From positions 1 to 64,000 of the forward strand of contig JAFLKM010000053.1 of the NCBI GenBank assembly GCA_019163335.1: a stretch of DNA of 64,000 nt. The letters are read 5' to 3'. The first letter of the stretch is position 1. Each line of letters opens with the position of its first letter. Shown piece by piece: positions 1 through 64,000 of the stretch. The position numbers and the translations under genes are program-made. Below the pieces are notes generated by a model. It ran no database searches and was not told the origin of the DNA. It was given only the letters and a program-made list of their open reading frames with translations. This stretch comes from Desulfobulbaceae bacterium. Lineage in GTDB: Bacteria; Desulfobacterota; Desulfobulbia; Desulfobulbales; Desulfocapsaceae.

Positions 1-55
1 AAAAAACGGTGGAGTGTTTCTATCGGGGAAAAAGGATAGCCAGCCATGTGCGAGA

Positions 56-1160
56 GGTGAATTCAGGTTCCAAGTGCACCACCTGTTATGGAGTTGAACA
101 CTTCAAAAGCAGTCCGGTAGTTGAGGCATTTTCTTGGTCTATGATTGAGTATATTGACTACATTTGCAAGCTCAGATTCAGTTACTTTCAAGAAATCCGT
201 TCCTTTTGGAAAAAAACGCCTCAGCAGGCCATTCGTATTTTCATTGGTGCCTCTTTCCCAGCTTGCGTATGGCTTTGCAAAATATACCTGGAGTGACAAC
301 TTGTCTTCCAACTCACTGGATTTAGCGTTTTCACTTCCATTATCCAAGGTCAGTGTTTTGCAATAACTATTCGGTATCTGTTGAAAAAGATCCAGGCTGG
401 CAGCATTAAATGAAACCGCGGTACCATCTTTTGCCTTCCCCGCAAGAAGGTATCGTGATTTCCGTTCAACGTGAGTAACCAGCCGGCCCTGGTGGCGATA
501 ACCTACCATTGTATCTCCCTCCCAGTCTCCATACCGGGATCGCATGCCCACAACATCAGGTCGTTGGGATATGTCAACACGATTTGGGATAAGCCCTCTT
601 AATGACCCATAGCGCCGTTGCTTCCTGCGTTTCTTATGGGTGCGAACCAGATGCTTGAAAAGGGTGCCACCTTGTACGGTATCCTGGTAGATCCAATGAT
701 AGATGGTCTCGTGACTGACTCTCATCTTCTTTTTGCTGTGAGGAAAATCACGCTTCAGTCTTTTAGAAATAATTTCAGGAGACCAGCCCAAACGGAGCTT
801 CTCAACAACATAACATCGTAACTGTTCGTTGGAATGGCGGCGTTTATGCCGTGGGATTGTTTTTCTTTTCTCAGCAAAAGAGTGGGCCACTCGATCGCAA
901 TAGCAACCAAAAGTACGTTTGTTACGTTTGACTTCTCTGGATAAGGTTGTGTGAGAGCGGTTCAATCTTCGGCCTATTTCTCTCAGGGAGAGACCGTACT
1001 GGAGCAAATAGAAGAGACACTTTCTCTCGTGTTGGTTAAGATGATCGTAGGACATCGTTGGCTCCTGGTTTCTGAAGTTTGTGGTGAACCTCAAAATACC
1101 AGAATCCCCAGCGATGTCCTACTCTGTCTTCAGGTGGTGCACTTAGATGTTGAATTCACC
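56..1160 (-). mobile_element. IS30-family insertion sequence, complete
   Basis: The element is 1,105 bp with terminal inverted repeats at 56-85 and 1131-1160 that match at most positions over 30 bp (outer tips GGTGAATTCA and TGAATTCACC, inner GTGCACCACCTG and CAGGTGGTGCAC). It is flanked by the 3-bp direct repeat AGA (53-55 and 1161-1163), consistent with the short target duplications of IS30. One transposase gene fills it. The clean ends, target duplication and intact gene point to a recent insertion into istA. Confidence 0.92.
63..1055 (-). CDS. IS30-family transposase
   Basis: A 330-residue DDE transposase. The N-terminal half has the IS30 helix-turn-helix (LSLREIGRRLNRSHTTLSREVKRN), and the catalytic core shows the three acidic residues in their usual contexts: YGDWEGDTM, LTLDNGSE and WERGTNENTNG. 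Length is normal for the family (about 320-380). I chose the ATG at 1053-1055 because it has AGGAG six bases upstream and gives the usual start of the family; an upstream in-frame start at 1094 would add 13 residues. The stop codon lies inside the left inverted repeat. It catalyses excision and insertion of the element. Confidence 0.95.
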   Translation of the reverse strand: MSYDHLNQHERKCLFYLLQYGLSLREIGRRLNRSHTTLSREVKRNKRTFGCYCDRVAHSFAEKRKTIPRHKRRHSNEQLRCYVVEKLRLGWSPEIISKRLKRDFPHSKKKMRVSHETIYHWIYQDTVQGGTLFKHLVRTHKKRRKQRRYGSLRGLIPNRVDISQRPDVVGMRSRYGDWEGDTMVGYRHQGRLVTHVERKSRYLLAGKAKDGTAVSFNAASLDLFQQIPNSYCKTLTLDNGSENAKSSELEDKLSLQVYFAKPYASWERGTNENTNGLLRRFFPKGTDFLKVTESELANVVNILNHRPRKCLNYRTAFEVFNSITGGALGT

Positions 1161-1585
1161 AGATGAACGACAAGGCCGACATACAACTGTCAAGGAGCAC
1201 ATGCCGGTCAAACATCAGAAATATATGGAATGGACACCTGAACGGTTCAAGAACTGGGCCGCAAAGATTGGACCGGAGACACTCTGTCTCACCGAAACCC
1301 TGCTGGTGCAAAGAGCTCACCCACAACAGGCATATCGCAGCTTGCTGGGCATCCTGAGCCTTGGGAAATCCTATGGAGATGCACGTTTAGAGGCAGCTTG
1401 CTGCCGGGCCTTGTATATCAACGCCTTTTCGTACCGCTCGGTGGCATCCATTCTCAAAAGCGGACTGGATCACAAGCCTCTGCCCGAACCAGTCGGCGAC
1501 AAGAAGCCGGTTGAGCATGCCAATATCCGCGGCCAGCTTTATTACTCATCAAATACCCATTGAACGACTTCAAAGGAATTACAAA

Positions 1586-2323
1586 ATGTTACTTCATCCA
1601 ACACTTGAAAAACTGACCACCTTACGTCTAACCGGCATGGCTGCTGGCCTGCGGGATCAGGAAAACATCGATATCATAAATGACCTGGGGTTTGAAGAAC
1701 GCCTCGGCCTGCTCCTTGACCGCGAGCAGGCTGTAAGGGAAAGTACAAGAATGCAAGCCAGACTGCGTAAGGCAAAACTACGGCAAAACAGCGTCATTGA
1801 GGATATCGACTTCCGTCACCCTCGCGGCCTCGACAAATCTCTGCTTCTCAGATTGACCGATTGCCAATGGATCAAGGAGCACAACAATCTGCTCATCACC
1901 GGCCCCACCGGGGTGGGAAAATCATATCTTGCTTGCGCCTTCGCCCAGAAGGCATGCAGGGAAGGATACACGGCCCTTTATCTGCGGATGAGCAAGCTCT
2001 TTGAAGATCTCGCCCTGGCCAAGGGTGACGGGCGATACCTGAAGCTGCTCACCACCATTGCCAAAACCGACCTTCTGGTGCTCGATGACTTTGGTCTGGC
2101 GCCACTGAACCAGGAACAGCGCCATGACCTGCTGGAGATCCTCGAAGATCGTAACAGCATTAAATCAACGATTGTGACCAGTCAATTGCCCGAAGAAAAC
2201 TGGCATGAACAGATCGGCGATCCCACCTTGGCTGACGCCATTCTCGATCGCTTAGTGCATGCCGCCTACAGAATAAAACTTAAAGGAGAATCTATGAGAA
2301 AAAAGAAAGCCCGCTTGACCTGA
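1586..2323 (+). CDS. istB: IS21 transposition helper ATPase IstB
   Basis: A 245-residue AAA+ ATPase that helps IstA choose and engage target DNA. Walker A is GPTGVGKS and Walker B LLVLDDFG; the basic C-terminus (GESMRKKKAR) is intact. The start is the ATG at 1586, 8 bases after AAGGA; the longer in-frame ORF from 1511 would overlap the end of istA. The gene looks complete although its partner istA is broken by IS30. Confidence 0.95.
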   Translation: MLLHPTLEKLTTLRLTGMAAGLRDQENIDIINDLGFEERLGLLLDREQAVRESTRMQARLRKAKLRQNSVIEDIDFRHPRGLDKSLLLRLTDCQWIKEHNNLLITGPTGVGKSYLACAFAQKACREGYTALYLRMSKLFEDLALAKGDGRYLKLLTTIAKTDLLVLDDFGLAPLNQEQRHDLLEILEDRNSIKSTIVTSQLPEENWHEQIGDPTLADAILDRLVHAAYRIKLKGESMRKKKARLT

Positions 2324-2445
2324 AACCAGACAATAGAGTATTCAACAAAAAACAGCGTCGCTACGCTCCGACACCTTGGTCGGAATCAATGGAATGAGTG
2401 ATCGGAATGCCATGGAATCGGTGATCGGATTCAGTGGAATACGCA

Positions 2446-2854
2446 CTTAAGCCCGGATTTGCCCGGTACTGCCGGCATGGCTAATGAAATCAGCCAGGTG
2501 ATCCTCAACCTTCTGGTCAATGCGGCCCATACCATCAGCGAAAAGATCGGGCAGACGGAAGAGAAGGGCCAGGGGCAAATCACCGTGAGGACCGAGCGGG
2601 AGGATTCTTCGGTTCTTATCAGGATCACCGATACCGGCTGTGGGATTCCTGCGCCCATTCAAGACAGGATCTTCGATCCGTTTTTTACGACCAAGGCGGT
2701 TGGGCGGGGGACGGGGCAGGGACTGGCGATTGTGCATGATGTAGTGACGCGTAAACATGGCGGGAGTTTAAGTTTTGAAACGATACCCGGTGAAGGAACG
2801 ACGTTTACGATCCGGCTGCCGATTACTGCGGAGAGGAAATGCCATGGGGAGTGA
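2446..2854 (+). pseudogene. Sensor histidine kinase, 3' remnant (HATPase domain only)
   Basis: The reading frame emerges directly from the IS21 right end and encodes about 135 residues of a histidine kinase ATPase domain: N box (QVILNLLVNAAHT), G1 box (ITDTGCGIP), F box (IFDPFFTTK) and G2 (GRGTGQGLAIVHDVV). The sensor and dimerisation parts are missing, so IS21 truncated the gene. Its stop codon overlaps the start of the next kinase by 11 bases, which shows that the two kinases were once co-transcribed. The fragment has no start signal of its own. Confidence 0.85.
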
Positions 2855-5800
2855 GTCAATGATGCATGCTCAGGAGCGAATGGAATTATCTGGTGCTGAG
2901 GGAGAAAAGCACAGGATTACACGAGCCTCGATTTCCTCCGCTGCCCTGTCACGATGGAGTCGCTTGGCACTATGCTCTTTGCTTCTCGTGTTCGCTGCAC
3001 CGGTTCCTGCGGCCCAGGCCTTGGAACAAATCGTCCTGTAACTGCCTTGGACCCATCAGTTTCAGTTTGCTGGCTATTATGCCGCCATTGAACAGGGCTA
3101 TTACCAGGAGGCTGGTCTTGAGGTCACGCTCAAGGACGCGAGACCGGGAGTGACGGCTGTTGAAGAGGTGCTCTCCGGCCGGGCCCAATACGGAGTGGCC
3201 CGGTCCGAGCTTCTGCTCCATCGTCTGCAAGGAAAACCGGTGGTAGCCCTTGCCACCATTTTTCAACACTCGGCCATTATTCTGCTTGCCAAAGAGGATT
3301 CCGGCATCAGCACTCCCCGGGATATGATCGGTCGCCGGGTCATGCTCCTTGAAGGAGATAATGCGGCCGAGTACCTCGCCACCTTTATCCGTGCCGGGGT
3401 GAATCTGGATCAGATCAATGTCGTCCCCGCAAGCTTTAATATTCAAGACCTGATAGATGGGAAAACTGATGTCTTTAATGGCTATATCACCAATGAGCCT
3501 TATCTCCTGGAGAGAAGCAAGATCCCCTATACCATCATCAAGCCCATGGATTACGGCATTGATTTCTATGGGGACACCCTGTTTACCAGTGAAAGTGAAC
3601 TGGCGTCACACCCCGAGCAGGTCAAGGCCTTTCGGGCCGCCTCGATCCGTGGCTGGGAATATGCCATGTCCCATCGCGAGGAGATTATTACCCTGCTCAT
3701 CCAAAAATATAAGGCCGACAAGTCCCCATCCCATTTACGCTACGAAGCCAACGCCATGGACAGTCTAATCCTGCCGGATCTTGTTCCCATGGGACAGATG
3801 CTGGATAAACACTGGGAAAAGATGGCGGAAACCTACATGCAATTAGGTCTGGTCAAACCCGGCTACACCCTCAACAATTTTCTCTACACGCCGCCAGTTG
3901 CGCCGGACTATGTCCAAATGCGCTACCAGGCAATCGTCATGGCTATCGGTTTTGTCATGGCCTTTATCGTCATGCTCCTCTTTTTAAATCGTAAACTCAA
4001 GGGTCGCGTGGCCGAGCGAATGCAAGAGCTTGCCATGAGCGAAAAATTGTTTCGCTCAATTTACGACAACATGGCCAGTGGGGTCGCCATCTATGAAGCC
4101 AGGGACAATGGCAATGATTTTGTTATTAAAGACCTCAACCCTGCCGGTTGTCAGCATAGTAAGGTCATCCGCGAGAAGATCCTCAATAAAAGCGTTAAAG
4201 AGGTTTTCCCGGGTGTTGAGGAGCTTGGTCTTTTTGCGGTTTTGCAGCGCGTATGGCAGACGGGGAAGACTGAAAGTCTCTCCGCTTCCCTCTACCATGA
4301 CGACAGGGTAACCCAGTATATGGACAATTTTGTGGCGAAGCTGCCCTCGGGCCAGATCGTCTCGATCTTCAGCGATTTAACGGAGGAAGTTGAGGCGGGG
4401 AAAAAGCAGGACTTTTACCGAAAACGCCTTGAGGCCTTGTGGAATCTGTCCTCCATGGAGAGTGCCGATCTTAAAGGGATCGGTGAGGCCATCCTCCAGG
4501 AGGTCGTTGCCATCACCGGCAGCGAGTACGGATTTTACGGGCTGTTGGACGATAAGGAACAGATCCTCAATGTTTACGCCTGGTCGCAGCAGGCGATAGA
4601 ACAATGCGCAGTGGATAATGTCAGCCTTCAATTTTCCATCGCGGATTCCGGGGTATGGGGCAATGCGGTCAGAGAGAGAAAGCCCTTTATCCTCAAAGAC
4701 TATGCGCTAGATGCCCCCCATAAAAACGGGATCCCGGCCGGACATGTTTCTTTGAGCAGGGTGCTCTCCGTTCCCATTCTGATGGGAGGCAGAATAGTGG
4801 CCGTGGCCGCCGTTGCCAATAAACGGACCGATTATTTGGAAGAGGACGTCGAACAAATCACTGCCTTTTTGAAGAGCGCCCAGGTTGTTATTGAGCGGAA
4901 ACAGCATGAGATGGCCCTGGTTGAGGCAAAGGAAGAGTGGCAGAAATCCTTTGACGCCATCCCTGATCTTGTCACTATCCGGGACAAAAATATGCGCCTT
5001 GTTCGTGCTAATAAGGCGACCGAGCAATTTTTTAATGTTCAGTCGGGAGGACTGCAGGGCAGGTACTGTTATGAAGTGTTCAGCTGCACCGATCAACTCT
5101 GTCCCGGATGTCCGAAACTCGATACAACGAAAGATCACAAGATTGGTCACGAAACGATTACATATGAGATGAAGGGTAAAATATTTCTCAAATCCTTTGC
5201 CTCCATTGAAGATGAGTCGGGCCAGCCAAAGTATTTTATTACTATTGCCAAAGACATCACCGCTCAGAAACGGCTTGAGGAGGAGCTTTTCCAGGCCCAG
5301 AAAATGGAAGCCATCGGCACCCTGGCCGGGGGGATCGCCCATGATTTCAACAATCTTCTGGCTGCTATTCTTGGTTATGCGGAACTGATCAAGCAAGGTC
5401 TGCAAGCGGGAACAGCAACGGTGGATGATATCCAACAGATCATTGCCGCAGGTCGCAGGGCCGGCGCCCTTGTCCAGCAGATTCTTGATTTCAGCCACAA
5501 GACCACGCAGCAGCTGCAGCCGGTACAGCCAGCTCTGATTGTGCGCGAGGTTTTGCAGCTGCTGCGTGCCAGCTTGCCAGCCAGCATTGAAATTCAGGAG
5601 AATATTGATCCGGACTGTGGAGTCATCCTGGCTGATCCAACCAAATTCTATCAAGTCATCATGAACCTGTGCACCAATGCCTTCCAGTCCATGAAGGAGG
5701 AAAAAGGGATTCTGCGGGTCACCCTCGAACGCCGGGAAAGAACCGGGGCAGAGACCCGAAAGGGCAGTTTTGCAGCAGTTCCCTGTGTCGTCCTGTCGAT

Positions 5801-6467
5801 CAGCGATACCGGATGCGGGATGAGTCCCGAGACCATGGCCCATATCTTTGATCCTTTCTTCAGTACCAAAGAGAAAGGCAAGGGGACTGGACTTGGCCTG
5901 TCGGTGGTGCATGGAATTGTCGGGGGGTATAAAGGGAGTATCGATGTCCAAAGCAGTCCGGGGAAGGGGAGTATTTTCCGTGTCCAGATCCCGGTTATGG
6001 CCCAGCCGCTGATGCCGGTGGAACTACCGAAGAAAAAAGAGGAAAAAGAGGCGACCAAGCTTTTCGGCACGGAACGGATACTTGTTATTGATGATGAGTT
6101 TCTTCTGGTCAAGGTCAGTCAGAGGATGCTGGAAGATTTTGGCTATACGGTGACGGGAACCATGGACAGCAAGCAGGCCCTGGCGATGGTCCAGGCCGAT
6201 CCGCAGCAGTTTGACCTGATCATCACCGACCAGACCATGCCGGGAATGACGGGTTCGGAACTGGCCAGGGCGGTACTGGCCCTTGTTCCAACCATGCCAA
6301 TTATTCTCTGCACCGGGCACAGCGCCGTCACCTCGAAGGAAGAGGCTCTGGCCATGGGCATCAGGAGGTATCTTTACAAGCCCCTGCAGGTGGATGAACT
6401 GGTGCGGACGGTTAGAGAGGTGTTGAATGAACAGGGTGAAGAGAGAAGATTGAACAACGAAGATTGA
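2844..6467 (+). pseudogene. Hybrid sensor histidine kinase with periplasmic binding-protein-like sensor; internal TAA
   Basis: The frame starts at ATG 2844 (GAGAGGA six bases upstream) with a signal peptide, then reads TAA at 3039-3041 and continues in the same frame to 6467. Across the stop the protein reads EQIVL-stop-LPWTHQFQFAGYYAA, a typical NMT1/THI5-like binding-protein start with glutamine (CAA) expected at the stop. Downstream domains: rest of the NMT1-like domain to about residue 330, one membrane helix (about 363-383), PAS, GAF, PAS, HisKA (His about 833 in IAHDFNN), HATPase, and a receiver domain (Asp about 1129 in LIITDQTMPG). Without readthrough only an internal start (GTG 3150) could be used and the signal peptide would be lost. 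Probably a recent pseudogene; a sequencing error is the alternative. Confidence 0.8.
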
Positions 6468-6472
6468 AGGAC

Positions 6473-6493
6473 AACCCTGATAAACGGGATAAG
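6473..6493. repeat. Dispersed palindrome, family A (CCCGTTTATCGGG type)
   Basis: Copy of the intergenic palindrome, here ACCCTGATAAACGGGATAAG, between the hybrid kinase stop and the HDOD gene. The short stem around an ATAAA loop recurs about a dozen times in this window. Confidence 0.7.
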
Positions 6494-6557
6494 GGGAAGG
6501 ACGGTTGGTCGAAAAAGGCCTTCCCGGCTTCTGATAATCTGAAATGGGAGAGATGTG

Positions 6558-7784
6558 ATGACGCAACGACGGATTCTTTTTGTGGACGATGATCCCAATA
6601 TCCTCTCGGGTATTCGCCGTTCACTGCGTTCCATGCGGGATGATTTTGAACTGCACTTTGCCGAAAGCGGCAGAGACGCGCTGGAGATGATGGGTGGGAG
6701 TCCCTTTGACGTGGTGGTCTCCGATATGCGGATGCCGGGGATGGACGGCGCAGAATTTCTGGAAAAGGTCCAGGAGTTGTATCCTTGCACCATCCGGATC
6801 ATGCTCACCGGGCAGGCCGATCAGAATTCGATTCTGCGCACGGTCGGGGTCGTGCACCAGTTTCTCGAGAAACCAAGCACTCCTGATATCCTCAAATCAG
6901 TGTTGATTCGCGCCAGTGCCCTCTACGGATTGCTTGCCGATGACAAGATGAAGGGACTCGTTTCGCAGATTGAAAGTCTTCCCAGTCTGCCGGATATGTA
7001 TGCCAGATTGCAGCGGGCCATGGTCACGCCGGATGTGTCAGTGGATCAGGTGGCGGCGATTATTGAGCAGGATATGGCCATGAGCGCCAAGGTGCTCCAG
7101 CTTGTTAACTCGGCTTTTTTCGGTCTGTTTCAACGGGTTGAAAGCCCGGCTCGCGCCGTTGCTCTCCTGGGGCTGGAGACGATCAAAGGGCTGGTCCTGG
7201 GGGTTCAGGTTTTTTCCGGGATGAAGAGCCGGAGCAAGCTTTTTTCCCTTAATAAGCTGATGCAGCACTCCATGGCCGTGGGTGCCTGCGCCAAGAAAAT
7301 AGCCGCCGCCGAGACCGACGACAAGGCTCTTATTGATCACAGCTTTATTGGCGGCATTCTCCATGATGTGGGGAAGCTGGTGCTCGCATCCCGAATGCCC
7401 GCTCAGTTTGATCAGGCGATTTTGCTTGCCCGCGAGCAGCATTGTTCGTTGCGTGAAGCCGAAATCCAGATCTTTCACACAGGGCATGGCCGGGTGGGAG
7501 CCTATCTTATCGGGCTCTGGGGTCTGCCGGGGCCCGTGGTAGAAGCCATCGGCTTTCATCACTGCCTGGATGGTTATCCCGCGGATTCTTTCAGCCCGGC
7601 CCTGGCTGTCCATGTCGCCAACGCCCTCTATTATAGCCATGTCGCGCAAGGAACTGAAGAAGAGACAGAAAAGAAAATTATCGGTGCGCCCACCGGTCTT
7701 GATGACAACTATCTGAAAAAAATCGGGATGAGTGATAAGGTCGAGGGCTGGCGCGAGATGTGCGCTGAAATGCTACAGCAATAA
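6558..7784 (+). CDS. Response regulator with HDOD output domain
   Basis: A 408-residue cytoplasmic protein. Residues 5-120 are a receiver domain (FVDDDPN, phospho-acceptor Asp in VVVSDMRMPG, Lys in FLEKPS). Residues about 140-340 form an HDOD domain (IESLPSLPDMYARLQ, LVNSAFFG, GGILHDVGKLVLA, GRVGAYLIGLWGLP), a catalytically uncertain relative of HD phosphohydrolases used in signalling. The ATG at 6558 is preferred over the GTG just before it because GGGAG lies seven bases upstream. Located 90 bp after the hybrid kinase, it is a plausible output partner of that now damaged kinase, though the target is unknown. Confidence 0.9.
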   Translation: MTQRRILFVDDDPNILSGIRRSLRSMRDDFELHFAESGRDALEMMGGSPFDVVVSDMRMPGMDGAEFLEKVQELYPCTIRIMLTGQADQNSILRTVGVVHQFLEKPSTPDILKSVLIRASALYGLLADDKMKGLVSQIESLPSLPDMYARLQRAMVTPDVSVDQVAAIIEQDMAMSAKVLQLVNSAFFGLFQRVESPARAVALLGLETIKGLVLGVQVFSGMKSRSKLFSLNKLMQHSMAVGACAKKIAAAETDDKALIDHSFIGGILHDVGKLVLASRMPAQFDQAILLAREQHCSLREAEIQIFHTGHGRVGAYLIGLWGLPGPVVEAIGFHHCLDGYPADSFSPALAVHVANALYYSHVAQGTEEETEKKIIGAPTGLDDNYLKKIGMSDKVEGWREMCAEMLQQ

Positions 7785-7873
7785 CTGGATACCAGGCCAG
7801 CTTCTTGGCTTTTGGCGCACTATTTCCTGGAAAAGGGGACGGTAGTCGTACCAGGTGCTTGCAGAATACCACA

Positions 7874-7956
7874 CCGTCATTCCCGAGTGCTTTTATCGGG
7901 AATCCAGTTTCGCAAATTAAGTGTGCTATGGATCCCCGCCTGCGCGGGAATGACGG
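7874..7956. repeat. Inverted-repeat element with CCGTCATTCCCG ends
   Basis: An 83-bp intergenic element whose ends are inverted copies (CCGTCATTCCCG and GGGAATGACGG), with inner inverted segments TCGGGAATCCA and ATGGATCCCCGC. The end sequence resembles the widespread CGTCATTCCCGCG-type dispersed repeats. It lies between convergent genes (HDOD regulator and edd), where it could also act as a transcription barrier. Confidence 0.7.
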
Positions 7957-8035
7957 CTATTGGACATAAATCCTCATTTTGCAGGTAAGCGAGGGTGCGA
8001 GACTCCGAGAGGCTCAGGACAACTACCGTTTTGGT

Positions 8036-9868
8036 TCAATCTTCCTCGTCATAGGTAAAAAGAGAGCTGGCCCCCTCTTCGGCGCCAAGGAGATTTTTTC
8101 GTAAAGGGGCAAAGATCTGGCGCCCCAGGCCATACCGTTCACCGCTAAGATCGGCTTTGGCCGGAGGCCTGGCTGCCAGTTCCTCATCACTGACCAGAAG
8201 CTGCAGGACGCCGCTGCCGCTGAGGGTGATCAGATCGCCATTTACGATCTTGGCGATCATCCCGCCGGCCAGGGCCTCCGGGGTCAGGTGGATGGCGAAG
8301 GGCACCTTGCCCGAGGCCCCGGACAGTCGGCCATCGGTGACAAGGCCTACCTTGAATCCCCTATCCATGATGATGGAGAGATAGGTTATCAGCTTATGCA
8401 ACTCGGGCATGCCATTGGCCCGTGGGCCCTGAAATCGCACCACCGCGATCAGGTCACGGTCCATCTTCCCGGCGGCAAATGCCTCCGCCATCTCGTCCTG
8501 GCTATGAAAGATCATGGCCGGGGCAGTGACCTCGGTCTTGACCCCTTGTGTCAGGGACGAGACCTTGATGATGGCCCGGCCCAGATTGCCGCGCAGCAGC
8601 CTGATCCCGCCGCTTGCGGCAAAGGGGCGGCTGATCGTGGTAATGACCTCGGTGTCCGCCGATCCTTCCGGCTCTGTTTCCCAGACAAGCCTCCCGTTTT
8701 TTTCTTCCGGCATCCTGGTGTAACGTTCCAGCCCCTGACCAGCCACCGTCAGCACGTCATTGTGCAAATAGCCGTTTTCCAGCAGCTCCTTGATAAAGAC
8801 GGTCATGCCCCCGGCCTGTTGAAAGGAGTTGATATCCCCGGGGCCGTTGGGGTAGATGCGCATGATCAGTGGCACCCCATCGGAGAGTTCGGAAAAATCA
8901 TCCCAGGTGATCCTGATCCCGGCGGCCCGGGCAATGGCCACCAGGTGCATGGTCTCATTGGTGGAGCCGCCGGAGGCCAGCAGCCCGACCAGGGCATTGA
9001 CCACTGATTTTTCGCTGATCACATGACCGATGGGGGTGTAGGGGGTCTCTTTCTCCTGCTGGCCTGCAAGCAGGGTAACCCGGGCGGCCGCGGCCTGGGT
9101 GAGCAGCTCGCGCAACGGGGTTTCGGCATTGACAAAGGAGGCGCCGGGCAAATGCATGCCCAGCATCTCGGCGATCAACTGGTTGGTGTTGGCGGTTCCG
9201 AAAAAGGTGCAGGTGCCGGGGCTGTGATAGGCATGGTGCTCATACTCGAGCATCACATCACGGCTGATCTCGCCCTGGGCAAAGCGTTCCCGGGCCTGGG
9301 CTTTGTCCTTGTTCGCCACCCCGGAGGTCATCGGGCCGGACGGCACCAGCAGCATGGGCAGGTGCCCGAATTGCAGTCCACCCATAAGCAGACCGGGCAT
9401 GATCTTGTCACAGACCCCAAGCAGCAGGGCGCCGTCAAAGACGTTATGGGAGAGGGCGATGATGACGGACATGGCAATGACATCGCGGCTGATCATGCTG
9501 AGATCCATGCCGGGCTCCCCTTGGGTCACCCCGTCACACATGGCCGGCACACCACCCGCCACCTGGCAGATTCCGCCGCCTTCCACCACCACCTTCTTGA
9601 TGATATCCGGATATTTACCGTAGGGATTATGGGCTGAAACCAGATCGTTGTAACTGGTGATGATGCCGATATTGGGCATTCGTTCATCGCGGATGATCAT
9701 GCAGGCACCGCTGTCGCAACTGGCCACATGGGCCAGGTTGCTGCAGGGCAGATGATGACGGAAGGGGATATCGCTGCGCGCCTCTTCCAGTCGTTGCAGG
9801 TATTTGCTGCGATGTTCGGCACTGCGCTCGACAATGCGCTTTGTTACTTGCTGGACGACGCTGTTCAT
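8036..9868 (-). CDS. edd: Phosphogluconate dehydratase
   Basis: A 610-residue member of the IlvD/Edd family that dehydrates 6-phosphogluconate to 2-keto-3-deoxy-6-phosphogluconate, the committing step of the Entner-Doudoroff pathway. Family motifs include GIITSYNDLVSAHNPY, GGGICQVAGGVPAMCDGVTQG, SHNVFDGALLLGVCDKI, ASGGSTNETMH and TDGRLSGASGKVP; the cysteines in these segments are those expected to hold the iron-sulfur cluster. Length is as in E. coli Edd (about 603). AGGAG six bases before the ATG supports the start. It lies downstream of zwf and pgl on the same strand, but no eda (aldolase) gene is in the window. Confidence 0.96.
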   Translation of the reverse strand: MNSVVQQVTKRIVERSAEHRSKYLQRLEEARSDIPFRHHLPCSNLAHVASCDSGACMIIRDERMPNIGIITSYNDLVSAHNPYGKYPDIIKKVVVEGGGICQVAGGVPAMCDGVTQGEPGMDLSMISRDVIAMSVIIALSHNVFDGALLLGVCDKIMPGLLMGGLQFGHLPMLLVPSGPMTSGVANKDKAQARERFAQGEISRDVMLEYEHHAYHSPGTCTFFGTANTNQLIAEMLGMHLPGASFVNAETPLRELLTQAAAARVTLLAGQQEKETPYTPIGHVISEKSVVNALVGLLASGGSTNETMHLVAIARAAGIRITWDDFSELSDGVPLIMRIYPNGPGDINSFQQAGGMTVFIKELLENGYLHNDVLTVAGQGLERYTRMPEEKNGRLVWETEPEGSADTEVITTISRPFAASGGIRLLRGNLGRAIIKVSSLTQGVKTEVTAPAMIFHSQDEMAEAFAAGKMDRDLIAVVRFQGPRANGMPELHKLITYLSIIMDRGFKVGLVTDGRLSGASGKVPFAIHLTPEALAGGMIAKIVNGDLITLSGSGVLQLLVSDEELAARPPAKADLSGERYGLGRQIFAPLRKNLLGAEEGASSLFTYDEED

Positions 9869-9971
9869 AATGGACTCCTGGGGGATTTTGGTGGTTGTGG
9901 CAAGGTTGAAAGCAGAAGGGGTTTAGGACTGAATTTTAATAAAAATGCATAATAAAACAGCATGTTATGGA

Positions 9972-10040
9972 GTAGGTCGGGTTTCAATCCGACGATGGGC
10001 TTGCTGCGTACCTCAGTTCTCGGGCTAAAGCGCGACCTAC
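9972..10040. repeat. REPIN-like paired palindrome, family B
   Basis: About 69 bp opening with GTAGGTCGGGTTTCAATCCG and closing with GCGCGACCTAC, so that the two ends are inverted copies flanking a loop with GGGCTTGC. It lies between pgl and edd and could reduce edd expression or stabilise upstream mRNA. Similar elements occur near 30.3, 45.3 and 48.8 kb. Confidence 0.8.
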
Positions 10041-10094
10041 TATAAAATGGTAGATATGTACGAAAATCAGTATTCAGCCTGAACAACCTCTCAT

Positions 10095-10796
10095 TTATGG
10101 CGACCAGTAGACTGCAAGCGGTGTGGTCTCCTGTCGCAGAAGATAGCGGATGGGCATTTCCCGCGCATCTTCTGCCTCCTGAGCCTTGACCAGCACTTTT
10201 TTCTTCTCCTCACCCTGGAGATGGAGAAAAAGCTGACGACTGTTCAAGATTGCAGGCAGGGTCAGGGTCATCCGTTCATAAGGCGCAGTTTGTGGCCGCA
10301 TGGCCATGCAGATCTTTGCGGAACGCGGATCAACGGCCGCTGCAAGATTCCCTGCGCCGGGAAAAAGGGAGGCGGTATGGCCGTCATTGCCCATGCCCAG
10401 GATCAGACAATCATAGGGTCGAGGAATTTCCACTAAGGCAGCGGCGCAATGTTCCTCTCCTTCTGCTGCTGTGCCGTCCTCGGTCTTCATCGGGATAAAG
10501 CGGGCGGCTGCGGCTTTTTTTTGGAGTAAATGAGTGCGCACCAGACTCTCATTGGAGTCTCGGGATGTTGGTTCCACCCAGCGTTCATCCACCAATGAAA
10601 TCGTCACGTGTTGCCAGGGCAGTTCCATCCCGGCTAAACGGGCAAACAAGGGAATAGGGGTGCTGCCGCCGGAGACCAGCAGGCTGGCCTGAGCACGCTT
10701 GCGGACTCCTTCCGTTAACAAGTCGCCAATCCTTGTTGCCAGTGTCTCTACGAGCAGTTCTGCGGTGGAAAATTCCAGAAACTCATGCCTGTTCAT
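10095..10796 (-). CDS. pgl: 6-phosphogluconolactonase
   Basis: A 233-residue DevB/SOL-type lactonase that hydrolyses 6-phosphogluconolactone to 6-phosphogluconate. Visible motifs are LLVSGGSTPIPLFARL, SLVDERWVEPTSRDSNE, LILGMGNDGHTASLFPG and RMTLTLPAILNSR. The start at 10794-10796 lies only 4 bases after the zwf stop and has AGGAAT-type ribosome-binding sequence; the longer in-frame version would overlap zwf. It links Zwf to Edd in the same gene set, separated from edd by a repeat. Confidence 0.95.
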   Translation of the reverse strand: MNRHEFLEFSTAELLVETLATRIGDLLTEGVRKRAQASLLVSGGSTPIPLFARLAGMELPWQHVTISLVDERWVEPTSRDSNESLVRTHLLQKKAAAARFIPMKTEDGTAAEGEEHCAAALVEIPRPYDCLILGMGNDGHTASLFPGAGNLAAAVDPRSAKICMAMRPQTAPYERMTLTLPAILNSRQLFLHLQGEEKKKVLVKAQEAEDAREMPIRYLLRQETTPLAVYWSP

Positions 10797-10800
10797 ATTC

Positions 10801-12267
10801 CTATTCCTCCCACTCCCGGCCGTCGCGGGCAAGCAGCGCCACCGAGGCCACCGGCCCCCAGGAGCCCGACGGATAGCTCCGGGGCGGCTCGCTGGACGTG
10901 GCCCAGGCCTCGTGGATGGAGTCGATCCAGGCCCAGGAGTATTCCACTTCGTCGCGGCGGATAAAGAGCGACTGGTTGCCGATCATCGTCTCCAGAATCA
11001 GCCGTTCATAGGCGTCAGCGACATGCTTGGTGGAAAAGGCGTGCGAAAAACTTAAATCCAGCCGGGTCTTCTGCAGCTTAATTCCCTTGCCGATCCCGGG
11101 GACCTTGTTGAGCATCTCGATTTCCACACCCTCGTCGGGCTGGAGGCGGATCACCAGTTTGTTGGGCGGCAGGTCCTTATAGCTGTCCTTGAAGATATTA
11201 TGGGGCAGATGCTTGAAAAAGATCACCACCTCCGAGCGTTTGGCGGTCAATCGTTTGCCGGTGCGCAGATAAAAGGGGACGCCCGCCCAGCGCCAGTTGT
11301 CGATGTCGACCTTGATGGCAACAAAACTCTCGGTGGTGGAGACGGGATTGCCGCCTTCCTCCTGGAGATATCCGGGAACAGGGTTGCCCATGATAAACCC
11401 GGCGGTATATTGGCCGCGTACCGTCTTCTCGTCGATGTTTTCAGCGGTGATGGGCCGCAGGGCCTTGAGGACCTTGAGCTTCTCGGTGCGGATGGAGTCG
11501 CCATCCATGTTGGTCGGTGGTTCCATGGCCACCAGGGTGAGGATCTGCATCAGGTGATTCTGCACCATGTCCCGCAACTGCCCGGACTGGTCAAAATAGC
11601 CCCAGCGTCCCTCGATGCCCACCTCTTCGGCGACGGTGATCTGGACATGATCGATGGTGTCGTGATCCCAGTTGGTGGTGAAGATGGAGTTGGCAAAACG
11701 CAGGGCCAGCAGGTTCATCACCGTTTCCTTGCCCAGGTAGTGATCAATCCGGTAGACCTGGCCTTCGCCGAAGAACCGCGCCACCACGTCATTGATTTCC
11801 TGTGATGAGGCCAGATCCCGGCCAATGGGTTTTTCCAGTACCACCCGGGTCTCCCGGGTGATCAGTCCTCCCTGCTCCAGGCCCCGGCAGATATCCTCAA
11901 AAAGCTGGGGAGCCACCGAGAAGTAGTTGATCAGCACCCGTTGGCTCTGGTCGGTAAACTCCTGCAATTTCGTGTACTCTTCGGGGTGGTCAATATTGAT
12001 CAGGACATAGTGCAGGCGGGCCAACAGGCGCGTTACCACCGCTTCTTGGAGACCTTCCTTGACAAAGGTGGCAAGGGCGTCCTGCATCTTTTGAATAAAG
12101 TCCGCCTGGCTGAGATCATGGCGGGCAACGCCTAAGATTCGGGTGTCGGGGTGGAGCAGCCCTTCCCGGTCTAATTGATAGAGAGACGGCAGGAGTTTGC
12201 GGCGGGACAGGTCGCCTAGAACCCCGAAAATGGTAAAATCACAAGCTTGATTTTTACTTTCCACCAT
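10801..12267 (-). CDS. zwf: Glucose-6-phosphate 1-dehydrogenase
   Basis: A 488-residue enzyme oxidising glucose 6-phosphate with NAD(P)+. The nucleotide-binding motif GVLGDLSRRKLLPSLYQL is at residues 15-32, the active-site signature RIDHYLGKE follows about residue 173, and the FYLRTGKRL and EAYERLI-type C-terminal signatures are present. Size matches the family. GGAGAA precedes the ATG. As first gene of zwf-pgl-edd it starts the Entner-Doudoroff / oxidative pentose phosphate branch and probably uses a promoter in the 12268-12635 region shared with the divergent nucleotidase gene. Confidence 0.97.
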   Translation of the reverse strand: MVESKNQACDFTIFGVLGDLSRRKLLPSLYQLDREGLLHPDTRILGVARHDLSQADFIQKMQDALATFVKEGLQEAVVTRLLARLHYVLINIDHPEEYTKLQEFTDQSQRVLINYFSVAPQLFEDICRGLEQGGLITRETRVVLEKPIGRDLASSQEINDVVARFFGEGQVYRIDHYLGKETVMNLLALRFANSIFTTNWDHDTIDHVQITVAEEVGIEGRWGYFDQSGQLRDMVQNHLMQILTLVAMEPPTNMDGDSIRTEKLKVLKALRPITAENIDEKTVRGQYTAGFIMGNPVPGYLQEEGGNPVSTTESFVAIKVDIDNWRWAGVPFYLRTGKRLTAKRSEVVIFFKHLPHNIFKDSYKDLPPNKLVIRLQPDEGVEIEMLNKVPGIGKGIKLQKTRLDLSFSHAFSTKHVADAYERLILETMIGNQSLFIRRDEVEYSWAWIDSIHEAWATSSEPPRSYPSGSWGPVASVALLARDGREWEE

Positions 12268-12635
12268 AGTGTAAATTCTCCAGTCAGATAATTGAAGAGA
12301 GTCCTCAATAAATTGTTGCCGGGATATTGTTTATCGTATCAGCCGGGCCCCATGAATGCAAAGGATAACAACCCTGGCTTTGTTCCCTGCCCAAAGCTGA
12401 TGGTCATTCACACCATACCACAATTGTTTCTTTCTAACCCCCGATGAACGCTCTTCTAACCGTTTCCAAACAGTCTTAACGGTTTCGTGTCAATCCGAAC
12501 CATAATAAAATGTAACATGTTAAAATTTAACCAAATATTCATCATAGATTAATATTCCTGGGCCATAAGAAGGAGTGTGGAGGTTGCGATGCGAACCCTA
12601 TGCGACCATATCCCTTATTCCTTCAGGAGGCCTTT
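12268..12635. promoter_or_regulatory. Divergent intergenic region between zwf and the 5'-nucleotidase gene
   Basis: This AT-rich stretch must hold promoters for both directions. Visible symmetry includes the inverted pair AACCGTT / AACGGTT around 12458-12486, the perfect 10-bp palindrome TAACATGTTA near 12517-12526, and a partial copy of repeat family A (CCCCGATGAACG, about 12439). I cannot assign a regulator; no clear Pho box was seen. Confidence 0.4.
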
Positions 12636-14252
12636 GTGCAAAATCAATCTGTGCTGCATCGTATTTGGTTTGAAATCCTTGTCCGCCCCCGGCTTTTTCT
12701 GCTCCATTTCCGGTACCCCCTTTTCAGCGCGTGTCTTTTGTTTCTGTTCACGGCAGTTTTCGGCGGGCTTGCCCAGGACTGCCACGGTGCGGAGGCTGCC
12801 GGTCTGTCGTCGCGCTGGCCTGTCTGTGATCCCTTCAGCGCTTCCCAGAAAATCTCCTTTGTCCATGTCTCCGACATGCACGCCAGTTATAACCCGGATG
12901 CGGGCGGAACAAGCCCGCTGGCCAGGATGCGGGGTTTTGTGGATCAGGTCCGAGAAGAAAATCCCTATACGATCTTCAGCAATGGCGGTGATGATTACGA
13001 GAAAGGCTCCATTGCCGAGGAGCTGTCGCGCGGGCGAAGCACCCGGCAGGTGGTGCAGGCCATGGGCTATGACCTGCGCACCATCGGCAACCATGACTTT
13101 GCCTGGGGGTTGGATGAGCTGCTGGCCTACAGTCACGACGCAACGGCGGTGGTGCTGGCCACCAATACCAGCATGACCGCCAAGACAAGTGCCGGGGCTT
13201 CGGACCCGGGTTGGGTGGATTACGCGGAGATCACGGTGGGCTGTGTCCGCATCGGTTTCTTTGGACTGGTCTCCAGGCCATGGAATGAGCACGGCGAGCA
13301 GGTTGACGGGCCCTATTATGAAGAGCATCCCGAGCTGCAAACCGACTTCAATTACGCGGCCGTGGCCCGGCGCATAGTCGAGGGGCATCGGCGGGACGTT
13401 GATCTGCTGGTTCTGGTCAGCCATCTTGGCATCGATGATGACATTCGTCTGGCCCAAGAGGTGGAGGGGATTGATATTATTCTGGGCGGCCATAGCCATA
13501 CCACCATGACCCAACCGCAGCAGGTCGGGAACACGATCATACTTCATACCGGCTCCTATGCCGAAAACCTTGGCCGATTCGACCTCGACTATGACCTGCG
13601 CGCCAGGCGGATTGCCGGCAGCCGGTTTGCCCTTGTTGCCAATGAGGAAGGGGCGGCGCCGGTGTGCCAGGTCGCCAACCGCGAGATAACCGGGATTCTC
13701 AGCCCGTATCACCAGGCCATCGAGGAGGATTTCGTCCGGCTTTGTACGGGCCGCAATCAACAGGAGATGGCGCGCATCGCTGCCCGGGCGGCTCTGCACA
13801 TTCTGGGGGCTGATGCCGCCATGATCAGTCCCCAGTCGACCTGGAAGGGAGGGGCGCCCGGTGGAATGACCCGGCAGGAGATCCTCGCCATCTTCCCGGT
13901 GGAGCGGGAACCCTCAGCCAGTCCGGGAGCCAGCAGCCTTTCTCTGCTCCAGGCAACAGGCGCTGATCTCCTTCATGCCAGGGCCTCATTGCCGGATTTC
14001 GTCTATGAGGGAGTGGAAAATATTGATCCGGCAGCGATCTACACCATCGCCCTTCCCAAGGCCCAAGCCTGGCGTCAGGTGCGATATTTCGGACGCCGGA
14101 TCAGCCTTGCCACCCCGGTTCCCGCCGGAGAGCTGTGGGAGATCGTGGGGAAATTTGGCTATGAGCAAAATGAAGCCAACCTGGCCCTTGATGAAAGGCC
14201 CGGGAAGAAAGGAGATGACCTGATTGCGGCGCTGTTTGCAAGGGGCTGGTAA
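12636..14252 (+). CDS. Exported 5'-nucleotidase / metallophosphatase
   Basis: A 538-residue secreted member of the 5'-nucleotidase/UshA family. The start is taken as GTG 12636, five bases after a perfect AGGAGG and in frame; an ATG at 12600 lacks a ribosome-binding site. The N-terminus carries a signal peptide (FSACLLFLFTAVFGGLAQDCHGA). Metal-binding motifs: VHVSDMHAS, FSNGGDD, TIGNHDFAWG, VLVSHLG and GGHSHTTM. The C-terminal half matches the 5_nucleotid_C substrate domain. It probably releases phosphate from nucleotides in the periplasm, which fits the phosphate transporter genes that follow on the same strand. Substrate is inferred. Confidence 0.9.
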   Translation: MQNQSVLHRIWFEILVRPRLFLLHFRYPLFSACLLFLFTAVFGGLAQDCHGAEAAGLSSRWPVCDPFSASQKISFVHVSDMHASYNPDAGGTSPLARMRGFVDQVREENPYTIFSNGGDDYEKGSIAEELSRGRSTRQVVQAMGYDLRTIGNHDFAWGLDELLAYSHDATAVVLATNTSMTAKTSAGASDPGWVDYAEITVGCVRIGFFGLVSRPWNEHGEQVDGPYYEEHPELQTDFNYAAVARRIVEGHRRDVDLLVLVSHLGIDDDIRLAQEVEGIDIILGGHSHTTMTQPQQVGNTIILHTGSYAENLGRFDLDYDLRARRIAGSRFALVANEEGAAPVCQVANREITGILSPYHQAIEEDFVRLCTGRNQQEMARIAARAALHILGADAAMISPQSTWKGGAPGGMTRQEILAIFPVEREPSASPGASSLSLLQATGADLLHARASLPDFVYEGVENIDPAAIYTIALPKAQAWRQVRYFGRRISLATPVPAGELWEIVGKFGYEQNEANLALDERPGKKGDDLIAALFARGW

Positions 14253-14253
14253 T

Positions 14254-14277
14254 CCGGACCAGGTGATTTGGTCCTGG
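14254..14277 (+). terminator. Hairpin after the nucleotidase gene
   Basis: GGACCA (14256-14261) pairs with TGGTCC (14269-14274) just after the stop codon; outer CC/GG extend it with one bulge. The following run (TTCTTCCCGTTTT) is only moderately T-rich, so termination is plausible rather than certain. Confidence 0.45.
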
Positions 14278-14390
14278 TTCTTCCCGTTTTGGAATTCCGG
14301 ATTTCTTGAGCAAATGTTTGCGGGATTAACCAGGGGAAATTGCTGGTTTAGTTGGCGCAGTAAGACTCCGCAGAAAAAGTAACCCATCCC

Positions 14391-14418
14391 AGGCAGGGTG
14401 AGTTATCCCTGCCTGTTT
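14391..14418 (+). terminator. Intrinsic terminator-like hairpin
   Basis: AGGCAGGG (14391-14398) pairs perfectly with CCCTGCCT (14407-14414) and is followed by GTTTTC. Preceding AAAAAGT on the other side would let it work in both directions. It lies in the gap before pstS. Confidence 0.6.
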
Positions 14419-14458
14419 TCATAGTGCTCCGGCTTTTTGACGGTGAGCAGTTACAGCT

Positions 14459-14495
14459 AAGGCGGAATCCCTGAGGGGGTTCCGCCTTATCTGTT
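14459..14495 (+). terminator. Second terminator-like hairpin before pstS
   Basis: AAGGCGGAA (14459-14467) pairs with TTCCGCCTT (14480-14488), nine perfect pairs, followed by ATCTGTTTTC. With the two hairpins before it, this insulates the pst genes from the nucleotidase transcript. The rest of 14496-14732 shows no gene I can support. Confidence 0.55.
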
Positions 14496-14732
14496 TTCAG
14501 CGCTTGACAAGAGCGACAACCGGGAGGGGTCGGTTCATTGTCCTCGTCCATTGAGACGGTCGATAGTGAAGCTCCTGCGCATAGTTTTTTCCGATTTGAT
14601 ATTCATGGGGATTCTCTTTACAGTGCCTTCGCAGGTGTTCGGGAGCTTTCTTGGTGAAAGGCCAGGGAGAATCCGGAGGGCGCTTAAGGTCTGATTGTTC
14701 AGCAGAGATGAATGACAGAATTGAGGAAAAAC

Positions 14733-14804
14733 TAACCCCCGATAAACGGGATAAGTGCCTTATCAGAAAAATTTCCTGGAAAAAATAAGAAATTTTTCTG
14801 TAAG
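14733..14804. repeat. Dispersed palindrome, family A, extended copy upstream of pstS
   Basis: The core CCCCGATAAACGGGATAAGT is followed by TGCCTTA and by an inverted pair AGAAAAATTTC / GAAATTTTTCT that forms a second hairpin. This longer two-hairpin form, mirrored at 30378-30425, suggests the full repeat unit is about 70 bp. Confidence 0.7.
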
Positions 14805-14825
14805 TCACTCAATCAAGGAGATGCG

Positions 14826-15656
14826 ATGCGATCACGAATACTGATGCTGCTGGGCGCGGCGATTTTTTTCATGACATTTTCCACCAGCGCCATGGCCAGC
14901 GATCTGGACAGTTTTAAGGGAGAAAAGGGTGAGATCAAGATTGCCGGCGGAACGGCTCATATTCCGGTGATGAAAGAGGCGGCACGCCGGATCATGACCC
15001 TGAGTCCGGATGTTCAGATCAGTATTGCCGGTGGCGGCTCCGGGGTCGGCATCAAGCAGGCGGGGGAAGGCCTGGTCGATATCGGTAACAGCGGCAAAAA
15101 ACCCAGTGAGGATGAGATCTCTAGATACGGTCTGCACCTTTTTCAATGGGCCATTGACGGCGTTGCTGTCATCGTCAATCCCGCCAACAAGGTTCGTGCC
15201 TTGACCCAGCAGCAGGTCGCGGATATTTACACCGGCAAGATCAGTAACTGGAAAGATGTGGGCGGGGTGGACAAGCAGATCAACCTCTATACTCGCGATG
15301 AGGCCAGTGGTACCAGGGAGGTTTTCTGGAATCAGGCCCTGAAAAAAGGGGAGATTGCCGCCAACGCCAACTTCAGTGTCTCCAACGGTGCCATGAAGGC
15401 AGCCATTTCCCAGGATCCCTTTGCCATCGGCTATGTTTCGGTGGGGCATATTGACGAGAGTGTCGCCGCGGTTGCTTTTGACGGCGTGATTCCCTCCCGG
15501 GAGACAGTGAAAGAAGGCAAATATTCCATCGCCCGGGGGCTTTACAGCTGCACGAAAGGGGCGCCTGCCGGTCTGACGAAAAAGTTTCTCGAGTATCTCT
15601 TTACTGAAGAAGGGCAGCAGATCGTGGTCGAGCAGGGATTTATCGCCGTGAAATGA
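14826..15656 (+). CDS. pstS: Phosphate ABC transporter substrate-binding protein
   Basis: A 276-residue periplasmic phosphate-binding protein. A signal peptide (MLLGAAIFFMTFSTSAMA) is followed by the PstS-type ligand segments: AGGGSGVGIKQAGEG, IGNSGKKPS, VAVIVNPANKV, DIYTGKISNWKDVGG and TRDEASGTREVFW. AAGGAG lies just upstream of the ATG. It captures phosphate for the PstCA-B membrane complex; the stop codon overlaps the pstC start (ATGA), indicating one operon. Confidence 0.96.
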   Translation: MRSRILMLLGAAIFFMTFSTSAMASDLDSFKGEKGEIKIAGGTAHIPVMKEAARRIMTLSPDVQISIAGGGSGVGIKQAGEGLVDIGNSGKKPSEDEISRYGLHLFQWAIDGVAVIVNPANKVRALTQQQVADIYTGKISNWKDVGGVDKQINLYTRDEASGTREVFWNQALKKGEIAANANFSVSNGAMKAAISQDPFAIGYVSVGHIDESVAAVAFDGVIPSRETVKEGKYSIARGLYSCTKGAPAGLTKKFLEYLFTEEGQQIVVEQGFIAVK

Positions 15657-16522
15657 CAGCCGGTTCTGAGCGGGTGGTGGAGAGGCTGTTCTTTGCAGCG
15701 GCCTTTGTCAGCGCCTTTGTCACAGTCTTTATCTTCGGGTTTCTGGTCTATTACGGCCTCCCTCTGTTTTCGGGAGGCCGTTTTATTGAGATTCTCTCCA
15801 GCCCCTGGGCGCCACACCAGGGCTCGTTCGGCATTTATCCCATGATTGTCGGCACCCTTGCCATCTCCATGCTGGCCATGGTGTTCGCCTTTCCCCTTAG
15901 CATGGGCTGCGCCATTCTGATCAGCGTTGTCAGCAGAGGCAGGCTCAGTAAAGTAATCCGCAAGGTCGTGGAGGCCATGACCGGTATTCCCACAGTGGTC
16001 TATGGTTTTGTCGGCATTTTTCTCCTCATCCCCCTGGTGCGCAATGTTTTTGATGCCGGATCCGGCATGTGTGTCCTGTCGGCCTCGTTGATGCTCGCTG
16101 TTCTTGTCTCTCCCACCATGATCCTCTTTTTTTGTGACAGCTTTGATCGGGTGCCGAGGTCCTATGGCCATGCGGTGCTGGCCCTGGGCGGCACGAGAAT
16201 CCAGCAGTTTCTCCATGTGACTCTGCCCTGTTCATGGCCGGGGATTGTCGTCGCTGTAACCCTGGCCCTGGGCCGGGCCGTCGGCGATACCCTGATTGCC
16301 TTGATGATCGCCGGAAATGCGGTTCAGGTGCCGGGGTCGGTTTTTGATTCGGCACGGACCCTCACCTCCCATATTGCCCTTGTCTTTGCGGCGGACAACG
16401 AAAGTCTTGAGTTCAAGGCCATCTTTGCCTGCGGGGTGTCGCTCTATCTTTTTACGACCATTCTGGTACTGATTATCCGGCTGGCAGTGCATGAAAGGGG
16501 CAAGTGTGGGCAGGTTCGTTGA
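15653..16522 (+). CDS. pstC: Phosphate ABC transporter permease PstC
   Basis: A 289-residue inner-membrane permease with about six hydrophobic helices. The permease coupling motif is around YGHAVLALGGTRIQQFLHVTLPCSWPGI, and GIPTVVYGFVGIFLL and LGRAVGDTLIALMIAG are typical of PstC. It overlaps pstS by four bases and pstA by about 30. It forms the phosphate channel together with PstA. Confidence 0.93.
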   Translation: MTAGSERVVERLFFAAAFVSAFVTVFIFGFLVYYGLPLFSGGRFIEILSSPWAPHQGSFGIYPMIVGTLAISMLAMVFAFPLSMGCAILISVVSRGRLSKVIRKVVEAMTGIPTVVYGFVGIFLLIPLVRNVFDAGSGMCVLSASLMLAVLVSPTMILFFCDSFDRVPRSYGHAVLALGGTRIQQFLHVTLPCSWPGIVVAVTLALGRAVGDTLIALMIAGNAVQVPGSVFDSARTLTSHIALVFAADNESLEFKAIFACGVSLYLFTTILVLIIRLAVHERGKCGQVR

Positions 16523-17387
16523 ACGGGCAATTATCACTTTTTCCTGGCTGGCCGGCGCGATTCTGTTAACCGTGATTTGCGCGGTGACCGGGTATCTCTG
16601 CTTCAAGGGGCTGAAAACCATGAGTCCGGCCCTGATATTCGGGAGTACTGATCCCATGTCCGCCCTTCTCTTGCGTCAGCGGGTTTTCGATGGTCTTTTT
16701 CCGGCCATGGCCGGTACCCTTCTGCTTGTTCTCATGTCGGTGGGCTGGGCCATTCCCATCGGCACGGCAGCGGGGATCTATCTGGCTGAATATGCCGGGG
16801 GCGGAACGAAAAAAATCTTCAACCTCCTCTTTGATCTGCTCGCCGGACTGCCGTCCATCGTCATTGGCCTCTTTGGTTTTAGTCTGACTCTTTTCCTCAA
16901 CCGCCATGTGTCTAAGGAGCTGCATCCCTGCCTGCTGCTGTCAAGCATTGCCCTGGCCTTTCTGATCCTGCCGTATATTATCCGCACCACCCAGATCGCC
17001 CTGGAAAATCTGCCCGTCCAGAACAGGTTGACAGGTCTTGCCATGGGGGCCACCCGGTTGCAGAATCTTTTTCATGTCCTGCTGCCGCAGGCCCTCGCGG
17101 GAATGGTCAGCGGGGTATTGCTTGCCATTGGTCGCTGTGCTGAAGACACGGCGGTGATCATGCTCACCGGGGTTGTCGCCTCTGCCGGTGTTCCAAGGTC
17201 GATTTTGTCCCATTATGAGGCCCTGCCGTTTTACATTTTTTACATCTCCTCGCAATATGCGGATCAGCAGGAACTGGCCACTGGATACGGGGCGGCGATT
17301 CTTCTGCTGTTCATCTGTCTTTTTCTGTTTGCCGTAGCCTTTGTCATCAAAAAAAACCTGCCTTGTCAGGTTTTTTCTCAGCGTTAA
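16491..17387 (+). CDS. pstA: Phosphate ABC transporter permease PstA
   Basis: A 298-residue permease with about six membrane helices and the PstA-type segments GTAAGIYLAEYAG, LAGLPSIVIGLFGF, ALAFLILPYIIRTTQIALENLP and LAMGATRLQNLFHVLLPQALAG. The ATG at 16491 overlaps pstC by 32 bases; a GTG at 16506 is an alternative start with a smaller overlap. Its last codons coincide with a strong terminator-like hairpin (17351-17376), which may reduce transcription into pstB. Confidence 0.93.
   Translation: MKGASVGRFVERAIITFSWLAGAILLTVICAVTGYLCFKGLKTMSPALIFGSTDPMSALLLRQRVFDGLFPAMAGTLLLVLMSVGWAIPIGTAAGIYLAEYAGGGTKKIFNLLFDLLAGLPSIVIGLFGFSLTLFLNRHVSKELHPCLLLSSIALAFLILPYIIRTTQIALENLPVQNRLTGLAMGATRLQNLFHVLLPQALAGMVSGVLLAIGRCAEDTAVIMLTGVVASAGVPRSILSHYEALPFYIFYISSQYADQQELATGYGAAILLLFICLFLFAVAFVIKKNLPCQVFSQR
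17351..17376 (+). terminator. Hairpin with T tract overlapping the pstA 3' end
   Basis: AAAAAACCTG (17351-17360), a six-base loop and CAGGTTTTTT (17367-17376) form a perfect intrinsic-terminator shape inside the last pstA codons, 20 bases before the pstB start. It is likely to attenuate pstB transcription or mark mRNA processing. Confidence 0.6.
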
Positions 17388-17395
17388 GAAGAATC

Positions 17396-18142
17396 ATGCA
17401 ACCATTAACCCAGCCATTTATTCCGTCGTCGGTAAAAATCCGGGTCAGCAATCTTTCCTTTTCCTATAACGGCAGAGAGATCCTGCGTGATACCTCCCTG
17501 GAGTTTCCTGAACATGCCATCACTGCCATTGTCGGGCCCTCAGGATCGGGAAAATCCACCTTTCTCATGACCCTGAACCGTCTCTGGGAAGAACTGCCCC
17601 AGTGCACTATGGGCGGCAGGGTGGAGATTTTATTGAACGGCATCCAGCAAAATATCTACGCACCGGATTGCGGGGTGGAGGCGTTGCGGCGGCGGGTGGG
17701 TATGGTCTTTCAGATGCCCAACCCTCTGCCGATGAGTATCTTTAAAAATGTTGCCTTTCCATTGCAGCTTGCCGGTGAAAAAGACAAAAATGTGATCCGT
17801 AGAAGAGTGGAAGAGACATTGCAGGATGTAGGGCTGTGGGATGACGTCAAGGACCGGCTCGCAGGCTCCGCCCTGTCTCTGTCGGGGGGACAGCAGCAAA
17901 GGATGTGCATGGCCCGGGCGATGATTCTGCGGCCCGAGATTCTGCTCCTCGATGAACCGGCGTCGGCTCTTGATCAAAAGGCTGCCGAGGCCATTGAGCA
18001 ACTTCTCGTGCGGTGGAAACAAAACTGTACCATCCTGATCGTGTCCCATTATCTTGATCAGGTGAAACGGATAGCCGATAGCGTGGTCGAATTGCAAGGC
18101 GGCCAGTTGAGAAACCGACAGGTTGCAACACCTCGGGTGTAG
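17396..18142 (+). CDS. pstB: Phosphate ABC transporter ATP-binding protein
   Basis: A 248-residue ATPase. Walker A GPSGSGKST, Q loop FQMPNPLPMS, signature LSGGQQQRMCMARAM, Walker B LLLDEPASALD and H-loop VSHYLDQ are all present and in order, so it should be active. The ATG at 17396 is preferred over a TTG at 17363 that would overlap pstA. It powers the PstCA channel. No phoU follows; a phoU gene is found alone near 61.5 kb. Confidence 0.95.
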   Translation: MQPLTQPFIPSSVKIRVSNLSFSYNGREILRDTSLEFPEHAITAIVGPSGSGKSTFLMTLNRLWEELPQCTMGGRVEILLNGIQQNIYAPDCGVEALRRRVGMVFQMPNPLPMSIFKNVAFPLQLAGEKDKNVIRRRVEETLQDVGLWDDVKDRLAGSALSLSGGQQQRMCMARAMILRPEILLLDEPASALDQKAAEAIEQLLVRWKQNCTILIVSHYLDQVKRIADSVVELQGGQLRNRQVATPRV

Positions 18143-18247
18143 CTGGTCATAGGCGATGGGGCAAAGATGACCGGAACACTTTCCATTCTTTTTAGAACCT
18201 TCCAACTTATTTTCTTGTTTTTTTACAAGGAAATACTCGGCGAAAAG

Positions 18248-18269
18248 CACTTATCCCGTTTATCGGGGT
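18248..18269. repeat. Dispersed palindrome, family A
   Basis: Core CACTTATCCCGTTTATCGGG between pstB and the HAD gene, 30 bases before the latter's ATG. Upstream, an A/T-rich stretch (TTATTTTCTTGT) resembles the flank of the copies at 46.1 and 59.2 kb. Confidence 0.75.
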
Positions 18270-18300
18270 CAGCTTTAAAAAAATAAAAAGAGAAAAGATC

Positions 18301-18771
18301 ATGATCAGTATATCCATACCGGGCTGGCGGGAGCTGCACCTTGAACATCTGGTGCTTGATTACAACGGAACTCTGGCATGTGACGGCCAGTTGATTGAAG
18401 GGGTGTCCCCCCTGCTGGCTTTGCTGGCCGAGCAGCTTGAGGTGCACATCGTCACGGCCGACACCTTCGGCAGCGTGGAAAGGATGTTTGCCGGGAGTCG
18501 TTATCGGGTGTTCAAACTTCCCTCCGGCAATGAGGAGCAGGGCAAGGCCCGGTATGTGCAGGATATTGGGGCTGAATCGTCGGTCTGCGTCGGTAATGGC
18601 CGCAATGATCGGATTATGCTCAAGGAGGCTGCCCTGGGAATTGCTGTGATGCAGCAAGAGGGGTTGGCGCTGGACGCCCTCCTGGTCGCTGATCTGGTGA
18701 CGCCAAGCATTCTGGACGCCCTCGATCTCCTGCTCCATCCCCTGCGGCTTATGGCAACCTTGCGTTGTTGA
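18301..18771 (+). CDS. Small HAD-superfamily hydrolase (soluble P-type-ATPase-like)
   Basis: A 156-residue cytoplasmic HAD-fold protein. Motif I is LVLDYNGTLA, with the nucleophilic Asp but Asn at the usual second Asp position (DxN rather than DxD), as in the P-type ATPase-related branch; motif II is IVTADTFG and motif IV SVCVGNGRNDRIML. This resembles the catalytic half of P-type ATPases and the stand-alone COG4087 proteins. The substrate is unknown. It follows pstB but is separated from it by a repeat, so co-regulation with phosphate uptake is only a guess. Confidence 0.8.
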   Translation: MISISIPGWRELHLEHLVLDYNGTLACDGQLIEGVSPLLALLAEQLEVHIVTADTFGSVERMFAGSRYRVFKLPSGNEEQGKARYVQDIGAESSVCVGNGRNDRIMLKEAALGIAVMQQEGLALDALLVADLVTPSILDALDLLLHPLRLMATLRC

Positions 18772-18797
18772 GCCGCTTTTCTCTGAGGGTTATCCCT

Positions 18798-19748
18798 TTA
18801 ACCGAGTAGAGGCAGGATGTAGCTTGCGGCCATAAAGAGCATGCAGGCGGCGAGAATTGATTTGATCAGTGTGGCCGGCACATGTTTTTGCAGCCGTGCC
18901 CCGCAATACATGCCGGCGATGCCGCCGATGCCGAAGAGACAGCCAAGAAGCCAGTCCGGTGCAATGGCCACGCCGGGAACCCAGGATGCCAGGAGCTGGT
19001 AGAAGATGACCCCGGCCACCGAGGTGATAAAGGTTCCCATCAGCGCCGCTCCAGCCACGGTATAGATCGGCATTCCAAAAAAACTGACAAAAAACGGGGC
19101 AATGATTGAGCCCCCGCCAATGCCGTACACCCCCCCGATCATGCCGACAATCAGGCTGAGGGCCATGACCCCCCAGGCATTCACCGAGATGGTCTCGCCA
19201 CAGAATTCATAGACGATGCGGCCCGGTGTCCATTGGGTGACCACAACCCGGGTGAGCTGCTTTCCTGCGGCAGAGGGGGTGTGGGCTGTCTGGGGCGGTT
19301 TCTGTTGTGGCTGAACCCGCTGATCCGTCGATGAGGTCCTGCTTTTTTGTCCTTGGGAAACGAGATCCTTGAGTAACCTGCCTCCGATATAGAGCAGGAC
19401 GAGCCCGACAAACAGCTTGAAATTTTTCGGGTCGGGCAGGTATAGAACGCGAACAATCGCACCGATCAGCACACCCGGGAGGGTGCCGATGATCACGATC
19501 CAGGTCAGGGGCCAGACCATCCGGCCTTCCCGGATATACCGATAGACTCCGCTGGGGATGGCTACGATATTGAATAACTGGTTGGTGGAACTGACGGAGG
19601 GGCTGGTGAAGCCGAGAACACTGACCTGAAAGGGGAGCAGCAGAAAGGCTCCGGAGACCCCGCCCATGGAGGTGAGTAACGAGATGACAAAGGCCACCAG
19701 GGGCGGCACCAGTGGATGAACCTCGATTCCAGCAACAGGGAAAAACAT
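18798..19748 (-). CDS. TauE/SafE family membrane transporter
   Basis: A 316-residue membrane protein with about eight hydrophobic helices in two similar halves (FVISLLTSMGGVSGAFLLLPF and VGMIGGVYGIGGGSIIAPF carry the repeated glycine-rich motif). The halves are joined by a hydrophilic loop at about 140-185 rich in Gln, Ser and Pro. The TauE/SafE family exports or imports sulfur-containing organic or inorganic anions such as sulfite. In a likely sulfur-metabolising organism sulfite or a related anion is a reasonable guess but is not shown by the sequence. Confidence 0.88.
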   Translation of the reverse strand: MFFPVAGIEVHPLVPPLVAFVISLLTSMGGVSGAFLLLPFQVSVLGFTSPSVSSTNQLFNIVAIPSGVYRYIREGRMVWPLTWIVIIGTLPGVLIGAIVRVLYLPDPKNFKLFVGLVLLYIGGRLLKDLVSQGQKSRTSSTDQRVQPQQKPPQTAHTPSAAGKQLTRVVVTQWTPGRIVYEFCGETISVNAWGVMALSLIVGMIGGVYGIGGGSIIAPFFVSFFGMPIYTVAGAALMGTFITSVAGVIFYQLLASWVPGVAIAPDWLLGCLFGIGGIAGMYCGARLQKHVPATLIKSILAACMLFMAASYILPLLG

Positions 19749-19874
19749 CAGCAGACCTCAATACTCAATAAAAGCTAAATAGGGGGTATAGATCTCATTT
19801 CTTGTTATCAAACTAACCGTTGTGCCTGCACTTCTCCCGTAAAATCTGTCCTCCGGCATTCAGCCCTGTCGTTT

Positions 19875-21080
19875 TTATAAACAAAGGACAGAGATCGTTA
19901 CTCCTGCCAGAAATACCCAGAGGATATCAACTTTTTTCAGCAAGGCGGCAAGGGCAGCAGTGGCCAGCAGGAGATGGGGCCAGTCCCAGTGAACCTGCAG
20001 GGCAAAACGGATGGTGACGGCCAGCAGCAGGCCGACAAAGGAGCTGAGAACCCCGGTGATGGCCCGGTTAAACCAGCTCGAGGTTCGCAGTCGTGAAAAA
20101 TACGGGGTAAGCCCGATAACGAGCAGCAGTGATGGGCAGAAGATGGCCACTGTGGCAACGCCGGCGCCGATCAGCCCATGCAGGAGGTAGCCGACAAAGG
20201 TGGCGGTGATGACAATGGGGCCGGGGGTAAACTGGCCGAGGGCTATGCCGTCGAGGAAGGTCGGGCCGTCCAGCCAGGATCGAATCTCAACGATTTCATG
20301 GAACATCAGCGGTACCGAGCCAAAACCGCCGCCAAAGGCAAAAAGGTCAATCCTTGCCATAAGCAGGGCCAGACGGGCGAGATCGGGACTGAAAAACCCG
20401 AGCAGGGCCAGCCCGGCGGCGGCACAGGCGAGCAGCAATAAAAAAGGGCGAAAGATTGGCGGCAGGATTGGCTCCTTTGCCGTCTGTGCCTGGTCGGGGT
20501 GGCTCTGGAGCAGGATCATGCCGAGGAGGGCGGCCAGGAGCAGGATCAGGACCGGATTGATCATCATGCCAAAAAAGATCGCTGCGATCAGGGCAATTCC
20601 CCAATGCTGCCAGCAGTGCAGGGTGCTTCTTCCAAAGGAGATTGCGGCATTGGCAACGACCGCAACGATCAGGGCCTGCAAGCCACTGAAGGCGGCAATG
20701 ACCAAGGGCAGCGTATGGGCACGGCTATAGATCATCGAGAGTGCCAGCATGAAAAGAAAGGCGGGCAGGCCAAATCCAATATAGCTCACCAAAGCCCCGG
20801 CCACCCCGCGTGTCCGCAGGCCGACATAAGCCGCAACCTGCATGGCCGTGGCCCCTGGAATGGTCTGGCTGAGGGCCACGCCGTCGGCAAAGGTCTCTTT
20901 GGCCAGCCAGCGTTCCCGGCCCACTGCCAGTTCTCGGATATAGGCGATCATGGCCGGTCCGCCAAAGGCGGTGAGGCCCAGGCGCAGAAAAACCTGGAAG
21001 AGACGGAGCAGGGTTGGTGGGGAGGAGGGTCGATTGAAAGAGTCCTTGCCTTGAGCAACGTCTGTCTTCTGATTTGTCAC
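19875..21080 (-). CDS. chrA: Chromate transporter family protein (two-domain)
   Basis: A 401-residue membrane protein of the CHR family. Two homologous halves are visible: LRLGLTAFGGPAMIAYIREL...LSQTIPGATAMQVAAYVG in the first and LFAFGGGFGSVPLMFHEIV...LGQFTPGPIVITATFVGYL in the second. Such proteins export chromate, sometimes together with sulfate, by proton antiport. The GTG start overlaps the gspB stop (GTGA), so chrA is translated from the gsp transcript, an unusual partnership. Confidence 0.92.
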   Translation of the reverse strand: MTNQKTDVAQGKDSFNRPSSPPTLLRLFQVFLRLGLTAFGGPAMIAYIRELAVGRERWLAKETFADGVALSQTIPGATAMQVAAYVGLRTRGVAGALVSYIGFGLPAFLFMLALSMIYSRAHTLPLVIAAFSGLQALIVAVVANAAISFGRSTLHCWQHWGIALIAAIFFGMMINPVLILLLAALLGMILLQSHPDQAQTAKEPILPPIFRPFLLLLACAAAGLALLGFFSPDLARLALLMARIDLFAFGGGFGSVPLMFHEIVEIRSWLDGPTFLDGIALGQFTPGPIVITATFVGYLLHGLIGAGVATVAIFCPSLLLVIGLTPYFSRLRTSSWFNRAITGVLSSFVGLLLAVTIRFALQVHWDWPHLLLATAALAALLKKVDILWVFLAGVTISVLCL

Positions 21081-21871
21081 AACAGTTTCATCCGAAAACG
21101 CGTATTTTGATAGCGCAAGACCACGCCTTCCCAGATAATCCGGTCCAGATACAGCCCATTTTCCACCATATCGCCCTCACGGCAGATCCGGTTATTGATG
21201 ATAATCAGGCGTTTATCGCTACTCTGGGCGTAAACATGGCCAGCCAGCTGTAAAGGAGGAAGGCTTTTTCGGAGCCCGGCCGGTAAGTCCTGGAGCAGGG
21301 GCAAGGCGTCTGTGTCATCTGCCGTCCCTTCCTGCTCCGCTGCTTTGGCGGCAGAAGGCTTGACTGGCGCAATGGTTTCTGGAAGATCTTTCAGCCCGGG
21401 AACGGCCGTTTCGTCTCTCAACGGCTGCTGCCTGTTGCCGTCTGTCACCACTTCGGCCGGTTGTGTTGTTCCCGCACCCGTTTCGAAAGCAGCCGATTCA
21501 GGGGCGTCCGGCGACGGGATGGCCTTGGGACGGCTCCCTGTTCCAGCCGTCACTGTTTTGCCTGTAACTTTGTCCCGATCCGGCAGCGTGTTCTTTGCTG
21601 GAGCAGGCTGCGCAGGTGGCATTGCCTGCTCCGGTAATTGTCCGAGATTCTTCTCTTGTGGAACCGCACCGTTTCGTCCGCCCCAATAAAAAACAAGCGA
21701 TGAGACAAGAGCAAAAACAAGGATCGCCGCTCCAATCCATGGCCAGGAGGGGGCCTTTTTTTCTTTCTGCGGAGGGGCAGGCCGTTTGAGATGATCACTT
21801 TGCAGGCTGGGAACCTCCCCCTGCCTGCGTTCCCGATCGGATTTTTTTAGTGCTTCCAGGATATAGGACAT
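21077..21871 (-). CDS. gspB: General secretion pathway protein GspB-like
   Basis: A 264-residue inner-membrane protein. The N-terminal MSYILEALKKSDRERRQGEVP is the diagnostic start of GspB/ExeB-type proteins; one membrane helix follows (residues about 45-65), then a long low-complexity Pro/Ala/Thr linker and a C-terminal periplasmic domain (LPPLQLAGHVYAQSSDKRLIIINNRICREGD) typical of T2SS-B. With the GspA ATPase it helps insert the secretin through peptidoglycan. It starts 17 bases after gspA and overlaps chrA. Confidence 0.92.
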   Translation of the reverse strand: MSYILEALKKSDRERRQGEVPSLQSDHLKRPAPPQKEKKAPSWPWIGAAILVFALVSSLVFYWGGRNGAVPQEKNLGQLPEQAMPPAQPAPAKNTLPDRDKVTGKTVTAGTGSRPKAIPSPDAPESAAFETGAGTTQPAEVVTDGNRQQPLRDETAVPGLKDLPETIAPVKPSAAKAAEQEGTADDTDALPLLQDLPAGLRKSLPPLQLAGHVYAQSSDKRLIIINNRICREGDMVENGLYLDRIIWEGVVLRYQNTRFRMKLL

Positions 21872-21888
21872 GATCAGTGATCTACTTT

Positions 21889-23010
21889 TTAGTTTTCAGG
21901 TTGGGGGAATGGCTTTGGGGCAGCCATGTCATCGTTTGCCGAACCGGGTTCTTTTTCTGGAACCTGTTGCAGATGCAGGATATTGATTCCTGTCTTGGAC
22001 TCAACGTGGCCGGCCGGGGTAATCTCAGTGACCGGCCCTGCCGTTTGGCTCAGTTCAGCCTTTTTGTTTCCGGCGACAAATTGCCAGCGGCCATAATAAA
22101 AGAAGACCGCCAGAGCCCCCAAAACAATGAGCAGCAGACTTGCCACAAGGGCCGGGATGGAGATTCCCCGGGTTAAATAGGCCAATCCTTTTTTGCCGGT
22201 GCGACCGCCAAAGACTTCCCGGGCCGCCTGATTGACGATTTTCAGGTCCACCTGCTCTTTTTCCTCAACATAGGCCCCCAGTAAGGCCCGGTCACAGAGG
22301 ACATTGATCAGCCTGGGAATGCCCCGGCTTAACTCCCCCACCCGTTTGAGCGCCGCCTTGGAAAACAGCCGTTTTCGGCTGCCGGCCACCGCCAGTCGAT
22401 GCTCCACGTAGGCGGGCACATCATCAGCGGCCAAAGGCAGAAGGTGATAGCGGGAGGTAATGCGCTGATTGATCTGGGCCACCTCCTCCTTGTCGAGAAG
22501 CTGCCGCAGTTCGGGCTGGCCGAGAAGGATTATTTTCAGCAGTTTCTCCTCGCCGGTCTCAAGATTGGTGAGCAGGCGCAATTGCTCCAGGGTGTCGATG
22601 CTCAGATTCTGAGCCTCGTCAATGAGCAGGGCGGTGATCCTGCCACGGGCGTGGGCATCCAGCAGATAACGGTTGAGGTGATCGATGTAGGTCTTGATGC
22701 TGTTTGGATCGCCGTTGACCGCAATCTCCAGTTCGTCACAGATCGAGGCCAGAAGCTCCATGGCATTGAGCTTGGGATTGAGGATCAGGGCCAGGTCGGT
22801 GTTTGCCGGCAGCTGTTCGAGCAGGCAGCGGCATACCGTCGTCTTGCCGGCACCAACGGCACCGGTCAGAAGAATCAGGCAGCCATCGCTGTTGAGGCCA
22901 TAGAGCAGGTGGGCAAGGGCCTCCTGATGGAGCGCACTCATAAAGAGGTAGCGAGGGTCCGGGGCAATGGAAAAAGGTTTTTCTTTAAGTTCGAAATAAT
23001 GCGTGTACAT
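21889..23010 (-). CDS. gspA: ExeA/GspA-type AAA ATPase
   Basis: A 373-residue inner-membrane ATPase. The family start MYTHYFELKEKPFSIAPDPRYLFMS is followed by Walker A LLTGAVGAGKTT, Walker B ALLIDEAQNLS and the arginine region SRGIPRLINVLCDRALL; a membrane helix lies at about 285-310 and a short periplasmic tail follows. No peptidoglycan-binding domain is seen at the C-terminus, so it is shorter than Aeromonas ExeA. Start taken at ATG 23010; a GTG two codons earlier is possible. It partners GspB in secretin assembly. Confidence 0.92.
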   Translation of the reverse strand: MYTHYFELKEKPFSIAPDPRYLFMSALHQEALAHLLYGLNSDGCLILLTGAVGAGKTTVCRCLLEQLPANTDLALILNPKLNAMELLASICDELEIAVNGDPNSIKTYIDHLNRYLLDAHARGRITALLIDEAQNLSIDTLEQLRLLTNLETGEEKLLKIILLGQPELRQLLDKEEVAQINQRITSRYHLLPLAADDVPAYVEHRLAVAGSRKRLFSKAALKRVGELSRGIPRLINVLCDRALLGAYVEEKEQVDLKIVNQAAREVFGGRTGKKGLAYLTRGISIPALVASLLLIVLGALAVFFYYGRWQFVAGNKKAELSQTAGPVTEITPAGHVESKTGINILHLQQVPEKEPGSANDDMAAPKPFPQPEN

Positions 23011-23086
23011 AATCACGAAGACTTGTGTGGGCTGAAGAGCGAAGGCTGAAGACGAAAGGAGAGGCAGCCTGTCCGGACTGCATGGT

Positions 23087-23110
23087 ACTTATCCTGTTCG
23101 TCGGGGTTAG
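23087..23110. repeat. Dispersed palindrome, family A
   Basis: Variant core ACTTATCCTGTTCGTCGGGG in the divergent gspA-gspF spacer; the stem carries substitutions relative to other copies. Confidence 0.6.
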
Positions 23111-23160
23111 CAATACTATAGGATATATTATCTTCAATTTCCAATTCTTCTTGTTTCCCA

Positions 23161-23188
23161 TTGAAATTCCCTCTCAGGCTGATACGAT
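23161..23188 (+). promoter_or_regulatory. Candidate sigma-70 promoter for gspF
   Basis: TTGAAA (23161-23166) and TACGAT (23183-23188) are 16 bases apart and lie about 80 bases before the gspF ATG in an AT-rich divergent spacer. Based on consensus match only. Confidence 0.4.
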
Positions 23189-23269
23189 AGCATCAATGAA
23201 AATTCCCGGGAATACCCCTTTTCCGGCTTATTGAGTCTGTCCCAACTCTCTACCTCAGAACTTACTGCC

Positions 23270-24496
23270 ATGCCCATTTACGAATACACTGCATACGACC
23301 AGAAAGGCAAGTCCGGAAAAGGGATCATCGAGGCTGACAATGAGCCCGCTGCCCGCGCCAAATTGCGGGCCGCAGGAAAATATCCGGTGGAGCTCAAGGA
23401 GAATCTATCCCAGTCGACGAGTACCGGCAAACATCTGCTGGCGACCTCTTTGAGCTTTGAGCGGGTTAAATCCGGGGAGATCCATCTTCTCACCCGCCAG
23501 CTTGCCACCCTTCTCGGTGCCGGCATTCCTCTGGTCAACACCCTCAGCTCGCTGCTTGAGCAGACCGCCAATCCAGCCTTAAAAAAAGTGCTGGCTCAGA
23601 TCAAGGATTCCATCAATGAGGGAAACACCCTGACCAACTCGCTGGCCCGGCACCCGAAACTCTTTTCCAGTATCTATATCAATATGGTGCGGGCCGGCGA
23701 GGCATCCGGGTCGCTGGACATCGTCCTTGAAAAGCTGGCGGATTTCGGCGAAAAGCAGCAGACGCTCCAGGGCCGTCTGAAGGCGGCGCTGGTCTACCCG
23801 GTCTTCATGGCTGTCATCGGCACTGCCATCCTCTTTCTTCTTGTCACCTACATCGTCCCCAATATTACCAAGGTCTTTGATGACATGGAACGTACTCTGC
23901 CCTTGCCAACCCGGCTTCTCATCTCTTTGAGTGATGTGTTGCGAGGCTACTGGTGGCTGGTGCTTTTATTGCTGGTGGGCCTGTTTTTTTCCTTCCGTCT
24001 TTTTCTGAAAAGTGACAAGGGGCGGCAGCTCTGGGATCTCCTCAAACTGAAGATGCCGATCATCGGAAACGTCAACCAGAAGATCATCCTTGCCCGCTTT
24101 GGCTCGACCCTTGCCAGTCTTTTGGGCAGCAGCGTACCGCTGGTCACGTCCATGCAGATCGTTCAGTCCATTGTCAATAATTCCCTGATTGCCGAGGTGA
24201 TTGAGGATGCCATCGACCAGATCCGCAAGGGCAAAAGCATGGCCAAGGCCCTGGGCGGATCGCCCTGGTTTCCACCCATCTTTGTCCAGATGATCAGTGT
24301 CGGTGAGCAGAGCGGCAATATGGAACCCATGCTCCAGAAGGTTTCCGAGGCCTACGAACGGGAGGTGGATATGGCCATCATGGGGATGACTTCGCTCCTT
24401 GAGCCGATCATGATCCTGGCCATGGGACTGGCCGTAGGGTTCGTCGTGCTCTCCATTTTACTGCCGATTTTTGAGATGAACCAGATGGTCGGGTAG
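23270..24496 (+). CDS. gspF: Type II secretion / type IV pilus inner-membrane protein GspF/PilC
   Basis: A 408-residue polytopic protein of the T2SF family. It begins MPIYEYTAYDQKGKSGKGIIEADN, as GspF and PilC do, and contains two repeats of the T2SF domain (LTRQLATLLGAGIPLVNTLSSL and FGSTLASLLGSSVPLVTSMQIV) and three membrane helices, the last ending LLPIFEMNQMVG. An upstream in-frame start at 23231 has no support. It forms the platform around which the assembly ATPase works. Other gsp genes are not in the window; its divergence from gspAB suggests a split T2SS locus. Confidence 0.93.
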   Translation: MPIYEYTAYDQKGKSGKGIIEADNEPAARAKLRAAGKYPVELKENLSQSTSTGKHLLATSLSFERVKSGEIHLLTRQLATLLGAGIPLVNTLSSLLEQTANPALKKVLAQIKDSINEGNTLTNSLARHPKLFSSIYINMVRAGEASGSLDIVLEKLADFGEKQQTLQGRLKAALVYPVFMAVIGTAILFLLVTYIVPNITKVFDDMERTLPLPTRLLISLSDVLRGYWWLVLLLLVGLFFSFRLFLKSDKGRQLWDLLKLKMPIIGNVNQKIILARFGSTLASLLGSSVPLVTSMQIVQSIVNNSLIAEVIEDAIDQIRKGKSMAKALGGSPWFPPIFVQMISVGEQSGNMEPMLQKVSEAYEREVDMAIMGMTSLLEPIMILAMGLAVGFVVLSILLPIFEMNQMVG

Positions 24497-24722
24497 GGAC
24501 GGCCGAAGACTTTTTTCGAATTCATCAAGACGGAGAAGGATAAAGGATGGCAAGGCGTTTCACTGCCATGCTGTTGCTTCCAAGGTCGCAGCTACATCGA
24601 TTTTTTCGTCCCTCGCCTGTCTTCCGGGGTCTTGCATTGAATGCAGCGGAGAACAAGAAGGTTGACGGGGACTGCTCCCGGCTGGTATTAATATACCCTT
24701 TGATTCCGGCATGTTCAAAACG

Positions 24723-24750
24723 AACCCCGATGAACGGGCTATGTGCCTTA
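24723..24750. repeat. Dispersed palindrome, family A
   Basis: AACCCCGATGAACGGG followed by TGCCTTACAG, upstream of the LytS-type kinase. The surrounding 24497-24784 shows no gene I can support. Confidence 0.65.
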
Positions 24751-24784
24751 CAGATTATTTCGTTCCCCCTCCTTTTAAATCCCT

Positions 24785-27286
24785 ATGCTGACCCTGGATC
24801 TCACCTTGGATCTCACCCTGAATCTCATCCTCAATCTCAGTCTGCTGGTGTCTCTCAGCATTATTTCCGGCTTTATTGAGAACCGCTGGAGTCGGCAGAC
24901 CCGTCAGGGGCAGATTCTACAGGGGCTTCTGTTTGGTCTGGTCGCTGTGATCGGGATGTTTCGGCCACTGGTTATTGGCCCCGGACTGTTTATTGACGGC
25001 CGCTCGATTATGGTGAGTCTGTGTGCCTTTTTCTTTGGGCCCTGGGCGGCCCTTGCCGCCATCGTGCTGACCACTATCTGTCGCATCGGGCTGGGTGGAG
25101 TGGGCATGATCGTGGGGGTGCTGATTGTTCTTTCCTCTGCGACCATTGGGCTTCTGGCCCATTCCCGTTTCAATCCCAACGTTCAGCCGCCATCCCTGGG
25201 CCGTCTCTATCTCTTTGGGCTTGTCGTGCATCTGATGATGCTTGTCATGATGGTTTTCCTGCCGGAAGGTTCGGGAATGCTGGTTCTTAAAAACATCGGT
25301 CTGCCCGTTCTACTGTTCTACCCGTTGGCCACCATCCTGATCGGCAAGATTCTTGCCGATCAGGCCGCCGCCATCCAAAACCTTCAGGAGTTGCAGGAAA
25401 GTGAGGAGCTCTTCAGAAGTTTGTTTGATGACCACCTGGCGGTCAAATGGATTCTTGATCCTGACAGCGGACAGATCATCGACGCCAATCAGGCGGCCGC
25501 CGCCTTTTACGGTTGGTCACAGGCTGAGCTGAAAAAGATGAGGATCCAGGAGATAAACACCCTGCCTCCCGAAGAGATCCAGCAGCAGATAGACCAGGTC
25601 AAGGCCGGGAAGAAGGTCCAGTTTGAGTTCCGTCATCGCCGTGCCGATGGTTCCATCCGCGATGTGGCAGTCTTCAGCAGCAAGATCATGATCAAGGGCA
25701 GGACATTTCTTCACTCCATCAACCATGATATCACCGAGCAAAAACAGAGCGCGAAGCTTCTGCGGGAACAGGAGGAAAGATATCGAAATCTTGTTGATAA
25801 CGCGCCTATTGGCATTTACACCGTTACTTCCCAGGGAGGAAATTCGCTGTTGATGAATCAAGCCATGGCGGATTTCCTGGAGTGTGCCTCACCGCAGGAG
25901 GCTCGCCGGTATTATGCCGATATCGGAACCATGCTCTGGATTTACCCCGATGAGCGTGCCCGGTATATCAAGATGTTGCGGGATCAGGGGCAGGTTAAAA
26001 ATTTTGAAATGCAGGCTCGAACCGCCCTTGGCAAGGCCATCTGGCTGAGCTTGAGCGCTCGTGTGGCGGGAAAAAAGGAGAGTGGGTCATTTATCATCGA
26101 AGGTTTTGCCTCTGATGTCAGCGACCGGCACAGACTGGAAGAACAATTTCTTCAGGCCCAGAAGATGGAATCGGTGGGTCGGCTTGCCGGCGGGGTGGCC
26201 CATGATTTCAACAACATGCTTTCGGTTATTCTTGGCTATTCGGAGATCGGATTATCAAAAGTGGATCCGGCCTCACCGCTTTCTGCCTACCTTCAGGAGA
26301 TCAGCAATGCCGGCCACCGGGCCAGGCAGATTACCCAGCAATTACTCGCCTTTGCGCGTCGGCAAACCGTTGCTCCCAAGGTCCTTGATCTGAACGACAC
26401 CATCGAGGAGATGCTTAAGATGCTGCGGCGTCTGATTGGCGAGGATATTGATCTGGCCTGGAAACCGGCGTCGGATTTGTGGCCGGTCAAAATTGATCCT
26501 TCCCAGGTTGATCAGATTCTGGTCAACCTCTGTGTGAATGCCCGGGATGCCATAGACGATGTCGGCAAGATCACCATTGAGACCCAAAACGTCGTCTTTG
26601 ATCAGGTCTACTGTGAGGACCATCTGGACTTTATCCCCGGCGAATTTGTGCGATTGGCGGTGAGTGATACCGGTTGCGGCATGGACAGGGAGATTCTGGA
26701 TAACATCTTTGAGCCGTTTTTTACCACCAAGGGGCTTGGCTCCGGCACTGGTCTGGGGCTTGCGACGGTCTACGGGATTGTCAAGCAGAATGGCGGATTT
26801 GTTAATGTCTACAGCGAGCCGGGCAAGGGTTCCAGCTTTCATGTCTATTTGCAGCGCGACACCGAAAAACAACCAATGGAAGGGAGTGAAGAAAAGACGA
26901 GGGAGGTCAGTTGCGGACACGGCGAAACCATTCTTGTGGTGGAGGACGAGGTTGCAATCCTGCAACTTGCCCAGGTGATTCTTGAAGGCTTGGGGTATCA
27001 GGTTCTGACCGCTGACACTCCGGCAGATGCCCTTCGGCTTGCCGAAGAACATGGCGGCGAGCTGCACTTGCTCCTGACCGATGTGATCCTGCCCGGCTTC
27101 AATGGCAAGGAACTGGCCGATCGTCTGTTCCTCCTGTATCCGACACTCAAATGTCTGTTCATGTCCGGGTACACTGCCAATGTCATCGCCCACCGCGGCA
27201 TCCTTGAGGACGGAGTTCATTTTATCCAAAAGCCCTTTTCCCGGGATCAGCTGGCTGAGAAGGTCAGAGAGGCGATGGAGAGTTAA
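24785..27286 (+). CDS. Hybrid sensor histidine kinase with LytS-type membrane sensor
   Basis: An 833-residue inner-membrane kinase. Residues about 1-195 form a 5TM/5TMR_LYT sensor ([44 protein letters not shown]), then two PAS domains (about 205-325 and 330-445), HisKA with His about 473 in GGVAHDFNN, HATPase (N box [34 protein letters not shown]) and a receiver domain with Asp about 766 ([10 protein letters not shown]). The first 20 residues come from a 12-bp tandem DNA repeat giving LTLD/LTLN units. No clear ribosome-binding site precedes the ATG, so the start is uncertain. Ligand unknown; related sensors respond to murein or small organic molecules. Confidence 0.92.
24788..24841 (+). repeat. 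12-bp tandem repeat inside the kinase gene 5' end
   Basis: About four degenerate 12-base units of the form ACCCTGGATCTC encode a repeated Leu-Thr-Leu-Asp/Asn pattern within the first membrane segment. Copy-number change would alter helix length by four residues without shifting the frame. Confidence 0.7.
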
Positions 27287-27320
27287 TGCCTTACAGCTTA
27301 TCCCGTTTATCGGGGATAGG
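27287..27320. repeat. Dispersed palindrome, family A, between convergent kinase genes
   Basis: GCCTTACAGCTTATCCCG and CGGGGATAGGC pair to form a stem with outer GCCT/AGGC pairs, filling almost the whole gap between two convergent stop codons and followed by TATTTTTC. It is well placed to act as a bidirectional terminator. Confidence 0.75.
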
Positions 27321-30020
27321 CTATTTTTCTTCCATTGTCTTTCCGATAATTTCTGATAATGCTTCCAGGGAGACTGGTTTCTGAAACCAGTCGACGAGGC
27401 CTTGCTCGAGAAGTTCCTCTCTTTTTCCTTCCGGATCATACCCACTCATGAGCACGAATTTGAGTGCGGTATTTTTTGCCCGCAGGGCGTAAAACAAGTC
27501 CGCGCCATTCATCTCCGGCATCACCATATCCGAGAGGACCATGAATACCGGTTCCGCACCTGTTTCCTGGTGGGCCATATATATTTCAAAAGCCTCCTGT
27601 CCGTTGGTTGCGGTCAGCACCCGATAGCTCAGGTGCTGGAGCATGGTCTGCATCGCTTCCCGGACGGACGGTTCATCTTCCACCAGAAGGATGGATTGGC
27701 CATGTCCCATTGTTATCTGATTGGGTGTGGATACTTCTGCGTCCAGACTGCCCGGCATGACCGGGGGCAGATGGATGACAAAGCTCGTCCCCCGTCCCGG
27801 TTCACTCTGTACGGTCAGGTGGCCGCCATGTTGTGTGGCAATGCCGAAGACCTGTGCCAGTCCCAACCCGGAGCCCTTGCCCACCTCCTTGGTGGTAAAA
27901 AATGGTTCAAAGATCCGGGCGAGCAGCTCCGGCGATATCCCGCTGCCGGTGTCGCTGACCGTAATGGTGATCCATTCTCCAAAAAAAGTCTCATGGCAGA
28001 GGGCACAGCTGGTTCCTTGCGGTATTTGCACTCGTGCCAGCGTTACCGGCAGATCGCCACCTTTTGGCATGGCGTCTCTGGCGTTGATCACCAGATTGGT
28101 CAGGAGTTGTTGAATCTGGGTCGGATCGCCCTGGATCAGATAATCCCCGGGCTTGATATCGAGATGGAGATGAATCGTCTCGGGGATGGTGCTGCGGAGA
28201 AACTTGATGATCTCCTTGAGAAAGGGGATAAGATCCAGCGGCCTGGGGCGGCGGATGGACTGACGGCTGAAATCAAGCATCTGCTGGACCAGATTGGCCG
28301 CCCGCTCTCCAGACGAGATGATGATGGCAAGATCCTTGCGCGCCTGTTCCGGCATGGTTGGCGATTTGTGCAGCAGTTGTGCAAAGCCGAGGATGCTGGT
28401 CAGGGTGTTGTTGAAATCATGGGCAATACCGGCGGTTAACTGCCCGATGGCCGAGAGCCGTTCCTGCTGGACGACCCGCTGTTCCAGCTCTTTGCCCTTG
28501 CTGATGTCGATATGAATGCCCACCGCGCGAAGTGGTTTGCCCGAGGCATCACGAGAGGCAATCTGGCCGGCCGCGTGAATCCATTTCCATTGTCCGGACT
28601 TGGTGCGCAGACGATGTTCATTTTCATAAAAGAGGGTGCGGCCTTCCAGGTGGTCCATCATGGCTTCCAGGACTCCGGGAAGATCATCGGGATGTGCCAG
28701 CTTTTTCCAGCCCTCCAGGCTGGGGTCGATTTCGTCCTTGCGATAGCCCAGCATCTCAGCCCAGCGATCGTTGATAATCATCTCGCCGGTTGTTACATCC
28801 GTGTCCCACATGCCCAGATTTCCACCCCGCAAAACGAGTTGTAGCCGTTCTTCACTTTCTCGCAAGGATCTTTCAGCCAGGATGCGGGTAGTCACATCCT
28901 GCACCGTGCCTGTCGAACTCACTGGTGTGCCCGTCTCATCATAGAAGGTTTCAGAACGCACCTGGACATATTTGATTGAGCCATCTTTCATCAACAGCCG
29001 GTGCACGATGTCATAGGGGGTCCTGGTTTGTATCGCGTGATAAAAGGCATGTTGGACATTCTCCAGATCGTCCGGGTGAGTGTCTTCGCGAAATGTTTGC
29101 AAAGAAGGTTTAAATACTTTGGGGTCCTTGCCGAAAATGCGGAAGACCTCTGTTGACCACTGTCCCAGGCTTGTCGGAAGGTCCAGTGTCCAGTGCCCCA
29201 GATGGGCGATCCGCTGCGCCTCGTCATGCAGGAATTGGAGGTCTTTCAAGGCCTTTTCTGTTTGAGTTTGAAGAAGTATGCGCTGTTTTATATAGCCTCG
29301 TCCAAACAGCAGGCTGACCAGGCCAATCAGCCAGATAATACCCAGGGACGCCAGGGCGGTGATATTGGAATGCTGCTCATTGGCCAGGAGCGAGGTCATG
29401 GGCAGGGAAATACTGATGCCGCCCCGGATATCGCCCGGACTGTAGCCTTGATCGCCATGACACTTGAGGCAGCCCTCGGTGGTGAGCATCGGCCGCATCA
29501 GCCGGAGATGGGGGATGCCGTCGACGTCGAGAAACTCAAAGACCTCTGTCTTTCCCTGGTCAAAGGCATTGAGGGCTTTTTTCTCCCAGGCGTCAGGGCT
29601 GTTGTCCGGGTTGAGCAGCTGCAGGCTGGTAATGTGTTCGTTGAGCCCATATTGTTCACGTGAGATAGTAAATATCTGACGAATCATATAGGCCGGATTC
29701 ATGAGGGTCAGTTTTTTGCCGGCGGGGGTCGTGACATCGCGTTCAGGGACATGGCTCAAATGGGGATTGGGTGGGGTCTGTTCGCTGACAGGGACGTATG
29801 CCCCGCCATGGAGAGTGCCCCAGGCACGAAACGCCTGATCTTTCTCGAAATGGATGCGGGCCTCGGCAGCTGCGATTTGTATCGTAGCCTGCCGATGCTG
29901 CTGGACATTGACTGCAAAAATTCCGGCCATGAGCAGGGTCCAGGCAATGGTCATAAGCCAGCTGAAGCGGTCTATGTCTTTCAACAGGTTGGGAGAAGAA
30001 GGCTTGATTTTGGTCTTCAT
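27321..30020 (-). CDS. Hybrid sensor histidine kinase with periplasmic haem-type (Tll0287-like) sensor
   Basis: An 899-residue membrane kinase. A first membrane helix (about 15-35) is followed by a periplasmic DUF3365/Tll0287-like domain with a haem c-binding CLKCH motif at 184-188 (TEGCLKCHGDQGYSPGDIRGG) and a second helix (IIWLIGLVSLLFG). Then come PAS and PAS_3 domains, HisKA with His about 534 (GIAHDFNN), HATPase, and a receiver domain (MVLSDMVMPEMNG). A second CxxCH (CALCH) lies within the ATPase domain and is cytoplasmic, more likely metal- or redox-linked than haem-binding. Likely role: redox or gas sensing. The start at ATG 30020 is chosen because the 37 residues before it look unconserved. 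Confidence 0.9.
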   Translation of the reverse strand: MKTKIKPSSPNLLKDIDRFSWLMTIAWTLLMAGIFAVNVQQHRQATIQIAAAEARIHFEKDQAFRAWGTLHGGAYVPVSEQTPPNPHLSHVPERDVTTPAGKKLTLMNPAYMIRQIFTISREQYGLNEHITSLQLLNPDNSPDAWEKKALNAFDQGKTEVFEFLDVDGIPHLRLMRPMLTTEGCLKCHGDQGYSPGDIRGGISISLPMTSLLANEQHSNITALASLGIIWLIGLVSLLFGRGYIKQRILLQTQTEKALKDLQFLHDEAQRIAHLGHWTLDLPTSLGQWSTEVFRIFGKDPKVFKPSLQTFREDTHPDDLENVQHAFYHAIQTRTPYDIVHRLLMKDGSIKYVQVRSETFYDETGTPVSSTGTVQDVTTRILAERSLRESEERLQLVLRGGNLGMWDTDVTTGEMIINDRWAEMLGYRKDEIDPSLEGWKKLAHPDDLPGVLEAMMDHLEGRTLFYENEHRLRTKSGQWKWIHAAGQIASRDASGKPLRAVGIHIDISKGKELEQRVVQQERLSAIGQLTAGIAHDFNNTLTSILGFAQLLHKSPTMPEQARKDLAIIISSGERAANLVQQMLDFSRQSIRRPRPLDLIPFLKEIIKFLRSTIPETIHLHLDIKPGDYLIQGDPTQIQQLLTNLVINARDAMPKGGDLPVTLARVQIPQGTSCALCHETFFGEWITITVSDTGSGISPELLARIFEPFFTTKEVGKGSGLGLAQVFGIATQHGGHLTVQSEPGRGTSFVIHLPPVMPGSLDAEVSTPNQITMGHGQSILLVEDEPSVREAMQTMLQHLSYRVLTATNGQEAFEIYMAHQETGAEPVFMVLSDMVMPEMNGADLFYALRAKNTALKFVLMSGYDPEGKREELLEQGLVDWFQKPVSLEALSEIIGKTMEEK

Positions 30021-30295
30021 AGAATTGGAGGGATATCGTTGATTCGAGTTGAGCTGCTTTGTCTGATGCTGATGGGGATCCTGACGGTCTGAGAATCTCT
30101 CTAAAATGCCAGTATGATACGATTTTAGCAATAAAAAAGATCAGCAAAGGGTTTTGGCGCAACTCCCTTGGGGGAAGAAGGAAATTCCTTGTATCGGGCC
30201 GAGCATCTATGCTATCTTTGCTCACTAGCGATGCATCTTGTCTGGTTCCCCTGCGCTGCATGGGAGTCAGACAACAGTACAGCATGTTGTTTTGG

Positions 30296-30364
30296 GTAGG
30301 TCGGGTTTCAACCCGACGCAGGGCTTGCTATGAACCCCTGCTGTTGGGTTGAAACCCGACCTAC
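30296..30364. repeat. REPIN-like paired palindrome, family B
   Basis: GTAGGTCGGGTTTCAACCCG at one end and GGGTTGAAACCCGACCTAC at the other, separated by a loop with GGGCTTGC. It is preceded by ACAGCATGTT, as is the copy at 9972, suggesting that the repeat unit extends beyond the palindromes. Confidence 0.85.
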
Positions 30365-30377
30365 CCCAGATTAATAG

Positions 30378-30425
30378 TTACAGAAATTTTTCTGATAAGG
30401 CACCTATCCCGTTTATCGGGGTTCA
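30378..30425. repeat. Dispersed palindrome, family A, extended copy
   Basis: GTTACAGAAATTTTTCTG forms a first hairpin and CTATCCCGTTTATCGGGGTT the second, the mirror image of the copy upstream of pstS. It lies 53 bases before the NtrC-type regulator. With the family B element it fills most of the 30021-30477 spacer. Confidence 0.75.
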
Positions 30426-30477
30426 ATACCACTCGCGCCCCCAAGGGTCGCGCCTGGAAAATAACACATACCGAGCT

Positions 30478-31847
<1,370 letters not shown>

Positions 31848-31848
<1 letters not shown>

Positions 31849-31971
31849 TTCCATTTCTAAATCAAGATGTACCCGAGGAGAAAAGCGAGCCGCGACGAAG
31901 CAGTACAGCGAGTAAGGTGAGGAGCGGCGTAGCGCATTCGACGAAGTGAACGCTTGATGTAGAAATGGAAT
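31848..31971 (+). mobile_element. 124-bp MITE-like element, copy 1
   Basis: Terminal inverted repeats of 19 bp, ATTCCATTTCTAAATCAAG at 31848-31866 and its near-complement at 31953-31971 (one mismatch). The interior is GC-richer and holds no gene. The left tip shares its first base with the TAA stop of the NtrC-type gene. A second copy of identical length is at 50178-50301 and, read from its neighbouring gene, has the same orientation. No clear target duplication is visible. Confidence 0.8.
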
Positions 31972-32087
31972 AGGGTCGCTTTCCCCTGCGCCGTTTGCGT
32001 CTCCCTTGCTCCTCAATAAGCCACTGTTTGGCTCTTTTTTCCCCTCGCAATCTCCCCATCCTTTTATTTTCCATTCTTGTCCCTGTT

Positions 32088-32282
32088 CGATTTTGAACAG
32101 CCCCATCCAGTACGACTATCCTCCTGATTTTATAATACATTCCTCCTGAATCAGAAGAATGGCTCAGGTTCATGCGCCCGATTTTGAACAGCCCCATCCA
32201 GTACGACTATCCTCCTGATTTTATAATACATTCCTCCTGAATCAGAAGAATGGCTCAGGTTCATGCGCCCGATTTTGAACAG
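32088..32282 (+). repeat. 91-bp direct tandem repeat with CGATTTTGAACAG boundaries
   Basis: Two essentially identical 91-bp units (32088-32178 and 32179-32269) each begin CGATTTTGAACAGCCCCATC and end CAGGTTCATGCGCC; the boundary motif appears a third time at 32270-32282. No gene is present in 31972-32524; the remaining 32283-32524 holds the leader of the following MCP gene. Confidence 0.85.
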
Positions 32283-32524
32283 TCGAAGACTTCCAGTGCA
32301 AAGATCCAGAAATCCTTTAAAGTTGTAACAGATTTGAATCATTCGATTTTATTAATTTTCCCGGAAAGGCATGCTATTTGCTTTGAGAAAACTACGGAAA
32401 GGACAACGGGCAGAGGATCGGCCTATGGGGGGATGGGTTGCTTGCGTTGCATCTCGGGTGCGGCGGCAAATTTCTTTTGCTTCATTCAGTTTTGCTCAAA
32501 AATTTTTCACAAAGGAGAGAAAAC

Positions 32525-34495
32525 ATGTGGCAAAAAATACTCCCTCAGACGGTTAAGGCCAGGCTGTTGTTGATTATCGGCTGCTCATTTTTTCTGCTGG
32601 TGGGCGGGATTGTTGTCAGCACTGCCATCGAGAAAAAGAAGACCTTTCTTCAAAGTGAACGGTTCAAGCTCGAAAGTTCCTATCAGCAGATTATCAGCAT
32701 GTTGGAGAGCCAGTCGGCCGAGGCCCTGGCCATGGCCTTCTTGACTGCGGAAATACCCGAGGCGCAACGGTTGTTCGCGGAGCGGGACCGGGCCGGACTG
32801 TCGGGACTGACCTTGCCGATATACAAAAATCTGAAGGAAAAGACGCGTCTTGCTCAGATGCAGTTTCTAACCCCGCCCGCCACTTCATTCCTGCGCCTGC
32901 ACAAACCGGAGAAATTTGACGATGATCTGAAGGCTGTCCGCGCCACGGTGGTCGAGGTCAATCAACAGAAAAAACCGGTCTCCGGCCTGGAGATAGGGGT
33001 TGCCGGTCTTGGCTTGCGAGGGGTGGTCCCTGTTTTTTTTGAGGGGAAACATGTCGGGGCCGTTGAGTATGGAAAAGATTTTAATGATGAATTGCTCCTG
33101 TCCATGAAGAAACGCTTTGGTATGGATATCTGTTTTGTCACTCCCGATGGGAAAGATTTCAAGTACCACGCAAAAACGCTGGCAAACGCCATTCCCAAGA
33201 GTTGTTTCCCTCTTTTGCACCAGGTGATCGAAAAAGGGGAGATTGTTTTTGAACAGACCCTTGTTGATGGCATGAACATGCTTGTGGTGCTTGGCCCGGT
33301 CAAGGATTATGCCGGCAAGACCATCGGTGTCCTTGCCATTCCCCGGGATATCGGCCCTACCCTGGCGGTTATTTCCACAGATCTTTATAAGATGATTGCC
33401 GGCGGTGTGGTCTTTCTTCTGTTCTTACTTCTGGCCTTGAATTTCACCATCAACCGTTTGATGAATCGTCCCCTGCGTCAGGTGATAGCCCAGTTTGAGA
33501 AGGCCGGGCGTGGCGATCTCACCCAGCGCATGGACAATAAAGGCGGAAGTCAGGACGAGTTCGCGGAGCTTGGGGCCGGATTTAACGCCTTCCTGGAGAA
33601 TGTCCAGACCATGGTCACTGAGCTTCAGGGCAGTGTCCTGGCCATGACCAGCTCATCGGGCGAGCTCACCACCCTGGCCCGCGGCATGGAGACGGGCGCA
33701 AGAACGTCTGCGGAGCGGGCAAACAGTGTGGCCGCTGCCGCCGAGGAGATGAGCGCCAATATGAGTTCGGTGGCCGCTGCCAGTGAACAGGCCGCCACCA
33801 ATGTCAATATGGTGGCCACGGCCACCGAGGAAATGAGCACCACCATTGCACGAATTGCCGAGAATACCGAGATGGCCAGCTCCATTACCCGGAAGGCGGT
33901 GGAACAGGCGCGCGGGGCGACGGAAAAGGTGAACGTGCTGGGCCAGGCGGCAAGCGAGATCAGCAAGGTGACCGAGGTGATCACCGAGATCTCCGAACAG
34001 ACCAATCTGCTCGCCTTGAACGCCACCATCGAGGCAGCTCGGGCCGGTGAGGCCGGCAAGGGCTTTGCTGTGGTCGCCAACGAGATCAAGGTTCTGGCCA
34101 AACAGACGGCTGACGCCACCCATCAGATCCGTCAGCAGATTGAGGGGATCCAGACCTCCACCGGCGCCACCATTGAAGAGATTCGTGAGATCACCAAGGT
34201 CATTGATCAGGTCAACGAGATCGTCAGCACCATTGCCTCGGCCATTGAAGAGCAGGCCGCGACCACCAGTGAAATCGGCGGCAATGTCATCCAGGCGGCC
34301 CAGGGCATCACTGAGGTCAACGAAAACGTAGCCCAGACTTCGGCCGTCTCCGGAGAGATCGCCGGAGATATCAACGGCGTCAGCGGAGTCATTGAAGAGA
34401 TGAGCCGCAGTGCCGGCGAGGTGAATAACCGTGCCGATGATCTGGCAGTTCTGGCGCAAAAGCTGCGCGAGCTGATCAGTGTATTCAAGGTGTAA
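32525..34495 (+). CDS. Methyl-accepting chemotaxis protein with periplasmic Cache-type sensor
   Basis: A 656-residue receptor. First membrane helix at about 12-32, a periplasmic domain of about 250 residues ([16 protein letters not shown] and [18 protein letters not shown] match dCache_14-like sensors), a second helix ([16 protein letters not shown]), HAMP, then a long signalling coiled coil with the conserved hairpin tip [37 protein letters not shown] (at about 495-530). AAAGGAG precedes the ATG at 32525; the upstream extension is non-coding. No CheR-tethering tail at the C-terminus. It opens the chemosensory cluster. Confidence 0.94.
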
Positions 34496-34552
34496 GTCAC
34501 TAAGTTATTTTGTAACGACTCCTAATCATCCTTGTGTCGGGGAAATTGAAGA

Positions 34553-35212
34553 ATGAAGATTGAGCAACATGCCAAAGACTTGCAGGATTCGCTGGAACTG
34601 ACCAGAGAGGCCGGGCAGCACCTCAACACCCTTATCGGCTCGCTGGGGGATGGCTTTCTGGTCACTGATAAAAGTGACAGGATTGTTCTGGTCAATAAGG
34701 CTGCCGAACAGCTTTTCGGGATTCCGGCAAAAGATCTGGTCGGCATGACCCTGCAGGGCTTGCTGGCCGGTTATGCCCCCGATGTCATTGACTTGAAAAT
34801 AGTTGAGCCGGCAAGCGATGTCCGGCGGTTTGAGATAGAACTGCCCGGCCAGGCGCCCCAGGGAAACCGCATCTTCCAGGTCACCTCGCTGCCGGTGTAT
34901 GATCCTTCCGGGGCCCAGTTTGAGGGAGCGGTGACCCTGTTTCATGATGTCTCCCGCGATCGTGAGCTCGATCGACTAAAAAGTGAATTCTTCAGCGCTG
35001 CCGCCCATGAACTGCGGACTCCGCTTACCTCCATTCGCGGCTTTTCCGAACTCCTGCTGGAGCGCAATTTTTCGGAAGAAGAGCAGAAGAAATTTCTGTT
35101 GTATATCAATCAGCAGTCAAAACAGCTGACCCATATTATTAATGACCTGCTTGATGTGTCCAGTGAGACCAGTCAGGATTTATCCGGTTCTCATCCACCC
35201 GGGGAAAAATGA
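34553..35212 (+). CDS. PAS-HisKA protein lacking an ATPase domain
   Basis: A 219-residue protein with a PAS domain (about 22-135; LIGSLGDGFLVTDKSDRIVLVNKAAEQLFG) and a HisKA dimerisation segment with the phospho-accepting His in FFSAAAHELRTPLTSIRGFSELL. It stops shortly after LTHIINDLLDVS, exactly where the HATPase domain would begin, and the last 16 residues do not resemble kinases. It therefore cannot autophosphorylate. Either the 3' part was deleted next to the following kinase gene (starting 2 bases later) or it acts as a phosphorelay or dimerisation partner for that kinase. Confidence 0.8.
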   Translation: MKIEQHAKDLQDSLELTREAGQHLNTLIGSLGDGFLVTDKSDRIVLVNKAAEQLFGIPAKDLVGMTLQGLLAGYAPDVIDLKIVEPASDVRRFEIELPGQAPQGNRIFQVTSLPVYDPSGAQFEGAVTLFHDVSRDRELDRLKSEFFSAAAHELRTPLTSIRGFSELLLERNFSEEEQKKFLLYINQQSKQLTHIINDLLDVSSETSQDLSGSHPPGEK

Positions 35213-35213
35213 T

Positions 35214-37367
35214 ATGCAGGAAAACAGAGTCACAGGCGACAGGCCCATCATCCCCTCCAACTCCTCCACGCCGCGTAAATACCTGCCCTGTTTCCTGCTG
35301 GTGGTGATGCTTTTAGGAACCTTTACTTTGGCGTGGATTTTTACTGCCGGCTCGGCCTTTGAGGGAGCAAAGGATTCTCACACCTTGATGTCGATCCTTG
35401 CTCCCGGGGTGCTTCTCAGCTTTCTGTTCTTCTTCCTGTCTCGAGGGCAGGAAAAAAAATATCAGCGGGCGCTCATCCAGGCCGGTGCGATGACGGTGGA
35501 ACTGGAAGCGGCGAGAAGGCAGGCCGATGCTCAGGCTCGCAAGACAGAGCTGATTCTGAACTCGGCCGGCGAGGGAATTTTTGGTCTGGATCTGCAAGGG
35601 TATGGCATTTTTATTAATCCGGCCGCTGAAAATATGCTGGGATTTGCCCCCCAGGAACTGATTGGCATGGAAATTCATATCCTTACCCAGAATAGCCAGA
35701 CCCATGATGGTGCCGCCGAGATTGGACTGTGCCCCATCTGTCAGACCTTGCAGGATGGCCAGTCCCATGAGACCACCGAGACTGTTTTCTGGCGGAAGGA
35801 CGGCACCCCTTTTCCGGTTTCTTACGCCAGCACCCCGATCTATGAGTCCGGTAAGCTGGCAGGGGCTGTGGTCACCTTCAGTGATATCACTGAGCACCTG
35901 CGTGCTGAGAAGGATCGTTTTGTGCGGGTGGTTTCCGAACAGGCGAACAAGGCCAAGAGCACCTTTTTAGCGAATATGAGCCATGAGATCCGGACGCCGA
36001 TGAACGCCGTTCTGGGCTGCGCCCAGCTTCTGTTGAATGATCAGTCTTTTTCGGCGCGTCAGACGGAGCTGTTGCGCATTATTGAACGCTCCGGCGGCCA
36101 TCTGCTCGATCTGATTAACGATATCCTCGATATCTCGATGATCGAAGCCGGGCGGGTGTCCCTCAAGGAGGCGGTGTTTGATGTCCATGATCTCCTCCAG
36201 GATATGAAGGCGGTTTTCTCCATGTCTGCTGAGGCTAAGGCAATCCGGTTTTTCATGGATTATGATGAAACCCTGCCCCGCTATATCCTGGCGGATGGAG
36301 GAAAGCTGCGTCAGGTTCTGGTCAATCTGCTCGGCAATGCCATCAAGTTTACCGACAAAGGGGGTGTGGTGCTCCGTGTCCGCACGGATTGCCAGCCGGG
36401 GCAACCCGGGGAGAACCCCGGAGACATGCAGCATTGTACCCTGCTCTTTGAGGTGGAAGATTCCGGCAGCGGAATTTCTGAGGAGGTGCTGGAGAAGATC
36501 TTTAGTCCCTTTGAGCAGCCCTCGGGCGGGGTGAAGCCGGGTGGTACCGGTCTTGGCCTGCCCATCAGCAGCAAGCTTGTCCAGTTGATGGGAGCTCGGC
36601 TCAGTGTTGAGAGCAAGGTGGGAGTTGGCAGTTGTTTCTTCTTTCGCCTGCCGGTTCAGGCTCAACAAAGCGAGCAGGAATGTAAGCTTGAAAAAGTTGA
36701 TAATCGGCCCGTGGTCGGTCTTGAGCTTGGCACCGACCCCCTACGCATCCTGGTGGTGGATGATAGTGATGCCAACCGGGTTCTGCTTCGGAGAATTCTG
36801 GAAATGGCCGGATTTTCGGTGGTCGAGGCCGGCAACGGCCAGGAGGCCATCGACAGCTTTGAGAAATTCGCCCCGCAGGCGGTGCTCATGGATATCCAGA
36901 TGCCGGTGATGGATGGTCTTGAGGCCACCCGTCGACTCAAGGCCACAGAGAAGGGGCGGGCCGTGCCCTTTATTGCCATTACCGGGAATGCCTTTGATGA
37001 GGATCAGAAGAAGGGGTTGGCCATTGGGATGGCCACCTATTTATGCAAGCCATTCCGGGCCGAAGAACTGCTGCGGGTGTTGGGTGGATGCCTTGATCTG
37101 CGTTCTCTGTATCAGGAAACCGCCCCAAACCCCTCACCTCGGGAGCAGGTTGTGACGGCGGAGATGCTTTCTGAGCTGCCCCGGGAGTTGCTGGCGTCAC
37201 TCCGGCAGGCAGTGGCAGAAGGGGATACCGCCTGTCTGCGGGAGTTGATTGCCAGGGTACAAGAAAAAGACGCGGCCGCCGCCGTCGGGCTCCAGACCTT
37301 AGCCGATCGTTACGACTATCAACAACTTGATGCGTTGCTGAAAAAAGGAGAACAGAGTCATGGATGA
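35214..37367 (+). CDS. Hybrid sensor histidine kinase (2TM-PAS-HisKA-HATPase-REC)
   Basis: A 717-residue kinase. Two membrane helices near the N-terminus (about 25-45 and 57-77) enclose a very short periplasmic loop, so sensing is probably internal. A PAS domain with a CPICQ insertion (residues about 105-230) precedes HisKA (His about 257 in FLANMSHEIRTPMN), HATPase (VLVNLLGNAIKFT, VEDSGSGIS, GGTGLGLPIS) and a receiver domain with Asp about 560 (AVLMDIQMP). The last 70 residues are helical, as in BarA-like kinases. It starts one base after the previous stop codon and overlaps the next gene by 8 bases, so the three are one transcript. Confidence 0.93.
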   Translation: MQENRVTGDRPIIPSNSSTPRKYLPCFLLVVMLLGTFTLAWIFTAGSAFEGAKDSHTLMSILAPGVLLSFLFFFLSRGQEKKYQRALIQAGAMTVELEAARRQADAQARKTELILNSAGEGIFGLDLQGYGIFINPAAENMLGFAPQELIGMEIHILTQNSQTHDGAAEIGLCPICQTLQDGQSHETTETVFWRKDGTPFPVSYASTPIYESGKLAGAVVTFSDITEHLRAEKDRFVRVVSEQANKAKSTFLANMSHEIRTPMNAVLGCAQLLLNDQSFSARQTELLRIIERSGGHLLDLINDILDISMIEAGRVSLKEAVFDVHDLLQDMKAVFSMSAEAKAIRFFMDYDETLPRYILADGGKLRQVLVNLLGNAIKFTDKGGVVLRVRTDCQPGQPGENPGDMQHCTLLFEVEDSGSGISEEVLEKIFSPFEQPSGGVKPGGTGLGLPISSKLVQLMGARLSVESKVGVGSCFFFRLPVQAQQSEQECKLEKVDNRPVVGLELGTDPLRILVVDDSDANRVLLRRILEMAGFSVVEAGNGQEAIDSFEKFAPQAVLMDIQMPVMDGLEATRRLKATEKGRAVPFIAITGNAFDEDQKKGLAIGMATYLCKPFRAEELLRVLGGCLDLRSLYQETAPNPSPREQVVTAEMLSELPRELLASLRQAVAEGDTACLRELIARVQEKDAAAAVGLQTLADRYDYQQLDALLKKGEQSHG

Positions 37368-38472
37368 CATGCAGGAAAAAATTACCATCATGGTGGTCGA
37401 CGACACCCCAGCCAACCTCAAGCTCCTGGAAGAGATGCTGAGCGGAGAAGGGTACCGGGCCATCATGTTTCCAAGCGGGATCCTGGCGTTGAAGGCGGCC
37501 ATCAGAAATCCCCCCGATCTTATTCTGCTTGACATCATGATGCCGGAGATGGATGGCTTTGAAACCTGTCGGCGGCTCAAGGAAGAGGCGGCAACCCAGG
37601 AGATCCCGGTGATCTTCCTGAGCGCCCTGAATGACACCGAAAGCAAGGTCAAGGCCTTTTCCATGGGCGGTGTCGATTACGTGACCAAGCCATTTCAGTT
37701 CTCCGAGGTCAAGACCCGTGTGGAGACCCATATCAGCCTGCGGCGGAGTCAGACCCTGCTGAAACGGCAGAATCAGCATCTGGAGGAGATGATTCAGGAA
37801 AAGGTCAGAGAGATCTCCGAGTCGCAGCTGGCCACCATCTTTGCCGTCTCAAAGCTTGCGGAATCGCGGGATGATGAAACGGGCTGGCATATCGAGCGCA
37901 CCCGCATCTTCTGTCGGGATCTAGCCGACAGGCTGGCCGACACCCCCTTGTATGCGAGCCGTCTTTCCCCCACATTTATTGAGAATATCTATCATGCTTC
38001 ACCCCTTCATGATATTGGCAAGGTGGGCATCACCGATAATATTCTGCTCAAACCGGGCAGGCTGACCGCAGAAGAGTTTGAGATCATGAAGACCCATACC
38101 CTGATTGGAGCAAGTACATTGCAGACCGTGTACCAAAAATACCCGGGCAATGCCTTCCTCGGCATGGGCATTGATATCGCCCGCTCCCACCATGAAAAAT
38201 GGGATGGCAGTGGCTATCCTGATGGCCTGGCCGGGGAGCAGATTCCCTTGAGCGCACGCATCATGGCCATCGCCGACGTGTATGATGCCCTTCGCTCCAA
38301 ACGTCCCTACAAAGAGCCTTTTTCGCACGACAAGAGTGCCGCGATTATTGTGGAAGGGTCTGGCCGTCACTTCGACCCGGTGGTGGTCGAGGCTTTTATT
38401 GCGCTCTCCCAAGAACTTGTCGAAATTCCGGGCAGTGCATGGCTGAAAGAGGAAGAGAATGTTTGTGTGTGA
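37360..38472 (+). CDS. Response regulator with HD-GYP c-di-GMP phosphodiesterase domain
   Basis: A 370-residue cytoplasmic regulator. Receiver domain at 8-125 (MVVDDTPAN, Asp in LILLDIMMPEMDG, Lys in YVTKPF), a short coiled coil (about 128-155), then an HD-GYP domain with HDIGKVGI (about 216-223), a further conserved His in MKTHTLIG, HH in ARSHHEKWDGSGYP and ADVYDALRSKRPYK. The catalytic residues are present, so it should hydrolyse c-di-GMP when phosphorylated. The preceding hybrid kinase, with which it overlaps, is the likely phospho-donor. Its presence in a che cluster suggests cross-talk with second-messenger control. Confidence 0.94.
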   Translation: MDDMQEKITIMVVDDTPANLKLLEEMLSGEGYRAIMFPSGILALKAAIRNPPDLILLDIMMPEMDGFETCRRLKEEAATQEIPVIFLSALNDTESKVKAFSMGGVDYVTKPFQFSEVKTRVETHISLRRSQTLLKRQNQHLEEMIQEKVREISESQLATIFAVSKLAESRDDETGWHIERTRIFCRDLADRLADTPLYASRLSPTFIENIYHASPLHDIGKVGITDNILLKPGRLTAEEFEIMKTHTLIGASTLQTVYQKYPGNAFLGMGIDIARSHHEKWDGSGYPDGLAGEQIPLSARIMAIADVYDALRSKRPYKEPFSHDKSAAIIVEGSGRHFDPVVVEAFIALSQELVEIPGSAWLKEEENVCV

Positions 38473-38805
38473 GCAAGGACGGAAGGGGCAGGAAGCCTGC
38501 CTGCCTGGTTCGGGGTGTGCGGGCCGGAAACGCAAGGGGTAATACGGGTGCCCGATTTTGAACAATCGCTACGTTTTGATCTCAAATCACTAAATTTATT
38601 TGTTTTGTTATCCGCGTTGCGGGGAAGTCAGCCGGAGTTGTGCCCGATTTTGAACAGACGGGCCCTGCAACCCCATGGCTGAAGAAGATGGAACTTTTAG
38701 TGTTGTTGTCTAATTAACTGGAATAATAAGTAAAAATATTATTTCGTGTTTTGGCCCAAAAATTGCTTCAGGGTAAAACAAGATTCAACTTTTTTCATTG
38801 ATTCT
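38473..38805. other. Spacer with paired CCCGATTTTGAACA motifs
   Basis: No gene is visible. The motif GTGCCCGATTTTGAACA occurs at about 38549 and again at about 38641, 92 bases apart, almost the same spacing as the motif in the 91-bp repeats near 32.1 kb, although the intervening sequence differs. The segment 38700-38760 is AT-rich and probably contains the promoter for the soluble MCP-like gene. Confidence 0.5.
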
Positions 38806-40809
38806 ATGCAAAACCAGGCACTGATGAATTTTAAAGAATGGTGGTTTACCTCATTGAGGCCCTTGTTGGTCAAAGGGTCAAGGGCTGCTGCCGCCCCTGT
38901 CGAATCCTTCGCTGGAAACCGGCAGGACGGTGCGGAGTCCCTTCTGCATCCTTCCATCGACAAGGGCGCCGAGGAAGCCCGCAAAGCCGAAGCAGCTGCA
39001 CAGCTCAAAATGGCAGGAGCAGCGAGCCAGGCAAGAGTGGATGTGAAGCAGTTGAGTGCTGCCCTGACCAGGGCCTGTCGGGAAACCGATCCTGAATTTA
39101 TGCGCCTGGGTCAGGATCTGCAGGAGATTTACGGCGCCGCCATGGGCTTGACCAATTCCGTTCAGCAGGCCGCCTCACACTTGAGCCAAGGTGCGGAGGG
39201 CATGACCTGTCTCGATCGGGCCGGTTTTCTCGTGGAGAATGCCTGGAAAAGTCTCACCGGTGAGCAGGAGAATATCGAGAAAGGTCTCGATCATGTTCGC
39301 AAACTCCTCGACCATCTGGAGAAATTTTCCTTGGTCTGTGACAGGATCAACCGCATCGGTCTCTGGTTTCGGGTGGTCGGGGTGAATATCGAAATAGAAT
39401 GCAACGTCCAGCACTTGAGTGGCGATATGTTTGCCGGTGTGTCCAAAGAGGTGAATGTCCTGTCCGGGCAAATCAATCAGATGGTGGCAGGCATGAAAAA
39501 CGGCCTGGTCACGGCCATCAGCGGATTGTCCACCCTTGAAGGGTCCTCATCCAGAAGTCTGGCCGAGATCGGTCAGATGGCGGAAAAGGCTCAGGGGATT
39601 GTCCGGAGCTCCTATGACAATATCCAGGAGATCCTGGCAGAGACCGTGACCCTGATAGACACCGCAACAACAAGGGCCCGGATTATCGGGGCAAAAGCCG
39701 GGGATGTGGTGGTTGGGATACAGTTCCACGATTCCATGAGTCAGCGGATAGAGCATATTGTGGAGGCCATGGAGGATATTACCGGGCTTTGTGAGACATC
39801 GGGGAAAGTGGAAACCGGAGAAACTGCACAGACTCTGGGCTCTGTGTACTTCATCCTTGATCTTCAGAAAAAACAGCTCCACAACCTGCGAGAAGAGATC
39901 CGGGAGCTGGCCTTGACCACTCAGGATTCCTTTCAGATCATTAACGGAGAAATTGTTGACATGCGGGGCGAGCTGGCTGGTTCCAGGTTGACCGGGAATT
40001 GCAGAAACGGTTCCGGAGCGGATTGTTTCAAGCCTTTGCAGCAGGGCTTACTGAATTTGGGGAAACTGCTCACCACCGGCAACACCATGAATGATGCGCT
40101 GCACCAGTCCACGGAAGAGATTGCCTCGGTGGCCGATCAGCTGCTGGGGATGATTGTCGGGGTCCGAAACATTAAGGAAGAGACCCATATCAAGGCCATC
40201 AACACCATTATCATGGCGAACCATCTGGGCAGTCAGGGGATGACCATTGAGGTGCTGGCCAAAGAAATCCGCTCCCTGGCGGATCAGACCGGTGAACTGG
40301 CCGCCGAAGTCTCCACTATCCAGGCGGATATCGTCGAGGAGGTGGCGGCCTTGCGGGCCACCGTTGCCGAGGAGAGCGCCACCATCACCGTGCCTGAACT
40401 GGAAGATGGTATTGCCGGGATGGGAGTATCCTTCCAACAGGTGCAGGAACAGATGGGCGGGGTCACTCAGAATACCGCTGCCATTGCCCAGCAAATCGGA
40501 GGTGTGGCGGCACGATTGTCCTTTCTCGAGAATCTCGGCTGCAAGATGGAGGAGTCCATCAGCCAGGTCGAGCAGATATTGACGGATCTTGAACCCTGGC
40601 GAGATAGCGGCCAGGTGCATGATGAGAATATCCTCCGCCTCCTGTCCCGCTACACCATGGATCAGGAGCGGCTGGTTCATCTGCCCATGGATGGCAGTCA
40701 GCAGGCAGTGGCGGCAGACAACGATTTTGAACTGTTTTCGTCGGATGGGGCAGAGGAGCAGGGAACTGCCGACGTGACATTGTTTGATGATAACGTGGAG
40801 TTATTTTAA
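38806..40809 (+). CDS. Soluble MCP-like coiled-coil chemosensory protein
   Basis: About 667 residues with no membrane helix. The middle is long alpha-helical coiled coil; DSMSQRIEHIVEAMEDI and INTIIMANHLGSQGMTIEVLAKEIRSLADQTGELA resemble degenerate forms of the MCP hairpin tip, but the canonical [16 protein letters not shown] is absent. The C-terminus ends DDNVELF after an earlier DNDFELF. Such proteins accompany STAS-CheY-CheA genes in deltaproteobacteria; their job is not established to my knowledge, possibly a cytoplasmic scaffold or receptor. The start is uncertain (GTG 38746, ATG 38806 or ATG 38824; none has a good ribosome-binding site). Confidence 0.75.
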   Translation: MQNQALMNFKEWWFTSLRPLLVKGSRAAAAPVESFAGNRQDGAESLLHPSIDKGAEEARKAEAAAQLKMAGAASQARVDVKQLSAALTRACRETDPEFMRLGQDLQEIYGAAMGLTNSVQQAASHLSQGAEGMTCLDRAGFLVENAWKSLTGEQENIEKGLDHVRKLLDHLEKFSLVCDRINRIGLWFRVVGVNIEIECNVQHLSGDMFAGVSKEVNVLSGQINQMVAGMKNGLVTAISGLSTLEGSSSRSLAEIGQMAEKAQGIVRSSYDNIQEILAETVTLIDTATTRARIIGAKAGDVVVGIQFHDSMSQRIEHIVEAMEDITGLCETSGKVETGETAQTLGSVYFILDLQKKQLHNLREEIRELALTTQDSFQIINGEIVDMRGELAGSRLTGNCRNGSGADCFKPLQQGLLNLGKLLTTGNTMNDALHQSTEEIASVADQLLGMIVGVRNIKEETHIKAINTIIMANHLGSQGMTIEVLAKEIRSLADQTGELAAEVSTIQADIVEEVAALRATVAEESATITVPELEDGIAGMGVSFQQVQEQMGGVTQNTAAIAQQIGGVAARLSFLENLGCKMEESISQVEQILTDLEPWRDSGQVHDENILRLLSRYTMDQERLVHLPMDGSQQAVAADNDFELFSSDGAEEQGTADVTLFDDNVELF

Positions 40810-40826
40810 GAAATCAGGAGGATGGC

Positions 40827-41165
40827 ATGCAGATACAAGTGGAAGAGGGAAGGGCGCGGGTTATTTTACAGGGAGACCTGAGCGTGGCAGATGCTGAGCC
40901 ATTGAGGGACGTACTGATCGAGGCCGTGGCCGCGGCTGATTTAGTAGAACTCGATCTGGAAGCAGTCACCAGTATCGATCTGGCAACGTTGCAGCTTTTT
41001 GGTTCCGCCCACCGGACGGCGAATGACGGTGGAAAAAAACTGGCGTTTTCCAATTGCAGGAACCCGGTACTGATTCAGGCAAGAAAGGCCTCCGGCTTCA
41101 TTCTTAAGACGGGATGTCGTCCTGAATCTACGAAATCATGTCTTTGGGTGGGAGGAATGGAATAA
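40827..41165 (+). CDS. STAS-domain protein
   Basis: A 112-residue single-domain protein like anti-sigma-factor antagonists. VILQGDLSVADAEPLRDVLIEA and DLEAVTSIDLATLQLFGSAHRTA are the STAS core; the residue that is phosphorylated Ser in SpoIIAA lies in the SIDLATLQ segment, where Asp-Leu-Ala replaces Asp-Ser-Ser, so classical phosphorylation seems unlikely. It lies 17 bases after the MCP-like gene and shares one base with cheY (TAATG), implying translational coupling and a role within the chemosensory complex. Confidence 0.88.
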   Translation: MQIQVEEGRARVILQGDLSVADAEPLRDVLIEAVAAADLVELDLEAVTSIDLATLQLFGSAHRTANDGGKKLAFSNCRNPVLIQARKASGFILKTGCRPESTKSCLWVGGME

Positions 41166-41533
41166 TGGCGAAGAATATCATAACCGTGGATGACTCTGCC
41201 AGCGTTCGGCAGATGGTTTCCTTTACCCTCAAAGGGGCGGGGTATGAGGTTATGGAGGCCTGCGACGGCAAAGATGCCCTGGCTAAATTGTCGGCGGGCA
41301 GCAAGGCTGATATGGTGATCACCGATCTGAACATGCCCAACATGAATGGCATCGAACTCATCAAGGCCCTGCGGGCCAATCCCGCCTACAAGTTCGTCCC
41401 CATCGTCCTGCTCACCACCGAATCTCAGGATAGCAAGAAACAGGAGGGCAAGGCCGCCGGGGCCACCGGGTGGATCGTCAAACCGTTCAAGCCGGATCAG
41501 TTGCTGTCCGTGATCAAGAAGGTGCTGGGGTAA
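41165..41533 (+). CDS. cheY: Chemotaxis response regulator CheY
   Basis: A 122-residue single receiver domain: acidic pair in TVDDSASVRQM, phospho-acceptor Asp in MVITDLNMPNMNG, Thr in VLLTTESQD and Lys in WIVKPFKPDQLL. It is the usual partner of CheA; its target (flagellar motor or another output) cannot be told from sequence. The start is fixed by the one-base overlap with the STAS gene. Confidence 0.94.
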   Translation: MAKNIITVDDSASVRQMVSFTLKGAGYEVMEACDGKDALAKLSAGSKADMVITDLNMPNMNGIELIKALRANPAYKFVPIVLLTTESQDSKKQEGKAAGATGWIVKPFKPDQLLSVIKKVLG

Positions 41534-41536
41534 GGG

Positions 41537-41563
41537 TTGGATGAAGGTTGGAAATTGTATAAT
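41537..41563 (+). promoter_or_regulatory. Candidate promoter upstream of cheA
   Basis: TTGGAT (41537-41542) and a perfect TATAAT (41558-41563) are 15 bases apart, immediately after the cheY stop. The short spacing weakens the call, but the -10 box is consensus and a 140-base leader with two hairpins follows. Confidence 0.45.
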
Positions 41564-41583
41564 TTATGGCAGATGTATTTGCT

Positions 41584-41682
41584 AGACGCCACGCAGGGAA
41601 ACAGCGGAACTGATTGCTGTTTCTCTGGCGCGGCATAAGAGTCCTTAAACCAGAAGAGCCAAAAGAGCTTGGCTCTTTTGGT
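41584..41682 (+). promoter_or_regulatory. Two hairpins in the cheA leader
   Basis: First, GGGAAACAGC pairs with GCTGTTTCTC, extended by GCCACGC/GGCGCGGC (about 41587-41635). Second, CCAAAAGAGC (41659-41668) pairs with GCTCTTTTGG (41672-41681). The second has no T tract. They may act as attenuator, processing site or RNA-binding site ahead of cheA. Borders approximate. Confidence 0.45.
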
Positions 41683-41710
41683 AACGGTCTCTAAAAAACT
41701 GGAGTTCTCC

Positions 41711-43801
41711 ATGGATGTTCATGCCGAGGCATTTAAGGAAGAGGCGTATGAGCTGTTGACTGAGCTTGAGACCTCGCTGCTTGAGCTGGAAGAGCGGCCC
41801 GACGATAGTGAGGTGGTGGGCCGGGTCTTCCGGGCCATGCATACGATTAAGGGTTCCGGGGCGATGTTTGGATTTGACGCGGTTTCTGAATTCACCCACG
41901 AGGTTGAAACTGCCTTTGACCGGGTTCGGGAAGGGATGATCAAAGTGACGCCTGAACTCATCAGCATGACTTTGCAGGCCCGGGACAAGATCCTTGAACT
42001 TCTCAATAACGGCGGTGACGGGAAGGACGCAGACGCCCGACGTATCGTCACTGAGTTTCAGCGAATCTGCTGCTGTGGAGAGACTACGGAGAATGTGGAC
42101 CCGGTGGCCGAAGATTTTGGAGCTGCCCTTCACGCCGGCATGGAGAGACGCCGTACCTATCGCATTCGCTTCAAGCCTGTGCCCTCATTTTTTGCCAATG
42201 GCTCCAATCCCCTGCCCCTGCTCAATGAATTGCGGGAGATGGGCGAGAGCACCGTCATAGCCCATCTTGATGCCATCCCGATGCTTGCCGACTATGTTCC
42301 GGATGAGTGTTACACCTTCTGGGATATCATATTGACCACGGACCAGGATGAAAACGCCATCCGTGACGTCTTTATCTTTGTCGAAGATCAGTGTGAGCTC
42401 ACCATCGATATCATCCACGTTGATGGAGAACTCGAGGATAACGAGGAGTACAAACGCCTGGGAGAGATTCTTGTTGAGCGTGGCGACATCAGTACCGAGG
42501 CTTTAAATGAGATTATCGGCCATCAGCCGCGTCTGGGCGAAAAGCTGGTGGCGTCGAAGGCCGTTGACCAGTCGATGATTGATGCCGCCCTCCTTGAGCA
42601 GCAGCATATCGCCAAAATTCGGGAAAAAGATGTGCAGAAGGTCAAGGCCGTCACCTCCATCAAGGTCGATTCCCTTCGCCTGGATAATATGGTTGATCTG
42701 GTGGGGGAACTGGTCACGGTGCAGGCCCGACTGACCCAGAAGGCGGAAAATAATCAGGACCCTGATCTTCTCCTTATTGCTGAGGAGGTGGAACGGTTGA
42801 CCACGGAGTTGCGCGACAACACCATGTCCATCCGCATGCTTCCCATCGGCAGCACCTTCTCCAAGTTCCGCCGACTGGTCAGGGATCTTTCCCGTGATCT
42901 GGGCAAACAGATCGAGATGACCACCGAAGGGGCGGAGACCGAGCTGGATAAGACCGTCATTGATCAACTCAATGACCCCCTGGTCCATATCATTCGCAAC
43001 TCCATCGACCACGGCATTGAAGCGCCTGATGTCCGTCTGGCCAATGGCAAGCCCAAAGAAGGTGTCATCCGCCTTGCCGCGCACCATTCCGGAGCCTTTG
43101 TGCTCATTGAGATCAGTGATAACGGCGCCGGCCTTGATCCCGAGAAGCTGCGTAACAAGGCGGTGAGCAAGGGCCTGATTGCCCCCGATGCCGATCTCAG
43201 TGTTGATGAATGCTTTGCCCTGATCCTTGAAGCCGGATTTTCCACCGCAGAAAAGGTCACCGATGTCTCCGGGCGCGGGGTGGGCATGGATGTGGTGCGG
43301 CGCTCCATTGAAAATCTGCGCGGCGAGATCGGCATCACCTCAAAACTTGGGGTTGGCACCACCATCACCTTGAAACTGCCCCTGACCCTGGCCATCATTG
43401 ACGGCCTGCTGGTGCAGATCAGCGACGATTTTTTTGTTATCCCCCTTTCCATGGTGGAGGAATGTGTCGAGCTCAGCCGTGAAGAAGCGCTCCTGGCCAA
43501 GACCCGTTCGATGATGAGTTTCCGGGGCGAGCTTTTCTCCTACATCAGTCTACGCGACAGCTTTGCCATTCCAGGCGATCCGCCGGCCATTGAACGGGTT
43601 GTGCTTGCCAGTGTCAAGGGCGAGAAGATTGGGTTTGGGGTGGATCAGGTTGTCGGTCAGCATCAAACCGTGATCAAGACCCTGAGTAATGTGTACCGGG
43701 ATGTTGTTGGTATCTCAGGAGCCACCATCCTTGGCGATGGCTCCGTGGCCCTGGTGCTTGATGTCAACCAGCTGGTTGTTGAGACCACCCATAACGGATA
43801 A
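41711..43801 (+). CDS. cheA: Chemotaxis histidine kinase CheA with MshEN-like insertion
   Basis: A 696-residue kinase. Hpt domain with phospho-accepting His 44 (FRAMHTIKGSG), then a region of about 140-235 related to the GGDP/Hpt-linker of deltaproteobacterial CheAs, then two tandem 24-residue units at about 249-272 and 274-298, each beginning RLGE and ending in Gln, which match the MshEN c-di-GMP-binding pattern. H-kinase dimer segment (about 318-375), HATPase (DPLVHIIRNSIDHGIE, ISDNGAGLD, GRGVGMDVV, GVGTTITLKLPLTLA) and CheW-like P5 domain complete it. No classical P2 domain is seen. Start ATG 41711 has TGGAG eight bases before. It phosphorylates CheY and CheB. Confidence 0.95.
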   Translation: MDVHAEAFKEEAYELLTELETSLLELEERPDDSEVVGRVFRAMHTIKGSGAMFGFDAVSEFTHEVETAFDRVREGMIKVTPELISMTLQARDKILELLNNGGDGKDADARRIVTEFQRICCCGETTENVDPVAEDFGAALHAGMERRRTYRIRFKPVPSFFANGSNPLPLLNELREMGESTVIAHLDAIPMLADYVPDECYTFWDIILTTDQDENAIRDVFIFVEDQCELTIDIIHVDGELEDNEEYKRLGEILVERGDISTEALNEIIGHQPRLGEKLVASKAVDQSMIDAALLEQQHIAKIREKDVQKVKAVTSIKVDSLRLDNMVDLVGELVTVQARLTQKAENNQDPDLLLIAEEVERLTTELRDNTMSIRMLPIGSTFSKFRRLVRDLSRDLGKQIEMTTEGAETELDKTVIDQLNDPLVHIIRNSIDHGIEAPDVRLANGKPKEGVIRLAAHHSGAFVLIEISDNGAGLDPEKLRNKAVSKGLIAPDADLSVDECFALILEAGFSTAEKVTDVSGRGVGMDVVRRSIENLRGEIGITSKLGVGTTITLKLPLTLAIIDGLLVQISDDFFVIPLSMVEECVELSREEALLAKTRSMMSFRGELFSYISLRDSFAIPGDPPAIERVVLASVKGEKIGFGVDQVVGQHQTVIKTLSNVYRDVVGISGATILGDGSVALVLDVNQLVVETTHNG

Positions 43802-43816
43802 GAGCGGAGACGAATC

Positions 43817-44656
43817 ATGGAGATGAACGATAAGATATTTCACCGTCTCACGTCCTATATCTATGACGAGATGGGCATTAAGATGGGCGAAAACAAGAGG
43901 GTTATGCTCCAGGCCCGGCTGGCTAAGAGAATCCGTATTGTGCAGCTGGATTCTTTTGAAGCCTATTGCACCTATCTGTTCAGTAATGAAGGGCAGCGAG
44001 AGGAACTGGCAAGTTTTATCCATGAGGTCACCACCAACAAGACCGATTTCTACCGGGAGCCCAACCATTTTACGTATCTGACCGAGCAGGCCCTGCCCAT
44101 TCTGTTCCGGGAAGGCCGCAGATGTCAGCGGCGACCTCTGAGGGTTTGGAGCTCGGCTTGCTCCACCGGAGAAGAACCCTATACTCTGGCGATGTTTCTT
44201 CACGAATATGAGGCAAGAAATCAGGGATTTTCCTACACCGTGCTGGCCACAGACATCTCAACGACCGTTCTGCGCGAGGCCAAAGATGCCATTTATGATG
44301 TCCGCAAGATTGATCCGATTCCTCCGCCGATCCGTAAGAAATATATTCTCCGTTCAAAAAACAAGGAAAGCCAGGTAGTTCGTATAGCCCCGGAATTGCG
44401 GGCTAGGGTGGAGTTCCGCTGGACGAATCTGAAGGAGCCGAAACTGACCGCGCGCGAGATGATGGATGTCATCTTCTGCCGTAATGTGATCATCTATTTT
44501 GATCAGCCAACCCAGGAGCTGGTGCTGAATAACCTCTGTAAGCAGCTGGTTCCCGGCGGTTTTATCTTTATGGGACATTCTGAAAATCTCAACGGTTTGA
44601 ATGTTCCTCTGGTCCAGATCGCGCCGACGATTTACCGGAAGATTAATGCGTCTTGA
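43817..44656 (+). CDS. cheR: Chemotaxis protein methyltransferase CheR
   Basis: A 279-residue S-adenosylmethionine-dependent enzyme that methylates glutamates on MCPs. The N-terminal helical domain precedes VTTNKTDFYREPNHF, the SAM-binding VWSSACSTGEEPYTLAMFL, ATDISTTVLREA and the C-terminal DVIFCRNVIIYFDQPTQ and GGFIFMGHSENL. Size and motifs are standard. It starts 15 bases after cheA. Confidence 0.96.
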   Translation: MEMNDKIFHRLTSYIYDEMGIKMGENKRVMLQARLAKRIRIVQLDSFEAYCTYLFSNEGQREELASFIHEVTTNKTDFYREPNHFTYLTEQALPILFREGRRCQRRPLRVWSSACSTGEEPYTLAMFLHEYEARNQGFSYTVLATDISTTVLREAKDAIYDVRKIDPIPPPIRKKYILRSKNKESQVVRIAPELRARVEFRWTNLKEPKLTAREMMDVIFCRNVIIYFDQPTQELVLNNLCKQLVPGGFIFMGHSENLNGLNVPLVQIAPTIYRKINAS

Positions 44657-44719
44657 CCGGGTGAAATGGTGCTTGGGTGTCGTTGAGGATGTTTCCTTAA
44701 TTTTTGTGATGAAGGTCCC

Positions 44720-45271
44720 ATGCCGGCAGTTTCTGCCGTCTCTACGCTTCTGGTGATGAACATGTTGAGGGTTGACGCGGTCTATCTGAAACCTGGAGAT
44801 TTCTGTATAGCCTTGCGGCCAACCATTGTGAAGACGGTGCTTGGCTCCTGTGTCACCGTCACCATGTACTCGGCCCGGACAAAAATCGGCGCAGCCTGTC
44901 ATGCCTTGCTGCCAACTTGTCGCGAAGATCAAGGGCCGCAATGCTCCACCCGAACCTGTCAGACCGCCTCACGTTATGTGGAGTGCATCATCCCGGAGAT
45001 GGCCCGGCGGATGCAGGAGAAGGGGATGGTGCTCAGTGAACTTGAGATCAAGCTTTTTGGTGGTGCCGACATGGTATTGGAGTCGCTGGCTGATCATCAG
45101 CAGGTGGGAAGTCAGAATGTGATGAAGTCAAAGATGATCCTGGCCCGGCTGGGAATGACCATCAAGAGCAGTGATGTCGGAGGAGGGGCAGGGAGAAAAC
45201 TGATTTTTGATACCCGCACCGGAGATGTGTGGATCAAGCGGCTGAGTATAAGAGAGAAGATAGCAAGCTGA
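44720..45271 (+). CDS. cheD: Chemoreceptor glutamine deamidase CheD
   Basis: A 183-residue CheD. Catalytic Cys in VLGSCVTVTM and His in GAACHALLP are in place, and KLFGGADMV and GGGAGRKLIFDTRTGDVWIKRL are typical. Family members deamidate receptor glutamines and can interact with CheY phosphatases. The ATG at 44720 has AAGG five bases upstream; ATG 44756 is an alternative. CREDQGPQCSTRTC is a cysteine-rich loop that is longer than in many CheDs. Confidence 0.93.
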   Translation: MPAVSAVSTLLVMNMLRVDAVYLKPGDFCIALRPTIVKTVLGSCVTVTMYSARTKIGAACHALLPTCREDQGPQCSTRTCQTASRYVECIIPEMARRMQEKGMVLSELEIKLFGGADMVLESLADHQQVGSQNVMKSKMILARLGMTIKSSDVGGGAGRKLIFDTRTGDVWIKRLSIREKIAS

Positions 45272-45284
45272 AAGAGAGAGGTTT

Positions 45285-45352
45285 TAGGTCGGGTTTTAAC
45301 CCGACGCCGGATGTGCCATGCTGCCCCAGCTGTCGGGTTAAAACCCGACCTA
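45285..45352. repeat. REPIN-like paired palindrome, family B
   Basis: TAGGTCGGGTTTTAACCCG and CGGGTTAAAACCCGACCTA are inverted copies around a loop of about 30 bases, just after cheD. A lone half-element (TCGGGTTTCAACCCGA) lies at about 45414-45429. Confidence 0.85.
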
Positions 45353-45535
45353 CACCTGATCCGTTGCCTTCCGCCTCTATCTTCTGACATCCTGTAGATT
45401 TGATAATGTAAGATCGGGTTTCAACCCGATAAATGGGGGGGCTGGCAAGCCCCTCGTTGGGGAAGGATCCGACGAGCAATTGCCTGCACATGAATGCGCT
45501 GCACAGTCACACAATTACCAAAAGGAGGACAACGT

Positions 45536-46039
45536 ATGGCGACGGCAGAAAGTAGTGAAACCAATCAATACCTGACCTTTAACCTGGATGGGGAGGTCTT
45601 TGGCCTGGCTATTCTCAAGGTGCGGGAGGTGCTTGATTTTACCAGCATCACCCGGGTGCCGCAGACCCCGGCGTACATGCGGGGGGTGATCAATCTCCGG
45701 GGCAGCGTGGTGCCGGTGATGGATCTGCGGCTGAAGTTCAACATGGCCCAGACCGAGAAGAAGGTGAACACCTGCATTATCATCACCGAGGTGGAGTTGA
45801 ATGGAGAGCTGGTGGTGCTTGGGGCCCTGGCCGATTCGGTGCAGGAGGTGGTTGATCTGGACAGCAGTCAGATAGAGCCGCCGCCGCACATGGGTACCCG
45901 GCTGCGCACCGAGTTTATCAAGGGCATGGGCAAACACGGGGAGAGTTTTATCATCGTCCTGGATATTGACCGGGTCTTTTCGTCCGAGGACCTGGCCTCA
46001 GTCCAGGCCGCGGCGCCGCAGATGGCTGATCCTGCGTAA
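45536..46039 (+). CDS. cheW: Chemotaxis coupling protein CheW
   Basis: A 167-residue CheW-like domain protein: YLTFNLDGEVFGLAILKVREVL, PAYMRGVINLRGSVVPVMDLRLKF and LGALADSVQEVVDL. It connects receptors with CheA. AAAGGAGGA seven bases before the ATG at 45536 is one of the strongest ribosome-binding sites in the window. It begins after a family B repeat, so its transcript may be partly separate from cheD. Confidence 0.96.
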   Translation: MATAESSETNQYLTFNLDGEVFGLAILKVREVLDFTSITRVPQTPAYMRGVINLRGSVVPVMDLRLKFNMAQTEKKVNTCIIITEVELNGELVVLGALADSVQEVVDLDSSQIEPPPHMGTRLRTEFIKGMGKHGESFIIVLDIDRVFSSEDLASVQAAAPQMADPA

Positions 46040-46124
46040 TCGGTCGCCGCAAATTTCAAGACATTTACCATGAGTGCCTTACGGGTTATTTTCTTGTTAT
46101 TAGAAAGAAATAATTTGTGAAAGG

Positions 46125-46150
46125 CGCTTTTCCCCGTTCTTCGGGGTTAG
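46125..46150. repeat. Dispersed palindrome, family A
   Basis: Variant GCGCTTTTCCCCGTTCTTCG GGG, preceded by GCCTTACGGGTTATTTTCTTG at 46077-46096. It lies 28 bases before the second MCP gene. Confidence 0.6.
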
Positions 46151-46178
46151 AATCGCTTCAGATAAAGGAGACAGGACA

Positions 46179-48224
46179 ATGAAACTAGGCGTAAAGATCG
46201 GGATGGGATTTGGTATTCTGCTGGCGATTGCAATCACCCTTGGGGTGCTTGCAATCTTTAATATGAGCGGGGTGAAGAAGCAATCTGTGATGCTCCAGGA
46301 GGAGTATGTGCCGGAGGTGGAAATTGCCAATCAGCTCGAACGCAGCACCTTCCGTGCCATGTATGCCATGCGTGGCTATGGCTTTACCGGTAATGAGGCA
46401 ATGCTCAAAGAGGGACGAGCGCAACTTAAAACATTGGATGAACGGATCGGGCTGGCCAATGAGTTAGGCGACAAGGCCGCTCATCTCAAGTCCTTGAAGC
46501 CCTCAGTGCAAAAGGTAAAGGATGGTGCTGCAACCTATAATGAACTGTCCGAGAAAACGGTGCAACTCAATGCAGCCATGGACGAAAACCGGAAACAAAT
46601 GAATGAGTCTGCCCGGCAGTATATTGAGAGTGCCAACCATTATTTAAATGAGTTAAACGTGAGACTGGAGCAGGATATAGCCACTGCCGTGTCTGCGGAT
46701 AAACTCAGAGAGCGGGCCGCCAAGATTACTAAAATTAATGATATTATTGACCTGGGCAATGCGGTGCGCGTCGCCGCCTGGCGTGCGCAGGCCCTGCGTG
46801 ACCCCAAAATTATCGAGGGAACCCAGGAAACCTTTGCGAAAATTTTCCCCTTAGTCGCAGAGGCCCGGAGAACAACCCACACCGAGGAACAATTGAAGGC
46901 CCTGGCCTCACTTGAAGAGGCGGGCAACGGATACAAAAAAGCCGTATTTGAATTTCTCGCCAACTGGCTGAAGAACGAAGATCTTGGCAAACAGCGCCTT
47001 GAAGTCGGTAACAAAATCCAGGAGGCTACCAATGCCGTGGCCAAGGCCGGTATGGACCAGACCAGCGGGATTGCCAAGGGCGCGGTAGAAGCTCTGGGCA
47101 CTGCCAGCAATGTGATGATCATCGGCCTTATTGTGGCGGTTCTGCTGGGAGTTATCGTGGCCTATTTTATCACCCGCGGGATTACCCGTCCGATTGCCAT
47201 GGGGGTCAAGTTTGCCGAGGCCATTGCGGCCGGCGACCTCAGCCAGCGTCTGGAGATTACCCTGAAGGATGAGATTGGTCAGTTGGCCAATGCCCTGAAC
47301 AATATGGTGGATAAGCTGAAGGATGTGGTGGTCAATGTTCAGGTGGCCGCTGATAACGTGGCTTCCGGGAGTCAGCAGCTCAGCTCCAGCTCAGAAGAGA
47401 TGAGCCAGGGTGCCACCGAGCAGGCGGCTGCCGCTGAAGAGGCATCGAGCGCCATGGAAGAGATGGCGGCCAATATCCGTCAGAACGCCGACAACGCCAT
47501 GCAGACCGAGAAGATCGCCACCAAGAGTGCAGACGATGCCAAAACCGGCGGTGAAGCCGTGGCCAAGACCGTTGGCGCGATGAAGGAGATTGCCGGGAAG
47601 ATTTCGATCATTGAAGAAATTGCCCGTCAGACCAACCTCCTGGCCTTGAACGCCGCCATTGAGGCTGCCCGTGCCGGTGAACATGGCAAAGGCTTTGCGG
47701 TGGTTGCCTCAGAAGTTCGGAAACTTGCCGAGCGCAGTCAGCATGCCGCCGCCGAGATCAGTGAACTTTCCAGCAGCAGTGTGGAAGTGGCCGAGCAGGC
47801 TGGCGATATGTTGAGCAAGATGGTTCCGGACATCCAGCGCACTGCTGAACTTGTCCAGGAAATAGCGGCTGCCAGCAAGGAGCAGGACACCGGCGCCGAG
47901 CAGGTCAACAAGGCCATCACCCAGCTTGATCAGGTCATCCAGCAGAACGCTTCCGCCTCAGAAGAGATGGCCTCCACCTCAGAAGAGCTTTCCAGCCAGG
48001 CCGAGCAGTTGCAGGATACGATCTCCTTCTTCTCCATCGGTGCCGGTGGTGGCGTTTCCCATAAAAAGGCAGCGCCTGCCAGGGGCGGAGTACGAAAACC
48101 CTCTCTGGCCATCTCTCATGTGAAAAAAGCGGCAAAAGCCCCGGCGAAAGGCGGCAAGGGCTTTGAGATGGATATGGGAGTTGGTGGTGCAGACAAGGTT
48201 GATGATGATTTTGAGAGATTTTAG
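46179..48224 (+). CDS. Methyl-accepting chemotaxis protein with helical (HBM-like) sensor
   Basis: A 681-residue receptor. A membrane helix (about 8-30) precedes a roughly 270-residue all-helical periplasmic domain ([29 protein letters not shown]) like HBM sensors, which in other bacteria bind small organic acids or polyamines. A second helix ([20 protein letters not shown]), HAMP, and the signalling domain with [40 protein letters not shown] follow. A flexible Lys/Ala/Gly tail ends in DDDFERF, a possible tether for CheR, CheB or CheD (aromatic-x-x-Phe-like). It follows cheW and should signal through CheA here. Confidence 0.94.
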
Positions 48225-48232
48225 AGCCCGTC

Positions 48233-48268
48233 GCTCTGCAAGCTAGGGCAGTATCTAGCTTGCAGAGC
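48233..48268 (+). terminator. Strong hairpin after the MCP gene
   Basis: GCTCTGCAAGCTA (48233-48245) pairs perfectly with TAGCTTGCAGAGC (48256-48268) around a 10-base loop, 9 bases after the stop codon. There is no T tract, so it may protect the mRNA end rather than terminate. It is also the first part of the tandem array that follows. Confidence 0.5.
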
Positions 48269-48628
48269 CTACGGACTCTTATGCCGCCTCGTGCAACAGC
48301 CAATCTTCACCGGCTGTTGTACGGGTGGCGTGTCGCCAAAACATCAGGAATCGAGAACATTCAGAGAAATAAAATAGATATACAAGCAAGGGCTGTATCT
48401 AGCTTGCGAAGCCGACAGGCTCTTATGCCGCCTCGTGCAACAGCCAATCTTCACCGGCTGTTGTACGGGTGGCGTGTCGCCAAAACATCAGGAATCGAGA
48501 ACATTCAGAGAAATAAAATAGATATACAAGCAAGGGCTGTATCTAGCTTGCGAAGCCGACAGACGTTTATGCCGCCTCGTGCAACAGCCAATCTTCACCG
48601 GCTGTTGTACGGGTGGCGTGTTCCCGAA
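48246..48628 (+). repeat. 144-bp tandem repeat array (about 2.7 units), each with a hairpin
   Basis: Units are in register at 48281, 48425 and 48569. Each contains CAACAGCC, a 10-base loop and GGCTGTTG (48294-48319, 48438-48463, 48582-48607). The first two units are nearly identical; the third diverges after GGGTGGCGTGT. An open frame runs through because 144 is a multiple of three, but codon content and the lack of a start signal argue against a protein. Confidence 0.85.
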
Positions 48629-48639
48629 ATATCATAAGA

Positions 48640-48918
48640 TCAGATTTCCTGATCCGGTCGCACGTGGTGTTGGCACTTTTTTTGTTTCAATCTCCTGTCA
48701 TTTCCATGTCTCTTATTTCCTGCGGTGTGCATGGAAACAAGGGACATGGAAATGACTAAGTTACCGTTATTAAAAATGTAGGTCGGACTTCAGTCCGACA
48801 GCAGGGCTTGCCGCCATCACCGTTGTCGGACTGAAGTCCGACCTACACTTGCTGTGCATAAAGGCAATGACTCACGCCGGTTTTTATGGAAATTACCGTT
48901 CCAGATCAGGAAATCTGA
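48640..48918. repeat. Nested inverted repeats around a REPIN-like element
   Basis: Outer pair TCAGATTTCCTGATC (48640-48654) and GATCAGGAAATCTGA (48904-48918), 15 bp perfect. Inside it GTCATTTCCATGTC (48697-48710) pairs with GACATGGAAATGAC (48743-48756), 14 bp perfect. Next to that lies a family B element at 48778-48846. This fills most of the gap before cheB. Confidence 0.75.
48778..48846. repeat. REPIN-like paired palindrome, family B (GTCGGACT variant)
   Basis: GTAGGTCGGACTTCAGTCCG and CGGACTGAAGTCCGACCTAC flank a loop containing GGGCTTGC. The inner palindrome differs from the other copies, but compensating changes keep both stems perfect. Confidence 0.85.
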
Positions 48919-48968
48919 AGTTCCAGGCAGTTCCATGCAGCTCAGGACATAAAAATGAAATCCCATGA

Positions 48969-50096
<1,128 letters not shown>

Positions 50097-50177
50097 AAGC
50101 AGCCTGAGCTTGATGGCTCTGGGAAGGGATTGGGCCCGCAGAGAGGGGCTTTGGAACGGGTTCGTGGAAAAGGCCTT

Positions 50178-50301
50178 ATTCCATTTCTAAATCAAGCGTT
50201 CACTTCGTCGAATGCGCTGCGTCGCTCCTCACCGTACTTATTGTACTGCCTCGTCGCGACTCGTTTTTCTCCTCGTGCACATCTTGATTTAGAAATGGAA
50301 T
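50178..50301 (-). mobile_element. 124-bp MITE-like element, copy 2
   Basis: Perfect 19-bp terminal inverted repeats, ATTCCATTTCTAAATCAAG at 50178-50196 and its complement at 50283-50301. The length is exactly that of the copy at 31848 and the interiors are closely similar in reversed orientation. Its right tip touches the TAA stop of the J-domain gene on the minus strand, just as copy 1 touches the stop of the NtrC-type gene. Confidence 0.8.
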
Positions 50302-51056
50302 TAGTCCCGCCGTGCGAGAAAGTTGTGTTTACTCAGTTGCCAGAGGGCATCGCGCAGTTGTTCTTGAGAGAGTAGATTGTTCTGGAGGAAAAACTGGCCG
50401 ATTTTTGGCTGCCTGATCTGCTGATGACGCAGCAGCCGTTCCACTTGTTGCGGAGTGAGCAGGCCAAGGTGCACCGCGGTTTCGCCAAAGCGCAATCCTG
50501 TCTGCAGGGACTGAAAAATGGTCAGGATGTCCTGCTTCTCTATCCATCCGAATTTGCATGCGATTTCTCCGAATCGCGGCCTGCTCCGGCGCTGCCAGAT
50601 CAAGGCTTGCGTAATCTCGCTCCATGCGCAGTACCCCAGTGAGTGGAGAAATTCCCCCAAGATCATCCGGCGGGCCGGGAGAGAGAAATATTCCCTGTCT
50701 TGAGATGGTTGGGGGCGCTGGCGAGCATGTGTCGTGCGGCCTGCTTTTGGGTTGAGTCGAGAGGCCGGGACCGGGTGGGAGGAGACTCCACGCTGGTCGA
50801 GAAAATGGCAGAGCTGTTCGTAGGAGTCCCTGACTAGAAGAAAATCGATATCCGTTGGAAGGTTTGCGATATTGTTGGCGATGACATCGGGATGGGTTTC
50901 CTTGACCCGATCCCGGTAGGCGCTTTTTACTCCGGAGAGCTGGATATACTCCAGGAATGGGGCGGAGATGGCGAGATGGGAGCCAAAAAGGACCTCGCAG
51001 GCTTGAAGAAGTTTTTCTTTCTGGTCAGGATAAAAACGCATACAAGTGGATTTCAT
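50301..51056 (-). CDS. J-domain protein with MshEN/GspE-N-like C-terminal repeats
   Basis: About 251 residues, cytoplasmic. Residues 16-75 look like a compact J domain with the essential HPD (LSGVKSAYRDRVKETHPDV, HPD at 55-57), which should stimulate a DnaK-type chaperone. After a Pro/Arg-rich linker (about 88-115), three similar helical units follow (FGEIACKFGWIEKQDI, FGETAVHLGLLTPQQV, IGQFFLQNNLLSQEQL), resembling MshEN/GspE N-terminal modules. A start at ATG 51056 is chosen; TTG 51068 and ATG 51041 are alternatives. The combination is unusual and the function unknown. Confidence 0.75.
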   Translation of the reverse strand: MKSTCMRFYPDQKEKLLQACEVLFGSHLAISAPFLEYIQLSGVKSAYRDRVKETHPDVIANNIANLPTDIDFLLVRDSYEQLCHFLDQRGVSSHPVPASRLNPKAGRTTHARQRPQPSQDREYFSLPARRMILGEFLHSLGYCAWSEITQALIWQRRSRPRFGEIACKFGWIEKQDILTIFQSLQTGLRFGETAVHLGLLTPQQVERLLRHQQIRQPKIGQFFLQNNLLSQEQLRDALWQLSKHNFLARRD

Positions 51057-51194
51057 TGCTGTCGGCAAGCCGGAGGGAACGAGAATAGCGGGAACTTTTG
51101 AACAGGATGTCAGATTTGCGCAGAGGTAGCAAGTAAAATGTCCCAGCTATATTTTTTCCATCCCTGAAAAGGTTTGTGGTGCAGCCATCATCTC

Positions 51195-53084
51195 TTACAA
51201 CTCCAGCTGGATGCCTACTTCGATAACCTGATTGGACGGGATGTCAAAAAATGCCGCCGCGTCCATGGCATTGCGTGCCAGAAAGAGAAATAATTGGGCT
51301 CGCCATCGCCACATTTCCGGATGATCGCTGATTGCCAGTTTTTCCCTCCCCAGGAAAAAACTGGCATTTTTCATGTCCAGATTTACCCCTTTGCTGCGTG
51401 CCAGGGCAAAGATCGTCCCGATTTTCGGCTCTTCCATAAACCCATAATGGGCAATAACCCGGGAGAGTCCTTCTCCCAGTATCTCGACCTCGATCTTCTC
51501 GACAATGGGAATTCGGGGAATTTCCTCGGTTCGGATATTCAAAAAAACCACCTCGGAATGGAGAATCTTGTTGTGCTGCAGGTTGTGCATCAGGGCCGCA
51601 GGCACAATATCATGGCTGCGGGTGAGAAAGACGGCCTGGCCGTTAATCCGTTGCGGGGGATTGTCGAGCAGCGTTTTTTTGAAAGCAGCCAGTTTTGGGG
51701 TCAGGGTGGCAATTCTCTGTCCCAGGATTCTGCGACCCTGTTCCCAGGTCAGCATGATCAAAAAGAAAAAACCGCCAATGGCCAGGGCAAACCAGGCGCC
51801 ATGGAAGATCTTGCTCATATTTGCTGCCAAAAAGGGAACCTCAATGATATAGAAACAGGTGGTGAGCAGCCCGGCGGTGAGCAGGCCCCAGCCCCAGCGT
51901 TTTCTGGCGACCATGAAAAACAGGGTAGAGGTGATAATCATGTCGGTACTTACTGCCACACCGTATGCGGCAGCGAGCTTGCTGGATGATTGAAAGCCCA
52001 GCACCAGGCCGATGGTACAGAACATCAGCATCCAGTTGACCGGTCCCACATAGATCTGGCCTATATGGGAAAAGGAGGTGTGGGTGATTTTCAGGCGTGG
52101 CAGATACCCCAGTTGAATCGCCTGGCGGGTCAGGGAAAAGGAGCCGGTGATGACTGCCTGGGAGGCGATGATGGTGGCCATGGTGGCTAGAATGACCATG
52201 GGGATCATGGCCCAGTCCGGGACGATGGCATAAAAGGGGTGGTGCGCTTCTTCCGGCCTGACCAGCAGGAGTGCGCCCTGACCAAAATAGTTCAAAACCA
52301 GCGCTGGGAAGGCAATGATGAACCAGACCATGCGAATCGGCTGTTTGCCGAAATGGCCCATGTCGGTATAGATTGCCTCGGCTCCGGTGACCGCCAGGAA
52401 AACCCCGCCCAAGACGATAAAGCCGTGGACCTTGTTGGCAGCCAGGAAGTTGATTCCATGCCAGGGAAAAATTGCGCTGAGAATTTGCGGGCAGCGTATA
52501 ATCTGAGCAATGCCAAGGATCGCAAGGGTCATAAACCAGAGAAGCATGATCGGTCCGAACATGCGGCCCACCCGGGCGGTTCCCCTTTTCTGGAGAAGAA
52601 ACAAGCCGCCTAAGATCGCAAGGGTGATGGGGATAATATAGGGTTCGAGGACAGGGGTGATATTTTTCACCCCCTCCACGGCACTCAGTACCGAGATGGC
52701 CGGGGTGATCATGCCGTCGCCGTACATCAAGCAGGCCGCGAACACACCAAGCCCCACCAGAAACCATTGCATGGTCCCCGGTTTTGCTTGTTTGGGTTTA
52801 AGCAGGGCGGTCAGGGACAAAACCCCGCCTTCTCCATCGTTGTCGGCACGAAGAATAAAGCCAAGATACTTGATGCTGACAATTAGCAGTAGGGCCCAGA
52901 AGACGAGGGACACCACTCCCAGGACATTGGCGGCGGATACCGCGATACCGTATTCGCCGTGAAAACATTCCCGCAAGGCGTAGAGGGGGCTGGTGCCGAT
53001 ATCGCCAAAGACAACACCGAGTGCAGTCAATGACAGGGTCGCCAGTTGTTTTCCGTGGAGTTTTTCAGTGGATGATTCGCTCAT
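51195..53084 (-). CDS. kup: Potassium uptake protein Kup
   Basis: A 629-residue KUP/HAK/KT transporter bringing in potassium with protons. The N-terminal signature LSLTALGVVFGDIGTSPLYAL is followed by about twelve membrane helices (MYGDGMITPAISVLSAVEG, YTDMGHFGKQPIR, YFGQGALLL) and a cytoplasmic C-terminal domain from about residue 470 (AVFLTRSHDIVPAALMHNLQHNKILHSEVVFLNI). Length and motifs are standard. Confidence 0.97.
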   Translation of the reverse strand: MSESSTEKLHGKQLATLSLTALGVVFGDIGTSPLYALRECFHGEYGIAVSAANVLGVVSLVFWALLLIVSIKYLGFILRADNDGEGGVLSLTALLKPKQAKPGTMQWFLVGLGVFAACLMYGDGMITPAISVLSAVEGVKNITPVLEPYIIPITLAILGGLFLLQKRGTARVGRMFGPIMLLWFMTLAILGIAQIIRCPQILSAIFPWHGINFLAANKVHGFIVLGGVFLAVTGAEAIYTDMGHFGKQPIRMVWFIIAFPALVLNYFGQGALLLVRPEEAHHPFYAIVPDWAMIPMVILATMATIIASQAVITGSFSLTRQAIQLGYLPRLKITHTSFSHIGQIYVGPVNWMLMFCTIGLVLGFQSSSKLAAAYGVAVSTDMIITSTLFFMVARKRWGWGLLTAGLLTTCFYIIEVPFLAANMSKIFHGAWFALAIGGFFFLIMLTWEQGRRILGQRIATLTPKLAAFKKTLLDNPPQRINGQAVFLTRSHDIVPAALMHNLQHNKILHSEVVFLNIRTEEIPRIPIVEKIEVEILGEGLSRVIAHYGFMEEPKIGTIFALARSKGVNLDMKNASFFLGREKLAISDHPEMWRWRAQLFLFLARNAMDAAAFFDIPSNQVIEVGIQLEL

Positions 53085-53256
53085 GCTGCCTGTTGGGGAG
53101 CCGTTATGCCATGAGCAGGGCTGGCCTGTTCATTTTGTTATGGCTCCTTGAATGCAGGGGAGCCTTTTCTTAAATATTCAATACTGGCTACTATTGGCGA
53201 TTGTCTTTTAAAGAGCAACAAAAAAATGCAGATTTGGCCTTGCCGAAAGCTGTCTT

Positions 53257-54363
53257 TTAACGGTTCAGATATTCGCCATAGCCCTCTTCTGTAAGCTTTG
53301 ATTGGGGGATAAAGCGCAAGGCTGCTGAGTTGATACAGTAGCGCAGGCCGGTGGGGGCAGGGCCATCGTCAAAGACATGGCCGAGGTGTGAATTGCCGTG
53401 CGCGCTGCGGACCTCGGTTCTCACCGTAAACAGGCTCCGGTCCATTTTCTCGACCACATTCTGAGACTCCAGGGGTTTGCTGAAACTGGGCCAGCCCGTC
53501 CCTGAATCAAACTTGTCGCGTGCGCTGAACAGCGGTTCGCCGCTGACCACATCGACATAGATCCCCGGCTCTTTATTGTCCCAGTAGGTATTACGAAATG
53601 GGGGCTCCGTTCCCTCCTTCTGGGTCACATCATACTGGAGAGGGGTCAGGCGACGACGCAACTCTTCATCAGATGGCTTTTCGTACCGGTTTTTCTTGTG
53701 TATGTCTTTTGCATCCTTTGCATCCTTTGCATCCTTTGCATCCTTTGCATCCTTTGCATCCTTTGGCCACATCTTCTCCTGAAATCCTTTTCTTCCCGAG
53801 CCCTCTTTATAGGCGGCGTAATGGCTGTAGTTCTTTCGGTAATAATCCTGGTGATATTCCTCCGCCTCATAAAAAGGGGCGGCAGGCAGGATTTTCGTGG
53901 CAATGGGCCGATCGAACAGACCGGAGGCCGTAAGTTCAACTTTCGACTGCTCGGCCTGGGTCCTCTGCTCTTCATTCTGGTAAAAGATGGCTGATTTATA
54001 TTGAGAGCCCCGATCGGCAAACTGACCGCCGCCGTCCGTCGGATCAATCTGGCGCCAGAAGACCGTAAGGAGCTGCGGATACGAGATTTTCGCGGGATCA
54101 TAGATGACCCGAACGGCCTCATAATGGTCGGTGCGGCCGCTGCTTACCTGCTGATAATCGGCGGTTTCTTTGGTTCCTCCGGCGTACCCGGCCTTTACCT
54201 CGACCACACCTTCCAGTTCTTCAAAGGGCGGTTCCATGCACCAGAAACAGCCGCCGCCAAAAACGGCGACCTTTACGTCTTTATTCTGCTCCTCTGCGGT
54301 TGCCGGTGCAACCCATACCATTGCTGTCATCAATGCCGCCACAAGGGCAAAAAATAGATCCAT
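53257..54363 (-). CDS. msrAB: Exported methionine sulfoxide reductase MsrA-MsrB fusion
   Basis: A 368-residue fusion with an N-terminal signal peptide ([23 protein letters not shown]). MsrA domain at about 30-185 with catalytic Cys in [11 protein letters not shown]; MsrB domain at about 225-365 with [27 protein letters not shown] and catalytic Cys in [11 protein letters not shown]. The zinc-binding CxxC pairs of many MsrBs are absent. The linker is a KDA tripeptide repeated six times, from a 9-bp DNA repeat. GGAGG five bases before the ATG at 54363 fixes the start; an upstream in-frame extension to 54495 is unlikely. It repairs oxidised methionines in periplasmic proteins. Confidence 0.95.
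53711..53764 (-). repeat. 9-bp tandem repeat in the MsrA-MsrB linker
   Basis: Six perfect copies of GCATCCTTT on the plus strand encode Lys-Asp-Ala repeats on the minus strand. Slippage would change linker length in steps of three residues while keeping the frame. Confidence 0.9.
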
Positions 54364-54512
54364 AACGTCCTCCATCAAAGTAAATGTTTGATAATTATTC
54401 CCAATGCGAACAGAATAGTTACGACCTGAATGAAAAACAAGCCTCGCAATTTCCATAAAAAACCTTCTTTTTCTATTCCAAAAAAAAACGTGCATTGCTA
54501 TAGTAGCCTCCT

Positions 54513-56168
54513 ATGAAAACAAAAAAATCCTCCAAACAAACCAAGTTTATTTTCGTCACCGGTGGCGTGCTCTCTTCTCTCGGTAAGGGGCTGGCGGCCG
54601 CAGCCATCGGCGCTCTCCTTGAAAGCCGGGGCCTGACGGTGACCTTTCAGAAGCTCGATCCCTATATTAATGTGGATCCGGGCACGATGAATCCCTTCCA
54701 GCACGGCGAGGTCTTTGTCACCGACGACGGCGCCGAGACAGATCTGGATATGGGCCATTATGAGCGCTATACCAACGCGGTCATGAACCAGAAGAACAAT
54801 TATACCTCGGGCCGCATTTATTATTCGGTGATCATGAAGGAGCGGCGCGGCGAATATCTCGGCGGCACCGTCCAGGTTATTCCCCATATCACCAACGAGA
54901 TCAAGGAGGCGATTCTCCAGCTTGACGGCAGTGTGGATATCGCGATCATTGAGATCGGCGGCACCATCGGCGACATTGAGGGGCTTCCCTTTGTTGAGGC
55001 CATCCGCCAGTTACGCGGTGATCTGGGCCGGGAAAACACCCTCTATATCCATCTCACCCTGGTGCCCTATATCAAGACTGCGGGCGAGGTCAAGACCAAG
55101 CCGACCCAGCACTCGGTGCGGGAGCTGCGTGCCGATGGTATTCAGCCGGATATCCTGATCTGTCGTACCGAAGTTCCTTTAACCGATGAACTCAAGGCCA
55201 AGATCGGCCTATTCTGCAGCCTGCCCAAAGACGCGGTGATCACCGCCATTGATGTTGATTCCATCTATGAAGTCCCCTTATGTTTTTATCACGAGGGGGT
55301 GGACGCCAAGATTCTCGAGTTGCTCAATATCTGGACTGGAAAGCCCAATATCAAGCCCTGGGAAGAGCTGGTTCACAAGATCAAGAACCCCAAACGAACG
55401 GTCACCATCGGCATCACCGGCAAATATGTTGACCTCACCGAATCCTACAAGAGTCTCCATGAGGCCCTGGTGCACGGGGGGATTGCCAGTGAGGCCAAGG
55501 TTGAACTGCGCTATATCAGCGCCGAAGACCTCGAAGTGCAGGAGCCCTCTGAGCTGCTGGCTGGCTGTGATGGAATCCTGGTGCCGGGCGGTTTCGGCAG
55601 TCGGGGCGTAGCCGGCAAGATCAAGGCGATCACCCATGCCCGCGAGCAGAAGATTCCTTTTTTCGGGATCTGCCTGGGAATGCAGCTGGCCGTCATTGAG
55701 TATGCCCGCAACGTGGCTGGACTGCCTGCGGCCAACTCCACTGAGCTTGATCTCACCACCCCTGATCCGGTGATCTACCTGATCAAAGAGTGGTTTGATT
55801 ACCGTACCGGCAAGATGCAGATCCGTGATGAAAATTCGGAAATGGGCGGGACCCTCCGCCTTGGCGCCTACCCCTGCAAGCTTAGGGAAGAGACCCTGGC
55901 GAGGGCTGCCTATGGGATGGATGAGATCTCAGAGCGGCATCGGCATCGGTATGAGTTCAACAACGACTATCGACAAAAGCTGGAAGAGCAGGGCCTGGTT
56001 ATTTCCGGCACCTCCCCTGATAATAATCTGGTGGAGATCGTCGAGCTGGAGCAGCATCCCTGGTTCCTCGGCTGTCAGTTTCATCCCGAATTCAAGTCCA
56101 AGCCGATGCGGCCGCATCCGCTGTTCCGGGCCTTTATCGCTGCCGCCATCAAACATAAAGGCCAATGA
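54513..56168 (+). CDS. pyrG: CTP synthase
   Basis: A 551-residue enzyme converting UTP to CTP with glutamine. The synthetase half starts [26 protein letters not shown] and includes [40 protein letters not shown]; the glutamine amidotransferase half has PGGFGSRG, the nucleophile Cys in [11 protein letters not shown] and the His/Glu in CQFHPEFKS. No Shine-Dalgarno sequence precedes the ATG; instead TATAGT lies 9 bases before it, hinting at a leaderless or very short leader mRNA. It opens a pyrG-kdsA-kdsC-lptC unit, a common arrangement linking CTP supply with CMP-Kdo synthesis. Confidence 0.97.
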
Positions 56169-57025
56169 GCGCTCAAGCCCTTGCCCCGGTTGCCATTGGC
56201 ACTCCCACAGGGGATGTGATCCAGGTCGGCAGCGGTCAACCCCTGCTCCTTATTGCCGGGCCCTGCGCCCTAGAGTCAGAGGAACTGGCCCGTCGAGTGG
56301 CAGGGACGATGCAGGAGATCTGCGGCCGTCTGGGTCTTTCATATGTCTTCAAGGCCTCCTTTGACAAGGCCAATCGCACCTCCCTTTCATCTTACCGCGG
56401 GCCTGGCCTGGAAGAGGGACTGGCTGTCCTCTCCCGCATCCGCCAGGAGTTCCAGGTGCCGGTGGTCTCCGATGTCCACGAAACCGTTCAGGTGCAGGCG
56501 GTGGCCGAGGTGCTTGACCTTATTCAGATTCCCGCCTTTCTCTGCCGGCAGACCGATCTGCTCGCTGCCGTTGCCCGTACCGGGAAACCCGTCAATCTCA
56601 AAAAAGGGCAGTTTGTTTCACCCTGGGATATGGAACACGGAGTCAGCAAGATCCGACAGGCTGGTGGCCGGAAAATCATGCTGGTGGAACGGGGGGCAAG
56701 TTTCGGCTACAATAATCTGGTGGTGGATATGCGCGGCCTCTCCGTCATGCGCTCCTTTGGCTGTCCGGTCATCTTTGATGCCACCCACTCGGTGCAGCTG
56801 CCGGGCGGGGCTGGAGGTTCTTCCGGCGGGCAGCGTGAATTCATCGCCCCCTTGAGCCGGGCCGCAGTTGCCGCCGGCATTGACGGGCTGTTTATGGAGG
56901 TCCATCCCAATCCCGATCAGGCCCTCTGTGATGGGCCCAACTCCATCGCCCTTGATCAGATCGAAGGGATCCTCACCCAGTTGGTTCGGATTCGTCAGGT
57001 CTGCCAGGAGTTGGCGGTGCCGTAA
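56165..57025 (+). CDS. kdsA: 3-deoxy-8-phosphooctulonate synthase
   Basis: A 286-residue aldolase-type enzyme condensing arabinose 5-phosphate and phosphoenolpyruvate to Kdo 8-phosphate for lipopolysaccharide. Motifs: [75 protein letters not shown] and [12 protein letters not shown]. The start overlaps the pyrG stop (ATGA), so the two are translationally coupled. Confidence 0.97.
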
Positions 57026-57229
57026 TATATGAAGGAAGTTTTTTGTGTTTTTTGCTTCTTGTATCCTGTGCCGCTCCCACAATACAGCCAATGTCTTAGC
57101 CCTTGTTTGCTGGAAGCTGCTTCCAGGAAATACCCATGACCGCGAGATCAAATGCCCCCTGATTCCTGTCCTTCCTCTACCCCTGGATCGTACCCCTCCG
57201 ATTGCGAGATTCTTGCGGGCTATCGTGCC

Positions 57230-57799
57230 ATGGCCGCAAGTCAGTCGGCTGGTTCTGTTCGCAGCGCAGCCTGGCAGGCTGCCCTTGGCAAGGCCAGAGA
57301 GATCAGGATTCTGTTGCTTGATGTCGATGGCGTTCTCACCGACGGCAGTCTCATCTATTCCCACGAAGGGCAGGAGTCAAAGGTCTTCAATACCCAGGAT
57401 GGGTTTGGCCTGCGCCTTTTGGGGGAAGCCGGTCTCGAGTTGGGGGTGATTACGGCCCGCAGTTCCGAGGCGGTGGCCCAGCGCTGTGCCAATCTGAAAA
57501 TGCGCTATGTCTATCAGGGCGTTGAGTCGAAACTTTCGGCCTTCCAGGAGATCCTCAAGCAGTCGGGATGCAAACCCTTTGAGGTTGCCTATATGGGAGA
57601 CGACTGGCTGGATCTGGTCCTTTTGACCCGCGTCGGATTCAGCGTTGCGCCGGCCAATGCCGTGGCCGAGGTCCGGCAGGCGGCCCATTACACCACCGAA
57701 CAGTCCGGCGGCAAAGGCGCCGTCCGTGAGCTTTGCAACCTCATCCTTGAGGCTAAAGGGTGCCATCAGGAACTTCTCCAACGCTATATGAATCGCTGA
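57230..57799 (+). CDS. kdsC: 3-deoxy-D-manno-octulosonate 8-phosphate phosphatase
   Basis: A 189-residue HAD phosphatase of the KdsC type releasing Kdo from Kdo 8-phosphate. Motif I is ILLLDVDGVLTDGSL, then FNTQDGFGLRLL, VITARSSEAV, a Lys in GVESKLSAF, and MGDDWLDLVLL. The ATG at 57230 gives normal length; ATG 57152 would add 26 residues of unlikely sequence. It follows kdsA after about 200 bases and ends one base before lptC. Confidence 0.93.
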   Translation: MAASQSAGSVRSAAWQAALGKAREIRILLLDVDGVLTDGSLIYSHEGQESKVFNTQDGFGLRLLGEAGLELGVITARSSEAVAQRCANLKMRYVYQGVESKLSAFQEILKQSGCKPFEVAYMGDDWLDLVLLTRVGFSVAPANAVAEVRQAAHYTTEQSGGKGAVRELCNLILEAKGCHQELLQRYMNR

Positions 57800-57800
57800 A

Positions 57801-58394
57801 ATGAATGGATTAAGATGGTTAAACGGAAGAAATCTGGTCTGGCTGGTTCCTGTGTTCCTGCTCTTCAGCTTTCCTCTGTGGCGGCCTCCCTTGGCCACCT
57901 TTCTTGCTCCTCGGGGCGGGTATGACGCAAGCCTTGCCCAGAACCGGCCCGATGCCCACGATTTTGTCATGAATCGGGTCCATATCACCCAGAGTCATCA
58001 GGGGAAAACCACCCTGGACCTTGTTTCAGAGCAGGCCATGACCGGCCAGACCACCGATGAGTTCAAGATGGATCAGATCAAGGCGGTTATCACCGGCAAA
58101 GACGGGAAACTAAGCTATGTCTCGGCTAAGAAAGGTGTTTTTGACAAGGCCACCAGCCTGCTCACCCTCATTGATGACGTGGTGATCAACAAACCCAGCG
58201 AGAAATACGAGATCACCACCGAACTGCTCCACTATGATGACAAGACCAAGATCGCCTATTGCCCCGGAGCAACGAAGCTCAAGGGGGAAAAAATAACGAT
58301 TAAAGGTGGCAGCCTCACCTATAATACCTTTGCCGGCAGCTATGACATTGGTGGCCGGGTTTTTTGCCGACTGACCGAGTTTATCCGTCCCTGA
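57801..58394 (+). CDS. lptC: LPS export system protein LptC
   Basis: A 197-residue protein with one N-terminal membrane anchor (NLVWLVPVFLLFSFPLW) and a periplasmic beta-jellyroll (VHITQSHQGKTTLDLVSEQAM, ITGKDGKLSYVSAKKGVFD, DVVINKPSEKYEITTELLHYDD) that passes lipopolysaccharide from LptBFG to LptA. The ATG lies one base after the kdsC stop. In many genomes lptA, lptB and rpoN come next; here the following gene is on the other strand, so the usual operon is broken. Confidence 0.9.
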   Translation: MNGLRWLNGRNLVWLVPVFLLFSFPLWRPPLATFLAPRGGYDASLAQNRPDAHDFVMNRVHITQSHQGKTTLDLVSEQAMTGQTTDEFKMDQIKAVITGKDGKLSYVSAKKGVFDKATSLLTLIDDVVINKPSEKYEITTELLHYDDKTKIAYCPGATKLKGEKITIKGGSLTYNTFAGSYDIGGRVFCRLTEFIRP

Positions 58395-58401
58395 TTCGAC
58401 A

Positions 58402-59148
58402 TCAGGGCTCGATGGTTCTTTTTTCTTCCGTCTTTTCCACCCCCTCAATTTCCGTCACCAGAAATCGCTCCCCTTCAGCCTGCCAGCGGACATTCACCTC
58501 CCACAGCGCCATTCCGTACTCCCGCACCTTTTGGCGCTGGCTGGCGGGGCGGGGGTCTTGTTCCAGGGTCTCGGTAATCAACGCTCTGAGTTGCCTGCCG
58601 GTACGCTGTTCATAGATTGCACAGGACTTTTCCGCTTCATGGGTGAAGAGCACCTCCCGTTGCACCATTTGAGGGGGAGGAATAAAGCCGTCGCTTGCGT
58701 CGGCTAAGGCGTCACTGTAAGGGACGTAGGGTTTGATATCAAACACCGGGGTTTGATCCAGGAGATCAATCTCGGCAAGCTCAAGGAAAAGGCCTTTCTT
58801 CTCCTGACTGATGCCTGTCAGTCGAACCACCGAGAGCCCCAGGGAATTGGGCCGATGGGGACTGCGGCTGGCAAAAACTCCCACCCGTTTCTGGCCGCCC
58901 AGCCAGGGCGGCCGAACCATTGGCCGCCAGCCCTCCGGTACGGCCTCATGGAATAAAAACAGAATCCAGAGATGGGAAAAGGCGTCCAGGCCCCGCACCA
59001 TCTCTTCCCGGTCACAGGGCGGCAGCAATGCAAGCCGTCCTGTACTGCTTTTGACCAGCCCCGGTTGCCGGGGGATGCCGAATTTCTCCGGATAGCAGGA
59101 GTGGATGATGCCGATGGGAGTGATGAGGTGGGCGGGCAATTCAATCAT
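58402..59148 (-). CDS. trmO: tRNA (N6-threonylcarbamoyladenosine-37-N6)-methyltransferase TrmO
   Basis: A 248-residue protein of the TrmO/YaeB family. It starts with the family pattern TPIGIIHSCYPEKFGIPRQPGLV and has AFSHLWILFLFHE, VGVFASRSPHRPNSLGLSVVRL and LLDQTPVFDIKPYVPYSDA. These proteins methylate t6A at position 37 of some tRNAs using SAM. Length is slightly above the E. coli protein. It is convergent with lptC, only 7 bases apart. Confidence 0.93.
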   Translation of the reverse strand: MIELPAHLITPIGIIHSCYPEKFGIPRQPGLVKSSTGRLALLPPCDREEMVRGLDAFSHLWILFLFHEAVPEGWRPMVRPPWLGGQKRVGVFASRSPHRPNSLGLSVVRLTGISQEKKGLFLELAEIDLLDQTPVFDIKPYVPYSDALADASDGFIPPPQMVQREVLFTHEAEKSCAIYEQRTGRQLRALITETLEQDPRPASQRQKVREYGMALWEVNVRWQAEGERFLVTEIEGVEKTEEKRTIEP

Positions 59149-59195
59149 TGAAACAACGGGGGAAAACAGGGTATTCTGATTATGGGATTTTTACC

Positions 59196-59225
59196 TGACC
59201 CCGCTGAATGGAATAAGTACCTTGG
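59196..59225. repeat. Dispersed palindrome, family A, degenerate copy
   Basis: GACCCCGCTGAATGGAATAAGTACCTT-type sequence followed by TTATTTTCTTGTAATAAAGC. The core stem is weakened, but the T-rich flank matches copies at 18.2 and 46.1 kb. It lies in the divergent trmO-fabI spacer. Confidence 0.5.
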
Positions 59226-59328
59226 AGATTATTTTCTTGTAATAAAGCAAGAAAGGAATCTGTAACGCACTTAAAGAGCTCTCCTTTACGAACCCCTCAA
59301 AAAATAACCCGATCCACGGAACTTCACC

Positions 59329-60141
59329 ATGAGTTTTCTCAACCTGACGGATAAATATGTTGTGATCTTCGGCCTGGCCAACAAGAAGTCCATTGCCTGT
59401 ACCATTGGCAGGATTCTTGTGGAAGAAGGGGCCCGGGTGATTCATGTGGTGCGCTCCAAGGCCCGGCAGGAGACGGCGGCCGGACTGTTTCCAGGATGTC
59501 CTGTTTTTGTCTGTGATGTCGAGGATGAGGCCAATATCGCTCGGGTGGCAGCGGAAATCGGGGCAGAAATCGGGGCAGACGGCGGCGGCCGGATTCACGG
59601 TCTGGTTCACTCCCTGGCGTATGCCAATTATTCCAATGGGATGCAGCCCTTTCACGCGACACTTAAAAAAGACTTCCTCCAGGCCATGGACATCTCCTGC
59701 TTTTCCCTGATTGCCATCAGTAATCATTTTCAGGGCCTGCTTGATGCCACAGCTTCTGTGGTCACCATCTCGATTTCCACCACCCGGATGGCGGCGGAGA
59801 ACTACGGCTATATGGCGCCGATCAAGGCCGCGCTCGACTCCTCTCTCTGTTTCCTGGCCAAGAGTTTTTCAGCTTTCTCCGATGTCCGTTTTAATGCCGT
59901 GGCCCCGGGCCTGCTGAAAACCTCGGCCTCGGCGGGCATCCCCGGCTATGTGGACAGCTATCTCTTTGCCGAACAGGCGACCTTGAGAAAAAAGGCGCTG
60001 ACCACCATGGAAACGGCCAACGCCGCTGTCTTTCTGCTTTCGGAGTGTGCCTCCGGGATCACTGCCCAGACTCTGGTGGTGGATGCAGGCATGGCCATCA
60101 ACTATTTTGATCGCGACATTATCGCCCGGGTCAACAGGTAA
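59329..60141 (+). CDS. fabI: Enoyl-[acyl-carrier-protein] reductase (NADH)
   Basis: A 270-residue short-chain dehydrogenase family enzyme completing each round of fatty acid elongation. [17 protein letters not shown] matches the FabI cofactor loop, LVHSLAYAN the next conserved block, and YGYMAPIK gives the Tyr-x6-Lys catalytic pair; [13 protein letters not shown] is the substrate loop. [10 protein letters not shown] reflects a small tandem duplication in the DNA. Residues around the active site ([14 protein letters not shown]) differ somewhat from E. coli FabI (NYNVMGLAKAAL), so sensitivity to FabI inhibitors could differ. Confidence 0.93.
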
Positions 60142-60164
60142 GGCACTTATCCCGTTCATCGGTT
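60139..60164. repeat. Dispersed palindrome, family A
   Basis: AGGCACTTATCCCGTTCATC GG directly at the fabI stop codon, between fabI and the FAD oxidoreductase gene. Confidence 0.6.
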
Positions 60165-60192
60165 TATAGAAGACCAAAGGAGGAGGCTGAAT

Positions 60193-61299
60193 ATGGGGAA
60201 ACATCTGGTGCTGGCGGGTGGTGGGCATGCCCACATGGAGACCCTGGCCAATATCCGGCAGTTCCTGGATCTTGGACACAGGGTCACGGTTATTGGTCCT
60301 TCCGACTATCACTACTATTCCGGTATGGGCCCGGGGATGCTGGGGGCGACTTATGAGCCCGATGATATTCGCTTTGCCACCCGGCAGAAGGTAGAGGAGC
60401 AGGGCGGGGAGTTTATCCGTGATGTGATCACCGGACTCGATCCTTCCGGACGCAGGCTGCATCTGGCCTCTGGCCGGGTGGTGGACTACGATGTGGTCTC
60501 CTTCAATACCGGCAGCAGTGTGGACCTTCCGGACATTGTCGGAGACAACTCCGCCATTTATACGGTGAAACCCATTGAACGCCTCTACGAGGCCCGGCAG
60601 CAGATCAAAAAAAAAGCGGAACAACAGGCCGTTGTCATTGCCGTGGTCGGCGGCGGGCCGGCCGGGGCCGAGGTTGCGGGCAACCTGCGACAGCTTGTGG
60701 GGCAGACAGGTCACGCGGCACGGGTGTCACTCTTTGCCGGTCATCGGTTCATGTCCAGGTTTCCTGAAAAGGTCCGGCGCCGGAGTTGGCAGCTGCTGGA
60801 AAAAAACGGGGTCGTTCTCCATGAATACGGCTATTTAAAGAGCATCACCAATAATACCCTGATCTTTGACTGCGGGATTATCGAGCATGCTGATTTTATT
60901 ATCCTCGCAACCGGCGTGCATCCCTCTTCCTTTTTTAAACAGTCAGGCGTCCCCACCGGCCCGGATGGCGGCCTGCTGGTCAACGAATATCTGCAAAGTC
61001 CAAAATATCCGGAGATCTTCGGTGGCGGCGACTGCATTTCTTTTCAGCCACAGGCCCTGGATAAGGTTGGGGTCTATGCGGTGAGGGAAAATCCCATCCT
61101 CTTTCACAATCTCAAGGCTGCTCTCCAGGGCAAGGAGCTTCTGCCCTTTGAGCCGGGCGGCGATTATTTGCTTATCTTTAATCTGGGGAATGGACAAGGG
61201 CTGCTGCGCAAGAGTTGGCTCCTGTTTACCGGGAGCCTGGCCTTTCGGCTCAAGGACTGGATTGATAAAAAGTTTATGACAAAATTTCAGAAGGGGTGA
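60193..61299 (+). CDS. FAD-dependent pyridine nucleotide-disulfide oxidoreductase (NDH-2-like)
   Basis: A 368-residue flavoprotein. The FAD-binding start is HLVLAGGGHAHMETL, the NAD(P)H fold is VVGGGPAGAEVAGNL, and IFGGGDCISF is the second FAD contact. No CxxxxC redox pair is seen, so it is of the NADH dehydrogenase type rather than a disulfide reductase; GGGHAHME also resembles the flavin module found fused to SelD in some bacteria. It may transfer electrons from NADH to quinone or act with selenium or sulfur metabolism. A very good AGGAGGAGG lies before the ATG. Confidence 0.82.
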   Translation: MGKHLVLAGGGHAHMETLANIRQFLDLGHRVTVIGPSDYHYYSGMGPGMLGATYEPDDIRFATRQKVEEQGGEFIRDVITGLDPSGRRLHLASGRVVDYDVVSFNTGSSVDLPDIVGDNSAIYTVKPIERLYEARQQIKKKAEQQAVVIAVVGGGPAGAEVAGNLRQLVGQTGHAARVSLFAGHRFMSRFPEKVRRRSWQLLEKNGVVLHEYGYLKSITNNTLIFDCGIIEHADFIILATGVHPSSFFKQSGVPTGPDGGLLVNEYLQSPKYPEIFGGGDCISFQPQALDKVGVYAVRENPILFHNLKAALQGKELLPFEPGGDYLLIFNLGNGQGLLRKSWLLFTGSLAFRLKDWIDKKFMTKFQKG

Positions 61300-61495
61300 T
61301 TCCTCGACGTTCCATACGGAACAAGACCGGGAGTCGTAGGCGAGCTCCCTGTCTTACAGCAGAAACTACATGGTTGATGATGCAGAAAGGTTGCGGGGCG
61401 GTTCAGAGAAATACTCGACCTACTCTGCCAAGTTTTATACGGCCGCTTCTGCTGAGCAGGCCTTTCTGTCAGCCAGGAAAGTTTGATCCGGCGGG

Positions 61496-62164
61496 TTAGT
61501 CCTCGAAGGTCTCCGGTGAATGGCGAATAATCTGGGCGTTGACCATGTAAATGACATCTTCAGCAATATTGCTGGCATGGTCGGCAATCCGTTCCAAGTG
61601 GCGGCTGATGGAAAGATTCTGGAGAAGAATATTGATGTGTTCCGGATCTTTCGCCAGTTCATTCTTGACTAAAGCGTACATCTCGCGGTTCATCGCATCC
61701 ACCCGGTCATCCTCGGAGCGTACCCGATAAGCCTTCTGGACATCCTGATTGACCAGCGCCTCAATGCTGCGAGTGAGCATACTTTCCACGGTTTGCATCA
61801 TGGCTGACATATCAAAGGGGATTGTTATCTGTGGCTGGTCGATGAGATAACTGCTGCGTTCGGCAATGCCGACGGCCAGATCGCCCACCCGTTCCAGATC
61901 GCTATTGATCTTTAAAACAGAGATGATGAAACGAAGATCGTTGGCCACTGGTTGATACAGAGCCAGGAGTTTCAGGCAATCCTCTTCTATGGTTACCTCC
62001 AACTGATCAATTTCATGGTCTCCGGCAAGGACGGCCTGGGCCATCTTCTCGTTTCGGTTGATCAGCGAAACGGTGGCCCGGTAGACCCGGTCTTCCACCT
62101 CGGTTCCCATGTAGATGATTTTTTCCTTGAGGGCGGCGATTTCGTTTTGCAAGTGCTGTGACAT
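61496..62164 (-). CDS. phoU: Phosphate signalling protein PhoU
   Basis: A 222-residue protein made of two PhoU helical bundles (MGTEVEDRVYRATVSLINRN..., LKINSDLERVGDLAVGIAERS; then ..., LSISRHLERIADHASNIAEDVIYMV), each with the conserved E/D-rich metal-binding signature. It links the Pst transporter with the PhoR kinase and restrains phosphate uptake. Here it is 43 kb from pstSCAB, transcribed alone. AAAGGAAAG precedes the ATG. Confidence 0.96.
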   Translation of the reverse strand: MSQHLQNEIAALKEKIIYMGTEVEDRVYRATVSLINRNEKMAQAVLAGDHEIDQLEVTIEEDCLKLLALYQPVANDLRFIISVLKINSDLERVGDLAVGIAERSSYLIDQPQITIPFDMSAMMQTVESMLTRSIEALVNQDVQKAYRVRSEDDRVDAMNREMYALVKNELAKDPEHINILLQNLSISRHLERIADHASNIAEDVIYMVNAQIIRHSPETFED

Positions 62165-62465
62165 ATTGCGTCTTTCCTTTTGTGTTCCTATCGGTTGTCT
62201 GATTTTCTCAGTGTTTCTATTCTGTTGGCAAGCCCCTGCCGGGCTGGACTGAAGCTTTTTTGTATTTGCCGGAGGCCTCTACCAGGTTTCTCGGACGTTG
62301 GAGTCATTTTGACAGCCCTGATTTTCAGAGGTCTGACAAAAAAGTATTCTCCATACACTAGTCATCACTGCTGAACTCTGTCAACGCCAACCCTTTTGGC
62401 GGATTCATTTTGAGCATTCTTATGTCTTTGTAACCGGGTACAGTACTCTCCGAGGTGCTGCCGGT
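62165..62465. other. Spacer upstream of phoU
   Basis: No gene or convincing repeat was seen. The part next to phoU (62165-62240) is T-rich and probably contains its promoter. The far end meets the stop codon of the broken GH19 gene. Confidence 0.4.
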
Positions 62466-63251
62466 TTATCTGAGCGTGTTGAGCCTGAGCTTGATGACCG
62501 CCTCGGTGACAGGACCGGCTATGCCGTCGGCAACAATGCCGGCAGCGGTTTGGAAGGCCTTGACGGCCTGTCGTGTGCTTGGGCCATAGCGCCCGTCCAC
62601 GTCCAGCCTCGGATCAGCTCCCAGGGTATTGAGGTTCTTCTACAGCATCTTGATTTTATTATCAGTATCGGCTGTCTCCCAGGGCTCGGCCGGCTGATTA
62701 TCGGTCTTCAGCAGTGGCCAGATCTTGTTGAGCCATGCCTCCCGTTCGGGAAGGCCGATCAATCCGCCATTGATGGGAAGGGTGATGGTGCGGATGTCGT
62801 TCTTGTCGGCGGCACCGTTGAGTTTGTTTTGGATCCACTCCTGGAGGGCTGGTTTCAGGGCATGTTCCGGGGCGGTGACGAGTTCCGGGGTTCCCTTAAA
62901 ATCAAGGCCGCAGGCCTCTCCCATGCGCCGATGATTGCCCCGGCCAGTGGTTTGCAGCACACCGTTCCCCCGGAAGCGGAATCCCTCGCCGGGTTGGTTG
63001 TTGCCCAGTTCGCGAGCCTTGCGCGGATTGCCGAGGCCATACACTCTCTCGCCAATGGCTTCCGGTTGGTGCGCCAGACGTTCGGCCTCGGAAGCAGTAA
63101 CAGCAGTGGAATGGCGATTGACCCCGAAAATGGCCATGAGTCGTGCTGCTGAGTAATTTAGCCGTGCATCAAAGAAGGGGTCGAAAAGAAATGAAAAAAA
63201 GGATTGGACGTTTCCTCTCGACCCCGAAGGTTCAGGCATCCGGCCTTGCAA
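62466..63251 (-). pseudogene. GH19 chitinase/endolysin-like gene with peptidoglycan-binding domain, broken
   Basis: Residues from about 30 match the latter part of a GH19 lysozyme/chitinase domain (LNYSAARLMAIFG, RFRGNGVLQTTGRGNHRRMGEACGLDF, PELVTAPEHALKPALQEW). The part that would hold the catalytic glutamate region (HESG-type) is missing upstream. A TAG at 62640-62642 interrupts the frame where Gln (CAG) would fit; beyond it the same frame encodes a PG_binding_1 domain (TLGADPRLDVDGRYGPSTRQAVKAFQTA...GIAGPVTEAVIKL) to the TAA at 62466. Thus it is N-terminally truncated and has a nonsense codon. Probably a phage endolysin remnant. Confidence 0.8.
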
Positions 63252-63268
63252 GGCCGGATGCCTGAACC
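63229..63268. repeat. Perfect 40-bp palindrome
   Basis: GGTTCAGGCATCCGGCCTTG is followed directly by its exact complement (20 bp arms, no spacer). It sits between the sod gene 3' end and the GH19 pseudogene, reading into the latter's first codons. It could stop transcription coming from sod or form a cruciform. Confidence 0.85.
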
Positions 63269-63280
63269 CCTTGCCCTAGA

Positions 63281-63305
63281 TACTTATCCCGTTCATCGGG
63301 GTTAC
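63281..63305. repeat. Dispersed palindrome, family A
   Basis: TACTTATCCCGTTCATCGGG with GTTA following, ten bases after the sod stop codon. Confidence 0.75.
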
Positions 63306-63314
63306 CCCTTCTTT

Positions 63315-64000
63315 CTATGCCCCCAGGTTGTCCGCCGCAAAGCCCCAGTTGATGAGCTTGTCGAGCACTGCATTGACGTAGTCCGGTCGGCGGTTCTGGT
63401 AATCCAGATAGTAGGCATGTTCCCAGACATCAATGGTCAGCAGCGGCTTGAGTCCTTTGGTCAAGGGCAACTCAGCATTGCCGGTCTTGATCACCTGCAG
63501 TTTTTTATCCCCATCCTGGACGAGCCAGGCCCAGCCGCTGCCAAACTGGGTGGTTGCCGCTTTTACCAGCTCCATCTTGCAGGCATCCACCGTTCCGAAT
63601 GCGGCCTCAATTTTCTGCTTCAGTGCGGCGGGTGGCTCGCCGCCACCATTGGCCTTCAGGCTGTTCCAGTAGAAGGTATGATTCCAGACTTGTGCCGCAT
63701 TGTTGAAAATACCCGCCTTGTCAGCCTGGCCGGCCGTGGCCATGATGATCTTCTCCAGAGTCATATCGGCAAATTCTGTTCCCGTCACGAGCTTGTTCAG
63801 GTTGTCAACGTAGCCCTTGTGATGCTTGCCGTAATGGAAACTGATGGTATTGGCGGATATGACCGGGTCAAGGGCGTTGTCCGCAAAGGGAAGCGGCGGC
63901 AGGGTATGAACGGTCGCTGCATGAACATTGCCGGGAAGATTTCCCATGGCAAAGACGAATGCCGCACCGGCGGACGCCTGGAGAAAATCACGGCGGTTCA
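63315..64000 (-). CDS. Tat-exported Fe/Mn superoxide dismutase (start just outside window)
   Basis: The mature domain has the Fe/Mn-SOD residues: His in [17 protein letters not shown], His in [20 protein letters not shown], and [19 protein letters not shown] (Asp and His ligands). Which metal it uses cannot be decided. Reading past the internal ATG at 63947 the frame continues as [28 protein letters not shown], a twin-arginine signal peptide with cleavage after HAA. The initiator ATG would need one base beyond position 64000. The enzyme therefore probably folds with its metal in the cytoplasm and is exported to the periplasm, unlike the usual cytosolic SodB. Confidence 0.93.

Follow-up and report, generated by a model that had tools for sequence, protein, structure and literature searches.

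Known links between c-di-GMP and chemotaxis run mostly through separate adaptors or receptors, such as PilZ proteins acting on CheR and PilZ-containing receptors. In MshE, the two MshEN motifs are separated by a spacer of five residues, and MshEN_N on its own (1-62), lacking the C-terminal subdomain, still binds c-di-GMP (0.35 uM; PMC5013675). Leu2 of either motif packs with Leu17/Leu21 of the opposite motif (PMC5013675, PMC11731258), hence one site needs both motifs. In PilF of Thermus thermophilus, c-di-GMP binding by GSPII-B has been measured at 6 nM, and the first residues of the motifs in GSPII-B and GSPII-C are not Arg and include a Pro in motif II of GSPII-C, so that position 1 may vary (PMC11731258). 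MshEN-like domains that do not bind are also on record, namely GSPII-A of Thermus PilF (PMC12002112) and XpsE, which has lost binding (PMC5013675). Wang et al. 2016 name CheA, in one clause, among the MshEN-associated proteins (PMC5013675). A search of the open literature, with most subscription papers lying outside it, found no binding or kinase study of an MshEN-bearing CheA.

The window analysed here is a stretch of 64,000 nucleotides from a Desulfobulbaceae bacterium, of the sulfate-reducer type, and its relevant features are listed in Table 1. The CheA that it encodes carries P1 Hpt, P3, P4 ATPase and P5 CheW-like domains, all found in order with Pfam and AF2, and the NCBIfam CheA models score below their cut-offs on this protein. 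The P2-like domain has no Pfam match. In an AF2 model of the full-length protein (pTM 0.40, used for domain boundaries only), P1 occupies residues 2-121, the P2-like domain 148-237 and the repeat helices 250-314, and P3 starts at residue ~321. An earlier note on this DNA had described two 24-residue units, one residue apart, between the Hpt side of CheA and its dimerisation domain. Both units are present, at residues 249-272 and 274-297 with Pro273 between them, and the placement is correct, the exact site being between P2 and P3. Three other CheA-like proteins of the same genome are without an MshEN-like module.

Table 1. Coordinates of the features discussed, numbered from the first nucleotide of the window
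Feature	Coordinates	Strand	Description	Evidence
cheA	41711..43801	+	696 aa; P1, P2, MshEN-like module, P3, P4, P5	Pfam Hpt, H-kinase_dim, HATPase_c, CheW
P1 Hpt domain	41726..41977	+	residues 6-89	Pfam PF01627, E 1e-14
P2-like alpha/beta domain	42152..42421	+	residues 148-237	inferred from AF2 secondary structure, pLDDT mostly 80-89
MshEN-type motif I, RLGEILVERGDISTEALNEIIGHQ	42455..42526	+	residues 249-272	NF053729 and PDB profile matches; two AF2 helices
Pro273, single-residue spacer between motifs	42527..42529	+		sequence
MshEN-type motif II, RLGEKLVASKAVDQSMIDAALLEQ	42530..42601	+	residues 274-297	NF053729 and PDB profile matches
Helix 4 of module, helical extension into P3	42602..42658	+	residues 298-316	AF2 helix 287-314
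P3 dimerisation domain	42653..42832	+	residues 315-374	Pfam PF02895
P4 ATP-binding domain	42974..43387	+	residues 422-559	Pfam PF02518
P5 CheW-like domain	43403..43777	+	residues 565-689	Pfam PF01584
REC-HD-GYP	37360..38472	+	probable c-di-GMP phosphodiesterase (predicted)	Pfam Response_reg, HD_5 E 1.3e-28; motif HHEKWDGSGYP
Second MshEN-motif protein	50301..51068	-	255 aa; just past cheB	NF053729 63.4 bits, E 1.3e-17

The MshEN consensus applied consists of two tandem copies of RLGxx(L/V/I)(L/V/I)xxG(L/V/I)(L/V/I)xxxxLxxxLxxQ, each of 24 residues. In its strict form, the window CheA departs from it at I-11 (Asp), I-21 (Ile), II-10 (Lys for Gly), II-11 (Ala) and II-17 (Ile). Relative to the relaxed motif of Wang et al. 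2016, the sole deviations are D11 in motif I and K10 in motif II. The two motifs are identical to one another at 7 of 24 positions, a self-similarity that was equalled in 131 of 20,000 shuffles. NF053729, an MshE-related NCBIfam model of the c-di-GMP motif with a curated cut-off of 38 bits, gives 37.9 bits (E 1.1e-9) on the isolated CheA segment, 29.2 bits on the whole protein and, with frame neighbours, 38 bits, counted as over the cut-off. The same model matches 28 of 28 CheA linkers (that of the window and 27 related ones), the best with an E of 3.7e-16. When a profile made from these 28 linkers was searched against all PDB chains, it recovered PilF (E 3.3e-27), PilB (E 1.8e-9) and MshE (5htl, E 4.4e-9), and every match under E 0.01 was an MshEN-type pilus ATPase (E 3e-27 to 6e-4). 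As a single phmmer query against the PDB, the window segment found PilF at E 7e-6. In Pfam, searched with E up to 10, no MshEN/T2SSE_N model matched CheA or its linker. The profile search that the earlier note had proposed as a check was thus positive with NF053729 and with the linker profile, and these profile matches give strong support to homology between the repeat and MshEN. The repeat is, however, a variant of the pattern that the note had claimed, with one residue in place of the canonical spacer of five.

The ligand positions, defined as those touching c-di-GMP in MshE, are all kept in the window CheA (12 of 12, with Ile accepted for Leu at I-21 and II-17). Position II-10 varies among its near relatives, where Asn and Arg are found. 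Among the CheAs with a one-residue spacer (effective number ~40), mean conservation is 3.48 bits at the ligand positions, 3.05 bits in the structural core and 2.11 bits in the rest (permutation p ~8e-4). In motifs I and II, respectively, of these CheAs, Gly3 is found in 100 % and 100 %, Gln24 in 85 % and 100 %, and Arg or Lys at position 1 in 97 % and 77 %; position 21 is Leu or Ile in 100 % and 92 % (Leu alone in 92 % of each). The module is under purifying selection, in a linker that CheAs do not usually conserve. Its dN/dS is 0.05-0.10, similar to that of P1 and P2, with 0.39-0.52 for the poorly conserved stretch that follows it (residues 298-316) and ~0.9 for the P1-P2 linker (saturated against L010); these values are approximate because the comparison covers only three sequences (the window, L009 and L010) and L010 is nearly saturated at synonymous sites.

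Distribution of the module was examined in 36 CheA loci from named genomes, the best 30 loci from 297 genomes of the phylum and 40 further stretches; a CheA match was found in all 30 of the best phylum loci. In a CheA tree built on P3-P5 by a quick method with SH-aLRT support only, almost all modules with a one-residue spacer fall in a single clade (SH-aLRT 99), which covers Thermodesulfobacteriota, Nitrospirota, Magnetococcales and Telmatospirillum, with some Pseudomonadota among them. A few such modules, e.g. those of L099 and L103, lie outside this clade, and L096 is too short for placement. The other CheA groups have the same motifs with spacers that are mostly of 2-14 residues, including 5-7. 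The spacers of the CheA modules span -2 to 14 and, as parsed, 56 of 89 are of one residue. The motif starts of L085-L087 and L113 were mis-set in the parse and gave spurious spacers of -16 and -9; by eye, the spacer of L085-L087 is 1. The frequency table for all CheA modules includes the mis-set L085-L087 and L113 and was not relied on; the table for modules with a one-residue spacer is unaffected. The CheA of L113 has at least four MshEN-type motifs in series ahead of P3.

Within the one-residue-spacer clade, the module has been lost in L030 and in L028, the latter being without both motifs, and the Gln of motif I has been lost in L014 and L019, where motif I is genuinely shortened. The window CheA clusters, with weak support, with L028, L014 and L019, and decay near the lineage of the window is therefore a real concern. 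In L037, a gammaproteobacterial CheA, the module has been deleted save for its last helix and is kept in the close relatives L031, L032 and L042, to which L037 is a natural module-less comparison. The short-spacer and long-spacer CheAs form a second natural comparison.

With a spacer of 1, the window CheA departs from the five-residue spacer and 53-residue domain of MshEN, and the canonical MshEN bundle is for this reason not assured. Spacer length does vary among MshEN relatives, and is longer in GSPII-C of PilF, one of the PDB profile matches. An AF2 model of the segment (pTM 0.54) has four helices where MshEN predicts them, with a core pLDDT of 92-98. Foldseek with this model returned no MshEN chain among its matches, and neither did a re-alignment with VIA-align limited to Foldseek's own list. 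Structure prediction, also proposed in the earlier note, agrees with MshEN in the places of the helices, and the lack of a fold match was not counted as evidence against MshEN. The short spacer in CheA would be accommodated either by trimming helix 2 by one turn or by pairing of the halves between protomers.

Homology together with the conserved ligand-contact positions suggests, on good grounds, that the module binds c-di-GMP, and we lean, with modest confidence, towards c-di-GMP tuning CheA through this linker, read as an MshEN variant with a short spacer. The P2-P3 linker would then be a divergent MshEN_N module in which two helix-turn-helix units jointly bind c-di-GMP, with arginines and leucines sandwiching both guanines and glutamines holding the ribose-phosphates. 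Binding would stiffen or reorient the P2-P3 connection, change the access of P1 to P4 and so tune autophosphorylation of CheA or phosphotransfer to CheY/CheB. The module lies between P1-P2 and the dimeric P3-P5 core, with its last helix reaching P3, and a ligand bound there would therefore be expected to alter P1 access to P4. That the C-terminal subdomain of MshEN is absent from CheA is no objection, since the N-terminal subdomain binds alone. The genome has 19 GGDEF and 12 PilZ matches, so c-di-GMP is very probably present in the cell; it also has an FlhA-family flagellar export gene, and messenger and motility are both very likely present. From these findings we infer binding, of whatever affinity, and an effect on the kinase, of either sign, that may extend to flagellar output. 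If this is correct, a kinase-borne receptor module, held by one CheA clade in at least three phyla, would put c-di-GMP at the pathway's central enzyme.

The module may instead derive from MshEN and have lost c-di-GMP binding in this lineage, being retained between P2 and P3 either as a stiff helical spacer or for the docking of a protein, e.g. CheW or a receptor. An NF053729 score right at the cut-off, the change of Gly to Lys at II-10, the short spacer, the lack of an MshEN match in Foldseek and the loss of binding residues in the sister lineages L014, L019 and L028 would all be consistent with this. However, none of the ligand positions has been lost in the window CheA, even though Ile stands for Leu at I-21 and II-17, and Gln24, for which no structural role is evident, ranks with the best-conserved residues of the clade. 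Moreover, L028 and L030 have lost the module entirely, so such a spacer is dispensable. We regard loss of binding as unlikely, though still to be taken seriously.

A less probable arrangement, which we rate as doubtful, is that the spacer is too short for both halves of one chain to pack together. Motif I would then be paired with motif II from the partner CheA, and the dimer geometry would be sensed or locked through c-di-GMP binding. A spacer of exactly 1 across nearly the whole of a well-supported clade, when other CheAs mostly have 2-14, fits such a swapped bundle, as does the failure of Foldseek to find a closed MshEN relative of the single-chain model, and in MshE both motifs are required for each site (Leu2 with Leu17/Leu21 across motifs; PMC5013675, PMC11731258). 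On the other hand, a trimmed helix 2 could compensate for a spacer that is shorter by roughly one helical turn, and CheA is already dimeric via P3. The broader form of this proposal, that the whole class of CheAs with a one-residue-spacer MshEN forms its c-di-GMP site only between protomers and would be a c-di-GMP-gated kinase, appears slightly more doubtful again.

The earlier note had also proposed that the cluster controls c-di-GMP through its REC-HD-GYP protein, in a feedback loop with CheA. The identification of this protein holds, as both domains are found with Pfam and its motif fits the HHExxDGxGYP type. The gene is on the same strand as cheA, 3.2 kb upstream, and this adjacency is kept in L009, the nearest relative (94 % identical); an intact motif at this distance would be in keeping with a dedicated loop between module and phosphodiesterase. 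However, L009 is the only other locus where the adjacency was found. No HD-GYP gene was found beside cheA in L010, an 82 % relative whose contig reaches 4.6 kb upstream, or beside 34 other CheA loci in the stretches compared, some of which are of <6 kb on one side. Matches labelled HDGYP at other CheA loci are short (~100-160 residues) and fit the receiver domain, not the catalytic motif. Most of the loci without the gene bear the module, which therefore does not depend on it. In the window, the HD-GYP gene and the end of a gene for a separate hybrid kinase overlap, and this kinase is the more evident partner of the HD-GYP receiver domain. Synteny in the stretches compared thus speaks against the loop as a general feature, and we consider a dedicated loop at this locus very unlikely. 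A chance repeat within a coiled, charged linker, for which a self-similarity of just 7/24 could be cited, is ruled out by the profile matches to proven MshEN domains (E 1e-9 to 1e-27), and with conservation across phyla and the low dN/dS also against it we give it practically no weight.

A second protein at the chemotaxis cluster, encoded just past cheB, has three scoring MshEN-motif stretches and is a further candidate c-di-GMP receptor judged by its sequence. Its N-terminus is weakly J-domain-like and includes HPD (DnaJ E 0.006, below the cut-off). Between the MCP gene and cheB, at 48239-48621 (+), there is a tandem array with 2.7 copies of a 144-bp unit that are 95 % alike. A perfect 9-bp repeat (6.4 copies) at 53708-53765 encodes (Asp-Ala-Lys)n within the linker of an apparent MsrA-MsrB fusion identified by eye, and strains may differ in the number of copies. 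An MCP-signal-like protein, with PF00015 just under the cut-off, is encoded at 38746-40809 (+), upstream of STAS and CheY, and weak relatives of it are found at the same position in most Geobacteraceae loci.

Among the systems described, MshEN_N of V. cholerae MshE (5htl; PMC5013675) resembles the CheA module in its two tandem 24-residue motifs, the Arg/Lys-Leu-Gly start, Leu17/Leu21 and Gln24, and the profile match of the CheA linkers to it extends over both motifs. The CheA module differs in having a spacer of 1 rather than 5, no C-terminal subdomain, Asp at I-11 and Lys at II-10, and in lying in a kinase linker whereas MshEN_N is at the N-terminus of an ATPase. GSPII-B and GSPII-C of T. thermophilus PilF (6f8l, 8pfa; PMC11731258) are its best PDB matches, but their spacers are of at least 5 residues and they belong to a pilus ATPase. 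The module also matches, weakly, models of NfrB, an E. coli glycosyltransferase with MshEN, where the output enzyme is different. The CheAs named by Wang et al. 2016 (PMC5013675) likewise join the c-di-GMP motif to CheA. The MshEN-CheA architecture had therefore been noted before; the short spacer and the conservation across a clade are described here, for a putative c-di-GMP receptor module within the kinase that is homologous to MshEN.
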